Source: Lachnospiraceae bacterium
GTDB taxonomy: Bacteria; Bacillota; Clostridia; Lachnospirales; Lachnospiraceae
Assembly: GCA_017621975.1 (NCBI GenBank)
Contig: JAGARW010000018.1
Coordinates: 1 to 46,382, forward strand
Direction: 5' to 3'
DNA: 46,382 nucleotides
The notes beneath the pieces are model-generated. The model saw only the letters and a list, made by a program, of their open reading frames with translations, made no database searches and was not told the DNA's origin. Shown one piece after another: positions 1 through 46,382 of this stretch (position 1 is the stretch's first letter; each line of letters begins with the position of its first letter). A program made the position numbers and the translations under genes.

Positions 1-59
1 AGAGTACTAACAAAGGGAGGAAAGGCAACTTCCCAAACTATCATTCAGGAGGAAGAAAA

Positions 60-1106
60 ATGAAGGTAAAAAAATTATTGTCAACAGTGTTGACAACAGC
101 AATGGTTGTTACGATGCTGGCAGGATGCGGCGCAGCAAAAGAGTCGGCTCCGGCAGCAGAGGCTCCGGCGGAGGCGTCTACGGAAGCTGCGGCCGAGGAA
201 GCGGCTCCGGCAGCAGGCGCGGATCTTTCCGGCGAATCTATTACATGTATCGTACCTTACGATGCGGGCGGCGGTACAGACACCGTTATGAGAGCGCTGG
301 CTGATTCCGCAAAGGGTTCTTTCAAGAACATCACAGTTGAGAACCGTTCGGGCGGCGGCGGCGCGACAGGTATGCTGGCGGGCGCTACGGCAAAGGCTGA
401 CGGAACGACGGTTACGATGATTACAGTTGAGCTTGCAACGCTGGAAGCGATGGGAACGAACGCAGGTCTTACATATTCCATGTTCAAACCGATTATGATG
501 GTAAACAGCGCTTGCTCGGCAATTACAGTAAAAGCAGACGACGAGCGTTTCGCTACTCTGGAGGATCTGATCGAGTACAGCAAGAGCAATGAATTGCAGA
601 TGGGTAACTCCGGTAACGGCGCGATCTGGCATCTGGCAGCGGCTGGTCTTGCAAAAACAGCAGGTACGGAATTCAAGCATGTTGCATACGATGGAGCGGC
701 AGGCGCGATCACAGACCTTCTGGGCGGACATATCGACGCAGTAGCGGTTTCCTATGCAGAAGTTGCAAGCTATGTAGAAAGCGGCGACTTAAAGGTACTG
801 GCTGTTATGAGCGACAATCGTCTGGAATCCATCCCGGACGTACCGACATGCAAAGAATGCGGATATGACGCAGTTCTTGGTACATGGAGAGGTCTTGGCG
901 TTCCGAAGGATACGCCGGATGAGATCGTAGACGCTTTATATGCGGCGTTCAGCTCTGCGGCAGAATCTGATGCATTCGTAGAATTCATGAACAACTCCAA
1001 CAATGTAATCGACATTCTGGACGGCCCGGCTTTTGAAGAGCGTATCGCAAAAGACCTTGAGGTTTATACAGGACTGGTAGAAGACCTTGGCTTAAAGGTT
1101 CAGTAA
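60..1106 (+). CDS. tctC: TctC-type substrate-binding lipoprotein of a tripartite tricarboxylate transporter
   Basis: Extracytoplasmic solute receptor of a tripartite tricarboxylate transporter (TTT) that delivers an organic anion to the TctA/TctB permease. The first 23 residues form a lipoprotein signal peptide ending in lipobox LAGC (lipid-modified Cys23). An Ala/Glu/Pro-rich linker to about residue 52 tethers the domain. The mature part opens with the family signature VPYDAGGGTDT, which forms part of the carboxylate-binding pocket, and runs to about the usual size (348 aa with signal). An AGGAGG site lies just upstream of the ATG at 60. tctB and tctA follow on the same strand, with a terminator-like hairpin between tctC and tctB that would favour excess receptor. 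The substrate is not readable from sequence; the downstream KDG genes suggest a uronate or ketodeoxyuronate (inference). Confidence 0.93.
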   Translation: MKVKKLLSTVLTTAMVVTMLAGCGAAKESAPAAEAPAEASTEAAAEEAAPAAGADLSGESITCIVPYDAGGGTDTVMRALADSAKGSFKNITVENRSGGGGATGMLAGATAKADGTTVTMITVELATLEAMGTNAGLTYSMFKPIMMVNSACSAITVKADDERFATLEDLIEYSKSNELQMGNSGNGAIWHLAAAGLAKTAGTEFKHVAYDGAAGAITDLLGGHIDAVAVSYAEVASYVESGDLKVLAVMSDNRLESIPDVPTCKECGYDAVLGTWRGLGVPKDTPDEIVDALYAAFSSAAESDAFVEFMNNSNNVIDILDGPAFEERIAKDLEVYTGLVEDLGLKVQ

Positions 1107-1144
1107 GATAAATAAACATAGTTGTTACGTTAAGCAGCTTATAG

Positions 1145-1181
1145 AATCAGCGGGGAAGTTTGCTTCTCCGCTGATTTTTTT
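1145..1181 (+). terminator. Hairpin with T tract between tctC and tctB
   Basis: The stem AATCAGCGGGGAAG pairs with CTTCTCCGCTGATT and runs into a seven-T tract. It looks like a full intrinsic terminator but sits inside an apparent operon. Partial read-through would give more receptor (tctC) than membrane subunits, as in many binding-protein operons. Confidence 0.85.
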
Positions 1182-1212
1182 AACAGAAAGAAAACATGTA
1201 GGAGGTATTCCG

Positions 1213-1677
1213 ATGAAAAAAGGAAATATTATCACTTCTGTCCTTGTGATGGCGCTGAGCGTTTACGTAATCGTAACATGCGCGGGCTATCCGACGGCGG
1301 AGGCATACGGCACGGGCGTACCTGGTCCCGGCTTGTGGCCGATGGCAGTGGCAGTTTGTATGCTGCTTGCAGCGATCAGTCTGCTGATCAAAGCGCTCCG
1401 AACAAAAAAGGAAGACGATACGCCGATCGAGATGTGGACGGAAGGAACAAAGAGAGTTTACATTACAATGGCGATTCTTGTCGTTTATGTAGCCGTTCTC
1501 GGAATCATCGGCTTTTTGATTTCCACCGCGGTCATGCTGTTTATTTTCATTCAGTGGTTCGGTAAAAAGAAACCGTGGATCACGCTGCTGATTTCCGTGA
1601 TCTGTACGGCGGTCATTTACGGCGTGTTCAAGTTCCTGCTGAACGTACCTGTTGACTTCGGTTTATTTTATATTTAG
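1213..1677 (+). CDS. tctB: TctB-type small membrane subunit of the TTT transporter
   Basis: Small integral membrane subunit of the tripartite tricarboxylate transporter. The 154-aa protein has a hydrophobic segment at residues 5-22, a second near 40-60 and two close together at about 84-115 and 122-150. This fits the four-helix DUF1468/TctB family in both length and pattern. The N-terminal motif PGPGLWP (residues 36-42) is typical of TctB proteins. An AGGAGG site precedes the ATG at 1213. It lies between tctC and tctA, 11 bases before tctA, the standard TTT gene order. Confidence 0.9.
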   Translation: MKKGNIITSVLVMALSVYVIVTCAGYPTAEAYGTGVPGPGLWPMAVAVCMLLAAISLLIKALRTKKEDDTPIEMWTEGTKRVYITMAILVVYVAVLGIIGFLISTAVMLFIFIQWFGKKKPWITLLISVICTAVIYGVFKFLLNVPVDFGLFYI

Positions 1678-1688
1678 GAGGAAGCGCT

Positions 1689-3161
1689 ATGTTAATAGAA
1701 GTATTACAGTCGGCATTTAGTCCGATGGTTCTGTTATATATGGTTCTTGGCGTAGGCGCGGGTATCTGTATCGGCGCGCTGCCGGGACTGACGGCAACGA
1801 TGGGCGTTGCGCTTTTACTTCCGCTGACGTTCGGAATGGATGCGACGTCCGGTATTTTAATGCTCCTTGGTATTTATGTCGGAGCGATCTACGGCGGTTC
1901 TATTTCCGCAGTTTTATTACATACGCCGGGTACGCCCGCATCGGCGGCGACGGCGATCGACGGTTACGAGTTCTCCAAGCGGGGCGAGGCGGGACGCGCG
2001 CTCGGTATTGCGACGCTCGGCAGTTACGTCGGCGGTATTATGAGCTGTATTTGCTTATGGCTGATCAGCCCGCAGCTTGCGAAGCTGGCGCTGAAATTCA
2101 GTTCGGCGGAATTTTTCCTGCTGGCATTGTTCGGTCTGTGCATCATTTCCAATATTTCCGGAAAGGACATGGCGAAAGGTCTGATCTGCGGTTTCCTTGG
2201 TATTTTGACGGCTACGATCGGTATCGACAGCGTAACGAGCTACGTACGTTTTTCCGATAATGTCAACTTACTCTCCGGCGTGCAGTACATCGCGGTTATG
2301 ATCGGTCTGTTTGCGATGAGTCAGGCGTTTGAATCGATCGAAGATATTTTTTCAAAGGATGAGGTCAATACAAAAGTAACGAGACTGCTTCCGACAAAGG
2401 AAGACTTAAAAACTATTTTGAGAACGTCTTCCGTCACGGGTCTGATCGGAACGTTTATCGGTATCGTACCGGGCGCCGGCGCGGATATCGGTTCCTTTGT
2501 AGGCTACAATGCGGCGAGAGGCTTTTCCAAGCATCCCGAAGAGTTCGGTAAGGGCGCGCCGGATGCGGTTGCGGCTTCCGAAGGCGGCAACAACGGCGTA
2601 ACGGGCGGCGCGCTGATTCCGATGCTGACGCTCGGCGTTCCGGGCGACGCGGTTGCGGCGATCATGATCGGCGCTCTGACGATTCAGGGACTGACGCCGG
2701 GACCGATGCTCTTCCAGAATAATAAGGTTCTTGTATATACGATCTTCCTCGGTATGTTTGTTGCGAATACGATCATGGTGCTGCTCGGTTTTTCCTGCAT
2801 CAGACTGTTTACAAAGGTACTGAGCGTGCCGAAGACGATCCTGACGCCGATCATCTTTGCGCTTTGCGTGATCGGCAGCTATGCGATGCGCAATAACTTA
2901 TTCGACGTAGGCGTTATGCTGTTGGCAGGTATTATCGGATATTTCCTCGGTAAGGTCAAGGTTCCGACGTCTCCGGCGATCCTCGGACTCATCCTTGGAC
3001 CGATGGCGGAAAAGAATTTCCGTACGGCGCTTCTGAAGTCCGGCGGAAGTCCCGACGTATTTTTCAATACGGTAATTTGCTGGTTCTTTATTATATTGAT
3101 CGTTGTTTCCTTATTCGGCGGCAAGATCAAAGCGTTTGGGAAAAAGATCATAAAAAAATAA
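1689..3161 (+). CDS. tctA: TctA-type large permease subunit of the TTT transporter
   Basis: Main membrane-spanning subunit of the TTT transporter, thought to carry the ion-coupled transport path. The 490-aa length and roughly 10-12 hydrophobic segments match TctA. The conserved glycine-rich motif GALPGLTATMG (about residues 29-39) is present, as is the internally repeated counterpart GIVPGAGADIG (about residues 258-268), followed by SEGGNNGVTGGALIP. These two repeats are the family hallmark. The start at 1689 has an AGGAGG site 5' of it. It is followed after 42 bases by a KDG kinase gene, so the transporter is probably co-transcribed with KDG catabolism, which points to an acidic sugar substrate rather than citrate (inference). 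Confidence 0.94.
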   Translation: MLIEVLQSAFSPMVLLYMVLGVGAGICIGALPGLTATMGVALLLPLTFGMDATSGILMLLGIYVGAIYGGSISAVLLHTPGTPASAATAIDGYEFSKRGEAGRALGIATLGSYVGGIMSCICLWLISPQLAKLALKFSSAEFFLLALFGLCIISNISGKDMAKGLICGFLGILTATIGIDSVTSYVRFSDNVNLLSGVQYIAVMIGLFAMSQAFESIEDIFSKDEVNTKVTRLLPTKEDLKTILRTSSVTGLIGTFIGIVPGAGADIGSFVGYNAARGFSKHPEEFGKGAPDAVAASEGGNNGVTGGALIPMLTLGVPGDAVAAIMIGALTIQGLTPGPMLFQNNKVLVYTIFLGMFVANTIMVLLGFSCIRLFTKVLSVPKTILTPIIFALCVIGSYAMRNNLFDVGVMLLAGIIGYFLGKVKVPTSPAILGLILGPMAEKNFRTALLKSGGSPDVFFNTVICWFFIILIVVSLFGGKIKAFGKKIIKK

Positions 3162-3170
3162 CGGGCGGTA

Positions 3171-3189
3171 AAAACAAAGCGTTTGTTTT
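3171..3189. repeat. 19-bp perfect palindrome between tctA and the KDG kinase gene
   Basis: AAAACAAA and TTTGTTTT flank the 3-nt centre GCG. The palindrome sits in the 42-base gap between tctA and kdgK. It could be a weak AT-rich hairpin in the mRNA or an operator half of a regulator site. No promoter is evident beside it, so its role is open. Confidence 0.4.
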
Positions 3190-3203
3190 GAAACGGAGAA
3201 AAG

Positions 3204-4166
3204 ATGGCTGAAATTATTACAATCGGAGAAACTATGGCGGCGTTTGTGCCGAAAGGAACAGGGTATCTGCATTATATCAAGGATTATGAGCTGCGTATTG
3301 CCGGAGCGGAAAGCAATCTGGCGATCGGGGCATGCAAGCTCGGCCATTCCGCTTCGTGGATCAGCAGCCTTGGGGACGATGAACTCGGATACTTTGTAAA
3401 TAACAGTATTCGTGCGGAAGGCGTAGAGACGCGGTATGTACAGTTTCATAAGAAACGTCCGACCGGCGTTATGCTGAAACAGATCCTGCCGGGAAAAGAG
3501 ACGAGCGTCTTTTATTACCGGGAGCATTCGGCGGCGAGCCGTATGCATAAGGATATGCTGAAGCCGGAAATGTTTACGGGAGGAAAAGTTCTGCATTTGA
3601 CCGGAATTACGCCCGTACTGTCGGACACGTGCGAGGAGTTGGCTCTGCAGGCTGCCGCAATGGGAAAAAAAGAGGGACTGCTGCTCAGCTTTGATCCGAA
3701 TATCCGCAGAAAATTGTGGAAAGAAAAGAATTATACGAAAACTCTGCAAAAAATCGTAGAGTATACCAATATTCTCATGCTTGGACTGGATGAAGCGAAG
3801 ACGCTTTACGGGACGGATGAGAAAGAAAAAATTATAGAAGCGTTTTTCCAAAAGGAAGATGCGCAGTATATCGCCATCAAGGATGGCAGCAGAGGGGCTT
3901 ACGTGGCGGACAGGGACGGCGGTTATGCCATTCCTCCGTATCCCTGCACGCCCGTAGACCCGATCGGAGCGGGGGACGCCTTTAATGCGGGCTTTCTGTG
4001 CGGATTGTTAGAAGGTGCAAGCGTACGGGAAGCGGGAGAAATAGCGGCTATAGCGGGGGCGCTGGCAACGGAAAGCTATGGAGACATTGAAGGGTATCCG
4101 ACCCGCAGGGCGATACGGCGCATATTGGACGAAAAGAGCGGAAAGGACGCGGAGATCTATCGTTAA
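3204..4166 (+). CDS. kdgK: PfkB-family sugar kinase, probable 2-keto-3-deoxygluconate kinase (copy 1)
   Basis: Predicted cytoplasmic kinase converting 2-keto-3-deoxygluconate (KDG) plus ATP to KDPG. The 320-aa protein has the N-terminal ribokinase signature (GESNLAIG-type region near residue 35) and the C-terminal PfkB signature PIGAGDAFNAGF, with the catalytic base Asp in GAGDAF. The stretch SFDPNIRRKLW is typical of KDG kinases. The start ATG at 3204 has GGAG upstream. The KDPG aldolase gene begins 18 bases after its stop, so kinase and aldolase are probably co-translated steps of one pathway. A second PfkB kinase of the same kind lies at 6776-7801. Related PfkB members act on ribose or fructose, but the neighbourhood favours KDG. 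Confidence 0.85.
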   Translation: MAEIITIGETMAAFVPKGTGYLHYIKDYELRIAGAESNLAIGACKLGHSASWISSLGDDELGYFVNNSIRAEGVETRYVQFHKKRPTGVMLKQILPGKETSVFYYREHSAASRMHKDMLKPEMFTGGKVLHLTGITPVLSDTCEELALQAAAMGKKEGLLLSFDPNIRRKLWKEKNYTKTLQKIVEYTNILMLGLDEAKTLYGTDEKEKIIEAFFQKEDAQYIAIKDGSRGAYVADRDGGYAIPPYPCTPVDPIGAGDAFNAGFLCGLLEGASVREAGEIAAIAGALATESYGDIEGYPTRRAIRRILDEKSGKDAEIYR

Positions 4167-4184
4167 GCGATAGGAGAGGTGAGT

Positions 4185-4823
4185 ATGGCGGTCGGAATGA
4201 AAGAAATTTTAAAGGATAATCCAATCTGTGCGATCATGCGCGGAATACCGACGGAAAAGGCGTTAGCTTATGCACAGGCGGCTTACCGCGGCGGCGTGAG
4301 ATTGTTTGAGGTAGCGATGAACACGCAGGGCGGCGCGGAGCAGATTGCGCTTCTGCGCCGGGAGTTCGGCGCGGACGTATATATCGGTGCGGGAACAGTT
4401 ATTAACAAGGAACGCTGCAAAGCGGCGCACGACGCGGGAGCACAGTTTTTCCTGACGCCGAATGCTGCCAAGGAAACGCTGCGTTATTGCAGAAGTCATG
4501 AGATTCCGCTTCTGCCGGGCGTTATGACGCCGACGGACGTAGGCGTTTGTTTAGACTATGGGTTTCAGATCATGAAGCTGTTCCCGGCGGGAGATTTGCC
4601 GATGTCTTATATCAAGAGTTTGAAGGGACCTTTTGACGGAACGCAGTACGTGGCGGTCGGCGGCGTAAAGCTGGAAAACATTGCCGGATTTTTTAAAGCG
4701 GGTTTTATCGGCGTCGGGATCGGCAGTAATCTGATTCCAAAGGAGTTTGTAAAAAACGACGACTGGGACAGCGCCGCCGCTTATGTGAAAAAGTTCTTTG
4801 AACAGATAGAAACTGTTGAATAA
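4185..4823 (+). CDS. kdgA: KDPG / 4-hydroxy-2-oxoglutarate aldolase (copy 1)
   Basis: Class I (Schiff-base) aldolase that splits KDPG into pyruvate and glyceraldehyde-3-phosphate. The 212-aa protein matches the family length. The expected catalytic residues are visible: Glu42 in FEVAMNT and the Schiff-base Lys131 in IMKLFPAG. An in-frame GTG at 4179 is too close to the AGGAG at 4172-4176, whereas the ATG at 4185 has eight bases of spacing, so 4185 is chosen. It sits between a KDG kinase and kduI. A second aldolase, with an added C-terminal domain, lies at 5771-6730. Confidence 0.9.
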   Translation: MAVGMKEILKDNPICAIMRGIPTEKALAYAQAAYRGGVRLFEVAMNTQGGAEQIALLRREFGADVYIGAGTVINKERCKAAHDAGAQFFLTPNAAKETLRYCRSHEIPLLPGVMTPTDVGVCLDYGFQIMKLFPAGDLPMSYIKSLKGPFDGTQYVAVGGVKLENIAGFFKAGFIGVGIGSNLIPKEFVKNDDWDSAAAYVKKFFEQIETVE

Positions 4824-4882
4824 GGACAGCGCGGACGCATGGTGCGCGTAGGCCGAAGCAGGGAAGGAAGGCGGAGAGCAGG

Positions 4883-5743
4883 ATGGAAGTAAGAACGGCG
4901 GCATCGCCAAGAGATGTGATGCATTACACGACGCAGCGGTTAAGAGAAGAATTTCTTGTTCAGGATTTATTTATTCCGGGAGAGATTAAGCTGGTCTACA
5001 GCCATATTGACAGAATTATTACGGGCGGAGCAGTTCCGGTGGAACCGATCGCGCTGACGGCAGGGAAAGAGCTGCGTGCGGATTATTTTTTGCAGCGCAG
5101 AGAGCTTGGCGTTATCAATATCGGCGGAGCGGGAACGGTCACGGTAGACGGACGGGAGTATCCGGTCGCGCACAAGGAAGGTATGTATATCGGCATGGGC
5201 AGCCGGGAAATTACATTTGCGAGCAAGGATGCGGCGCATCCGGCGAAATTTTACTTGAACTGCGCGCCTGCACATAAGACATATCCGACAGTTTTGATAA
5301 GACCTGAAGGGAAGCCGGAGGAAGGCGTCGTCATCGTAAAGGACGAAAATAAAGTAGAGCTTGGCACATTGGAGGAGTCCAATCACCGTACGATCTGTAA
5401 ATATATTCTTCCGGGACAGGTGGAAAGCTGCCAGCTTGTCATGGGAATGACGCACCTGGAACCGGGCAGTGTCTGGAACAGTATGCCGTGTCATACGCAT
5501 GACAGACGGATGGAAGTTTATCTTTATTTTGAATTATCGGAAGATGATTTTGTCATGCATTATATGGGCGAGCCGACACAGACACGGCATATCGTTATGA
5601 GGAATGAGGAGGCGGTGATCTCTCCGAGCTGGTCGATTCACTGCGGCTGCGGAAGCCGGAATTATACGTTTATCTGGGGTATGGTCGGAGAAAATCAAGC
5701 GTTTGACGACATGGACGGCATTGATAATAAAGATTTATTATAA
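4883..5743 (+). CDS. kduI: 5-dehydro-4-deoxy-D-glucuronate isomerase (KduI)
   Basis: Isomerase converting 5-keto-4-deoxyuronate, released from unsaturated uronides of pectin, glycosaminoglycans or similar polymers, into 3-deoxy-D-glycero-2,5-hexodiulosonate. The 286-aa protein is near the usual 278-280. The zinc-binding cupin signature is clear: CHTHDRRMEVYLYF supplies two His and a Glu, and the later SIHCGCG supplies the third His. A GGAG site precedes the ATG at 4883. Its presence shows that the cluster handles unsaturated uronic acids and not only gluconate-derived KDG. The next step, reduction to KDG, is probably done by the SDR encoded at 8882-9679. Confidence 0.95.
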   Translation: MEVRTAASPRDVMHYTTQRLREEFLVQDLFIPGEIKLVYSHIDRIITGGAVPVEPIALTAGKELRADYFLQRRELGVINIGGAGTVTVDGREYPVAHKEGMYIGMGSREITFASKDAAHPAKFYLNCAPAHKTYPTVLIRPEGKPEEGVVIVKDENKVELGTLEESNHRTICKYILPGQVESCQLVMGMTHLEPGSVWNSMPCHTHDRRMEVYLYFELSEDDFVMHYMGEPTQTRHIVMRNEEAVISPSWSIHCGCGSRNYTFIWGMVGENQAFDDMDGIDNKDLL

Positions 5744-5770
5744 AGGGTCATAAAGAAAGGGAGAAAATAT

Positions 5771-6730
5771 ATGAACGCAGTATTGGAAAAAATTCAAAAA
5801 TTGGGAATTGTACCGGTTGTCGTATTAAATGACGCGGCGGACGCGGAGCCGGTTGCAAAAGCGCTTTGCGAAGGCGGTCTGCCGGTAGCGGAGGTTACGT
5901 TCCGCACGGATGCGGCGGAGGAATCCATTCGTATTATGAAAGAGAAATTTCCGGAAATGCTCGTAGGAGCGGGAACCGTGCTGACGACGGAACAGGCGGA
6001 ACGGGCGATAAACGCGGGCGCAGAATTTATCGTAAGCCCGGGCTTTAATCCGACCGTCGTAAAATATTGTCTGGAAAAGGGCGTGCCGATGACGCCGGGC
6101 TGCAACAATCCTTCCGCAATGGAAGGCGCGCTGGAGTTGGGACTTGACGTTGTAAAATTTTTCCCGGCGGAGGCTTCCGGCGGACTGAAGGCGATCAAAG
6201 CAATGGCGGCGGCTTATGTAAACCTGAAATTTATGCCTACAGGCGGCGTGAATGCAAAAAATATCAACGAATATCTTGCATTTCCAAAAATCATTGCCTG
6301 CGGCGGAAGCTGGATGGTAAGCGGCGATCTGATCAAGAACAAAGAATTTGACAAGATCACGGAACTGACAAGAGAAGCGGTCATGACCGTGCTTGGCTTC
6401 GAACTGAAGCATGTCGGCATCAACTGTGAAAATGAAACGCAGGCGGATCAGACGGCGGGCTTTTTTGCGAAAGCATTCGGCTTTGAGAAGAAAGCGGGTA
6501 ACAGTTCCGTCTTTGCAGGCAGCTATATCGAAGCGATGAAGGAGCCGTATCTCGGAGCAAAGGGGCATATTGCCATCGGTACGAACAACATTGAAAGAGC
6601 GGTTAATTACCTGGATGTGATCGGCGTTTCGGTTGATATGGAAACTGCAAAATATAAGGACGGAAAGCTGACCGCCGTATATCTGAAGGATGAAGTGTCC
6701 GGCTTTGCAGTGCACTTGGTTCAGAAATAA
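5771..6730 (+). CDS. KDPG aldolase fused to a C-terminal VOC (glyoxalase-like) domain
   Basis: Two-domain protein of 319 aa. Residues 1-205 form a KDPG-type class I aldolase with Glu41 in AEVTFRT and Schiff-base Lys129 in VVKFFPAE. Residues 210-319 resemble one vicinal-oxygen-chelate (VOC) module. It starts ELKHVGINCEN (His214) and carries KGHIAIG (His266) and FAVHLVQK (His315), spaced like VOC metal ligands. The plain aldolase family is about 210 aa, so the tail is an addition. It might bind a metal and chelate a keto-acid intermediate or by-product, or serve in oligomer contacts (inference). An AAGGGAG site precedes the ATG. The second KDG kinase follows 45 bases later, forming an aldolase-kinase pair that mirrors the kinase-aldolase pair upstream. 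Confidence 0.85.
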   Translation: MNAVLEKIQKLGIVPVVVLNDAADAEPVAKALCEGGLPVAEVTFRTDAAEESIRIMKEKFPEMLVGAGTVLTTEQAERAINAGAEFIVSPGFNPTVVKYCLEKGVPMTPGCNNPSAMEGALELGLDVVKFFPAEASGGLKAIKAMAAAYVNLKFMPTGGVNAKNINEYLAFPKIIACGGSWMVSGDLIKNKEFDKITELTREAVMTVLGFELKHVGINCENETQADQTAGFFAKAFGFEKKAGNSSVFAGSYIEAMKEPYLGAKGHIAIGTNNIERAVNYLDVIGVSVDMETAKYKDGKLTAVYLKDEVSGFAVHLVQK

Positions 6731-6775
6731 AAAAGTTGAAATAGGAAATTCAAAGAATTAGGAGGATGAGATAGC

Positions 6776-7801
6776 ATGGCAAAGAAAGTTGTTACATTTG
6801 GTGAGATTATGCTGCGTCTGGCGCCGGAAGGATATTACCGTTTTGTACAGGCGGAGACGCTTGGCGCAACGTACGGAGGCGGCGAGGCGAACGTAGCGGT
6901 TTCTCTCGCGAACTATGGATTTGACGCCTATTACGTAACAAAGCTGCCGAAGCATGAAATCGGTCAGGCGGCGGTTAATTCCCTTCGCAGATTTGGCGTA
7001 AACACGGATTATATCGCAAGGGGCGGAAACAGAGTCGGCATTTATTTCTTAGAGAAGGGCGCTTCCCAGAGACCGTCAAAGGTTATTTATGACAGAGCGG
7101 CATCCGCGATTGCAGAAGCAAAGCCGGAAGATTTCAACTGGAAAGAAATTTTCGAAGGAGCAGAGTGGTTCCATTTTACGGGAATTACGCCGGCGCTGAA
7201 CGACGATGTGGCAGAGATCTGTCTGGAAGCATGCAAGGCGGCAAAGGAAGCGGGCGTTAAGATTTCCTGCGACTTGAACTACCGAAAGAAGCTGTGGAGC
7301 AAAGAAAAAGCCGGGGAAGTAATGGCAAAATTATGCGAGTATGTAGACGTATGCATCGCAAATGAAGAGGATGCGGCGGACGTATTCGGTATTCACGCTT
7401 CCAATACGGACGTTACGACCGGTAAGGTGAACAAAGAAGGCTACAAGGAAGTTGCAAAGCAGCTGGCTGACAGATTCGGCTTTGAGAAAGTAGCGATCAC
7501 ACTGAGAGAATCGCTTTCTGCCAACGATAACAACTGGTCGGCAATGCTTTATGATAAGGGAGAGTATTTCTTCAGCAAGCAGTATAAAATGCATATTGTC
7601 GATCGTGTAGGCGGAGGAGACAGCTTTGGAGGAGGACTGATCTGTGCGGCGTTAAACGATTATGATTCCCAGCAGATCATTGAATTTGCTACGGCTGCTT
7701 CGTGCCTGAAGCATTCTATTGAAGGCGATTACAATATGGTATCAATGGATGAGGTATTGACGCTGGCGGGCGGCGACGGTTCAGGGCGCGTGCAGAGATA
7801 A
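6776..7801 (+). CDS. kdgK: PfkB-family sugar kinase, probable 2-keto-3-deoxygluconate kinase (copy 2)
   Basis: Second PfkB kinase of the cluster, 341 aa. The N-terminus MAKKVVTFGEIMLRLAP and the motif GGGEANVAVSLANYG are typical of KDG kinases. The C-terminal signature reads RVGGGDSFGGGL, with GGGDSF in place of the GAGDAF of copy 1; the catalytic Asp is kept. It is clearly diverged from copy 1, so the two may differ in substrate (KDG against the galacto epimer, or free against modified forms); this is inference. An AGGAGG site precedes the ATG at 6776. It is the last gene of the plus-strand run and is followed by a strong hairpin facing the convergent regulator gene. Confidence 0.86.
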   Translation: MAKKVVTFGEIMLRLAPEGYYRFVQAETLGATYGGGEANVAVSLANYGFDAYYVTKLPKHEIGQAAVNSLRRFGVNTDYIARGGNRVGIYFLEKGASQRPSKVIYDRAASAIAEAKPEDFNWKEIFEGAEWFHFTGITPALNDDVAEICLEACKAAKEAGVKISCDLNYRKKLWSKEKAGEVMAKLCEYVDVCIANEEDAADVFGIHASNTDVTTGKVNKEGYKEVAKQLADRFGFEKVAITLRESLSANDNNWSAMLYDKGEYFFSKQYKMHIVDRVGGGDSFGGGLICAALNDYDSQQIIEFATAASCLKHSIEGDYNMVSMDEVLTLAGGDGSGRVQR

Positions 7802-7819
7802 ACGGAAATAAAAAGAGGG

Positions 7820-7896
7820 GCTGCCGCCGGAAGCGGGGTTTGCGGATATCGGGCTTTTACGCTCAATATTCGTGCCGATACTTCCGGCGGCAGCCG
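7820..7896. terminator. Long-stem hairpin between convergent kdgK copy 2 and the iclR-type gene
   Basis: A perfect 15-bp stem, GGCTGCCGCCGGAAG with CTTCCGGCGGCAGCC, encloses a 47-nt loop. It lies between genes whose 3' ends face each other and probably ends transcription from both sides. T tracts are short, so it may instead act as an mRNA 3' end stabiliser. Confidence 0.65.
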
Positions 7897-7939
7897 TTTA
7901 TGCAGCGTACGATAAGGAACGGATACGGGAAAAAGACGC

Positions 7940-8716
7940 TCAGGCGTGATAGCCGAGTTCGCGGGATAAGCTTTGTCCCGCCTCGAGAAGCAGGGAAGAC
8001 AGCTCAAGAATCCTTTCGTCGGACATACGAGGCGTCGGTGCGGAAATACTGATCGCATATTCCGCCTTGCCGGTATAATCGTTGATGCTGATCGCGACAC
8101 AGCGGACGCCTAGCTCGTTCTCTTCGTTGTCGAGAGCATATCCGCGCATGCGTACTTCTTCCAGCTCCTTTAAAAGCTGTTCGATATCGAGAATTGTAAA
8201 TTCTGTTTTAGGCGATACGTCGGATCTTTCCCATATTTCGCGTACTTCGGCTTCCGACAGCCGTGACATGATCGCTTTGCCGACGGCGGTGCAGTAGAGC
8301 GGACTGATCATGCCGACAAAGGACGCCATTTGGATAGAGCGGCCTGTATTGGCAGGTTCGAGCTTGTGGATATAGCAAATATCGCAGTCGACGCGTTTGA
8401 CGAGATGGACGGTCTCCAGAGTCTGCTCCATCAGATACTTCAAATAGGGCTGCGTCATGGAAAGGACATCGATCTGTTTTAAAACCTTTCCCGAAACGTT
8501 GACGATTTTCAGCGTCATATGATATTTTAAGGATTCTTCGTCCTGACTGACATAGCCCATATAAATAAGGGAATTCAAAAGCCGGTGCACGGTCGTTTTG
8601 TTGAGGTTCAGAAGATGGCTGAGCTCAAGAAGTCCGCAGGGACCTTCTTCTGCCAGCGTTTCCATAATCTGAAATATTCTGCCGGCGGACTGAACAGGAT
8701 TTTTTTCGTTATCCAT
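7940..8716 (-). CDS. IclR-family transcriptional regulator, probable regulator of the KDG/uronate cluster
   Basis: DNA-binding regulator of 258 aa. The N-terminal winged helix-turn-helix (about residues 8-65, with LSHLLNLNKTTVHRLLNSL as the recognition region) is followed by an IclR effector domain that usually binds a small acid. The C-terminal region contains LGVRCVAISI and AISISAPTPRM, both typical of the family. AAAGGA lies seven bases before the ATG. It is convergent with the KDG operon and divergent from the SDR gene, the usual position for KdgR-like IclR members that sense KDG. Palindromic sequences in the 165-base divergent gap are candidate operators. The effector is not known; KDG is the natural guess. 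Confidence 0.88.
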   Translation of the reverse strand: MDNEKNPVQSAGRIFQIMETLAEEGPCGLLELSHLLNLNKTTVHRLLNSLIYMGYVSQDEESLKYHMTLKIVNVSGKVLKQIDVLSMTQPYLKYLMEQTLETVHLVKRVDCDICYIHKLEPANTGRSIQMASFVGMISPLYCTAVGKAIMSRLSEAEVREIWERSDVSPKTEFTILDIEQLLKELEEVRMRGYALDNEENELGVRCVAISINDYTGKAEYAISISAPTPRMSDERILELSSLLLEAGQSLSRELGYHA

Positions 8717-8764
8717 AGCGTATTCCTTTCTGAAGCATATTTTCTATATCGTATATGACAGTAT

Positions 8765-8832
8765 ATATTACGTTCGCCTTGCGACGTATTAAAAAGGTTC
8801 GTAATATGAAACACAATTTCACGAAATGAAAC
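8765..8832. promoter_or_regulatory. Candidate operators in the iclR / SDR divergent region
   Basis: TGAAA-N5-TTTCA lies at 8807-8821 and overlaps a second palindrome, TTTCACGAAA (8817-8826). The GAAA...TTTC layout resembles the remembered KdgR box of enterobacteria, with a shorter centre. Further toward the regulator gene, ATATTACG (8765-8772) and CGTAATAT (8800-8807) form another inverted repeat. A TATAAT-like box is at 8856-8861, but it is close to the SDR ribosome binding site. Confidence 0.5.
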
Positions 8833-8881
8833 TATTGATATAACACTACTATTATTATAATGGAAAGGATTGGATTTGAAA

Positions 8882-9679
8882 ATGGGAAAAACATCATTTT
8901 CTTTAGAAGGTAAGGTTGCGCTCGTGACAGGCGCCGCATATGGCATCGGCTTTGCAATCGCGCAGAGCTATGCGGAGGCGGGTGCAAAAATCGCTTTTAA
9001 CTGCCGCTCACAGGAGCATATGGAGAAGGCGCTTGCGGAATACAAAAAACTTGGCGTCGATGCAAAAGGCTATCTCTGCGATGTGACGAAAGAGGAGCAG
9101 GTGCTTAAAATGGTAAAGGAGATTGAAGGCACGCTCGGAACGATCGATATCCTTGTCAATAACGCAGGCATTATCAAACGGATCCCGATGACGGAAATGA
9201 GCGTAGAGGAATTCCGCCAGGTGATCGATATTGACTTAAACGCGGCGTTTATTACATCGAAAGCGGTTCTGCCTAAGATGATCGAAAAAAGAAGCGGAAA
9301 GATCATCAATGTCTGCTCGATGATGAGCGAGCTTGGCAGGGAGACGGTGTCCGCTTATGCGGCGGCGAAAGGCGGGCTGAAAATGCTGACCAAGAATATC
9401 GCGTCGGAGTACGGACAGTATAACATCCAGTGCAACGGGATCGGACCGGGCTATATCGCAACGCCGCAGACGGCGCCGCTGCGTGAAACACAGCCGGACG
9501 GCAGCAGGCATCCGTTCGACAGCTTTATTATTGCGAAAACGCCTGCAGCAAGATGGGGAACGCCCGAGGATCTGATGGGACCGGCGGTTTTCCTCGCGTC
9601 GGAAGCGTCCGATTTTGTCAACGGACAAATATTGTATGTGGACGGCGGCATTCTGGCGTATATCGGAAAGCAGCCGTAA
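8882..9679 (+). CDS. kduD: Short-chain dehydrogenase, probable KduD / gluconate 5-dehydrogenase type
   Basis: NAD(P)-dependent oxidoreductase of about 265 aa. It has the Rossmann motif TGAAYGIG near residue 16, NNAG, and the catalytic Tyr-x3-Lys in SAYAAAKGG with an upstream Ser. The closest feel is to gluconate 5-dehydrogenase-like SDRs, which in clusters with kduI reduce 2,5-diketo-3-deoxygluconate to KDG. That step is otherwise missing here. TTG codons at 8870 and 8876 are in frame, but AAGGA at 8865-8869 is too near the first. The ATG at 8882 is chosen, with TTG 8876 the main alternative. It is divergent from the IclR-type gene, which probably controls it. Confidence 0.8.
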   Translation: MGKTSFSLEGKVALVTGAAYGIGFAIAQSYAEAGAKIAFNCRSQEHMEKALAEYKKLGVDAKGYLCDVTKEEQVLKMVKEIEGTLGTIDILVNNAGIIKRIPMTEMSVEEFRQVIDIDLNAAFITSKAVLPKMIEKRSGKIINVCSMMSELGRETVSAYAAAKGGLKMLTKNIASEYGQYNIQCNGIGPGYIATPQTAPLRETQPDGSRHPFDSFIIAKTPAARWGTPEDLMGPAVFLASEASDFVNGQILYVDGGILAYIGKQP

Positions 9680-9699
9680 GAGGTATCATAAAAAAAGAA

Positions 9700-9738
9700 G
9701 CAAAATCCCGGCATGCAAAAGTATACCGGGATTTTTGC
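9700..9738 (+). terminator. Intrinsic terminator after the SDR gene
   Basis: GCAAAATCCCGG pairs with CCGGGATTTTTGC (one bulged T) around a short loop, with a T run on the 3' side, 20 bases past the stop codon. Confidence 0.75.
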
Positions 9739-9873
9739 AAAAAGGGAAGTTAAGCCTTTTATTTTATGAAAAAAAGTGTATAATATAATTATTCAGAAAG
9801 CGGTTCCGCTTATCAATTTTCAGTAAGAAAATTCTATCAACCAATCTGATATCATATCTTAGGAGGTCGTTTC

Positions 9874-10872
9874 ATGACGAAGAATTTAAGTGCTTATTTT
9901 CCGATCATTCAGACAAAAGAGAAAATTTTACAAAAGATAAAAGAAAATCCCGAATTAGAAAAAATCTATTATTCATGGACAAAAGAACAGAGAAAAGAAT
10001 TTTTAGATTGCTGTAGCGGAGCAAAAGGATTTAAGCTCCTTTACGATAGCTTTTTTAAGGAAATATTTAATGTCGAATATTGTGCGGAGACAATGGAAGA
10101 CTGGCTTTCTTCAATATTGAAAAGAAAAATAAAAGTATTATACGCGCTTCCCAATGATTCTGTACGGATTGCGGATGAAAGCAGTTTGCTGATTACGGAT
10201 ATTGTAGTGCAGCTGGAGGACGGAAGCATTGCAAATGTGGAAATGCAGAAAATCGGTTATTTATTTCCGGGAGAGAGAAGCGCCTGCTATTCTGCGGATT
10301 TGCTGCTCAGACAATATAAAAGAATTCGTGATAAAAAGAAAAAATCTTTTAGCTACAAAGACATTAAAAATGTATATACAATTATATTGTTTGAAAAAAG
10401 TCCGCGGGAATTTCGCCGGTTTGGAAAAGAATATATTCATTATTTTAAACAAAAATCAAATACCGGTATGGAGTTGAATCTGATACAGGAATATATATTC
10501 GTTTCACTTGATTTGTTTAAAGAAAATCGTGAGTATAAAACATTGGAAGATGAAACGGCGGCTTGGCTTTTGCTTTTTTGCGAGGATGAGCCGGAACAAA
10601 TAGGGAGACTGATTGAAAAATATCCGAAATTTAAATACATATATGAGATCGTTTATCAAATGTGCCTGAATGTGGAAAGGGTGATGAATATGTTTTCGGA
10701 GGAACTTCGTATTCTTGATAGAAATACGGTACAGCTTATGATCGACGAATTGCAGAAAACGATAGACATGCAAAAAGACGCGATGAAAAAGAGCGGTAAT
10801 GTAATAAAGGAGCAACGAGACGAAATAGAACAATTAAAGAAAAGAATCATGCAAATGGAGCAGGGACGCTAA
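9874..10872 (+). CDS. Rpn family PD-(D/E)XK nuclease / putative transposase
   Basis: A 332-aa protein of the recombination-promoting nuclease (Rpn, formerly transposase_31-like) type. The N-terminal part contains YDSFFKEIFN, matching the family's D-x-x-F-K-x-I-F opening. The catalytic core follows as ITDIVVQLEDG...NVEMQ, giving Asp109, Glu123 and Gln125 of the PD-(D/E)XK motif. The last 60 residues form a charged, probably coiled-coil tail. Rpn proteins cut DNA and promote RecA-independent recombination in E. coli; other members act in phage defence. The gene is distinctly AT-rich relative to its neighbours, which suggests acquisition. AGGAGG precedes the ATG, and a TATAAT box lies at 9779-9784. 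It stands alone between two terminators. Confidence 0.82.
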   Translation: MTKNLSAYFPIIQTKEKILQKIKENPELEKIYYSWTKEQRKEFLDCCSGAKGFKLLYDSFFKEIFNVEYCAETMEDWLSSILKRKIKVLYALPNDSVRIADESSLLITDIVVQLEDGSIANVEMQKIGYLFPGERSACYSADLLLRQYKRIRDKKKKSFSYKDIKNVYTIILFEKSPREFRRFGKEYIHYFKQKSNTGMELNLIQEYIFVSLDLFKENREYKTLEDETAAWLLLFCEDEPEQIGRLIEKYPKFKYIYEIVYQMCLNVERVMNMFSEELRILDRNTVQLMIDELQKTIDMQKDAMKKSGNVIKEQRDEIEQLKKRIMQMEQGR

Positions 10873-10880
10873 AAGAAATA

Positions 10881-10919
10881 CCCCTTCGGATGTCCCCGCA
10901 ATATGCGGCTCCGAAGGGG
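10881..10919. terminator. Bidirectional terminator between rpn-type gene and mtnN
   Basis: The 10-bp perfect stem CCCCTTCGGA / TCCGAAGGGG sits between convergent genes. T-rich sequence follows it on both strands. Confidence 0.75.
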
Positions 10920-10931
10920 TCGTTTGTTTCC

Positions 10932-11633
10932 TTATAAACGGCTTATCATATGCTCTACAAGCCTTGCGGAATGCTCCGCAGCCGCTTTTTCAAACGCCGG
11001 GTAATCCATGTGCGCGCTGTCGTCCGCTTTATCGGAGATCGCGCGGATGATAACGAACGGAATATGATTGAGCCATGAGGCGTGCGCGATCGCCGCGCCT
11101 TCCATTTCCGTACAATAACTGTCCGGGAAGTTTTTCAGAATACTGTCTTTTACCTGCGGACTGGAGATAAACTGGTCGCCGCTGACAATTCTGCCTTCGA
11201 AAACCTTAATTTCCGGATTGACAAGCTCGCAGGACGCTTTCGCCTGTGAGATCATAGCCGCGTCCGCCGCAAAGGAAAGCGTACCGAGCTGCGGCACTTC
11301 GCCGACCGGATAACCAAAACCGGTTGCATCCACGTCATGATAAAGCGCGTCGGTTGATACGACAATATCGCCGATGTTAATCTCTGCGTTTAAGGAACCG
11401 GCAACGCCGGTATTGATCACGTGCGTTACGTGAAAGACGTCCGACAGAATCTGTACGCATATCCCTGCGTTGACTTTGCCGACGCCGCTTCTGACAATAA
11501 CGACGGGAATGTCGTTTAAAATTCCTTCCAAAAAGGTCATGGAAGCCTTTTCCAAAGTATTTGTAATCTGCATATGGCTTTTGAGCGTTTCCACTTCGAT
11601 TTCCATAGCGCCGATAATACCGATCTTATTCAT
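10932..11633 (-). CDS. mtnN: 5'-methylthioadenosine / S-adenosylhomocysteine nucleosidase
   Basis: Hydrolyses the N-glycosidic bond of S-adenosylhomocysteine and methylthioadenosine, releasing adenine and the substrate of LuxS. The 233-aa length is normal. Diagnostic motifs are GIIGAMEIEVETL at the N-terminus (catalytic Glu), CTEMEGAAIAHAS (second catalytic Glu and ribose-binding Met) and RAISDKAD (catalytic Asp near the C-terminus). AAAGGA precedes the ATG. The gene follows luxS by 14 bases on the same strand, so the two consecutive steps of the activated methyl cycle are co-expressed. Confidence 0.96.
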   Translation of the reverse strand: MNKIGIIGAMEIEVETLKSHMQITNTLEKASMTFLEGILNDIPVVIVRSGVGKVNAGICVQILSDVFHVTHVINTGVAGSLNAEINIGDIVVSTDALYHDVDATGFGYPVGEVPQLGTLSFAADAAMISQAKASCELVNPEIKVFEGRIVSGDQFISSPQVKDSILKNFPDSYCTEMEGAAIAHASWLNHIPFVIIRAISDKADDSAHMDYPAFEKAAAEHSARLVEHMISRL

Positions 11634-11647
11634 GGGAATATCCTTTC

Positions 11648-12136
11648 TTATGCGTCTTTTTCAGGATAAACAAGGTGCGCCTCGTCTATGTGATATAATG
11701 TATTTTCAAGATAACGGTTAGCGACATATTTTGCCATCGGCACGTTGTGATCGAGATAGTTACCGCAGTCTTCCGGGGCGGCGCCGGGAAGCTCGCCTTC
11801 AAAGTCGCGGACAAATTCAAACATACCGATAATAAAAGGAACAATATCTTTCGAATCAAGATCGCCTGCCATGAGCAGATAGCAGCCGGTACGGCAGCCC
11901 ATCGGTCCGAAATAAACGATTTTATCCTTCCATGTCTCGTCGTTTCTCGCGTAGGTCGCGCATAAATGCTCTAATGTGTGAAGCTCCGCAGTATTCATGC
12001 ACGGCTCGTCGTTCGGTGACGTCATGCGGAGGTCAAACGTAGTAATCGTGGCGTTTCCGTAAGTGTCCTTGCGGGACACATAGATACCGGGCTGTAATTT
12101 AATATGATCGATTGTAAAGCTTGCAATTTTTTCCAT
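11648..12136 (-). CDS. luxS: S-ribosylhomocysteine lyase (LuxS)
   Basis: Cleaves S-ribosylhomocysteine to homocysteine and DPD, the precursor of autoinducer-2. The 162-aa protein has the zinc ligands His53 and His57 in HTLEH and Cys124 in EDCGNY, and the catalytic Cys81 in MGCRTG. The start ATG at 12136 has GGAG 14 bases away, longer than ideal. That GGAG belongs to a repeat copy at the edge of the inserted element 12149-12301. luxS and mtnN form a two-gene operon from a promoter at 12327-12355. Whether AI-2 is used as a signal cannot be told from this window. Confidence 0.97.
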   Translation of the reverse strand: MEKIASFTIDHIKLQPGIYVSRKDTYGNATITTFDLRMTSPNDEPCMNTAELHTLEHLCATYARNDETWKDKIVYFGPMGCRTGCYLLMAGDLDSKDIVPFIIGMFEFVRDFEGELPGAAPEDCGNYLDHNVPMAKYVANRYLENTLYHIDEAHLVYPEKDA

Positions 12137-12148
12137 ATGATTCTATTC

Positions 12149-12301
12149 GTCTCCATTCCGAAGCGCAGCGTAGGAATTGCGCAACCGAAGTCCGCGCAAG
12201 CGGCTTTGGTTGTCGCATCAAGGCTCATTTGCGGCGCTCCGGCGCAAATAGCCATGTGAACAATTAGCGCATCAGCGTAATTGTTCACATTGTCTCCATT
12301 C
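12149..12301. repeat. Structured multi-hairpin element in the luxS leader, flanked by 10-bp direct repeats
   Basis: GTCTCCATTC occurs at 12149-12158 and again at 12292-12301. Between the copies lie three consecutive foldable segments. These are an imperfect stem around the CGCAACCGAAG / CTTTGGTTGTCG segment (about 12180-12215), ATTTGCG / CGCAAAT (12227-12249), and a perfect 12-bp stem TGTGAACAATTA / TAATTGTTCACA (12255-12289). The element separates the luxS promoter from the gene, so it is transcribed in the 5' leader. The arrangement fits insertion of a non-coding repeat element with target duplication, or a structured regulatory leader. Confidence 0.6.
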
Positions 12302-12326
12302 TTAATATATACTGTATAACAGATTC

Positions 12327-12355
12327 ATCATACAAAACGGCGGGACAAAAGTCAA
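12327..12355 (-). promoter_or_regulatory. Sigma-A-type promoter for luxS-mtnN
   Basis: On the minus strand, TTGACT (12355-12350) is followed after 17 bases by TATGAT (12332-12327). An 11-bp palindrome, TATACTGTATA (12308-12318), lies just downstream near the expected start and may be an operator. Confidence 0.6.
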
Positions 12356-12400
12356 TCTCGCCGTGAAATATCCGCATGATGCGACGCTTTTTACCGCGCC

Positions 12401-13090
12401 TTATACCTTGAAGCGGTAGCCTACGCCCCAGATCGTCTCAATATACTGCGGTTTTGCCGTATCAAATTCAATTTTTTCACGTATTTTCTTGATATGGACG
12501 GTGACGGTGGCAATATCGCCGATCGAATCCATGTCCCAGATTTCGCGGAACAGCTCTTCTTTTGTAAATACGTGGTTCGGGTGCTCTGCAAGAAATGTGA
12601 GGAGATCGAATTCCTTTGTCGTAAACTGCTTCTCTTCTCCATCGACCATAACGCGGCGCGCTGTTTTGTCGATACGGATGCCGCGTATCTCTACGATGTC
12701 GTTTGTCTGCGCCTGCGAGCCGACAAGCCTGTTGTAACGCGCCATATGCGCCTTGACTCTTGCGACGAGCTCGCTTGGACTGAACGGCTTTGTGATATAA
12801 TCGTCTGCGCCGAGACCGAGTCCGCGGATCTTGTCGATGTCCTCCTTTTTGGCGGAAACCATCAGGATCGGAATATCCTTTGTTTCGCGTATCTTCTTGC
12901 ATACGTCGAAGCCGTCGATGCCGGGAAGCATCAGATCGAGAATAACAAGGTCAAAATCTTCCGCAAGCGCGCGCGCAAGACCGGTATCGCCGGCGTTTTC
13001 AATTTCCACTTCAAACTCGCTTAGCTCCAGATAATCTTTTTCAAGATCGGCGATCGCTTCTTCATCTTCGATAATTAATATTTTACTCAT
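12401..13090 (-). CDS. OmpR/PhoB-family response regulator
   Basis: A 229-aa DNA-binding response regulator. The receiver domain (residues 1-120) has the acidic pocket EDE (9-11), phospho-acceptor Asp52 in VILDLMLPG, and the Lys in VSAKK. The C-terminal winged-helix domain (about 130-229) ends with the family signature TIWGVGYRF. GGAGG lies before the ATG at 13090. It is transcribed after its histidine kinase, 30 bases downstream, which reverses the usual regulator-first order. No target is evident. Confidence 0.93.
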   Translation of the reverse strand: MSKILIIEDEEAIADLEKDYLELSEFEVEIENAGDTGLARALAEDFDLVILDLMLPGIDGFDVCKKIRETKDIPILMVSAKKEDIDKIRGLGLGADDYITKPFSPSELVARVKAHMARYNRLVGSQAQTNDIVEIRGIRIDKTARRVMVDGEEKQFTTKEFDLLTFLAEHPNHVFTKEELFREIWDMDSIGDIATVTVHIKKIREKIEFDTAKPQYIETIWGVGYRFKV

Positions 13091-13120
13091 TGTGTTTCCT
13101 CCGTTCTAAAGTAAAGTATA

Positions 13121-14599
13121 TCAGGTTTCAGCTTCCCTATATTTTCTAATGACAAAATGCAGACACGTGCCTTCTCCTTCTTTACTGGTCGCCCAGATAT
13201 AACCTCCGTGATCTTCAATGATCTTTTTGACAATGGAGAGTCCGATGCCGCTGCCGCCCTTTGAGGAATTGCGGGAAGCGTCTGTGCGGAAAAAGCGCTC
13301 GAATATATTGCTTAAATCTTTGGCGGCAATGCCTTTGCCGTTATCTTCGATTTCAACACGGATCGAGTCGATTTCGTCAAGAATGCGGATATCGATCACA
13401 CCCTGAGGTTTATCCATATATTTAATGCTGTTGCTGATAATGTTGTTGATCACTCGTTTTAACTGCTCGGGATCGGCGATGATCCTTGTATCGGGACTGA
13501 CAACGTTGGAATAATTCAGACGGATGTTTTCGGATTCCAGTTCAAGACCGACGTCTTCGATGCAGTCGCGGAAATATTCGCTCACATTGATGCGGTGAAA
13601 ATTGTAAGGAATGCGGTTGGAATCGATGCCCGAATAAAAAGTCAGCTCGTTAATCAGCCGGTCCATATCGATCGCCTTATTGTAGATCGTGCGGATATAT
13701 TTATCCATTTTCTCGGGCGTATCTGCAACGCCGTCCATCAGACCTTCCACATACCCTTTGATCGCGGTGATCGGCGTTTTGAGGTCGTGGGAAATATTGC
13801 TGATCAGCTCCTTATTCTGACGTTCGCTCTGTACCTTTTCCTCTGAGGATTCTTTGAGCCGCAGCCGCATATCCTCATAATTGCGGAACAGATCGCCGAA
13901 TTCGCCTTTTTCCTCGGTCGTAAGGGCATAATCAAAGTCGCCCTCGGCAATTTTCTGCATGGCGCGGTTCAAATTGCGGATCGGATGAAAGATACCCTTC
14001 TGGATCCACTGCGTCAGCATAAGCGCGGTAAAAATAAGGATAAACGTAATGGCAACAAGCATGTCGATAATAAACGATTTCGTAAAGCGGCCGTTCAGCG
14101 GCGTTACGACAAAAATGCTGCCCTCGGAATCGTCGGAAAACAGGAAATCCGCCTGTTTGACAAATTTCTGAAGCTGATTGTAGTAATATCCCGCGTCCTG
14201 CCCGGAAATATCATACCCATAGGGCGGCAGCTTGGAGAATATGCGCCCTGCCGCAGCCTGATTGCCCGTATAATAGAGAACGCCGTCCTTTCGGACGATG
14301 ATATAAGAAGCCTTTTTTTCCGCCGCTTCCTCAAGGGATGAAAGAAACGCCTTGTCCTCAAACTTTTCGGGGCAGTTTTCCGCGGTTTGGATAATAGAAT
14401 CGAACAGCTCGGCGGTCTGTTCCTCTTTTGTCTGGAGGAAATTGGAAAACGCTTCATAATCGACTGCCTTAAAACCGTATTCCCTCTGCATGGTATGCGT
14501 CATATAAAATTCAATGCTCATGAAAGCGAGCGCCATCAGCGCGAGCGGCAGAAAAACCATCGTAATGAAGGTAATCAGCAGCCGTGTCCGTAATTTCAT
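13121..14599 (-). CDS. Membrane sensor histidine kinase (HAMP, HisKA, HATPase)
   Basis: Class I sensor kinase of 492 aa. The first transmembrane helix spans about residues 8-30. An extracytoplasmic sensor domain of about 140 residues follows, then a second helix at about 176-197. Next come a HAMP linker (PIRNLNRAMQKIAEGDFDY), the H-box NISHDLKTP with phospho-acceptor His271, and an ATPase domain with the N box NIISNSIKYM, DNGKGI and GSGIGLSIVKKI. An in-frame upstream start at 14698 would add 33 residues before the first helix. The ATG at 14599, preceded by AGAAGG, begins directly with MKLRTRLLITF and is preferred. It is paired with the response regulator downstream. The ligand is unknown. Confidence 0.92.
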   Translation of the reverse strand: MKLRTRLLITFITMVFLPLALMALAFMSIEFYMTHTMQREYGFKAVDYEAFSNFLQTKEEQTAELFDSIIQTAENCPEKFEDKAFLSSLEEAAEKKASYIIVRKDGVLYYTGNQAAAGRIFSKLPPYGYDISGQDAGYYYNQLQKFVKQADFLFSDDSEGSIFVVTPLNGRFTKSFIIDMLVAITFILIFTALMLTQWIQKGIFHPIRNLNRAMQKIAEGDFDYALTTEEKGEFGDLFRNYEDMRLRLKESSEEKVQSERQNKELISNISHDLKTPITAIKGYVEGLMDGVADTPEKMDKYIRTIYNKAIDMDRLINELTFYSGIDSNRIPYNFHRINVSEYFRDCIEDVGLELESENIRLNYSNVVSPDTRIIADPEQLKRVINNIISNSIKYMDKPQGVIDIRILDEIDSIRVEIEDNGKGIAAKDLSNIFERFFRTDASRNSSKGGSGIGLSIVKKIIEDHGGYIWATSKEGEGTCLHFVIRKYREAET

Positions 14600-14737
14600 A
14601 AAAGCCTTCTTTCTATAGGAGAATTTGTGCTGCGCAAAACCATTCTCCACATTGCCGACATTTAAAAATATTATAGCACGATATTTACTTTTTTTCATAA
14701 ATCATGAATGAGATTATTCTAAAATCTTTATAAAGAA

Positions 14738-14798
14738 TTGACATTTTTTAAAAAGTATACTATGTTATAAATAAAAATAATAATCGTTTTTATTTTTA
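14738..14798 (+). promoter_or_regulatory. Promoter and Fur/PerR-like operator upstream of the perR-type gene
   Basis: TTGACA (14738-14743) and TATGTT (14761-14766) are 17 bases apart. Just downstream, TAAAAATAATAA (14772-14783) and TTTTTATTTTTA (14787-14798) form a 27-bp inverted repeat with one mismatch and a TCG centre. The AT-rich palindrome over the transcription start is the expected place for autorepression by a Fur-superfamily protein. Confidence 0.7.
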
Positions 14799-14809
14799 AA
14801 GGAGAAGCT

Positions 14810-15202
14810 ATGGCATTAAAATACAGCCGACAGCGGGAAGCGATCAAGGAATTTCTCTCTACGAGGAAGGATCATCCGACGGCGGATATGGTTTATACAC
14901 AAGTGCGGAAGGAATTCCCGAACATCAGTCTCGGCACGGTTTACCGGAATCTGACGCTGCTTGCGGAGACGGGAGAGATTTCCCGGATCAACGTAGGGGA
15001 CGGGATCGATCATTTCGATCCGGATACATCGGAGCATTATCATTTTCAGTGTAAAAAGTGCGGCTGCGTACAGGATTTAAAACTGGAACATACAGGAAAG
15101 ACCAACGAGCTTGCCGCGATGCAGTTTGACGGAGAAATTATGGGAAGCGTCACTTACTTCTACGGATTGTGCGGAAAATGCAAAGAGGCACGGAATTCAT
15201 AA
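14810..15202 (+). CDS. perR: Fur-superfamily repressor, PerR-like
   Basis: Metal-dependent repressor of 130 aa, probably sensing peroxide. The N-terminal winged helix includes the recognition region [13 protein letters not shown]. The metal-sensing hinge reads [15 protein letters not shown], with the Asp and His set used for regulatory Fe/Mn binding in PerR. Two Cys pairs, CKKCGC and CGKC, make the structural zinc site. AGGAG precedes the ATG at 14810, and a palindrome overlaps the promoter. The next gene, a reverse rubrerythrin, is a peroxide-reducing enzyme, and the perR-rubrerythrin pairing is common in clostridia. Fur or Zur identity cannot be excluded without a structure-based alignment. 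Confidence 0.85.
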
Positions 15203-15258
15203 ATAAAAAGATAAGATATGGGTATTCTTTTAATGAAATCAGGAAAAGGAGAACTCAT

Positions 15259-15798
15259 ATGAAATATGTATGTCAGGTATGCGGTTATGTACATGAAGGA
15301 GATAAGCCGCCGGAAAGATGTCCGGTCTGCAATGCCCCGGCGGAAAAATTCAGGGCGCAGACGGACGGGGACAGTTGGGCCGCAGAGCATGTGGTAGGAA
15401 TTGCAAAAGGCGTCAGCGAGGATATTATGGCGGATCTGCGTGCGAATTTTAACGGAGAATGCTCGGAGGTCGGCATGTATCTTGCGATGGCGAGAGTCGC
15501 TCACAGAGAAGGATATCCTGAAATCGGTCTCTATTGGGAAAAAGCGGCGTGGGAAGAAGCGGAGCATGCGGCAAAATTCGCCGAACTTCTCGGCGAGGTC
15601 GTAACCGATTCGACCAAAAAGAATCTGCAGATGCGCGTCGATGCGGAGAACGGCGCGACGGCGGGCAAGTACGATCTTGCAAAACGCGCGAAAGCCGCGA
15701 ATCTGGACGCGATCCACGACACCGTGCATGAGATGGCAAAGGACGAAGCGCGGCATGGTAAGGCGTTTCGGGGATTGCTGAAACGGTACTTTGGTTAA
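15259..15798 (+). CDS. Reverse rubrerythrin (N-terminal rubredoxin domain)
   Basis: Non-haem iron peroxidase of 179 aa that reduces hydrogen peroxide in the cytoplasm of anaerobes. The rubredoxin domain comes first, with CQVCGY and CPVCNAP as the two Cys pairs, followed by the ferritin-like four-helix domain carrying E-x-x-H motifs (EAEHAAKF and DEARHGKAF) for the di-iron site. This order is the reverse of classical rubrerythrin, which is also present in this window at 28418-28957. AAAAGGAG precedes the ATG at 15259; an in-frame start at 15169 would lie inside the perR-type gene and is rejected. Placement 56 bases after the PerR-like gene suggests peroxide-induced expression. Confidence 0.93.
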
Positions 15799-15875
15799 GC
15801 GATTTCCGAATTTTAGAGTATAAGAGGATGGGTTTTAGGCGGCGTCCTATAAGGAAGTAAATGAAATTTTCGGTG

Positions 15876-15907
15876 AAAGCGGTGTGGCGGAGGCCACGCC
15901 GCTTTTT
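15876..15907 (+). terminator. Intrinsic terminator after the reverse rubrerythrin
   Basis: AAAGCGGTGTGGC pairs with GCCACGCCGCTTT around a GGAG loop and continues into T residues, about 80 bases after the stop codon. Confidence 0.8.
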
Positions 15908-15963
15908 CCGTAACATATATCAGTTTTGATAACGCGCTGCGTCCATACAGATCGATCTCTTTT

Positions 15964-16310
15964 TTATTCCTGCAATAACCAGTTAACTATATAGAAACTG
16001 AATGGGAATACATGAATCTCTATATAACGTCCGGTAAAAAGAGTTGCCAGATCAGCGCTCAATAAAAAAGCATTAGAACCTGTAACGTAAATATCATATT
16101 TTTCTTTGGAGTAAAGACTATTGATTGCCAACTCAAATTGGGACACATCTGGATCTCATCCACGAAAAGGTAGTTCATTCTTTCCGCCTGATAATGTTCC
16201 TCCACATAAGCATGGAGCGCGTGATATTCTTTGAGTTCTTCATATGCCAGATCCATAAAATCAATAAAAATGATATTGATATTTTCAAAATGACTTTTCT
16301 GCGCAGATAC
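15964..16310 (-). pseudogene. Remnant of an AAA ATPase of the DUF4143-linked type
   Basis: Two overlapping minus-strand reading frames together spell the middle of a known ATPase type. The first gives NINIIFIDFMDLAYEELKEY then [14 protein letters not shown], a Walker B-like strand. The second continues [32 protein letters not shown] and [14 protein letters not shown]. The join falls near 16130, so at least one frameshift separates them. The N-terminal P-loop region and the whole C-terminal half are missing. Intact relatives are about 400 aa and of uncertain, often accessory, function. This is a decayed fragment at the border of the accessory zone. Confidence 0.75.
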
Positions 16311-16341
16311 TCTGTTCTCACTATTCTTTTTATATTTTCGC

Positions 16342-16468
16342 TCGCTTTCAAAAAATGAAAATTTTTATTTTTTTGAAACCATCCCTTAAAATTTATTATA
16401 CTTCCGTAAAATAGTATATGTAAGCAGCCGATTTCAAAACTATAATTTTTTTTGCTTTTTGAAAGCGA
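16342..16468. repeat. 127-bp AT-rich segment bounded by a perfect 13-bp inverted repeat
   Basis: TCGCTTTCAAAAA (16342-16354) and TTTTTGAAAGCGA (16456-16468) are exact reverse complements. A second nested palindrome, TTTCAAAAAA / TTTTTTGAAA (16346-16378), lies at the left end. There is no coding sequence inside; the stretch 16311-16543 otherwise shows nothing recognisable. It may be a miniature element or the scar of an insertion into the ATPase gene. Confidence 0.45.
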
Positions 16469-16543
16469 TTTGGCTTCTCATGGGATACCAGCCTTTATTC
16501 TTGGCGTCAGTACATATGTATCTCTCTGTGTACTTGCATTCGT

Positions 16544-17503
16544 TCAGATTCTTACGACAATCTTTCCGTCCACTCTGTGACGATCCATATCCGAGAGCGC
16601 CCTTGCAATATCCGCAAAGGAATAAACGGCTCCCACGGCAGGTTTAATCTGATGCTTTGCAAGAAAGGAAAAAATATCTTCCATGCTCTTCTGCGTGGGA
16701 TAGTTTGAGAAAAATCCGGTCAGGTACACGCCGTTTGGAATCTCCTTGATCGGATCAAAACCATTCAGGGCATATACGCCGCCCAGAATCCCGGTATTGC
16801 AGACAACGCCGCCCGTTTCCACACATCTTAATGTATCCCGAAGCGTTTTCGGACCGACCAGCTCCAATGCCTTTGTTACGCCCCGGAGCGTTCCCGCAAG
16901 AGTTCCGGTATCTAACAGCGCCCTATCTGCATCTTTTAAAAGTTCCAGTTTGTTTTCCCGGTGGGTTGTCGAAATGACTTTACACCCTATCGCCTTTGCA
17001 AGCTGTATCGCCGCATATCCCAGCGCGCAGGTGCCTCCGCGGATCAGCAGAGTATCCTCTTTTTTCAGATGCAGGCACTCAAACAAAGAACCCCAGGCCG
17101 TAAAATACGTTTCCGGAACCGCCGCTATTTCCGTCCATGATAACTCTGTGTGAATGGTAAATACATGGTCTGCCGGAAGCAGCGCGTACTCCGCATAGCT
17201 GCCGTGAAAGCTGCGTCCCATTCCGCCCATGAGCGCGACTACCTTATCGCCTTTTTTGAAATGACTGTCAGACGGGTCGGTAATCTCGCCCGCACATTCG
17301 ATTCCCGGAATAATAGGCTTGTTAATGTAATCCGCCTGAATTTCATTCAGACGCAAAATCTGCTCCGAATGGTTCAGACCAAAGGTTTTTACCGCTACCA
17401 GTACCCACCCCGGACAAACCTGCGGGATGGGAACCTCTGTGATCCGTACCTGCTTTGCAGGAGTTGGCTCTGATAAAATGACGGCTTTCATTGTTCCCGG
17501 CAT
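16544..17503 (-). CDS. Medium-chain dehydrogenase/reductase, zinc-independent quinone oxidoreductase-like
   Basis: NAD(P)H-dependent reductase of the medium-chain superfamily, 319 aa. The N-terminal GroES-like domain contains VKTFGLNHSEQILR and GIECAGEI where zinc enzymes have GHE, and the structural zinc Cys cluster is absent. This fits the quinone oxidoreductase branch. The Rossmann domain follows with IRGGTCALGYAAIQLAKAIG. The ATG at 17503 overlaps the stop of the radical SAM gene by one base (TAATG) behind AGGAGG, so the two are translationally coupled; Met5 (17491) is an alternative start. The tight coupling suggests a role linked to the radical SAM product, but no reaction can be named. 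Confidence 0.85.
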   Translation of the reverse strand: MPGTMKAVILSEPTPAKQVRITEVPIPQVCPGWVLVAVKTFGLNHSEQILRLNEIQADYINKPIIPGIECAGEITDPSDSHFKKGDKVVALMGGMGRSFHGSYAEYALLPADHVFTIHTELSWTEIAAVPETYFTAWGSLFECLHLKKEDTLLIRGGTCALGYAAIQLAKAIGCKVISTTHRENKLELLKDADRALLDTGTLAGTLRGVTKALELVGPKTLRDTLRCVETGGVVCNTGILGGVYALNGFDPIKEIPNGVYLTGFFSNYPTQKSMEDIFSFLAKHQIKPAVGAVYSFADIARALSDMDRHRVDGKIVVRI

Positions 17504-18570
17504 TATACTTCCGCCTCCTTTACTTTATGCCAACACTGCGGGTCTGCCGCATAGAAATTGCCGTTCCTGCCGCTTGCCACAGCCGGACATCCCCGGCACC
17601 ACGCCAACAGCTCGCATTTCGCACATTTTTCAAATTTCCTGTAATCCCGGTAGCATTCCATCCGGCATACCCACACGTTAGCAATTCGATCCTCAAATAC
17701 ATTGCCGACTTTGCTGTTTTGTACCCGGCGGCAGGCGTAAATGTTTCCGGTCGGAAGAATCGTCAAATGACAGTTTCCACAGTTACAGCCGCCGTAAATC
17801 ATGCCTTCTTCCACCGTTTTCGGAATTTTGAAAGCGCCGGTTTCGTATTCATACAACGTCCACAGATGGTCTTTCTTATTGAAGTAGGTTTCACAGCCTG
17901 CCGCTTCATACTCCTTAAATTTCCTGTCACAGGTTTCTAAAAGTTCCCGGTAGCGCAGAGGCGGGATGCCGGTGTCCTTTTCCTCACTGGTCGGGCAGTA
18001 TCGGGCAAACGCAAATACATCCGCTTTGTGAGCGACTACCGTATCAATCATATCGGGAACCTCATCGATGTTCGTGCCGGAAACCGTCGTCATGATGACA
18101 CTGTGGATACCTGCCCTCTTGATGCAGGCAATTTTTTCCAGCGTAATGTCAAAGCTCCCGGGCTTGCGAAACCAATCGTGAGTTTCCCTCATGCCGTCAA
18201 GGGAAAGCTGGTATTTCTGGCAGCCGTACTCTTTCAGTCTCCGGCATACCTCATCATTCAGATGAAAAGGATTGCCGAGAATCGTAAACGGGATGTCATG
18301 CTCTTTCAGAAGCTTCAGCAGTCTCCAGAAATTCGGGTGCAGGATCGGATCGCCGCCTGTAATATAGAAATAAGGCAGGCGGTCATAGACCTGACAGAAA
18401 TCCAGACAGTTGTAAAACGTATCCTGCATCTGTTCCCAATTCATCGCGTCCGGCTTTTTGCAGTTGTTTTCGGAAAAAATGTAGCAGTGTTTACAGCGTT
18501 GGTCGCATTCGTCTGTAATGTGCCACTGAAAAGAGAAGAATTGCTTCGCTTCGGAAAAATATTGTTTCAT
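17503..18570 (-). CDS. Radical SAM/SPASM peptide-modifying enzyme, ACGX-system type
   Basis: Radical S-adenosylmethionine enzyme of 355 aa with an additional SPASM iron-sulfur domain. The SAM cluster motif is CDQRCKHC (Cys22, Cys26, Cys29, C-x3-C-x2-C). TGGDPILHP follows as the GGE-like motif. The last 100 residues hold a Cys-rich SPASM module with CNCGNC, later CAKCELLAWCRGC and a final Cys. Such enzymes install thioether or related crosslinks in ribosomal peptides. The gene for a Cys-rich repeat peptide lies just upstream on the same strand, and I recall this pairing as the ACGX system. AGGAGG precedes the ATG at 18570; an in-frame start at 18645 has no such site. Confidence 0.88.
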   Translation of the reverse strand: MKQYFSEAKQFFSFQWHITDECDQRCKHCYIFSENNCKKPDAMNWEQMQDTFYNCLDFCQVYDRLPYFYITGGDPILHPNFWRLLKLLKEHDIPFTILGNPFHLNDEVCRRLKEYGCQKYQLSLDGMRETHDWFRKPGSFDITLEKIACIKRAGIHSVIMTTVSGTNIDEVPDMIDTVVAHKADVFAFARYCPTSEEKDTGIPPLRYRELLETCDRKFKEYEAAGCETYFNKKDHLWTLYEYETGAFKIPKTVEEGMIYGGCNCGNCHLTILPTGNIYACRRVQNSKVGNVFEDRIANVWVCRMECYRDYRKFEKCAKCELLAWCRGCPAVASGRNGNFYAADPQCWHKVKEAEV

Positions 18571-18592
18571 ATTCTTTGACCTCCTTTTATCG

Positions 18593-18612
18593 GGACTTGC
18601 TTCTGCAAGTCC
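18593..18612 (-). promoter_or_regulatory. Hairpin just upstream of the radical SAM ribosome binding site
   Basis: GGACTTGC and GCAAGTCC form a perfect 8-bp stem with a 4-nt loop, ending about 10 bases before AGGAGG of the radical SAM gene. It could set translation of the enzyme relative to its peptide substrate. Confidence 0.45.
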
Positions 18613-18708
18613 TGGCACGGGATTCGGGTCAGCACCTGCTGACATCCTACCGCTCCGAATTCCTGCGCATCTATCATAAAATCGGACTGACCGAGTAACC
18701 TTTCAGAT

Positions 18709-18739
18709 GTTCCCGGCAGGAGCGTCCCCTGCCGGGAAC
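18709..18739 (-). terminator. Strong hairpin after the ACGX peptide gene, probable attenuator
   Basis: GTTCCCGGCAGG and CCTGCCGGGAAC form a perfect 12-bp stem with a 7-nt loop, 25 bases past the peptide stop. No T tract follows on the minus strand, so it probably protects the peptide mRNA 3' end or pauses polymerase rather than fully terminating. Either would give more peptide than enzyme. Confidence 0.6.
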
Positions 18740-18764
18740 GGAGTTAGCGGGGGAATGGAACGAT

Positions 18765-18947
18765 TTACTTGTCTCCGGCTCCACAGGCAGAACCGCAAGC
18801 AGTGGGCGCTTCAGTCGGCTTGTCTCCGGCTCCGCAGGCAGCAGGTGTTTCCGCAGGTTTGTCAGATGCTCCGCATGCTGTGCCGCAAGCCGCAGCGGGA
18901 GCCGTCTCCGTTTTCTTGTTCCATCCAGACAGATTTGAAAGTGCCAT
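18765..18947 (-). CDS. ACGX-repeat Cys-rich peptide, candidate radical SAM substrate (RiPP precursor)
   Basis: A 60-aa peptide. The N-terminal part MALSNLSGWNKKTETAPA is a plausible leader. The remainder carries five Ala-Cys-Gly-x units, with Cys at positions 21, 25, 38, 51 and 55. They are arranged as a pair, a single and a pair separated by Asp-Lys-Pro and Glu-rich spacers (ASDKPAETPA, GDKPTEAPT). All Cys are in the same Ala-Cys-Gly setting, as expected for repeated modification. GGAGG lies eight bases before the ATG. It is upstream of the radical SAM/SPASM gene on the same strand. No export or protease gene is seen beside it, so the mature product and its fate are open. Confidence 0.85.
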   Translation of the reverse strand: MALSNLSGWNKKTETAPAAACGTACGASDKPAETPAACGAGDKPTEAPTACGSACGAGDK

Positions 18948-19050
18948 AATTTATACCTCCGTATGTTTTATTCAGAGTGCTGTTTGCTCTCTGTATCTAT
19001 CATTTTAAAAATTTTTTTCAGTCTCACAAGTACGCACTTTTTTATAACTC

Positions 19051-19070
19051 AGGTTACCTTTTTGTAACCT
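19051..19070 (-). promoter_or_regulatory. 20-bp palindrome upstream of the ACGX peptide gene, candidate operator
   Basis: AGGTTAC and GTAACCT flank a 6-base pyrimidine-rich centre. It lies about 100 bases upstream of the peptide start, in the position of a promoter-proximal operator. It is GC-richer than its surroundings. No regulator gene sits directly next to it; the HxlR-type gene at 20460 is the nearest DNA-binding protein besides the AbrB antitoxin. Confidence 0.45.
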
Positions 19071-19215
19071 TTGCGCTGTTTCGGGTGTTATATGCTCTAA
19101 GCGATTTCTTAATCACGATTTTTTCTTATGGGTAGTGAAGCGACATTTAGAGTATTTTTCATGCAGGGAGGACAAGATCAGGCGTATGTTGAAAAATGAG
19201 GTTGAGCAGATGTAA

Positions 19216-19257
19216 AAATGCGGAGCCGGAAACCTGTGAGATGATTCCCGGCTCCGC
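19216..19257 (-). terminator. Terminator of the antitoxin/toxin remnant operon
   Basis: GCGGAGCCGG and CCGGCTCCGC form a perfect 10-bp stem. On the minus strand the stem is followed by ATTTTTA, right after the toxin stop codon. Confidence 0.75.
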
Positions 19258-19263
19258 GCCGTT

Positions 19264-19549
19264 TCAGTATTGGAGAAATTCAGCCGGCGTCATAATCATT
19301 GGATTTTTCACGCCGGATTCTAAAAAATCTTTATCGCCGGTCAGTAAAACATCGGCCTTTGCTTCTATGGCTGCCCGAAGAATCGGGCGGTCATTTACAT
19401 CACGGATTTGTGTCTCTGAAATAGTTTCCTCTGTCGGAATCGGAACCAGTTCCAAAGTCAAGAGCGAGGCGGAAAGAAATTTATCCAGGGACGCCGTTTG
19501 CGCTTAGGGCGGCAGAGATCAGGACGTTGGTATCAATCAAAACCCTCAT
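19264..19549 (-). pseudogene. PIN-domain toxin with an internal deletion and frameshift
   Basis: The start at 19549 gives MRVLIDTNVLISAALSANG, the exact N-terminus of a PIN-family toxin including the first catalytic Asp. Soon after, the reading frame hits a stop. In another frame the C-terminal part continues, LDKFLSASLLTLELVPIP, then RDVNDRPILRAAIEA, VLLTGDKDFLESG and MTPAEFL. Compared with remembered family members of about 135 aa, about 40 residues from the middle are gone, including the region of a conserved acidic residue. The start overlaps the antitoxin stop (ATGA). The toxin is therefore almost certainly inactive. Confidence 0.85.
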
Positions 19550-19821
19550 GCGTTCTCGTCCTCATTTCTCAATTCTTTCACAAGTGCCATGACATCATCA
19601 TCGGATGTCAAGCCAGCGCTTTCCGCTTCTCCGACCATCTCCTTTTGGAGTACCTGCATAGCGTAGACGGCAGAATTGACAATGCGGACGGTATTTCCCT
19701 CAACGATAAACGTAATGCGATCACCGCTTGCCACGCCGAGGACTTCCCGAACATCTTTCGGAATTGTGACCTGCCCCTTTGCCATGACTTTTGCATTGTC
19801 TATAAACGTATTTGTTAACAT
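19546..19821 (-). CDS. AbrB/MazE-type antitoxin
   Basis: A 91-aa protein with a SpoVT-AbrB swapped-hairpin DNA-binding domain at residues 10-50 (AKGQVTIPKDVREVLGV, then GDRITFIVEGNTVRIV). The acidic tail would wrap the partner toxin. It is intact while the toxin gene it overlaps by four bases is deleted internally, so it is now an orphan antitoxin. AAAGGTGG lies upstream of the ATG at 19821. A perfect 22-bp palindrome sits next to its -10 box and is the likely autoregulatory operator. It could still repress related toxin operons elsewhere (inference). Confidence 0.87.
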   Translation of the reverse strand: MLTNTFIDNAKVMAKGQVTIPKDVREVLGVASGDRITFIVEGNTVRIVNSAVYAMQVLQKEMVGEAESAGLTSDDDVMALVKELRNEDENA

Positions 19822-19849
19822 GATATTACACCACCTTTCTGAAACATGG

Positions 19850-19902
19850 AAAGTAGGGATTTCCCTACTTTTATTATATGCAGAGGACGCAGAAAAAATC
19901 AA
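19850..19902 (-). promoter_or_regulatory. Promoter and perfect palindromic operator of the antitoxin gene
   Basis: On the minus strand TTGATT (19902-19897) and TATAAT (19878-19873) are 18 bases apart. Directly downstream, AAAGTAGGGA (19850-19859) and TCCCTACTTT (19862-19871) form a perfect palindrome around TT, covering the likely start of transcription. Confidence 0.75.
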
Positions 19903-20070
19903 GGGAAAATGCTGGAAGCAGCGAGATTGAAAAACTGCTGTTTTTGAATTTTTTGTAAGTTTGATGAAAATGCCCTTGACAATCCGTTTCGGGCTTTGCC
20001 GTAAAAATAGATTGTAAATTTTTCTTGAACCCCTCACAGACGTTGATTTTGGGAGCTTTTTTCACTATAA

Positions 20071-20381
20071 TGATTAGAGTGTCAAAAGGTTTTATTTTTA
20101 CGATGCTTGGTCAAATTGTACAAAAATTTTATTTCCTGTTCCGGGCTACGGATATAAGACTTTCTAAGCGTTCCGGCAATGGTCTGAAACAGTCTGACGC
20201 AAGTGGCGAAGATTCGCCATCCATGGCTCAGCTTCGCCTTTTTCGGACATCGTGTCCGAAAATTGCTGCACGGAGGCGGAACGCTAAGAAAATCTAATAT
20301 CCTGCGCAGGCACAGTCAATAAAATATATTGTGCAATTTGACAATACCAGTTTTCAATAAAACCTTTTGACACCCTAATCT
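20071..20381. mobile_element. 311-bp foldback element with long terminal inverted repeats (MITE-like)
   Basis: The two ends are imperfect inverted repeats about 105 bp long. They begin GATTAGAGTGTCAAAAGG on the left and, read inward on the other strand, GATTAGGGTGTCAAAAGG on the right, and both continue with GTCAAATTG and end in AAGCGTTCCG or TAGCGTTCCG. The centre contains further hairpins, such as TTTTCGGACA / TGTCCGAAAA and GGCGAAG / CTTCGCC, so the whole element folds on itself. TATAATG occurs immediately outside on the left (20066-20072) and on the right (20382-20388), a candidate target duplication. There is no reading frame for a transposase. The rest of the 638-base gap 19822-20459 holds only the antitoxin operator and AT-rich sequence. 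Confidence 0.75.
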
Positions 20382-20459
20382 TATAATGAATGTAACATCA
20401 CAAACGAATGTACCATATAAAATCAAATGTGTTAAAATGATTTGGGAGGTGTGCTTGCG

Positions 20460-20792
20460 ATGAAAACCAAAGATGAGTTACCGGCTTGTCCCGTGGCGAC
20501 TACAGTGCAGCTGATCGGAAGCAAATGGAAGCTGTTGATTATGCGTAATCTGCTTGTCCGTCCGTGGCGCTTTAATGAGCTCCAAAAAAATTTAGAGGGA
20601 ATCAGTCAGAAGGTGCTGACCGACAGCCTGCGTTCTATGGAGTCAGACGGAATTATCACCCGAACAGTCTATCCGGAAGTCCCGCCGAGAGTAGAATACG
20701 CATTGAGTGAATTAGGAGAATCTATGCGGCCAATCATAAGCGCAATGGAACAATGGGGTATGTCTTATAAAAGTAGCGCAAAGAAAGCGTAA
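20460..20792 (+). CDS. HxlR-family winged-helix transcriptional regulator
   Basis: A 110-aa regulator. The N-terminal ACPVATTVQLIGSKWKLLI is the family hallmark, including the conserved Cys before the first helix. The HTH follows with FNELQKNLEGISQKVLTDSLRSME. The wing ends RVEYALSELG. HxlR proteins respond to aldehydes, oxidants or disulfide stress, often through that Cys. GGGAGG lies ten bases before the ATG at 20460, which is preferred over an in-frame TTG at 20442 that overlaps the site. It starts just downstream of the foldback element, whose outer end lies within its promoter region. The beta-helix lipoprotein gene follows 42 bases after it. Confidence 0.9.
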   Translation: MKTKDELPACPVATTVQLIGSKWKLLIMRNLLVRPWRFNELQKNLEGISQKVLTDSLRSMESDGIITRTVYPEVPPRVEYALSELGESMRPIISAMEQWGMSYKSSAKKA

Positions 20793-20834
20793 AATTGTCG
20801 GAATGAAAAAAACTTTTTGGAGGGGAGGCGTTTT

Positions 20835-22469
20835 ATGCGGAGAAGGTGGCTGTGCCTATTGCTTACAATGTTGCTTCCGTTTTTGTTTACAGGCTGTACG
20901 AATAAGGAAAACGAGGAATTTGCGTTGGAAATTCTGCGGAAAGGACAAGACCGGAGGGACGCCGTTTTAAACAGCCGGACTGCCATTCAGGCGGGCGATA
21001 CGTTTATCCCGGGAGAAACCTATACCGGAACGGCATATTATGTTTCGGAAGACGGGGACGATGGCTGCGACGGGCGTACGCCCGAGACGGCATGGGCTTC
21101 GATAGAAAGAGTTAACGAGGTCAATCTGCAGTATGGGGACGCGGTCTTTTTTGAGCGGGGAGGCGTTTGGAGAAACACCACTGTGGAAACGCGACCCGGC
21201 GTTACCTACTCTGCTTTCGGCGAGGGAAGAAAGCCCCGTATCTGCGCTTCGCCTGAAAACGGCGGCAGAGAGGATTACTGGTCTCTTTGGTACGAGGGGA
21301 ATGACGGCAAAAAAATATGGCTGTACCACCGGGATATGCCGGATTGCGGAGCGATCGTTTTGGACGAGACGCAGGCGGCTCAGAAAATTCTCGGTTTTTG
21401 GAACGGAACGGAATATTTGAACTATATCGGTCCGAACAATCATAATGACTATGAGTTTGACGCGGAAACGCAGTTGGCTCAGCCCGCTTTCGATGTGAAA
21501 GAGCAGCTTTCCGACGATCTTACGTTCTTTTCTCAGGCTGACAGCCGGCTGCCGGATACGCTTCCGATCTTTTTGACAGGCTGGAACGTGGAAGGAGAAT
21601 GCTATGCGCAGACCTCGGTCGGTCCGCTGTATTTCCGGTGCGACGAGGGCAATCCCGCCGCCGTTTATGAGAGTATTGAATTCCAGACACACACGCCGCT
21701 TTTTGACAATGTTGCGAGCGAATGCGTTTTGGACAATCTCTTTATCGGATTTGCGGGCGACGGCGTCGTAACGGTCAACGAGGGCGATGACGTAACGGTG
21801 CAAAATTGTGAAATAGGCTGGGTCGGCGGCATTGTCGGCTGTTACAATACGGGCGATGAGATGACGGCGTACGGCTGCGGGATTCAGCGTCTTGCAGGCG
21901 CGCTCGGAACAAGCGGCAGCGGAACCCGTTTTTTAAACAATTATGTTCATGAGATGTATCATGCGGGCGGTGGGATCGAAATTTTTCAGGAGCAGAAGGA
22001 AACCTTGAAATGCACGGAGGACGTGCTGATCTCCGGCAACCTGTTTTACCACTGCGCTTCCGGCGTAACGTTTTTCAACTGGGACGAAGAGCCGAACCCG
22101 GAGCATCAGTTCAAAAACTGTATTTATGAAGACAATTACATTATGTTTACCGGCATGGAAGACTGGCTTGACGATGGCGCGTCGCCTGCGTTTGTCCATG
22201 AGGGCGGGCCAAATATGCAGGAGGGCTGCGTTGTCCGGGACAATGTGTTTTTCGGGGCGCGGACGGCGCTCGTTTATATCGAGGAATATGATCCGGCATA
22301 TTTCCCGGAATTCAGGAATAACATTTACATTCAATATGAAGAATACCCTTATATTTTTTGTCAGAACAGGGAAGTTTCAGAAATATTTTCTTCCAAGGCG
22401 GCTCTGTCGTTTCTGAAAGACGAGGAAGGGAAAGCGCTGTCGCTTTCAAAATTACCGGACGGACTTTAA
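20835..22469 (+). CDS. Right-handed parallel beta-helix lipoprotein of unknown function
   Basis: Secreted, lipid-anchored protein of 544 aa. The signal peptide MRRRWLCLLL...LFTGC puts the lipidated Cys at residue 21. The mature N-terminus has YYVSEDGDDGCDGRTPETAW, like the opening of DUF1565 / pectate-lyase-like helices (VSP-x-GxDxxxG-T-xxP). The rest shows short beta-strand repeats typical of a parallel helix (VLDNLFIGFAGDGVVTV, VTVQNCEIGW, NNYVHEMYHAGGGIEIF, LISGNLFYHCASGVTFF). Such folds mostly belong to polysaccharide lyases and hydrolases. No catalytic residues of a known family can be placed with confidence. AGGGGAGG lies before the ATG at 20835. Given the uronate cluster 11 kb upstream, a lyase-like role is attractive but unproven. 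Confidence 0.75.
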   Translation: MRRRWLCLLLTMLLPFLFTGCTNKENEEFALEILRKGQDRRDAVLNSRTAIQAGDTFIPGETYTGTAYYVSEDGDDGCDGRTPETAWASIERVNEVNLQYGDAVFFERGGVWRNTTVETRPGVTYSAFGEGRKPRICASPENGGREDYWSLWYEGNDGKKIWLYHRDMPDCGAIVLDETQAAQKILGFWNGTEYLNYIGPNNHNDYEFDAETQLAQPAFDVKEQLSDDLTFFSQADSRLPDTLPIFLTGWNVEGECYAQTSVGPLYFRCDEGNPAAVYESIEFQTHTPLFDNVASECVLDNLFIGFAGDGVVTVNEGDDVTVQNCEIGWVGGIVGCYNTGDEMTAYGCGIQRLAGALGTSGSGTRFLNNYVHEMYHAGGGIEIFQEQKETLKCTEDVLISGNLFYHCASGVTFFNWDEEPNPEHQFKNCIYEDNYIMFTGMEDWLDDGASPAFVHEGGPNMQEGCVVRDNVFFGARTALVYIEEYDPAYFPEFRNNIYIQYEEYPYIFCQNREVSEIFSSKAALSFLKDEEGKALSLSKLPDGL

Positions 22470-22520
22470 GTAATGTTTCAAAGGAAAGGCGGAAGCGTCG
22501 CATATATTTTTAACGTGGAT

Positions 22521-23312
22521 ATGAAAACGAAAATCGTATATGAGGACCGGTCCGTCCTTGTATGCCGGAAGCCTGCGGGACTTGCAACGCAGACGGCTTC
22601 GGGATTTCAGGAGGATATGGTCAGTGAACTGAAAAATTATCTGAGCGGGAAAGCGGGAGAGAAAAATCCGTATCTGGGACTGATTCATCGTCTTGATCAG
22701 CCGGTAGAAGGGCTGCTTGTCTTCGGAAAGACAAAGAACGCCGCCGCGGCGTTGACAGGGCAGCTTTCGGGCGGCAGACTGCGCAAACAGTATCTTGCGG
22801 TATTGGAGGGCGTTTTGGAGGAGAAGGAAGGCGTGCTTGTCGATTATCTGAAAAAAGACGGTAGGAGCAATCTTTCCGCGGTCGTGCCAAAAGGAGACAG
22901 CGCCGCGAAGCGCGCCGAGCTTTCTTACCGCCTGCTTGCCGCGCATGAGGACTGCTGCCTTGCGCAGATCGAGATCGCAACGGGACGTCATCATCAGATT
23001 CGGGTTCAGACGGCGCACGCGGGTCATCCGCTTCGAAACGACTATAAATACGGCGCCTGGGAGGCGCGCGGGTACCATGAAACAGGACGGATGAGCGCGC
23101 CGCAGGAGTACTTCGCATCGCCGAGTGGATTTGCGGCACAGAAAAGACCCACGCCGCAGAAAGAACCTGCGCAACAGGGCGGTCTGGCGTTATGCGCCTA
23201 CGCGCTTTCGTTTGAGCATCCGGCGGACGGGAGGCGGATGAGCTTTACGGTCAGACCGGAGAATCCGGCGTTTGCGGAATTTGAAACAGAGATAAATAAA
23301 TTGCAATCATAG
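22521..23312 (+). CDS. RluA-family RNA pseudouridine synthase
   Basis: Pseudouridine synthase acting on rRNA or tRNA. It carries YLGLIHRLDQPVEGLLVF, with the catalytic Asp in HRLD, then KQYLAVLEG and TGRHHQIRVQTAHAGHPL, all in family order. There is no N-terminal S4 domain. The C-terminal third has an unusual low-complexity stretch rich in Ala, Gln and Pro before the last conserved strand. An ATG at 22473 would add 16 residues but lacks a binding site. The ATG at 22521 (MKTKIVYEDRSVLVCRKPAGL) matches the typical start of the family and is chosen, though its own binding site is also weak. The target uridine cannot be told from sequence. Confidence 0.87.
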   Translation: MKTKIVYEDRSVLVCRKPAGLATQTASGFQEDMVSELKNYLSGKAGEKNPYLGLIHRLDQPVEGLLVFGKTKNAAAALTGQLSGGRLRKQYLAVLEGVLEEKEGVLVDYLKKDGRSNLSAVVPKGDSAAKRAELSYRLLAAHEDCCLAQIEIATGRHHQIRVQTAHAGHPLRNDYKYGAWEARGYHETGRMSAPQEYFASPSGFAAQKRPTPQKEPAQQGGLALCAYALSFEHPADGRRMSFTVRPENPAFAEFETEINKLQS

Positions 23313-23327
23313 AAAGGGGATAACATC

Positions 23328-24503
23328 ATGGAAAATTTTACATTTTATGCGCCGACGTATTTTGCGTTCGGAAAAGAGACGGAGAATGAAACAGGCAAGT
23401 ATGTAAAACGGTTTGGAGGCACAAAGGCGCTGCTTCATTATGGCGGCGGTTCTGTGATCCGTTCCGGGCTGCTTGACAGAGTGAAGAAATCATTGGATGC
23501 GGAGCATATCGCGTACGTGGAGCTTGGCGGCGTGAAGCCGAATCCGCGCAGCGGGCTTGTTTATGAAGGAATCGAATTGTGCAGGAAGAAAGGGATCGAC
23601 TTTATTCTGGCGGTCGGCGGCGGCAGTACGATCGATTCTGCTAAGGCGATTGCTGCCGGAACAGTTTACGAAGGCGATTTCTGGGATTTCTACAGCGGTA
23701 AGATCGTTGAGAAGGCTCTGCCGGTCGGCACCGTTCTGACGATTTCCGCAGCCGGAAGCGAGGGCTCTCCGGATTCTGTCATTACGAATGAGAACGGAAT
23801 GTTCAAGCGGGGCGCGACGGGAGAAGCGCTGAGACCGAGGTTTTCAATCCTGAATCCGGCGCTGACACAGACGCTTTCCGCATATCAGACGGCATGCGGC
23901 GTTACCGATATTATGGCGCATCTGTATGAGCGCTATCTGACCAATACAAAGGACGTCGATGTAACGGACCGCATGATCGAGGCGCTGCTGCTTGCCATGA
24001 TCGGGGCGGGACCGAAAGCGGTTGCGGATCCTGACGATTATGAGTCGCGCGCGAATATTATGTGGGCGGGCATGATGGCGCACAACAATTCGTGCGGCGT
24101 CGGCAGAACGCAGGACTGGACGAGTCATGATATTGAGCACGAGCTGTCCGCATTGTATGACTGCGCGCACGGCGCGGGACTTGCGGTAACGATGCCTGCG
24201 GTTTTTACCTATAATATGAAGCACGATGTGATGCGTTTTGCGCAGATCGCGGTTCGCGTCTGGGGCTGTCAGATGAATTTTGCGCATCCCGAGGAAACGG
24301 CGAAAGCCGGAATCGAAGCGCTGAGAAACTTCCTGATTTCGATCGGAATGCCGAAAAATTTTGCGGAGCTTGGCGCAAAGGAAGAGGACATCGAAAAAAT
24401 GGCGCGCAGCGCATGCTACGGAAACGGCGGCAGCGGCGTGATCGGCGGCTTTACGCCGCTTGCGCAAAAAGACGTGGAAAATATCTACCGTCTGATGGTA
24501 TAA
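23328..24503 (+). CDS. Iron-containing alcohol dehydrogenase (butanol dehydrogenase-like)
   Basis: Group III (iron-dependent) alcohol dehydrogenase of 391 aa. The nucleotide-binding motif is AVGGGSTIDSAKAIA near residues 102-116. The metal-ligand region contains TDIMAHLYERYL (Asp and His) and, further on, DIEHELSALYDCAHGAGLAVTMP, giving the two His ligands. The overall sequence, from MENFTFYAPTYFAFG to the C-terminal GFTPLAQKDV, resembles NAD(P)H-dependent butanol dehydrogenase/YqhD-like enzymes that reduce aldehydes in fermentation. AAAGGGG lies upstream of the ATG. It does not look cotranscribed with functionally related genes, although spacing to rluA is only 15 bases. Confidence 0.93.
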   Translation: MENFTFYAPTYFAFGKETENETGKYVKRFGGTKALLHYGGGSVIRSGLLDRVKKSLDAEHIAYVELGGVKPNPRSGLVYEGIELCRKKGIDFILAVGGGSTIDSAKAIAAGTVYEGDFWDFYSGKIVEKALPVGTVLTISAAGSEGSPDSVITNENGMFKRGATGEALRPRFSILNPALTQTLSAYQTACGVTDIMAHLYERYLTNTKDVDVTDRMIEALLLAMIGAGPKAVADPDDYESRANIMWAGMMAHNNSCGVGRTQDWTSHDIEHELSALYDCAHGAGLAVTMPAVFTYNMKHDVMRFAQIAVRVWGCQMNFAHPEETAKAGIEALRNFLISIGMPKNFAELGAKEEDIEKMARSACYGNGGSGVIGGFTPLAQKDVENIYRLMV

Positions 24504-24542
24504 AAAAAGCGAAGTTGCCTGATACTAACGAGGGTGATGGCA

Positions 24543-25592
24543 ATGGAGCGTTTCTGGAACGCAAATAAAAAATACATAGCGGGGGCTGTGACAATCGTAT
24601 CGGTTTTTATATTCGTGAAATATATACTGGCGCTTGTCCTGCCCTTTTTTCTTGCTCTCTGCCTATTGTCTTTGATGCGCCCGCTGATTCGGGCGGTGGA
24701 GGAGCACATGCACATCGGGAGAGGGATTCTTGCGGGCGGAATTTTGCTGTTTTTGTTAGCCGCGTCGGGGATCGCATTATGGTATCTTGTTTCCGAAGCA
24801 TGCGCATGGATTCGCTGTTTTGCCGGAAATATCGACGTATATGAGAAGTGCCTGTGTGATTTTGTGCATACATGCTGCAGAGGCTTGGAGCAGCGTATGG
24901 GAGTCGATGCGGGCGATATGGAAGCCATGATTTTTCGGCAGGTCGGGCAGTTTGGAGACGATATGAAACGGAAGGCATTTCCTTTTTTGATGAACCAATC
25001 CGTTGCGTATGCGCGAATGCTTTGCTCCGCAGCGGGATTTTTCTTTATGACGTTTTTAGCGACTGTGCTTCTTGCGAAAGATTGGAGAAATATCTGCGCA
25101 GACTTTTCCAGATACCGTCTGTTTACGGAGGCTGCGAAGATCGGAAGAGAGATCGGGCGGCTGAGCGGACATTTTTTGAAGGCGCAGGGAATCATTCTCT
25201 GTTGTATCAGCGTCATCTGTATGCTCGGTCTGGCGGCGGCAGGAATGAAAAACAGCGTTTTGATCGGACTGTTTGCGGGACTGATGGACGCGCTGCCGTT
25301 TATCGGGACGGGCTGCGTGCTTGTGCCGATCGCACTTTGGCAGCTCATACAGGGAAAATTGTGGAAAAGTTTATGGATTTTGCTGTTGTATGTGATTTGC
25401 GCGGTCACGCGGGAACTTCTGGAGCCGAAGCTGCTTGGAAAACGGTTCGGGGTATATCCGGTCGTGATCCTTCTGGCGATCTATGCGGGAGTCAAATTAT
25501 ACGGATTATCCGGCGTGATCTTCGGACCGCTTTCGCTTCTGCTGATCCGGGAAATCTGGCGGAGATCGCCCATATTTCACGAGAACGATTGA
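24543..25592 (+). CDS. ytvI: YtvI-like / AI-2E-family membrane protein
   Basis: Polytopic membrane protein of 350 aa in the AI-2 exporter-like (PerM) superfamily; the sporulation protein YtvI is the closest remembered relative. Hydrophobic segments occur around residues 12-45 (two), 60-80, 155-180, 215-240, 245-270 and 285-340. Hallmarks are GLMDALPFIGTGCVLVPIALW and ELLEPKLLGKRFGVYPVVILLAIYAG, with GLSGVIFGP near the end. GTG at 24534 and ATG at 24537 are too close to AGGG; ATG 24543 has proper spacing. The substrate of this family is mostly unknown. With the spore genes in this window a sporulation role is possible; the neighbours themselves give no hint. Confidence 0.82.
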   Translation: MERFWNANKKYIAGAVTIVSVFIFVKYILALVLPFFLALCLLSLMRPLIRAVEEHMHIGRGILAGGILLFLLAASGIALWYLVSEACAWIRCFAGNIDVYEKCLCDFVHTCCRGLEQRMGVDAGDMEAMIFRQVGQFGDDMKRKAFPFLMNQSVAYARMLCSAAGFFFMTFLATVLLAKDWRNICADFSRYRLFTEAAKIGREIGRLSGHFLKAQGIILCCISVICMLGLAAAGMKNSVLIGLFAGLMDALPFIGTGCVLVPIALWQLIQGKLWKSLWILLLYVICAVTRELLEPKLLGKRFGVYPVVILLAIYAGVKLYGLSGVIFGPLSLLLIREIWRRSPIFHEND

Positions 25593-25658
25593 CATTTTGG
25601 CGGCTTTGTACGAGAATACTAAATAGGTATTTATTATAAGAAGAAAGGGAATCAAAAG

Positions 25659-27092
25659 ATGGCTGAGAAAAAATTAGTAGAGTCGATTACTTCTATGGAC
25701 GTTGATTTTGCGCAGTGGTATACCGATGTTGTAAAGAAAGCAGAATTGACCGATTATACGAGCGTAAAGGGCTGCATGGTAATCAAGCCGGCAGGCTATG
25801 CGATCTGGGAAAATATTCAGAAAAATTTGGACGCGATGTTCAAAGAGACGGGCGTGCAGAACGTATATCTGCCGATGTTTATTCCGGAAAGTCTCCTTCA
25901 GAAAGAAAAAGACCATGTGGAAGGCTTTGCGCCGGAGGTCGCATGGGTAACGCACGGCGGACTGAATCCTTTGCAGGAAAGACTTTGCGTCAGACCGACT
26001 TCCGAAACGTTATTCTGCGATTTCTATAAAAACGATATTCAATCCTACAGAGATCTGCCAAAGGTATATAATCAGTGGTGCTCTGTTGTGCGTTGGGAAA
26101 AGGAGACGAGACCGTTCCTTCGTTCGAGAGAGTTCTTATGGCAGGAGGGGCATACGGCGCATGCGACGATGGAAGAAGCAGAGGAGCGGACGCTTCAGAT
26201 GTTGAATGTATATGCGCGCTTCTGCGAAGAGGTGTTGGCGATTCCGGTCATCAAAGGACGCAAAACCGATAAAGAAAAATTTGCGGGAGCGGAAGCTACA
26301 TATACGATCGAAGCGCTCATGCACGATGGCAAGGCTTTGCAGTCCGGTACGAGCCATAACTTCGGCGACGGCTTTGCAAAAGCGTTCGGCATTCAGTTTG
26401 CGGACAAGGATAATAAGCTCAAATATGTATATCAGACGTCGTGGGGCATGACGACGCGTATGATCGGCGCGATCATTATGGTACACGGCGACGATTCCGG
26501 TCTTGTCCTGCCGCCGAAAATCGCACCGACACAGGTAATGGTGATTCCGATCCAGCAGAAGAAGGAAGGCGTTTTGGACAAGGCATATGCGATTGCGGAT
26601 ACGCTGAAATCCAACTTCCGCGTTAAGGTCGACGATTCCGATAAGAGTCCGGGATGGAAATTTTCCGAGCAGGAAATGCGCGGTATTCCGGTACGGATCG
26701 AGATCGGACCGAAGGACATTGAGGCTGGCAAGTGTATTATCTGCCGCAGAGATACGAGAGAAAAGATTGAAGTGGCATTAGACGCGCTCGAAGAAAAGTT
26801 ATCGGAAGTACTCGCCAAAATGCAGAGCGATATGTTAGAGCGGGCGCGCGCACACAGAGACGCTCATACGTATACGGCGGCTACGATGGAAGAATTTGAA
26901 AAGATATTCACGGAAAAGGCAGGCTTTGTCAAAGCAATGTGGTGCGGCGATCAGGCGTGCGAAGACGTTATCAAAGAAAAGCTCAGCGTAACGAGCCGCT
27001 GCATGCCGTTTGAACAGGAGCATATCGCCGATACGTGCGTATGCTGCGGCAAACCGGCGAAAAAAATGGTATATTGGGGACGCGCATATTAA
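25659..27092 (+). CDS. proS: Prolyl-tRNA synthetase, archaeal/eukaryal-type (ProS3)
   Basis: Charges tRNA-Pro with proline. At 477 aa it is the short archaeal-like form, without the large editing insertion of the 570-aa bacterial type. Class II motifs are visible: [14 protein letters not shown] (motif 1 region), [34 protein letters not shown] (motif 2) and the C-terminal ATP-site region with [14 protein letters not shown]. The anticodon-binding domain and the zinc-like C-terminal domain with CIICRRD and CVCCGKP follow, ending in the conserved Tyr. AAAGGGA precedes the ATG. A TTGACA at 25589-25594 may be part of its promoter; no T-box fits in the 66-base leader. Confidence 0.96.
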
Positions 27093-27152
27093 TATTTTGG
27101 AAAAACGAAGGAACCGTAAAAAACATACGTACAACGGGAGGTTATCATTCAT

Positions 27153-28346
27153 ATGAACATACTTGTTATCAACTGCGGAAGCTCTTCTCTGAAATATCAG
27201 CTCATTAACAGCGATACGGAAGAGGTTCTCGCAAAAGGGCTGTGCGAGCGGATCGGCATCGACGGCAGCGCGATCACGCATCAGCCCGCAGGCGGGGAAA
27301 AAGTAAAAACGGAAGTGGAAATGGCGGATCATACGGCTGCCGTGAAATATGTCGTTGAAAAACTGACAGACGCGTCGGTCGGCGTGATCAAGGGGTTGGA
27401 CGAGATCGACGCGGTAGGGCACCGCATCGTGCACGGCGGAGAGAAATTCGCAGGCAGCGTCGTCATCACCGACGAAGTTATGAAAGAGATCGAAGCATGC
27501 AGCGACTTGGCTCCGCTGCACAATCCGGCAAATCTGATCGGAATCCGTTCCTGTCAGGAAAATATGCCGGGCGTGCCGATGGTAGGCGTGTTCGATACGG
27601 CGTTCCATCAGACGATGCCGAAAAAGGCGTATCTGTACGGGCTGCCGTATGAATATTATGAAAAGTATAAGGTGCGCCGTTACGGCTTCCACGGTACGAG
27701 CCATGATTTCGTATCGAAGCGCGCGGCGGAGATCCTTGGAAAAAGCAGAGACGATCTGAAGATTATCGTCTGCCACCTCGGCAACGGCGCTTCCGTGTCC
27801 GCGGTCGATCACGGCAGGAGCGTGGATACTTCTATGGGGCTGACGCCGCTGGAAGGTCTGATTATGGGAACGCGCAGCGGCGATCTCGACCCGGCAATTA
27901 TTTCTTTTCTTGCAGGGAAGCTCGGCGTCGGCGCGGAGGAAGTGATCGATATCTGCAATAAAAAGTCGGGCGTGCTCGGTCTGTCGGGGCTTTCGAGCGA
28001 TTTCCGCGATTTGGCGGAAGCGGCGGACGGCGGCAATGAAATGGCGGCGACGGCGCTGGAAACATACGCGTACCGCGTCGGCAAATATATCGGCGCGTAT
28101 ACGGCCGCAATGAACGGCGTCGATGTGATCGCGTTTACCGCGGGCGCGGGAGAAAACAATTCGGAAGTGCGGGCGCTGATCGGACAGTACATCGGTTATC
28201 TCGGAACGAATATCGATCCTGAGAAAAATAAGGTCAGAGGGGAAGAGATCATTCTTTCCGACGAAGGGTCGAAGGTCGTTACAATGGTCGTTCCGACAAA
28301 TGAAGAACTTGCCATTGCGAGAGAGACGGTAAGACTGGTAAAATAA
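27153..28346 (+). CDS. ackA: Acetate kinase
   Basis: Interconverts acetyl phosphate plus ADP and acetate plus ATP, the main ATP-yielding fermentation step in this group. The 397-aa protein has the family signatures [16 protein letters not shown] at the N-terminus and [11 protein letters not shown] and [17 protein letters not shown] in the middle. [11 protein letters not shown] and [10 protein letters not shown] follow, then FTAGAGENN near the end. GGGAGG lies 12 bases before the ATG. Phosphotransacetylase, often adjacent, is not in the gap; the next gene is a rubrerythrin. Confidence 0.98.
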
Positions 28347-28417
28347 AAATACGCAGACCGGTTTTTGGCGAAAGCGGATTTGGCATTGATTTGATTAAGA
28401 AGAAAGGGATGGATAGC

Positions 28418-28957
28418 ATGGCGGATTTAAAAGGAACAAAAACAGAAGCAAATTTAAAAACGGCGTTTGCCGGCGAATCCGAGGCAAGAAATAAATATAC
28501 GTATTTTGCATCGAAGGCGAAAAAGGACGGTTATGTACAGATCGCAAATATTTTTGAAGAGACCGCGGCAAATGAAAAAGAACACGCAAAGATGTGGTAT
28601 AAGCTGCTTCACGGCGGGATCGGTTCTACAATTGACAATCTGAAGGAAGCGGCGGACGGTGAGAACTACGAGTGGACGGATATGTACGCGACCTTTGCAA
28701 AGGAAGCAAGGGAAGAAGGATTCGATAAGATTGCGGCGCTGTTCGAGGGCGTGGCGGCGATCGAAAAGGAGCATGAAGAAAGATACCGGAAGCTGCTCGC
28801 CAATATCGAGGGAGGGCTTGTGTTCTCCAAGGAAGGCGATACGATCTGGCAGTGCTCTAACTGCGGACATATCTGCGTTGGCAAACAGGCGCCGGAAGTA
28901 TGTCCGGTATGCGAGCATCCGCAGTCTTATTTCCAGGTAAAGGCTGAAAATTATTAA
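28418..28957 (+). CDS. Rubrerythrin (classical domain order)
   Basis: Di-iron peroxidase of 179 aa protecting an anaerobe from hydrogen peroxide. The ferritin-like domain has [11 protein letters not shown] and [10 protein letters not shown], then EEGFDKI and IEKEHEERY, giving the E-x-x-H ligands. The C-terminal rubredoxin domain has CSNCGHIC and CPVCEHPQ. The order is opposite to the protein at 15259-15798, so the genome has both forms. ATG 28418 is chosen, with AAAGGG nine bases away; the upstream ATG at 28409 overlaps that site. A terminator follows at 29026-29056. Confidence 0.95.
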
Positions 28958-29025
28958 GGCGTACATAGGACGACCGGAAGGACAGGGGCTGCAGGAATGA
29001 CAGCAGAGGCTGCGCAGATCGCAGC

Positions 29026-29056
29026 AGGGGCTGTGATTTTTACAGCCCTGTTTTTA
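29026..29056 (+). terminator. Intrinsic terminator after rubrerythrin
   Basis: GGGCTGT and ACAGCCC enclose a T-rich loop and are followed by TGTTTTTA. It lies 28 bases before the cca start, so cca probably has its own promoter or is read through. Confidence 0.7.
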
Positions 29057-29083
29057 TCAAAAGAAGCGATAACGGAGGAATGG

Positions 29084-30400
29084 ATGAACATAAAGCTTCC
29101 CGAAAAAGTAGAATATATTATCGATACGCTGCAGAACGCCGGATATGAAGCGTATGCGGTAGGCGGCTGCGTGCGGGATTCCATACTCGGAAGGGAGCCG
29201 GACGACTGGGACGTTACGACTTCGGCAAAGCCGACTTCGGTAAAGGCTCTTTTTGCGCGGACGGTCGATACCGGAATTCAGCACGGTACGGTAACGGTTA
29301 TGCTCGGGAAGGAGGGCTTCGAGGTCACGACATACCGTATCGACGGAGAATACGAGGACTGCAGGCATCCGAAAGAAGTGACCTTTACGGCGAGTCTGCG
29401 CGAGGACCTGCGCCGGAGAGATTTTACGATCAATGCGATGGCATATAATGAAAGGGACGGGCTTGTCGATGCTTTCGGCGGAATACAGGACTTGCAGAAA
29501 AAGAGGATACGGTGCGTCGGGCAGGCGCGGGAGCGGTTTACGGAAGACGCGCTTCGGATGATGCGCGCGGTGCGCTTTTCCGCGCAGCTTGGTTTTGAGA
29601 TTGAGGAAGAGACGAAGGCGGCGATAGAATGTCTTGCGCCGTCTCTTCGAAATGTCAGCGCGGAGCGGATTCAGACAGAGCTTGTAAAGCTTGTGACGTC
29701 GCCGCACCCGGATCGGTTTAGAATAGCCTATGAAACAGGCATTACGGCGGTGATTTTCCCGGAGTTTGACGCGGCGATGAAGATGCCGCAGAATCATCCG
29801 CATCATAAATATTCGGTCGGGGAACATATTCTGCACAGTATGGAAGCGATCGCGGCGGATAAGGTTTTGCGGCTTGTGATGCTGTTTCATGATCTCGGAA
29901 AGCCGCTTTGCCGCACCGTCGATGAAAACGGCGTCGATCATTTCAAGGGACATGCCGCCGTCAGCGCGGAAATTGCCGAAAACGTAATGCGCAGGCTGAA
30001 ATTTGACAATGATACAAAAAATAAAGTGACAAAGCTTGTGTTTTATCATGATTATCATATTGCGGAAACGCCAAAGGGCGTACGCAGGGCGGCAAATAAG
30101 ATCGGAACGGAGCTGTTTCCGCTTTTGTTTCCGATTAAAAGAGCGGATATTGCCGCGCAGAGCGGTTATATGGAATCGGAGAAATTAGCGGCGCTGACAT
30201 ATTTGGAAGCGCTATATCAGGAGATATTGGAAGCGGAAGAGTGTCTTTCCCTGAAGGATTTGGCTGTAACGGGCCGAGATCTCATTGACGCCGGAATGCA
30301 GCCGGGCAGGGAGATCGGAGAGAAGCTTTCGGAGCTTCTGGAGCTTGTGCTTGAGAAGCCCGAGCGCAACACAAAAGAATATCTTTTGACACAGATTTAG
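29084..30400 (+). CDS. cca: CCA tRNA nucleotidyltransferase
   Basis: Adds or repairs the 3'-terminal CCA of tRNAs. The 438-aa protein has the class II nucleotidyltransferase head AVGGCVRDSILGREPDDWDVTT with catalytic acidic residues in DDWD, then RRDFTINAMAYN and RFTEDALRMMRAVRF. A C-terminal HD domain follows (HHKYSVGEHILHSM, LFHDLGKP). An in-frame upstream start at 28997 would overlap the terminator and lacks homology; ATG 29084, five bases after GGAGG, fits. The tRNA-Tyr at 43408-43489 does not encode its CCA, consistent with need for this enzyme. Confidence 0.93.
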   Translation: MNIKLPEKVEYIIDTLQNAGYEAYAVGGCVRDSILGREPDDWDVTTSAKPTSVKALFARTVDTGIQHGTVTVMLGKEGFEVTTYRIDGEYEDCRHPKEVTFTASLREDLRRRDFTINAMAYNERDGLVDAFGGIQDLQKKRIRCVGQARERFTEDALRMMRAVRFSAQLGFEIEEETKAAIECLAPSLRNVSAERIQTELVKLVTSPHPDRFRIAYETGITAVIFPEFDAAMKMPQNHPHHKYSVGEHILHSMEAIAADKVLRLVMLFHDLGKPLCRTVDENGVDHFKGHAAVSAEIAENVMRRLKFDNDTKNKVTKLVFYHDYHIAETPKGVRRAANKIGTELFPLLFPIKRADIAAQSGYMESEKLAALTYLEALYQEILEAEECLSLKDLAVTGRDLIDAGMQPGREIGEKLSELLELVLEKPERNTKEYLLTQI

Positions 30401-30422
30401 CGAATTTTTCCGTATATCCCCT

Positions 30423-30431
30423 CATAAGATA
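30423..30431 (+). promoter_or_regulatory. Candidate mother-cell sigma (E/K) -10 element before cotS
   Basis: CATAAGATA matches the remembered CATA-N3-TA -10 pattern of SigK and is close to that of SigE. GCGAATTT lies 15 bases upstream as a possible -35. The position, 30 bases before a coat-like gene, makes it plausible. Confidence 0.4.
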
Positions 30432-30460
30432 GGTAGTGACCAATCTTAGGGGGAATACAT

Positions 30461-31450
30461 GTGAATGACAGAGCAGTCAGCGTGCTTTCGGAATATGATT
30501 TTGAAGTGATCCGTACTTGGAAGGGAAGAGGAGCGATCCTTTTTGAAACGCCGGAGGGGATACGGATTTTGAAAGAATATACGGGACTTACCGACAAACT
30601 TGCGCTGCAAAACGAGCTGCTCTCCCATGTACGGGAGGCGGGAGACGTTATTGTAGAGGAAATCATTCCGAATAAGGAAGGCGAGCTGTGGACGCAGGAT
30701 CAGAATCAGGATACCTATATCGTCAAGACTTATTTTGAAGGGCGGGAGTGTAATATCCGGGATGATGCGGAATGCAGGCAGGCGGCTGAAACGCTTGCAA
30801 AGCTGCATCAGGTCATGCATCTGCCGGGCGGGGCGCAGACCGGCAGGGCACAGAATGCGATGCGGATGGACCGGGAATATGAGAAGCATAATAAGGAACT
30901 AAAAAAGGTCCGCAGGTTTCTGAGGGATAAAAGCCAGAAAAATGATTTTGAAATATATCTTTTGAAATATTACGACAGATTTATGGAGCAGGCGTTTTCC
31001 GTTACGGAAGCATGGCGCGCGTGCCGTGAGGAGAGCGATGCGAAGACATTGGAAAATGATGCGTGGTGCCACGGGGATTACCAGTATCATAATCTTTTAT
31101 TGAATGGAAACGACATGTGCGTTATAAATTTTGAAAAATGCATGTGCGACAGCCAGATCAGGGATCTGTACTTGTTTCTGCGGAAGCTGTTGGAAAAAAA
31201 CAACTGGTCCGCCTCGTTCGGGGATATGCTGCTTGCGGCTTATCAGAAGAAAAGAACGCTTTCGCAGGAGGAATTTAAGCAGCTTTATTACCGGCTTGCA
31301 TATCCTGAAAAGTTCTGGAAAATTGTCAATTTTTATTATAATGCCGGAAAAGCATGGATTCCGGGCAGAAATATGGAGAAATTTGATAAGCTGCTGCGGC
31401 AGGAGGAGGAAAAGCAGAGCTTTTTGCGCTTGCTTCGGCAGGATATATAA
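30461..31450 (+). CDS. cotS: CotS-family spore coat protein (kinase-like fold)
   Basis: A 329-aa member of the CotS/YutH family, which has the aminoglycoside-phosphotransferase fold and is found in spore coats. The catalytic-loop motif is kept as WCHGDYQYHNLLL, and the later acidic position reads INFEKC where active kinases have a D-F-D/E type motif. The C-terminal YRLAYPEKFWKIVNFYYN is characteristic of the CotS group. A GTG start at 30461 has AGGGGGA six bases upstream. A SigE/SigK-like -10 box precedes it. It is probably made in the mother cell during sporulation. Enzyme activity, if any, is unknown. Confidence 0.85.
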   Translation: MNDRAVSVLSEYDFEVIRTWKGRGAILFETPEGIRILKEYTGLTDKLALQNELLSHVREAGDVIVEEIIPNKEGELWTQDQNQDTYIVKTYFEGRECNIRDDAECRQAAETLAKLHQVMHLPGGAQTGRAQNAMRMDREYEKHNKELKKVRRFLRDKSQKNDFEIYLLKYYDRFMEQAFSVTEAWRACREESDAKTLENDAWCHGDYQYHNLLLNGNDMCVINFEKCMCDSQIRDLYLFLRKLLEKNNWSASFGDMLLAAYQKKRTLSQEEFKQLYYRLAYPEKFWKIVNFYYNAGKAWIPGRNMEKFDKLLRQEEEKQSFLRLLRQDI

Positions 31451-31535
31451 GGGATGCGGCAAACGGCGCGAAAAGTCAGACAAACGTCTGGCTGCGCGCG
31501 AAATTTGCGCAAGGCGTACAGAAATGGGGATCAAA

Positions 31536-33083
31536 ATGAAAGAACGGATAAGGCGCGGAACGTTCCTGCGGCGCTGTCTTCTGGCGGCGGGCTTGTGCGT
31601 ATGGCTGACGGGATGCGATTATGACACAAATGTCATAACGATGGGCGGCTCCGCGGAAAATACAGAAGTAAAAGAGGCGACGGAAGGCGTCGATATGGGA
31701 TTCCGTATTATGGAGCCGGGAGAGTATGATTCCAAAGATACGGCGGTCGTTGTTCAGGTGATGGAAGACGAAAATAAGATCACGTTTCTGAACCGGATCG
31801 TCAATAAAAATTATACGCTCACATACGACGGAACGACGACGGTTACGGATCAGTACGGAGGAAGCCTTTCCGCGGCGCAGCTTGCGCCGGGGGACATTGT
31901 AGACGTCTGCTTTCAGCATATTCCGAAAAAGTGCGTGTCCGTCATGCGTTCCGCCTCCGCATGGGAAGCGGACGTAACGAACGGCTTTACGATGAATCAG
32001 GCGAGGGGGCAGATTTCTTTTAACGGAGAACTGTATACCTTGGCGGAGCGTATGGTGCTTCGTTCCGGCGGAGAAGAAATTGAGCTGACTGATTTAAACG
32101 AGAGGGATGTGCTCAGCGTCAAAGGCATCGATAATACGGTATACAGTATTATTGTCGAAAAAGGGCATGGCTATCTGAGACTGACCGGTACGGAATATTT
32201 TGTCGACGGATTTATTGAGGTCGGCAAGGAAATAGTGCAGCGGATCACCGAGGATATGATGCTGACTGTGCCGGAAGGGGAATATACGGTCAGTGTGCAA
32301 AACGGCAGTCATGGCGGCAGTAAGGAAGCAAAAATTTACAGAGATGAAGAAACTGTGCTTGACCTATCCGATCTGAAAGGAGAGGAAGTAAAGTCGGGCA
32401 ATGTATTCTTCACGCTGACGCCTGCAGACGCAAACGTGTATATCGACGGAGAAAAGATAGAAACGTCGGCTTATGTGACGCTTGAATACGGCGTGCATCA
32501 AATGATCGTCAAAGCGGAAGGCTATGAAACGATCAGCCAGTATATTAAGATCGGACAGGAAAACGCCAATCTCAACGTAGAAATGGAGCCGGAAGGAGAA
32601 GGAGCCGAGGAGGGCGGCGACGATCTGACGGAAGACGGCGCTGCGGCGGGCAGCGACGGTCTGACGGAAAGCGGCGCTGCGACGGACAGCGATGGTCTGA
32701 CGGAAAGCGGCGCTGCGATAGGCAGCGAGGACGCGGCGGAGGCGGGAACCGAGACGGTAACGGCAGACAGCGACGCCTGGCATGTCAAAGTGACTGCGCC
32801 GAAGGACGCCGAGGTTTACGTGGACGGCAATTATATCGGACTTGCGCCGACATCTTTCCCGAAAAAGGCGGGCAGTCACGTCATATCCCTGCGCAGAAGC
32901 GGTTACCAGACAAGGAGTTATACGATACAAGTGGACAGCGAAGAAAAAGATATGGAACTTTCCTTTTCGGAGCTTGTTAAGAAAACGGATTATGGGCTTG
33001 GAACAACGGGCTTAGATACGACAGGATTAGGAGACGGAACATGGACAAACGACATACTTTCAAAGACTTTGTTGAAATCATAA
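31536..33083 (+). CDS. PEGA-domain lipoprotein
   Basis: A 515-aa surface lipoprotein. The signal peptide ends in lipobox LTGC, with Cys27 lipidated. A beta-rich domain (about residues 50-280) of no recognised family follows. Then come two PEGA-type repeats: one around residues 290-345 (ADANVYIDGEKIE then YGVHQMIVKAEGYET), the other around 415-475 (KDAEVYVDGNYIGLAPT then AGSHVISLRRSGYQT). Between them lies an acidic linker with a 12-residue repeat. PEGA modules are thought to bind cell-wall or carbohydrate surfaces. GGGGA precedes ATG 31536. The 3' end overlaps mazG by 43 bases. Confidence 0.8.
   Translation: MKERIRRGTFLRRCLLAAGLCVWLTGCDYDTNVITMGGSAENTEVKEATEGVDMGFRIMEPGEYDSKDTAVVVQVMEDENKITFLNRIVNKNYTLTYDGTTTVTDQYGGSLSAAQLAPGDIVDVCFQHIPKKCVSVMRSASAWEADVTNGFTMNQARGQISFNGELYTLAERMVLRSGGEEIELTDLNERDVLSVKGIDNTVYSIIVEKGHGYLRLTGTEYFVDGFIEVGKEIVQRITEDMMLTVPEGEYTVSVQNGSHGGSKEAKIYRDEETVLDLSDLKGEEVKSGNVFFTLTPADANVYIDGEKIETSAYVTLEYGVHQMIVKAEGYETISQYIKIGQENANLNVEMEPEGEGAEEGGDDLTEDGAAAGSDGLTESGAATDSDGLTESGAAIGSEDAAEAGTETVTADSDAWHVKVTAPKDAEVYVDGNYIGLAPTSFPKKAGSHVISLRRSGYQTRSYTIQVDSEEKDMELSFSELVKKTDYGLGTTGLDTTGLGDGTWTNDILSKTLLKS
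32619..32726 (+). repeat. Three tandem 36-bp coding repeats in the PEGA lipoprotein linker
   Basis: Units at 32619-32654, 32655-32690 and 32691-32726 encode DDLTEDGAAAGS, DGLTESGAATDS and DGLTESGAAIGS. The last two are nearly identical at DNA level, so copy number is likely to vary between strains. Confidence 0.9.
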
Positions 33084-33754
33084 GGGCGCTGCGCGCGGAA
33101 AACGGCTGCCCGTGGGACCGGGAGCAGACGCATACAAGCCTGAAACCGTGTATGACGGAAGAAGCGGCGGAGCTTCTGGCTGCGATCCGTATTTATGAAA
33201 AAAGCGGCGATGCGGAAAACATGCGGGAAGAGCTTGGAGATATTTTGCTTCAAGTCGTTATGCACAGCGTGATCGCAGAGGAAGAAGGCATTTTTACGAT
33301 TGAGGATGTGATCGAAGAGGTTTCTCAGAAAATGATACGGCGGCATCCGCACGTATTTGGCAGCGTACAGGCGGACAACGCCGACCAAGTGCTTGTGAAC
33401 TGGGAAGAGATCAAGAAAAAGGAAAAGGAAGGGAAAAGCTGGATCAAATCGCCGCTTCGTGAGATTCCACAGGAACTTCCGGCTCTGGCAAGGGCGTGCA
33501 AGGCGCTGAAGAAGGCGGACAAGCTGTATGGACTGCCGGAAGGAGAAGAGACGCTCGGCGTGCGTCTGGAAACAGCATTTACAGAGCTGAAGGAAGCGGA
33601 TGCTGCGCATAAAAAGGACGAGCTTGAGAAGCGTTATACGGAAATGCTCTGGCTGCTCTGCGAACTGGCATACCGCAGAAAACTGTCGCCGGAACAGATG
33701 CTGTCCGATCTGACCGCTGAAAGCATTGAGGTTTTCGAACCAGAATCCGAATAA
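33041..33754 (+). CDS. mazG: MazG-type nucleoside triphosphate pyrophosphohydrolase
   Basis: Hydrolyses non-canonical or surplus NTPs to NMP and pyrophosphate. The 237-aa protein has the tandem MazG helices: CPWDREQTHTSLKPCMTEEAAELL and REELGDILLQVVMHS contain the E-x-x-E ... E-x-x-D magnesium motif. The second repeat around DKLYGLPEGEETLGVRLETAF is degenerate, as in E. coli MazG. It lacks the N-terminal tetrapyrrole-methylase domain of Bacillus YabN but occupies the same place in the gene order (mazG, hup, rqcP, yabP, yabQ, divIC). TTAGGAG lies about eight bases before the ATG. Confidence 0.93.
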   Translation: MDKRHTFKDFVEIIRALRAENGCPWDREQTHTSLKPCMTEEAAELLAAIRIYEKSGDAENMREELGDILLQVVMHSVIAEEEGIFTIEDVIEEVSQKMIRRHPHVFGSVQADNADQVLVNWEEIKKKEKEGKSWIKSPLREIPQELPALARACKALKKADKLYGLPEGEETLGVRLETAFTELKEADAAHKKDELEKRYTEMLWLLCELAYRRKLSPEQMLSDLTAESIEVFEPESE

Positions 33755-33758
33755 TCCT

Positions 33759-33786
33759 TGACAAAGTGAGGAAATATGTCTATAAA
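33759..33786 (+). promoter_or_regulatory. Sigma-A promoter of the HU gene
   Basis: TTGACA (33759-33764) and TATAAA (33781-33786) are 16 bases apart, right after the mazG stop. A 50-base AT-rich leader and AGGAGG follow. Confidence 0.65.
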
Positions 33787-33858
33787 TATATATAGGTGTT
33801 TCCGAGAAGGATAACAAATGCACTGACTATAAACTCAATTAAGAGGAGGAGTTCTAAC

Positions 33859-34134
33859 ATGAACAAAACAGAATTAGTTGCAGCTATCGCAGAACAGGCT
33901 GAGCTTTCTAAAAAAGATGCAGAAAAGGCTTTAAAAGCTTTTACTGATATCGTTGCAAGTGAATTAAAGAAAGGCGAAAAAATCCAGTTAGTTGGTTTCG
34001 GTACATTTGAAGTATCCGAAAGAGCCGCAAGAGAAGGCAGAAATCCTCAGACTGGCGAAGTAATGAAAATCGAAGCTTCCAAAGCTCCTAAATTCAAAGC
34101 AGGTAAGGCATTAAAAGATCTGGTAAACGCATAA
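33859..34134 (+). CDS. hup: HU-family nucleoid-associated DNA-binding protein
   Basis: Small histone-like protein of 91 aa that bends and compacts DNA. The start MNKTELVAAIAEQAELSKKDAEKAL, the core VGFGTFEV and the arm RAAREGRNPQTGEVMKIEASKAPKFKAGK are all canonical. ATG 33859 has GAGGAGGA upstream; an in-frame start at 33796 lies in the leader. The codon choice (many AAA, TTA, GAA) differs from neighbours and looks like a highly expressed gene. It has its own promoter and a strong terminator, so it is a one-gene unit inside the sporulation/division cluster. Confidence 0.97.
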   Translation: MNKTELVAAIAEQAELSKKDAEKALKAFTDIVASELKKGEKIQLVGFGTFEVSERAAREGRNPQTGEVMKIEASKAPKFKAGKALKDLVNA

Positions 34135-34147
34135 GAATGTAAAAAGT

Positions 34148-34183
34148 AAGGCAGGGCTTCGGCGCCTGCCTTGTTTTATTTTA
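34148..34183 (+). terminator. Terminator of hup with a UUCG-capped stem
   Basis: AAGGCAGG pairs with CCTGCCTT; the inner GC(TTCG)GC forms a very stable tetraloop. TTGTTTTATTTT follows. Confidence 0.85.
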
Positions 34184-34212
34184 TAGGAATCGGATGTTAA
34201 AAGGAGAATTCA

Positions 34213-34452
34213 ATGAGACTTGACAAATATTTAAAGGTGTCCCGCCTGATTAAGCGCCGCAGCGTGGCGAACGAGGCATGCGATGCGGGCAGGGTGCTGA
34301 TCAACGACAAGCCTGCAAAGGCGTCCGCTAACGTAAAGGCGGGAGACGTCCTGACGATCCAGTTCGGAAACAAAGACGTAAAGGTTGAGGTGTTGGACGT
34401 ACAGGAAACGGTTAAAAAAGAAGAAGCGGCAGAATTGTTCCGCTATTTATAA
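34213..34452 (+). CDS. rqcP: S4-domain RNA-binding protein RqcP (YabO)
   Basis: A 79-aa S4-domain protein. The start MRLDKYLKVSRLIKRRSVANEACDAGRVLIN is the S4 fold, and the length and sequence match the YabO/RqcP family. RqcP works with RqcH to add poly-alanine tails to stalled nascent chains on the 50S subunit. AAGGAG precedes the ATG. It sits between hup and yabP as in Bacillus, followed by a terminator that overlaps the yabP leader. Confidence 0.93.
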   Translation: MRLDKYLKVSRLIKRRSVANEACDAGRVLINDKPAKASANVKAGDVLTIQFGNKDVKVEVLDVQETVKKEEAAELFRYL

Positions 34453-34481
34453 AGAAACATGCGGGTCCCCTTTTCAGGCAT

Positions 34482-34534
34482 AAGCCGGAGCATTCCTTCA
34501 TACAATGTATCAGGAATGAATGGGGGCTTTTTTT
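34482..34534 (+). terminator. Terminator-like hairpin abutting the yabP start
   Basis: AAGCC / GGCTT and CATTCCT / AGGAATG form a two-part stem with an inner ATAC / GTAT tip, followed by seven T. The yabP ATG begins only two bases later, and GGGGG inside the 3' arm is its binding site. Folding would hide the binding site as well as stop transcription. Confidence 0.65.
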
Positions 34535-34535
34535 G

Positions 34536-34823
34536 ATGGAGGATTTGACAAACGGCAAGCAGAGACAGCACCGTTGTATGCTGACAAACAGAAATATATG
34601 CAATTTAAGCGGCGTCGCCGATGTGCTGTCATTTGATCTGAATGAGATTTTGCTTGAGACGGATCAGGGGATGCTGATGATTAAAGGAAACGATCTGCAC
34701 GTGAACCGGCTGAGTCTCGATAAGGGCGAGGTGGACATTGAAGGAAGAGTGGACAGCCTGACTTATTCGGAGGGCGGTTATGGAAAAGCGGGAGAATCCT
34801 TTTTGGCAAAGCTGTTTAAGTAG
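34536..34823 (+). CDS. yabP: Sporulation protein YabP
   Basis: A 95-aa protein of the YabP/YqfC family needed for spore cortex assembly. The characteristic core is present: LTNRNICNLSGVADVLSFD, then ILLETDQGMLMIKGNDLHVNRLSLDKGEVDIEGRVDSLTY. The ATG at 34536 is preferred over a TTG one codon earlier. Translation probably depends on opening the hairpin that carries its binding site. yabQ follows eight bases later. Expression in the mother cell is expected from the family, though no clear SigE box was found. Confidence 0.93.
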   Translation: MEDLTNGKQRQHRCMLTNRNICNLSGVADVLSFDLNEILLETDQGMLMIKGNDLHVNRLSLDKGEVDIEGRVDSLTYSEGGYGKAGESFLAKLFK

Positions 34824-34831
34824 GGGAGACT

Positions 34832-35320
34832 ATGAGTCCTGATATTGTATTTGAGATGGATTTTCTGTTCCATTCCTTTCTGATGGGCATACTCATTACG
34901 ATTCTGTATGATATTCTCCGTATTGTGCGGAGGGTAATTCCGCATAATCTGCTGGCAGTTTCGATTGAGGACTTTTTTTATTGGACTTTTTGCTCGTTCT
35001 TTATTTTTGCTATGCTGATTCGGGAGAACAATGGAATACTGCGTTGGTTTGCAGTGGCGGGCGCTATAGCCGGCATGTTTCTTTATAAAAAAACGTTAGG
35101 ATTTTTATTTGTAAAATATGTTTCTTTGTTTTTTTGCAGGCTACTACATCTTGTGGACAGGATTTTGAGATTACTTTGTAAGCCACTATACCTAGTGAAA
35201 AGAAGGCTTATGTGGGTGCGGAGAAAGCCCGGAAACAGGCTTAAAATGGGGCTTCGGGCGGCAAAAAAGAAGTTGACGAGGGGTAAAAAATTGCTTAAAA
35301 TGATTTTATGTAAACAGTAG
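34832..35320 (+). CDS. yabQ: Sporulation protein YabQ
   Basis: Membrane protein of 162 aa required for spore cortex formation. The first 110 residues have three to four hydrophobic helices (SFLMGILITILYDILRIV, then FFYWTFCSFFIFAMLI, then FAVAGAIAGMFLY). A very basic C-terminal tail (RRLMWVRRKPGNRLK onward) faces the cytoplasm. Family members share the early DILRIVRR motif seen here. GGGGAG precedes ATG 34832. The yabP-yabQ-divIC order is conserved. Confidence 0.92.
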   Translation: MSPDIVFEMDFLFHSFLMGILITILYDILRIVRRVIPHNLLAVSIEDFFYWTFCSFFIFAMLIRENNGILRWFAVAGAIAGMFLYKKTLGFLFVKYVSLFFCRLLHLVDRILRLLCKPLYLVKRRLMWVRRKPGNRLKMGLRAAKKKLTRGKKLLKMILCKQ

Positions 35321-35340
35321 AGTTTGGTAGGAGTCTGGGT

Positions 35341-35649
35341 ATGGTAAAAAGAAAACTGGCGTTCCGCAAGAAGCGACAGAACCGGCTGGCGATGTTCCTT
35401 GTGACAATGGCGGTCTTAATGCTTTTGATTGTGGTCGGCATAAAAAGTATAGAGCTTCGTGAGAAGCAGCGGGTCTATGCGGCAAAAGAGATCGCTCTTG
35501 AGCAGCAGATCGCGGCAGAGGAGAAAAGAGCGGAGGAGGTCGAAGAGTTCCGCAAATATACAAAGACAAAGAAATATGCGGAAGAGGTCGCGAAGGATAG
35601 GCTTGGGCTTGTCCATGACGGAGAGATCATTTTCAAAGAAAAAGAGTAA
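35341..35649 (+). CDS. divIC: Septum formation initiator DivIC/FtsB-like
   Basis: Bitopic division protein of 102 aa. A short basic cytoplasmic start (MVKRKLAFRKKRQNRLA) leads into one transmembrane helix (FLVTMAVLMLLIVVGIKSI). A coiled coil follows (about residues 40-75, EIALEQQIAAEEKRAEEVEEF), and the C-terminus reads YAEEVAKDRLGLVHDGEIIFKE, the DivIC/FtsB signature. It would join FtsL and DivIB at the septum. It lies between yabQ and spoIIE and ends at a terminator. Confidence 0.92.
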   Translation: MVKRKLAFRKKRQNRLAMFLVTMAVLMLLIVVGIKSIELREKQRVYAAKEIALEQQIAAEEKRAEEVEEFRKYTKTKKYAEEVAKDRLGLVHDGEIIFKEKE

Positions 35650-35652
35650 ATG

Positions 35653-35688
35653 CGGATGACGGAAAGCGAAGTCGTCCGTATTTTTTGT
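35653..35688 (+). terminator. Terminator after divIC
   Basis: CGGATGAC pairs with GTCGTCCG (one G-U pair), followed by ATTTTTT. Its T tract runs into the first candidate Spo0A box. Confidence 0.75.
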
Positions 35689-35750
35689 CTAAAAAAAATT
35701 AAAAAGACGGCTACAATCTGACAAATAAAACGCAGGACGCCTGCTATACT
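35686..35750 (+). promoter_or_regulatory. Candidate Spo0A-controlled promoter of spoIIE with 21-bp spacing
   Basis: CTGACA (35718-35723) and TATACT (35745-35750) are separated by 21 bases, the odd spacing known for Spo0A-activated spoIIE and spoIIG promoters in Bacillus. TGACAAA (35719-35725), overlapping the -35, and TGTCTAA (35686-35692), 33 bases upstream, each match TGNCGAA at six of seven positions. The start codon is 38 bases beyond the -10. Confidence 0.65.
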
Positions 35751-35787
35751 GTATTCTTACAAAAGGCAGTGGAAGGGTGTGAGCGTT

Positions 35788-36987
35788 ATGATGATGAAAA
35801 AGGCGGAAGCGATAGGCATGCAGCAGGAGGCGGGGCTTTCCCCCTATGAAAAGAAAAAGCTGCTCGGATATGCGGATTCTTTTTGCAGTCTGGCAAAGAC
35901 ATTTACATACAAAAGCGCGGCGCAGGGGCAGCAGCCGCAGGAGCGGCAGGAGCGTCTGCTGAAACGCAGGCTGATGGAAAACCGGGAAATTCTTGCGGAT
36001 AATCTAAAGGAAATGGCGCAGATCATGCGCTCTCTTGCGGAGGAATCGTATCAGGTCTTTCCGTTTCGGGAAAAGGAGTGGAAAAAAATTATCCGGGCGT
36101 GCCGTGAGAGGGGAATCCTCGTAAAAAATATTTATCGTATGGAGGATGCGGTCAGCGGTATGAGACTGGCGGTTACGATGTGCGCGGAGGACGGGCAGGT
36201 GATAACGGCGGAAGACGCCGCCGACTTTTTGTCCGTATTGTTTGAAAGGAGGCTTTTGCCGGAAAAGGACAGCCTGTTCTTTCTTTCGGATACATACGAA
36301 ACGCTTGTGTTTGAAGAGGAAGCCGCCTACAGCGTTATGACGGGCGCAGCGAAAGCGACGCGTGAAAACGAGACCGTATCGGGAGATACGTATTCTTTTA
36401 TTGAAAAAGGGAACGGCAGTCTGATGCTGGCGTTGTCGGACGGTATGGGGTCGGGCGAAAAAGCAATGGCGGACAGCGAAACGGTGATCGATCTGTTGGA
36501 AAAACTTACGGAGGCAGGATTTTCAAAGGAGACTGCGGTTGAGATGATCAACGGCGTGCTTGTCGCGAAGTCGGAGGAAGAAAATATGTCCACGCTGGAT
36601 ATTTGCGATGTGAATTTGTACACAGGCGGCTGCGAGCTGATGAAGGTCGGTTCTTCCTGCACCTATATTAAACGGGGAACTGCCGTAGAGCAGATCGCGG
36701 CGGAGCATCTGCCGCTTGGGATCTTTCACCGGATCGATGTGGACAAGCAGTGCGTGCAGCTGCGCGACGGCGATTATGTGATTATGGTATCGGACGGTGT
36801 TGTAGACGGTGTGTGCGGCGAGGAAGGGTTCCGGGAATTTTTGAGTCAGATCAATATCCAGAATCCGCAGGAAATGGCAAATTATATTTTACAGTTTGTC
36901 CTGCACAGGACGCTCGGAAAGGTGCAGGACGATATGACGGTGCTGACGCTCGGCATTTGGGAAAATACCGCGGGCAGGCTGGGTTGA
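35788..36987 (+). CDS. spoIIE: SpoIIE-type PP2C phosphatase lacking the membrane domain
   Basis: Serine phosphatase that in Bacillus dephosphorylates SpoIIAA to activate SigF in the forespore. The C-terminal half is a clear SpoIIE PP2C domain: VSGDTYSF (Asp200), MLALSDGMGSGEKA (Asp218), then DYVIMVSDGVVDG and DDMTVLTLG. The first 170 residues look like the central SpoIIE region. Bacillus SpoIIE is about 827 aa with ten N-terminal transmembrane segments; here the protein has 399 aa and no hydrophobic helix near the start. The 138-base upstream gap holds a terminator and promoter, so no missing exon-like part is hidden there. GGAAGGG is ten bases before ATG 35788. Position before tilS-hpt-ftsH is as in Bacillus. 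Confidence 0.88.
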   Translation: MMMKKAEAIGMQQEAGLSPYEKKKLLGYADSFCSLAKTFTYKSAAQGQQPQERQERLLKRRLMENREILADNLKEMAQIMRSLAEESYQVFPFREKEWKKIIRACRERGILVKNIYRMEDAVSGMRLAVTMCAEDGQVITAEDAADFLSVLFERRLLPEKDSLFFLSDTYETLVFEEEAAYSVMTGAAKATRENETVSGDTYSFIEKGNGSLMLALSDGMGSGEKAMADSETVIDLLEKLTEAGFSKETAVEMINGVLVAKSEEENMSTLDICDVNLYTGGCELMKVGSSCTYIKRGTAVEQIAAEHLPLGIFHRIDVDKQCVQLRDGDYVIMVSDGVVDGVCGEEGFREFLSQINIQNPQEMANYILQFVLHRTLGKVQDDMTVLTLGIWENTAGRLG

Positions 36988-37031
36988 TTTCCCGGTATAA
37001 ATTGGGTATAGTAATAGTGTGAAAATCACAC
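36984..37031 (+). promoter_or_regulatory. Promoter and palindrome upstream of tilS
   Basis: TTGATT (36984-36989), overlapping the spoIIE stop, and TATAGT (37007-37012) are 17 bases apart. A perfect palindrome, GTGTGA-AAA-TCACAC (37017-37031), covers the expected start of transcription and may be an operator or a small 5' hairpin. Confidence 0.6.
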
Positions 37032-37048
37032 GCGGAAATGGGATTACT

Positions 37049-38464
37049 ATGATGAAAAAGGTGTTTGATTATATACAAAGGAATCATATGCTGCAGGCGG
37101 GCGATACGGTTGCAGCCGGTATTTCGGGAGGGGCGGATTCTGTCTGCCTTCTCTTTATTTTGCTGAAAATGCGGGAGCAGACGCCGTTTCGGCTGGCGGC
37201 GGTACATGTGAATCATGGATTGAGAGAGGAAGCGGCTCAGGACGCGGCTTTTACGGAAGAGCTGTGCAGGCGATGGAACTGCGATTTTTATTGTATCGAA
37301 ACAGATGTGGAAAGATATGCCGCAGAGAATCGCGTTTCAACGGAGGAAGCGGGCAGGACGCTGCGTTACCTCGCGTTTGAACAGGTACTGGAGGAAATGG
37401 GGGCGCCGGACGGAAAAATTGCAGTCGCCCATAATCAAAATGATAATGCGGAAACAGTGCTGTTTCATTTGATGCGGGGGACGGGACTGACGGGACTGGC
37501 AGGCATCAGCCCAGTCAGAGACCGCGTGATACGACCGCTGCTTAGCGTATCAAGACCGGAGATCGAGCGGTTTCTTGCGGAAAAGCATATTTCTTATTGT
37601 ATAGACCGGACAAATAACGAGGATACTTATACGAGAAATAAAATCAGGCATCATATTCTGCCGTATGCGGAAGCGGAGATCTGCGGGCAGGCGGTCTCCC
37701 ATATTTATGACACGAGCGTCATGATCCGGGAGGCGGACGCATTTTTGCGGAAAAATGCAGAGGAAGCGCTTGCGCGGTGCGCATCGGAGGATGGACGCGA
37801 GATCGTTTTTGAGGTAGATGCATTTTTGCAAGAAGATACGTTCCTTCAAAAGCAGATGCTGCTTTTGGCAATCGGGAGACTGGCAGGCAGCAGAAAAGAT
37901 ATTAAGGCGGCGCATGTGCGCATCCTGCATGAACTGTTTACGCGGGAAGGAAACGGACGCATCAGTCTGCCTTACTGCATTACGGCTTATCGGGAATACG
38001 GAAAGGTGCGGCTGCACAGCGGCGGAAAAGAAGAGCGGCGGGAAGCGGAAACGGTTTTGGAAGAGAGGGAGCTGACCGTTCCGGGAAAGACAAGGTGGAC
38101 GGAAGATATTAGCGTGCTCTGCCGCCTTTTTCCTTATGAAAAAAGCGAAAATATTCCCCAAAAAACATATACGAAATGGTTTGATTATGATAAAATAGTT
38201 AAATCTTTAGTGCTCCGGACGAGACGGCAAGGCGATTATATACAGATTCGCCCTGACGGCGGCAGAAAATCGCTGAAGTCGTATCTGATCGATGAAAAGA
38301 TACCGCGGGCAGAACGGGATCGTACTTTGCTGCTGGCAGACGGCGGACATATCGTGTGGGTCGTCGGCGGGCGGATCAGCGAGCGCTATAAAATAAACGT
38401 GCAGACAAAGACTGTATTGGAAATACAGGTGATAGGAGGAACTTCAGATGGCGGAGAGAGTTAG
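37049..38464 (+). CDS. tilS: tRNA(Ile)-lysidine synthase
   Basis: Modifies the wobble cytidine of the CAU anticodon of a minor tRNA-Ile to lysidine, using ATP and lysine; essential. The PP-loop ATPase motif GISGGADS lies near residue 27, followed by AAVHVNHGLREEA and AVAHNQNDNAETVLFHLMRGTGLTGL. The C-terminal domain ends with DYIQIRPDGGRKSLKSYLIDEKIPR and VVGGRIS, both typical. About 471 aa. ATG 37049 with GGGA upstream is chosen over an earlier GTG at 37019 that lies in the palindrome. The 3' end overlaps hpt by 17 bases. Confidence 0.95.
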   Translation: MMKKVFDYIQRNHMLQAGDTVAAGISGGADSVCLLFILLKMREQTPFRLAAVHVNHGLREEAAQDAAFTEELCRRWNCDFYCIETDVERYAAENRVSTEEAGRTLRYLAFEQVLEEMGAPDGKIAVAHNQNDNAETVLFHLMRGTGLTGLAGISPVRDRVIRPLLSVSRPEIERFLAEKHISYCIDRTNNEDTYTRNKIRHHILPYAEAEICGQAVSHIYDTSVMIREADAFLRKNAEEALARCASEDGREIVFEVDAFLQEDTFLQKQMLLLAIGRLAGSRKDIKAAHVRILHELFTREGNGRISLPYCITAYREYGKVRLHSGGKEERREAETVLEERELTVPGKTRWTEDISVLCRLFPYEKSENIPQKTYTKWFDYDKIVKSLVLRTRRQGDYIQIRPDGGRKSLKSYLIDEKIPRAERDRTLLLADGGHIVWVVGGRISERYKINVQTKTVLEIQVIGGTSDGGES

Positions 38465-38972
38465 GGTACTGCTTACGGAAGAAGAAGTGGATGCAAAGAT
38501 TCAGGAGATCGGAGACCAGATCAGCAGGGATTATGCGGGCAGACAGGTACATCTTGTATGCGTTTTAAAGGGCGGAAGCTTTTTTATGTGCGAACTGGCA
38601 AAAAGGATCACGGTTCCGGTTTCGCTTGACTTTATGTCGGTGTCAAGTTATGGAAGCGCGACAAAGTCAAGCGGCGTTGTCAAGATCGTCAAGGATTTGG
38701 ATGAGCCGTTAAAGGATAAGGACGTTATTATTATTGAAGATATCGTTGATTCCGGCAGGACGCTCAGCTATCTGATTGAGATGCTGAAGGACAGAGGACC
38801 GAAGAGTCTGGCGCTCTGTACATTGCTTGACAAGCCGGAGCGCAGAGTTGTCGACGTACATGTCGATTATACCGGATTCCAGATTCCGGATGAATTTGTT
38901 GTCGGCTATGGTCTTGATTATGACCAGAGATACCGCAATCTGCCTTATATCGGCATTGTGGAATTAGATTAA
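38448..38972 (+). CDS. hpt: Hypoxanthine phosphoribosyltransferase
   Basis: Purine salvage enzyme of 174 aa joining PRPP to hypoxanthine or guanine. The PRPP-binding motif VIIIEDIVDSGRTL is exact, and LVCVLKGGSFFMCEL and VSLDFMSVSSYG precede it as usual. GGAGG lies before the ATG at 38448, inside the end of tilS, so the two are translationally coupled. In Bacillus hprT is also between tilS and ftsH, where TilS and HprT may act together on ftsH. Confidence 0.96.
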   Translation: MAERVRVLLTEEEVDAKIQEIGDQISRDYAGRQVHLVCVLKGGSFFMCELAKRITVPVSLDFMSVSSYGSATKSSGVVKIVKDLDEPLKDKDVIIIEDIVDSGRTLSYLIEMLKDRGPKSLALCTLLDKPERRVVDVHVDYTGFQIPDEFVVGYGLDYDQRYRNLPYIGIVELD

Positions 38973-39006
38973 TTGAAGCGGTAATCCGCTTCCGGGAGGA
39001 AAGACA

Positions 39007-40905
39007 TTGAATAAAGGCAGCAAAAGCTTTAACACATATTTTATTGTCATACTGATTCTTCTGGCGTTTACTTTTTTTATCAGTACGCTGAGCGAAAAAG
39101 AAGCGGTATATACAAAGGCGGAGCTGACGGCGGATATCGAAGGAGGCAGTATCGCAGGCGTAGAGATCCATCCGAACAGCGAGACGCCGACAGGAGCGGT
39201 CAAGGTAACGCTTTCGGACGGTACAAGTAAGGTTGCTTATGTATCTGACGTCAAGGAGATCGAAGGGCTTTTGGCAGCTCATAATATCAATTATATTATG
39301 CACGACGTTCCGCGGGAAAACTGGTTTTTGACCTATATGCTGCCAATGCTGATCGTTTTGATCATCGGCGTATTTTTCTTTGTTATGATGAACTCGCAGA
39401 ATTCCGGCGGAAACGGTAAGATGATGAATTTCGGCAAAAGCCGGGCGAAGCTTTCCCTCGGCGAAGGCACGATTACCTTAAAGGACGTTGCCGGACTGAA
39501 AGAGGAAAAGGAAGAGCTGGAAGAAATCATTGAATTTTTGAAAGAACCGGCAAAATTCACGAAGGTAGGAGCGAGAATTCCGAAGGGCGTCCTGCTGGAA
39601 GGGTATCCGGGAACCGGCAAGACGCTGCTTGCCAAGGCGGTTGCAGGCGAAGCCGGCGTACCGTTTTTCAGCATTTCGGGTTCTGATTTTGTGGAGATGT
39701 TTGTCGGCGTCGGCGCGTCCCGTGTGCGCGATCTGTTTATGAATGCAAAGCGCAATGCGCCGTGTATCGTTTTTATTGACGAGATCGACGCCGTTGCGAG
39801 GCGGCGCGGCACCGGAATGGGCGGCGGACATGATGAGCGTGAGCAGACGCTGAATCAGCTTCTCGTAGAAATGGACGGTTTCGGCGTTAATGAAGGTATT
39901 ATTGTGATGGCGGCGACGAACCGCGTTGATATTCTCGATCCGGCGATTCTGCGTCCCGGACGGTTCGACCGCAAGATCGCGGTCGGCGTTCCCGATGTAG
40001 GCGGCAGGGAAGATATTCTCAAGGTGCATGCGAAAAATAAGCCGCTTGCGGACGACGTCGATCTGCGGCAGATCGCGCAGACGACGGCGGGCTTTACCGG
40101 AGCCGATCTGGAGAATCTTTTGAATGAGTCGGCGATCCTCGCGGCAAGGAACGGCAGGGCTTTTGTCAAACAGGACGATATTAAGAAAGCGTTTATCAAA
40201 GTCGGTATCGGTGCGGAGAAGAAAAGCCGCATTATTTCCGATAAGGAAAAGAAGATTACGGCATATCATGAGGCAGGGCATGCGATTTTGTTCCATGTAC
40301 TGCCGGATGTCGGTCCCGTTTATACAGTTTCGATCATTCCGACCGGCGTCGGCGCGGCAGGGTATACGATGCCGCTTCCTGAAAAAGACGAGATGTTCAT
40401 GACAAAGGGACGGATGCTGCAGGATATTATGGTATCGCTCGGCGGACGGATCGCAGAGGAAATCATATTCGGAGATATTACAACGGGCGCTTCCAGCGAT
40501 ATTAAGAAGGCGACGAAAGTGGCGAAGAAGATGGTGACGCGGTTCGGTATGTCGGATCATATCGGCCTGATCAATTATGACGATGATGACGACGAGGTAT
40601 TTATCGGAAGAGACTTGGCGCACACAAGGAGCCACAGCGAGGCTGTAGCAAGCGAGATCGATATGGAAGTAAAACGTATCATTGACGAATGCTATGCAAA
40701 AGCAAAGAAGATTATCGAAGAGCATGACGATGTTCTTCATAGATGCGCAGACTTGCTCCTGGAAAAAGAAAGATTTCCAGAACAGAATTTGAGGCGCTGT
40801 TTGAGGTTTCGGCGGAGCCTTTGCTGGGAAATTAGGACTAATTTTTGTGAAAAACTACCAAAAATGAAATGGGTTTTTTGTAATATTTGTGAATTGCGAG
40901 AATAG
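39007..40905 (+). CDS. ftsH: ATP-dependent zinc metalloprotease FtsH with a 3' frameshift
   Basis: Membrane AAA+ protease. A first transmembrane helix at about residues 10-28, an extracytoplasmic domain to about 100 and a second helix ([18 protein letters not shown]) lead to the AAA domain. This carries Walker A GYPGTGKT (Tyr for the usual Pro), Walker [15 protein letters not shown] and the SRH region. The zinc site is [13 protein letters not shown] start at 39007 has GGGAGGA six bases upstream. From about 40763-40772 the open frame departs from the family. The -1 frame there reads [20 protein letters not shown] then stop at 40835, a normal FtsH ending. One A seems missing in an A-rich run. 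The annotated frame runs on to 40905 with unrelated residues. Confidence 0.9.
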
Positions 40906-41000
40906 ACATTTTATAGTCGCTCTGCTATTATACTACTTGTAACCCCCCAATACATTATATAGTTTTTTGCTATACCCCATAAGAAAGAAATACCTTCTCT

Positions 41001-41034
41001 AAAAAAGACAGCAGATTGAAAAGCTGTCTTTTTT
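41001..41034 (+). terminator. Strong intrinsic terminator after ftsH
   Basis: AAAAAAGACAGC and GCTGTCTTTTTT form a perfect 12-bp stem around a 10-nt loop, 96 bases after the open frame ends. The gap 40906-41209 otherwise holds a TATAAT-like box (41052-41057) and the hairpin element that follows. Confidence 0.9.
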
Positions 41035-41058
41035 ACTGTTTCGTTCTATGATATAATA

Positions 41059-41172
41059 GGCGCAAAAGAAAAACAAGCGGCCGCGGAGCGGACATTTGTT
41101 TTTCATGCGCCATTAACGAGCAAGCGCGGCGCGAAGCGGCGCAGAGAGCGTGTCAGCGCGGGCTTGCGAGTC
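41059..41172. repeat. Two-hairpin GC-rich element upstream of the first GH13 gene
   Basis: The first hairpin has GGCGCA / TGCGCC and GAAAAACAA / TTGTTTTTC arms (41059-41111). The second, less perfect, has GCAAGC (41120-41125) and GCTTGC (41162-41167) at its base and a very GC-rich loop. It ends 38 bases before the GH13 start. The build recalls the element at 12149-12301 in style but not in sequence. It may be a leader structure or a dispersed repeat. Confidence 0.5.
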
Positions 41173-41209
41173 TGATATAGTGCAGAAAGAAAAAGAAAGG
41201 TTGGATGAT

Positions 41210-43339
41210 ATGGAACTAGATCGTTTTCTGAAAGCGCAGCGGCAGAATGAGTATGTTGCTACGATGCGTCCGGTGTTTCGGAAAAGAGCGCTTTTCAGCG
41301 ATACGACGAAAAATTATGTGACTCCTCAGGAGCCGGCTCCTTACGATCAGATTACCATTCGTTTTCGCTCGGCAAAGGATAATATCGACAGAGTTTATTT
41401 TGTCAGTAAAGGGCAGCGGGAATTGATGCTCCGGGAAGAATCGACGGAGCAGTTTGATTATTATTCTGTTAAGGTGCAGCTTGAAAACGAGCTGCTTGCT
41501 TATCATTTTGAAATTAAGGCGGGAAAGATCGAGTGCTGTTACGATCAGCGCGGCGCGGTAAAGGAGGCATCGGAGCAGTTCTATTTCCGTATTATTCCGG
41601 GATTTAAGACGCCTGATTGGGCAAAGGGCGCGGTTATGTATCAGATTTTTGTCGACCGTTTCCGCAACGGAGATCCGTCCAACGATGTGCTGACGGGAGA
41701 GTACCGCTACATCGGAGAGCCTGTCATGAAAGCGGAAGATTGGGACGCTTATCCTGACAGCATGGACGTACGGCGGTTTTACGGCGGCGACCTGCAGGGC
41801 GTGATCGACAAGCTGGACTATCTTCAGGAGCTTGGAATCGACGTGATCTATCTGAATCCGGTATTTGTTTCGCCGTCTAACCACAAATACGACATTCAGG
41901 ATTACGACTATATTGATCCGCATTTTGGAAAGATCGTGTACGACGAAGGCGAACTGCTTTCGCAGGAGGAAGCGGAAAACAGGCTTGCGGAGCGTTATAT
42001 CAACCGTGTTACGGATAAACGGAACCTAGAGGCGAGCAACGAGCTGTTTGCGGAGCTCGTCAGGGAGGCGCATAAGCGGAATATCAAAATTATTCTTGAC
42101 GGCGTGTTCAATCATTGCGGTTCATTTAATAAATGGATGGACCGGGAGCGCATTTATGAAAACGCGCCGGGCTATGAAAAGGGAGCTTATGTGTCCGCGG
42201 AGAGTCCTTACCGCAATTATTTCCGGTTTTATCATGACGATCAGTGGCCGTATAATCACACGTACGACGGCTGGTGGGGGCACGATACCCTTCCGAAATT
42301 GAATTACAGCGGCTCAAAAGAGCTTTACGACTATATTCTGCATGTGGCGAAAAAATGGGTGTCGGAGCCGTACTGCGCCGACGGCTGGCGTCTGGACGTA
42401 GCGGCCGATCTGGGACATACGCCGGAGGAAAACCATAAATTCTGGCAGGATTTCCGCAAGGCGGTCAAGGAAGCCAATCCGAATGCTTTGATATTGGCGG
42501 AGCATTACGGCAATCCGGAAAGCTGGCTGCGCGGGAACGAATGGGATTCCGTGATGAATTACGACGCGTTCATGGAGCCGGTTTCGTGGTTTCTGACAGG
42601 GATGCAGAAGCACAGCGACGATTACCGCGGCGATCTTTTGGGAAACGCGTTCAGCTTCTGGGAAACGATGAAGTATCACAATATCGATTATACGATGCCG
42701 TCGTGGCAGGTGGCGATGAACGAGCTGTCGAATCACGATCATTCCCGTTTCCTGACGCGGACGAACCGCAAGGTTGGGCGTACCAATACGCTCGGACCGA
42801 AGGCTGCGGAGGAAGGAGTCAACAAAGCGGTATTTCGAGAGGCGGTCGTGATCCAGATGACGTGGATCGGCGCGCCGACGATCTACTACGGCGATGAAGC
42901 GGGTGTGTGCGGATTTACCGATCCCGATAACAGGAGAACGTACCCGTGGGGGCACGAAGACCATGAGATGATCGAATTCCATAAGGAAATGATCCGGATC
43001 CATAAACAGAACCGTGAGATGATCGAAGGCTCTCTGATGAAGCTGTGCGGCGACCCGAATTTCCTTGCGTATGCGAGATTCACGGAAACGGAACAGTCGA
43101 TCGTGCTGCTGAACAACGCGGAGCAGGAGGCCACGAAGGAGATCAGCGTATGGGAGACCGGAATCCCTAAGGAAACGATCGTTACGCAGATCATGCGTAC
43201 GGACGCGGACGGCTTTACGACGGAAGCGGCATATCATTCCGTCAAAGCGGGCAAGCTGAAGATCACCCTTCCGCCTACCTCGGCGTTTGTGCTGAAATAC
43301 CGCCAAAAAGAACGGAAGAATTTCTTGCAATTCGAGTAA
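41210..43339 (+). CDS. GH13 alpha-glucosidase / neopullulanase-like enzyme with N-terminal domain
   Basis: Cytoplasmic glycoside hydrolase of family 13, 709 aa, with no signal peptide. An N-terminal beta domain (about residues 1-130, like CBM34 of maltogenic amylases) precedes the barrel. Barrel motifs are YQIFVDRFRNGD, DVIYLNPVF, ILDGVFNHCG and GWRLDVAADLGH (nucleophile Asp396). ILAEHYG (acid/base Glu431) and ELSNHDHSRF (Asp510) follow. It would cleave maltodextrins, pullulan or cyclodextrins. ATG 41210 has GAAAGG nine bases upstream. Together with the second GH13 at 43641 it suggests internal glycogen or maltodextrin turnover. Exact bond specificity is not readable. Confidence 0.9.
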   Translation: MELDRFLKAQRQNEYVATMRPVFRKRALFSDTTKNYVTPQEPAPYDQITIRFRSAKDNIDRVYFVSKGQRELMLREESTEQFDYYSVKVQLENELLAYHFEIKAGKIECCYDQRGAVKEASEQFYFRIIPGFKTPDWAKGAVMYQIFVDRFRNGDPSNDVLTGEYRYIGEPVMKAEDWDAYPDSMDVRRFYGGDLQGVIDKLDYLQELGIDVIYLNPVFVSPSNHKYDIQDYDYIDPHFGKIVYDEGELLSQEEAENRLAERYINRVTDKRNLEASNELFAELVREAHKRNIKIILDGVFNHCGSFNKWMDRERIYENAPGYEKGAYVSAESPYRNYFRFYHDDQWPYNHTYDGWWGHDTLPKLNYSGSKELYDYILHVAKKWVSEPYCADGWRLDVAADLGHTPEENHKFWQDFRKAVKEANPNALILAEHYGNPESWLRGNEWDSVMNYDAFMEPVSWFLTGMQKHSDDYRGDLLGNAFSFWETMKYHNIDYTMPSWQVAMNELSNHDHSRFLTRTNRKVGRTNTLGPKAAEEGVNKAVFREAVVIQMTWIGAPTIYYGDEAGVCGFTDPDNRRTYPWGHEDHEMIEFHKEMIRIHKQNREMIEGSLMKLCGDPNFLAYARFTETEQSIVLLNNAEQEATKEISVWETGIPKETIVTQIMRTDADGFTTEAAYHSVKAGKLKITLPPTSAFVLKYRQKERKNFLQFE

Positions 43340-43353
43340 GAGTATGCTACACT
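43325..43353 (+). promoter_or_regulatory. Candidate promoter of the tRNA-Tyr gene
   Basis: TTGCAA (43325-43330) and TACACT (43348-43353) are 17 bases apart. They overlap the 3' end of the GH13 gene and lie 55 bases before the tRNA. Confidence 0.5.
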
Positions 43354-43407
43354 TTGGTAGTGTCAGAGCTGTCCGTCATACCGGAAGGTGTGCGATAGGT
43401 TCTGTAT

Positions 43408-43489
43408 GGATGGATTCCCGAGTGGCCAAAGGGGACAGACTGTAAATCTGCTGCAAATTGCTTCGGTGGTTCGAATCCACCTCCATCCA
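43408..43489 (+). tRNA. tRNA-Tyr (anticodon GTA)
   Basis: The acceptor stem GGATGGA / TCCATCC is closed by discriminator A43489. The anticodon stem and loop read AGACTGTAAATCT with anticodon GTA. A long variable arm follows (class II), then the T arm GGTGG-TTCGAAT-CCACC. The 3' CCA is not encoded. A terminator follows at 43522. Confidence 0.96.
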
Positions 43490-43521
43490 TTCCGACAGAG
43501 GATAATTGTATAAAAATGATC

Positions 43522-43550
43522 AAAAAGGCTCATCTTTGGATGGGCTTTTT
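43522..43550 (+). terminator. Terminator after tRNA-Tyr
   Basis: AAAAAG(G)CTCATC pairs with GATGGGCTTTTT, with one bulged G, and ends in the T tract. Confidence 0.75.
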
Positions 43551-43640
43551 ATGATAAAAGGATCGGATGGAAAAGTCAGGAGATAAGTTTGCATCCGATT
43601 CTTCAGAAAACGCCGGAAACGGCAGAAAAGAGGAGAAATT

Positions 43641-45005
43641 ATGTGGTTTGATGAAGCTGTGATCTATCAGATATATCCTTTGGGAATGTGCGGCGCGCCG
43701 CTGCGCAATGACGCCATGCTGCCGCAGGGCAGCATGCTGCCAGAAGGCAGCACGCCGTTGCATGACAATGGCGGGGAGCACCGTATTTTGCGGGTGCTCG
43801 ACTGGGTAGAGCATATTCAGTCGCTTGGGGCGACCTGCGTGCTGTTCAATCCGTTATTTGAAAGCGACGCGCACGGATATGATACGAGAGATTATAATCG
43901 GGTGGATTCCCGCCTCGGTACAAACGAGGATTTTAAACAGGTATGCAGGGCGCTGCACGACGCGGGGCTGAAGATTATGCTGGACGGCGTGTTTAACCAT
44001 GCGGGCAGAGGTTTCTGGGCGTTTGAGGACGTGCGGCAGAAAAAATGGGACAGTCCTTATAAAGACTGGTTCCATATTTCCTTTGACGGAAATACAAATT
44101 ATAACGACGGATTCTGGTACGAGGGCTGGGAAGGCTGCAATGAGCTTGTGAAGCTGAATGTCCGTCATCCCGACGTGCAGAACTATCTGTTTGACGCGAT
44201 CCGCGGCTGGGTGCGCGATTATGACATCGACGGCTTGCGCCTGGACGTGGCTTACTGTCTTGACCTTGAGTTTCTGGCGGCGTTGCGGGGCATGACGGAC
44301 GGCTTAAAGCCGGACTTTGTCCTGATGGGAGAAACGCTTCACGGAGATTATAACAGATGGATGAACGACCGCGCGTGCCACAGCGTGACGAATTATGAAT
44401 GCTATAAGGGGCTGTATTCGAGCTTTAATTCTCACAATATGCATGAGATCGCGTATAGTCTGAACCGGCAGTACGGCAATGAACAGTGGTGTCTGTATAC
44501 GGGCAAGCATCTGCTCAGCTTTGCAGATAACCATGATGTCAGCCGAATCGCAACGATTCTTTCGGATAAGAACTGCATCCGTCCGCTGTACGGTATGCTC
44601 TTTGGAATGCCCGGCGTTCCGGCGGTTTATTACGGAAGCGAATGGGGAATCGAGGGCGATAAAAAGGACGGCGATCCCGCTCTGCGTCCCGAGATCGCCA
44701 CACCGGAAGCAAATGAGCTGACAGAGTGGATCGCCGCGCTTGCAAAGGCAAGGACGGGCAGCCCGGCGCTCTGCTACGGTAGCTACCGCAATATTATGGT
44801 GCAGCCGGGGCAGCTTATCTTTGAACGGAAAACGGACGAAGAGCGCGTGATTGTCGCAATCAACGCCGAGGCGACGGCTTATCACGCGGATTTTGACGCG
44901 CAGTCGGGACTTGCGGTCGATCTGATTACCGGTCAGACGCATGATTTCGGCGGCGGCAGCGATCTGCCTCCGTATTCGTGCTCCTTCTGGAAAACGGAAC
45001 GGTAA
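43641..45005 (+). CDS. GH13 alpha-amylase family enzyme (maltodextrin-acting)
   Basis: Second family 13 hydrolase, 454 aa, cytoplasmic and lacking the N-terminal domain of its neighbour. It starts directly at the barrel, MWFDEAVIYQIYPLG. Motifs are GYDTRDYNRVDSRLG, MLDGVFNHAG, GLRLDVAYCLD (nucleophile Asp202), LMGETLHG (Glu231) and SFADNHDVSRIA (Asp299). The C-terminal domain is short. Relatives are annotated as alpha-glycosidase or maltodextrin glucosidase. Residues 26-37 hold a duplicated MLPQGS / MLPEGS that I do not recall in relatives, where the loop runs straight to EHRIL. GAGGAG precedes the ATG. Confidence 0.9.
   Translation: MWFDEAVIYQIYPLGMCGAPLRNDAMLPQGSMLPEGSTPLHDNGGEHRILRVLDWVEHIQSLGATCVLFNPLFESDAHGYDTRDYNRVDSRLGTNEDFKQVCRALHDAGLKIMLDGVFNHAGRGFWAFEDVRQKKWDSPYKDWFHISFDGNTNYNDGFWYEGWEGCNELVKLNVRHPDVQNYLFDAIRGWVRDYDIDGLRLDVAYCLDLEFLAALRGMTDGLKPDFVLMGETLHGDYNRWMNDRACHSVTNYECYKGLYSSFNSHNMHEIAYSLNRQYGNEQWCLYTGKHLLSFADNHDVSRIATILSDKNCIRPLYGMLFGMPGVPAVYYGSEWGIEGDKKDGDPALRPEIATPEANELTEWIAALAKARTGSPALCYGSYRNIMVQPGQLIFERKTDEERVIVAINAEATAYHADFDAQSGLAVDLITGQTHDFGGGSDLPPYSCSFWKTER
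43716..43751 (+). repeat. Tandem 18-bp palindromic repeat inside the second GH13 gene
   Basis: ATGCTGCCGCAGGGCAGC and ATGCTGCCAGAAGGCAGC are adjacent and differ at two bases. Each is itself an inverted repeat (GCTGCC / GGCAGC). The insertion keeps the reading frame, adding 12 residues to a loop after the first barrel strand. Confidence 0.85.
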
Positions 45006-45043
45006 CAAAGGAAAACGCAGCGGATTTGGAGTGAGAGAAAAAG

Positions 45044-45991
45044 ATGACGGAGAATCTGATATTCAGTCTGAACGCGACGCTGCCGATCTTTCTGACGATG
45101 GCGGCGGGTATCCTGTTTCGCAGAATGGGGCTGATGGACGAGGACTTTGCGGCAAAGACGAACGCGTTTGTATTTCGGATCGCGCTTCCGGCGCTGCTGT
45201 TTGAGGACTTGTCGTGCGTGGCGTTTGACGCCGTATGGGACGTGAAGTTTGTCCTGTTCTGCTTCGGCATTACGGCGGTCTGCATTTTAATTCTGACATT
45301 TGCGTCGTTTTTGTTTGTGGAAAAAGCATCCAGAGGGGAATTCGTGCAGGGCGGTTACCGCAGCAGCGCGGCGATTCTCGGGATTGCGCTGATTCAGAAT
45401 ATATATGGCAATTCCGGCATGGCGCCGCTGATGATCGTGGCGACAGTGCCTCTTTATAATGTGGCGGCGGTCTTTATTCTGTCCCTGATGAATCCGAAGC
45501 AGGGCAGGCTTGACGGAAAAGCTCTGAAAAAGTCTTTGCGCGGCGTGGCGGCAAATCCGATCATCTGGGGGATTCTGCTCGGCGTGCTCTGGTCGCTGAG
45601 CGGTCTTTCCATGCCTGCAGTCGCGGAGAAAACGCTGCATAATATCGCCGTGCTGGCGACGCCGCTCGGTTTAATGTCAATGGGAGCCTCTTTTGAAGGA
45701 AAGAAAGCGCTTGCGAAGCTGCGGCTGACGATCGTCTGCAGCCTGATTAAGCTGATCGGGCTTGCGGCGGCGGGACTTCCGCTCGCGGCGGCGCTTGGCT
45801 TTCGCGGAGAAAAGCTGATCGCGATCCTGATCATGCTCGGCTCGGCGACGACGGTGAGCAGCTATATTATGGCGAAAAATATGGACTGCGAGGGAACGCT
45901 GACAGCCAGCGTCGTCATGATGACGACGCTGTTTAGCGCCGTGACGCTGACGGGCTGGCTGTATCTGCTGAGGAGTATGGGGCTGATATAG
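45044..45991 (+). CDS. AEC-family (auxin efflux carrier-like) transporter
   Basis: Membrane transporter of 315 aa with about ten helices in two inverted halves. The first half begins FLTMAAGILFRRMGLMDEDFAAKTNAFVFRIALPALLFEDL, typical of AEC permeases. Later come GYRSSAAILGIALIQNIYG and, in the second half, ATPLGLMSMGASFEG and LGSATTVSSYIMAKNM. Bacterial members move small carboxylates such as malate or malonate, or amino-acid derivatives. The ATG at 45044 is used although its binding site is weak; it follows the GH13 stop by 38 bases. The substrate is unknown. Confidence 0.88.
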   Translation: MTENLIFSLNATLPIFLTMAAGILFRRMGLMDEDFAAKTNAFVFRIALPALLFEDLSCVAFDAVWDVKFVLFCFGITAVCILILTFASFLFVEKASRGEFVQGGYRSSAAILGIALIQNIYGNSGMAPLMIVATVPLYNVAAVFILSLMNPKQGRLDGKALKKSLRGVAANPIIWGILLGVLWSLSGLSMPAVAEKTLHNIAVLATPLGLMSMGASFEGKKALAKLRLTIVCSLIKLIGLAAAGLPLAAALGFRGEKLIAILIMLGSATTVSSYIMAKNMDCEGTLTASVVMMTTLFSAVTLTGWLYLLRSMGLI

Positions 45992-46040
45992 AAACGGAGA
46001 TGCGCCGCGGATTGCATATGAGCGGCTTGTAAACGTCGTA

Positions 46041-46382
46041 TCAGCGGTCTTCTGTTACCTGAAAAATATAGAATTTCAAATAATAAGAACTATCGGACGC
46101 CCACAGGATCGGATGATCTGGCGCCTGCGTACGGAACTCGACCTGCCGCAGGCGTTTGTGGGCGCTTTTTGCGGCTTCTCCTATTGTTTTTGCAAATAAT
46201 TCCGGCTCCATGAAATGGGAGCAGGAACAGGTTGCGAGAAAGCCGCCGTCTCTTACGAGCCGCAGACCGCGCAGATTGATCTCGCGGTAGCCTTTCACGG
46301 CGTTTTTGACGGAGCTTCTCGATTTGGTAAAGGCGGGCGGATCAAGGATGACGATATCGAACTGCTCTCCTGCCTTTTCAAG
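46041..46382 (-). CDS. Class I SAM-dependent rRNA methyltransferase, RlmI-like (3' part; 5' end outside window)
   Basis: Last 113 residues of a larger protein whose start lies beyond 46382. The visible part reads FDIVILDPPAFTKSRSSV, the catalytic DPP motif followed by the conserved FTKS, then GYREINLRGLRLVRDGGFLATCSCSHFM and APDHPILWASDSSYYLKFYIFQV at the C-terminus. These match the RlmI/YccW type of 23S rRNA m5C methyltransferase, normally about 390 aa with an N-terminal PUA domain. The frame is open to the window edge. It is convergent with the AEC transporter gene. Confidence 0.9.
   Translation of the reverse strand, partial: LEKAGEQFDIVILDPPAFTKSRSSVKNAVKGYREINLRGLRLVRDGGFLATCSCSHFMEPELFAKTIGEAAKSAHKRLRQVEFRTQAPDHPILWASDSSYYLKFYIFQVTEDR

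Follow-up and report, generated by a model that had tools for sequence, protein, structure and literature searches.

The ACGX cassette

In the window, by which we mean the whole stretch of 46,382 nucleotides of Lachnospiraceae DNA that was analysed, the minus strand carries a cassette in the order precursor peptide, radical SAM (rSAM)/SPASM maturase and MDR reductase (Table 1). The peptide, whose N-terminus reads MALSNLSGWNKK, has five ACGx units, three of them with C-x3-D, and spans the entire TIGR04341 model (positions 1-65 of 65; 62.6 bits, cut-off 28). The maturase, which starts at the ATG at 18570 behind AGGAGG (the mechanical ORF extends to 18645), scores 603.9 bits against TIGR04340 (cut-off 400). 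With both cut-offs well exceeded and the two genes adjacent, peptide and maturase can by profile be placed with confidence in the ACGX system, which NCBI lists as uncharacterised. This system is known from the models; the exchange of reductases, the hairpin, the operator, the HxlR regulator and the link to a class-M sirtuin (SirTM) are added here. ORFs and profiles confirm both the layout given in the original prediction (a 60-aa peptide with five ACGx units, an rSAM/SPASM enzyme, a one-base overlap and a reductase) and its assignment to the ACGX system. The remark that the chemistry had not been worked out also held: our literature search found no paper naming the ACGX system and no biochemistry for any of its steps.

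Table 1. Features of the cassette and its upstream region, in window coordinates.
Feature	Position	Strand	Remarks
MDR reductase, quinone-oxidoreductase-like	16544..17503	-	319 aa; PF08240/PF00107; PDB 4dup
Radical SAM/SPASM maturase, ACGX family	17503..18570	-	355 aa; TIGR04340; PF04055 and SPASM
14-bp hairpin after peptide gene	18709..18739	-	without U tract
ACGX precursor peptide	18765..18947	-	60 aa; TIGR04341; homologues
Putative sigma-70 promoter TTGTGA-16-TAAAAT	19002..19029	-	consensus match at operator's edge
Conserved operator-like element	19028..19057	-	GTNAC ... GTGCGTACTTGT, minus-strand reading
Insert between cassette and HxlR gene	19264..19818	-	does not belong to the system
C-terminal PIN remnant	19264-19461	-	weak match of 23.6 bits, under the Pfam cut-off
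MazE/AbrB-like antitoxin	19546-19818	-	within the insert
HxlR/DUF24-family regulator	20442..20792	+	PF01638, 109.6 bits; divergent from cassette

Two sets of loci were compared. The first comprises the best 80 of 465 rSAM relatives, in which metagenome bins of Lachnospiraceae and Oscillospiraceae are over-represented, and the second, of 26 loci, is less biased. Genes were taken as mechanical ORFs of at least 60 aa, and most clusters of neighbours were named by eye. A duplicate of the window (L013) and three loci below 40% identity (L036-L038) were dropped before counting, as were loci with too little flank, and L035 was left out of the adjacency counts. The Bacteroides (L077) and Brocadia (L086) bins are probably binning errors. 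Where 500 nt or more of upstream sequence is available, an ACGX-type peptide gene lies 5' of the rSAM gene in 95 of 99 loci (90 by pattern; L016, L033, L066, L077 and L109 by reading). Because the peptide precedes rSAM so regularly and a reductase follows it in 89 of 96 loci, the grouping of peptide, rSAM and reductase is not chance. Phage origin was considered and rejected, as an rSAM search of viral contigs gave no relative.

The gap between the peptide and rSAM genes often holds a hairpin. In the window this intergenic stretch folds with z = -4.17, and a perfect stem of at least 9 is found in the gap of 57 of 88 loci, compared with 3 of 88 when each sequence was shuffled once. The hairpin is a probable mRNA stabiliser or attenuator that would set the peptide:enzyme ratio.

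An rSAM gene with a small Cys-rich precursor is the usual make-up of sactipeptide- or ranthipeptide-type clusters, which would make the product a secreted bacteriocin or quorum peptide. We regard this as very improbable. The neighbour clusters present in at least five loci, which were named by eye, include no exporter, protease or immunity family with a constant position, in agreement with the earlier observation that no exporter or protease is near the cassette; 10 loci have a MATE-like transporter, in scattered places and on both strands. In addition, just 2 of 88 peptides have, within their first 40 positions, nine or more residues in a row that are hydrophobic or small, and the associated regulator is of a stress type.

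Peptide repeats and the maturase

The cysteines of ACGX peptides almost always stand in an A-C-G-x-x-(C/D) context. Gly follows 527 of 534 Cys, a count partly built in by picking peptides with a CG pattern, and in the same peptides Cys occupies the -4 position of 269 of 327 Asp. Across 88 distinct peptides, the residue at +4 of Cys is Asp in 279 and Cys in 249 of 553 cases, and 87 of the 88 have at least one C-x3-D. The search patterns demanded Cys-Gly and, for the 88-peptide set, also an early Trp, so that these two features partly reflect the selection; Asp or Cys at +4 of Cys formed no part of the patterns.

The CX3CX2C and SPASM cysteines are conserved in 99 to 101 of 101 maturase relatives. 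Outside the ACGX family, the nearest profile is SbtM (TIGR04082; 168.4 bits over positions 196-504 of 516, cut-off 350), while the PapB equivalog NF047865 gives 61.2 bits (cut-off 340). Sequence matches in the PDB are to 5wgg (CteB; 48 bits) and 6efn (SkfB; 42 bits), with two further weak matches at 33 bits to cytosylglucuronate decarboxylase. Distant rSAM homologues (L035-L038 and L130-L132; 26-43% identical) were of no help as a guide to the chemistry: no ACGX peptide was found beside them by pattern, and their neighbours are different.

We propose that the maturase would act on the Cys of every ACGxxD unit, the most likely product being a Cys-to-Asp C-beta thioether; some Cys would stay as thiols. 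The model is freyrasin (PapA/PapB), which likewise has repeated Cys-x3-Asp motifs and an rSAM maturase, and for which PMC9413430 describes PapB as linking the Cys sulfur with the Asp C-beta. The ACGX system differs from freyrasin in its low PapB score, its fixed A-C-G context, its additional C-x3-C units and its redox-type regulator. By homology, the thioether is the weaker half of our proposal because SbtM, which makes thiooxazoles, outscores PapB.

The Cys of Cys-Gly could accordingly be converted to thiooxazoles by an SbtM-type maturase, giving a product that binds metal within the cell, comparable to bufferins or bulbicupramide, with reductases that would only keep thiols or metal reduced. 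This is a credible though unlikely reading. SbtM is the best outside profile, Cys-Gly substrates of the SbtM/SbtA thio(seleno)oxazole type are plausible, and the near-constant Gly after Cys (again, partly built in) is like the Lys-Cys-Gly sites that PMC12538549 gives for MNIO thiooxazole peptides; the same source proposes that multi-repeat Cys peptides with no protease nearby may bind copper inside the cell. However, the SbtM score is far under its cut-off and that model is longer (516 versus 341 positions), thiooxazoles do not need the Asp at +4, no metal regulator or transporter was noticed by eye among recurrent neighbours, and the operator accompanies a redox-type HxlR regulator. The SbtM family is linked in PMC11002830 with selenocysteine; the ACGX peptides were translated here with ordinary Cys.

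Exchange of reductases behind the maturase

The start codon of the window's MDR (ATG) and the stop codon of rSAM overlap by one base (TAATG). No catalytic-zinc motif is seen in this protein, and its best NCBIfam profile is PIG3 (TIGR02824) at 162.5 bits, under the cut-off of 296.8; it probably belongs to an MDR subfamily separate from the PIG3-type quinone reductase. The original prediction cast this reductase as a third component of the pathway, strictly coupled in translation to the maturase. Coupling is typical and not strict, with overlap in 13 of 22 measurable MDR starts. As for the component itself, within 1.2 kb after rSAM an MDR is present in 29 of 96 loci, an unrelated nitroreductase-family gene (NTR) in 60, one or the other in 89 and both in none (Fisher p = 2.7e-18 for the mutual exclusion, an optimistic value given that the loci are related). 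Within 150 nt after rSAM the counts are 58 NTR and 23 MDR. The proposed check of co-occurrence among rSAM homologues thus went against the MDR specifically, which is missing from 67 of 96. This does not refute the idea of a reductase, because 60 of those 67 loci carry NTR and none has both. On the rSAM tree, parsimony requires 17 changes of reductase, and supported branches force at least 9 exchanges. Given the substitution by NTR, the exclusion and the repeated exchange, the reductase step is part of the ACGX system and the MDR is not its constant partner.

Whole genomes give the same picture. When compared with 26 others of the order, hand-picked down a list and hence non-random, the MDR is in 9 of 26 ACGX genomes versus one partial match (E <= 1e-60), NTR in 17 of 26 versus none (E <= 1e-30), and one of the two subfamilies in 25 of 26 versus 1 of 26. 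A single genome (G151) has both reductases, one of them upstream of the peptide gene. In locus L088, the MDR is accompanied 1 kb beyond by a ferredoxin-nitroreductase-like fusion, which the NTR query misses.

The reductase could still be a stress gene with no part in the pathway, present by hitch-hiking or because it belongs to the same regulon, with the peptide serving another role such as signalling. The many loci without a nearby MDR would fit such a reading, as would the 5 of 96 with neither reductase near and the two (L019 and L085) with the MDR upstream. We nevertheless hold it to be quite improbable, given the contrast between ACGX and control genomes and the mutual exclusion of MDR and NTR behind rSAM. 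A second alternative, which we consider possible if doubtful, is a tailoring enzyme that reduces a dehydro or oxidised residue made by rSAM in the peptide, in the manner of LtnJ, an MDR-type LanJ reductase. The close, often overlapping position behind rSAM and the repeated replacement of the MDR by an unrelated flavoenzyme family agree with tailoring. However, no dehydratase was noticed by eye among recurrent neighbours, and rSAM/SPASM enzymes of this type are not known to leave dehydro residues. Moreover, the Bacillus subtilis YodB regulon is described as employing such reductases against quinone and diamide (PMC6943732).

A shared operator and a proposed function

Absent from the original prediction were the hairpin, the operator and promoter (about 19000-19060) and the HxlR gene. 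The operator pattern GTGCNTWCTT is found upstream of the peptide gene, at a distance of no more than 200 nt, in 82 of 88 loci; in most of them it is about 90 nt from the ATG. The putative promoter has similar spacing across loci by eye; promoter and terminator scans of the region gave match numbers no better than shuffles. A divergent HxlR gene is present in 76 of 89 loci and is no more than 1.4 kb from the rSAM start in 68 of 89, compared with about 2.2 kb in the window, where it has apparently been displaced from the operator by a toxin-antitoxin-like insert. The window's HxlR, with a likely ATG at 20460, shares 88.7% identity with its divergent counterpart in L088 and carries at its N-terminus a CPV motif that is found in 77 of 85 homologues. 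HxlR and operator occur together in 70 loci, HxlR alone in 2, the motif alone in 6 and neither in 3 (p = 0.009), from which we infer that HxlR probably binds the operator. The operator and the usual divergent HxlR are newly described features of the ACGX system.

The window's assembly has two operator sites only, one before the ACGX cassette and the other before an operon (C192) encoding HxlR, a PNPOx-ferredoxin, a Zn-macrodomain and SirTM. Scanning 200 genomes of the family gave 31 sites, against 9 for a reversed control pattern; of 30 that were read, 12 precede an ACGX rSAM, 8 a SirTM/macrodomain/PNPOx operon, one HxlR only and 9 none of these genes. In an order-wide scan, a script found 8 of 28 newly read sites without the expected genes downstream; on reading, one of these is an ACGX peptide and another has a nitroreductase, SirTM and macrodomain on the opposite side. 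Sites of this motif are thus also found outside the cassette and SirTM arms.

In relatives, the sirtuin and macrodomain genes are often downstream of the cassette itself; of the 56 loci for which 5 kb or more of downstream sequence is available, 14, including the window, have none of PNPOx-ferredoxin, macrodomain and SirTM there. PNPOx-ferredoxin is in 16 of 26 ACGX genomes versus 0 of 26 others of the order (>170 bits), and SirTM in 19 versus 10 (>150 bits). All 42 SirTM sequences have the class-M QG replacing HG, and one representative matches PDB 5a3a with E = 6.2e-72. The macrodomain accompanies SirTM in 22 of 34 loci with 5 kb; one representative scores 356.8 bits against NF003163 (cut-off 272), and the Zn-loop pattern matches 24 of 32, while the remaining 8 are close variants by eye. 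Because the window is without this arm and 10 of 26 non-ACGX genomes have SirTM, ADP-ribosylation may merely share a regulator with the cassette.

The HxlR operator regulon and the SirTM/macrodomain arm, both missed earlier, point to redox stress. DUF24/HxlR members are reported to sense quinones, diamide, HOCl or aldehydes via Cys and to control nitro- and azoreductases (PMC6943732, PMC7835342). In the Bacillus subtilis YodB, HypR and HxlR regulons, a Cys-bearing regulator likewise stands over nitro-/azoreductase genes; unlike here, RiPP and ADP-ribosylation genes are not mentioned in the account of PMC6943732. As judged from sequence, the system comprises an A-C-G-x-x-(C/D) precursor, a dedicated maturase, one of two interchangeable reductases (MDR in the window, a member of the FMN nitroreductase family in most relatives) and an operator-like element. 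We propose, with slightly better than even confidence, that the cassette makes an intracellular, HxlR-regulated RiPP for handling redox stress or electrophiles, with a SirTM/PNPOx arm in many hosts. The N-terminal Cys of HxlR would sense an electrophile or oxidant and induce the cassette, and the modified peptide would be kept in the cell as a sulfur-based redox or electrophile carrier or scavenger. The reductase would regenerate the peptide or reduce the same electrophiles. In the second arm, PNPOx-ferredoxin would give electrons, and SirTM and the Zn-macrodomain would carry out reversible ADP-ribosylation. If this is true, a modified peptide serves as an internal redox tool, not exported, in common gut bacteria, and two unrelated reductases fill one step.

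The shared operator connects two orphans: the ACGX RiPP family, named yet with no function found in the literature, and the SirTM/Zn-macrodomain pairs, whose targets outside the lipoyl operon PMC11490716 states to be unknown, GcvH-L being the sole SirTM substrate it gives. Each is therefore a testable lead for the other. More speculatively, and in our view rather unlikely, the rSAM-modified peptide could be both the missing carrier and the substrate of class-M sirtuins in Clostridia, that is, a genetically encoded, multi-copy sulfur redox cofactor that replaces lipoyl-GcvH-L, is loaded or regenerated by the MDR or FMN reductase, switched off and on through ADP-ribosylation by SirTM/Zn-macrodomain (perhaps at the repeat Asp) and controlled by HxlR. 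Our main proposal for the cassette and its second arm parallels the extended SirTM operon of other Firmicutes (GcvH-L, LplA2, SirTM, Zn-macrodomain, OYE and LLM), which is described as combining a small sulfur carrier, flavin-type oxidoreductases, a class-M sirtuin and a zinc macrodomain, with a link to redox stress (PMC4518038, PMC11490716). The ACGX system, by contrast, would use as carrier a repeat peptide modified by rSAM in place of a lipoylated protein; its reductases are others and its operator is that of HxlR. A clear GCV_H is absent from 18 of 19 ACGX genomes with SirTM and present in one (129 bits, on a different contig). Eight weak partial GCV_H matches (19.8-25.6 bits, 5 of them exceeding Pfam's cut-off of 22.2) may represent a divergent GcvH carrier.

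The ACGX cassette and its reductase slot

As originally predicted, the peptide and the radical SAM/SPASM protein (rSAM) of the window belong to the ACGX system (NCBIfam TIGR04341 and TIGR04340). Both exceed the curated NCBI cut-offs, and the one-base stop/start overlap between the rSAM and MDR reductase genes is present in the sequence. The MDR reductase reaches no curated NCBIfam cut-off (best: PIG3, 162.5 bits versus 296.8). Among solved structures its best match is the quinone oxidoreductase 4dup, and it carries LNHSE at the usual catalytic zinc position, the residues on which we take it to be zinc-free. Our literature search found no paper naming ACGX together with radical SAM, nor either model name.

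Coordinates of the cassette, the second HxlR operon and neighboring features
Feature	Location	Positions	Strand	Remarks
ACGX peptide, 60 aa	window	18765-18947	minus	TIGR04341, 62.6 bits (cut-off 28)
Radical SAM/SPASM protein	window	17503-18570	minus	TIGR04340, 603.9 bits (cut-off 400)
MDR reductase	window	16544-17503	minus	ATG overlaps rSAM stop by one base
MazE/AbrB-like antitoxin gene and weak C-terminal PIN-domain remnant	window	19264-19818		between cassette and HxlR gene
AAA_14/DUF4143 ATPase-like fragments	window	15964-16351		adjoin cassette (by eye)
Fur/PerR-type regulator and rubrerythrin gene	window	14810-15798		just downstream of cassette
Second HxlR operon	L125 (own-genome contig C192)	1471-5309		ECF-type transporter component is PF12822
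AAA_14/DUF4143 ATPase, intact	L125	6290-7585		beside SirTM operon

An ACGX rSAM scores above cut-off in 26 of 392 genomes of the window's order (its own included), and the peptide does so in 8 of 398 genomes of a phylum sample. Named bacterial genomes yielded 465 rSAM relatives, the best 80 of which are 81-88% identical and come for the most part from Lachnospiraceae and Oscillospiraceae; these 80, the 26 loci from the order scan and the window provide the 107 oriented loci analyzed here. Of the 99 loci whose upstream flank reaches 500 nt or more, 95 have a peptide gene, 90 of them identified by pattern and five by reading. Among the other four, none was seen upstream of the rSAM gene in L047, L076 is cut short, the L032 rSAM gene has an internal TGA, and the L035 rSAM is 43% identical with a long N-terminal extension.

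The peptide thus accompanies its maturase as predicted, but the MDR reductase, proposed as a third pathway component, usually does not. In the 96 loci where 1.2 kb or more of sequence follows rSAM, MDR lies within that distance in 29 and an FMN nitroreductase-family gene (NTR; PF00881) in 60, with both in none and neither in seven, two of which (L019, L085) have MDR upstream instead. What survives of the proposal is the reductase slot, filled by one enzyme or the other in 89 of 96. The mutual exclusion has p = 2.7e-18, an optimistic value since the loci are related. Within 150 nt after rSAM we find NTR in 58 loci and MDR in 23, and on a maturase tree of 99 rows the reductase label changes 17 times, at least nine of them forced by well-supported branches. 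When the 26 ACGX genomes are compared with 26 hand-picked others of the same order, the MDR subfamily occurs in 9 versus 1 (a partial match) and NTR in 17 versus 0. At least one of the two is found in 25 of 26 ACGX genomes; an internal stop interrupts the rSAM of the sole exception, G345, and G151 carries both, its NTR lying upstream of the peptide gene. Based on these counts, the exchanges on the tree and the 25 genomes, the sequences indicate that the reductase slot is integral to the system and served by two unrelated enzymes. Because unrelated enzymes fill it, the slot would be more in keeping with a generic hydride step, whether the acceptor is peptide, quinone or electrophile, than with a specific donor of single electrons.

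An operator shared with SirTM operons

Of the 89 loci whose upstream flank is 1.4 kb or longer, 76 carry a divergent HxlR-family (DUF24) gene no more than 3 kb away. The operator-like motif GTGCNTWCTT precedes the peptide gene in 82 of 88 loci, mostly ~90 nt before the ATG (102 occurrences in 1.36 Mb over all loci, both strands), and an upstream GTNAC-type repeat is also present in 66. Motif and HxlR gene tend to co-occur (both 70, HxlR only 2, motif only 6, neither 3; p = 0.009), and the three loci with neither (L075, L100, L117) show another kind of promoter, in which TTGACA/TATACT is combined with a GTTGTAAT-type dyad. By eye, an Rrf2-like cluster is seen in five loci; in one, L100, the redox regulator has apparently been swapped from HxlR to Rrf2-like. 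We infer that HxlR binds the operator and responds to an inducer; excerpts of PMC6943732 and PMC7835342 describe DUF24/HxlR regulators in which a conserved Cys senses quinones, diamide, HOCl or aldehydes, and which control nitro- and azoreductases. In the window the HxlR gene is intact, but the antitoxin gene and PIN remnant, probably a decayed toxin-antitoxin insertion, stand between it and the cassette. Behind the peptide gene lies a strong hairpin that lacks a U tract (z = -4.17 for the intergenic fold), and similar stems occur there in 57 of 88 loci versus 3 of 88 when shuffled once.

A second set of genes recurs further downstream. In the 56 loci where 5 kb or more follows rSAM, we find PNPOx-ferredoxin in 35, a macrodomain in 23, a sirtuin in 34 and at least one of these in 42; none of the three is present in 14, the window included. 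The sirtuin is class M (SirTM), with homology to 5a3a (E = 6.2e-72) and a QG motif in 42 of 42, and NF003163 (356.8 bits) together with a Cys/His loop marks the macrodomain as a zinc-type one (nearest solved chain 8rsi). On contig C192, the window's own assembly encodes HxlR, a PNPOx-like protein, an ECF-type transporter component, PNPOx-ferredoxin, macrodomain and SirTM behind the same operator as the cassette, and AAGTACGCAC-N12-18-GTYAC has exactly two sites in this 85%-complete assembly, one at each. Across 200 genomes of the family there are 31 operator sites versus 9 for a reversed control. Thirty were read: 12 precede an ACGX rSAM (the window's included; L139 has a partial rSAM only), 8 precede a SirTM/macrodomain/PNPOx operon without ACGX (C192 included), 1 has HxlR only and 9 have none of the expected genes. 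The order-wide scan of 385 genomes gave 40 sites versus 10 for the control, and the 28 newly read ones comprise 9 ACGX, 6 SirTM/macrodomain/PNPOx, 5 HxlR only and 8 others. In genome comparison, ACGX-type PNPOx-ferredoxin (>170 bits) occurs in 16 of 26 ACGX genomes versus 0 of 26 others, and SirTM (>150 bits) in 19 versus 10.

Some sites have unusual neighbors. One HxlR-only site (L199; G323, contig C14) and one of the eight others (L192; G128, contig C55) precede ACGX peptide genes without an rSAM gene within 3 kb, possible orphan precursors; G323 has a full cassette elsewhere, and G128 has no ACGX rSAM above cut-off. At L189, also among the eight, nitroreductase and HxlR genes occupy one side, and macrodomain and SirTM genes run divergently from them. 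In four more (L176, L181, L185, L187) a small gene that looks PNPOx-like by eye lies ~1.2 kb beyond the operator, with a longer ORF between in three of the four; these genes, and the cupin-like genes found with HxlR in L202 and L203, are possible further regulon members.

Peptide repeats and candidate maturase chemistry

The 88 distinct peptides are 30-142 aa long with 2-15 Cys each. Gly directly follows 548 of 553 Cys, a count partly built into the search pattern; the residue four on from Cys is Asp in 279 and Cys in 249, counts that are not independent since repeats arise by duplication. At least one C-x3-D occurs in 87 of 88 peptides, and all three Cys fit it in L033, whose rSAM (49% identical) is the most distant one still paired with a peptide. 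The repeat unit is clearly A-C-G-x-x-D, with C-x3-C doubling as an option. Within the same motif PapB links Cys S to Asp C-beta (excerpt of PMC9413430), and a thioether is accordingly a plausible, if tentative, guess for the product, although the ACGX maturase scores just 61 bits on the PapB profile (cut-off 340). Its closest profile outside the family is SbtM (168 bits, cut-off 350), whose products are thiooxazoles formed with loss of four hydrogens (excerpt of PMC11002830). A thiooxazole would fit that kinship; we regard it as rather unlikely. Some other modification takes up the rest of the probability.

A candidate SirTM substrate

In the described SirTM operon, the lipoylated carrier GcvH-L interacts with the flavin reductase OYE; SirTM ADP-ribosylates this carrier, and the zinc macrodomain frees it again. 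A redox-stress role is proposed, and GcvH-L is described as the sole SirTM substrate known so far (excerpts of PMC4518038, PMC11490716). Among the 19 genomes that carry both ACGX and SirTM, only G151 has a clear GcvH (129 bits). Eight have weak partial matches (19.8-25.6 bits, five above the Pfam cut-off of 22.2), which may be biotinyl or lipoyl domains belonging to other proteins, ten have no match at all, and no GcvH-like gene was seen in the C192 operon. Given this scarcity, SirTM probably acts on another substrate in these genomes, and the ACGX peptide, co-regulated, rich in Cys and Asp and presumably modified, is an obvious candidate. Based on the SirTM-operon parallel, the scarce GcvH and electrophile sensing by DUF24/HxlR regulators, we propose that the ACGX product may be an intracellular redox or electrophile-handling RiPP, and that SirTM would ADP-ribosylate the modified peptide. 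We lean modestly toward a redox regulon; that the peptide serves as SirTM carrier or substrate is unlikely by comparison. Our search found no paper joining SirTM with radical SAM, the two main SirTM papers mention neither "radical SAM" nor "HxlR", and, among the further matches listed, one set lacks "radical SAM" and another "HxlR"; within these matches, the ACGX-SirTM link is new.

The Fur/PerR-type regulator and rubrerythrin gene beside the window's cassette are oxidative-stress genes too, of families not among the recurrent neighbors of its relatives (by eye). That AAA_14/DUF4143 ATPase sequences lie near both cassette and SirTM operon is probably coincidence. Lastly, in seven loci (L051, L067, L068, L078, L082, L099, L106) a DUF5131 protein with a weak match to "radical SAM mobile pair protein A" is encoded 2.5-4.7 kb after the rSAM start.
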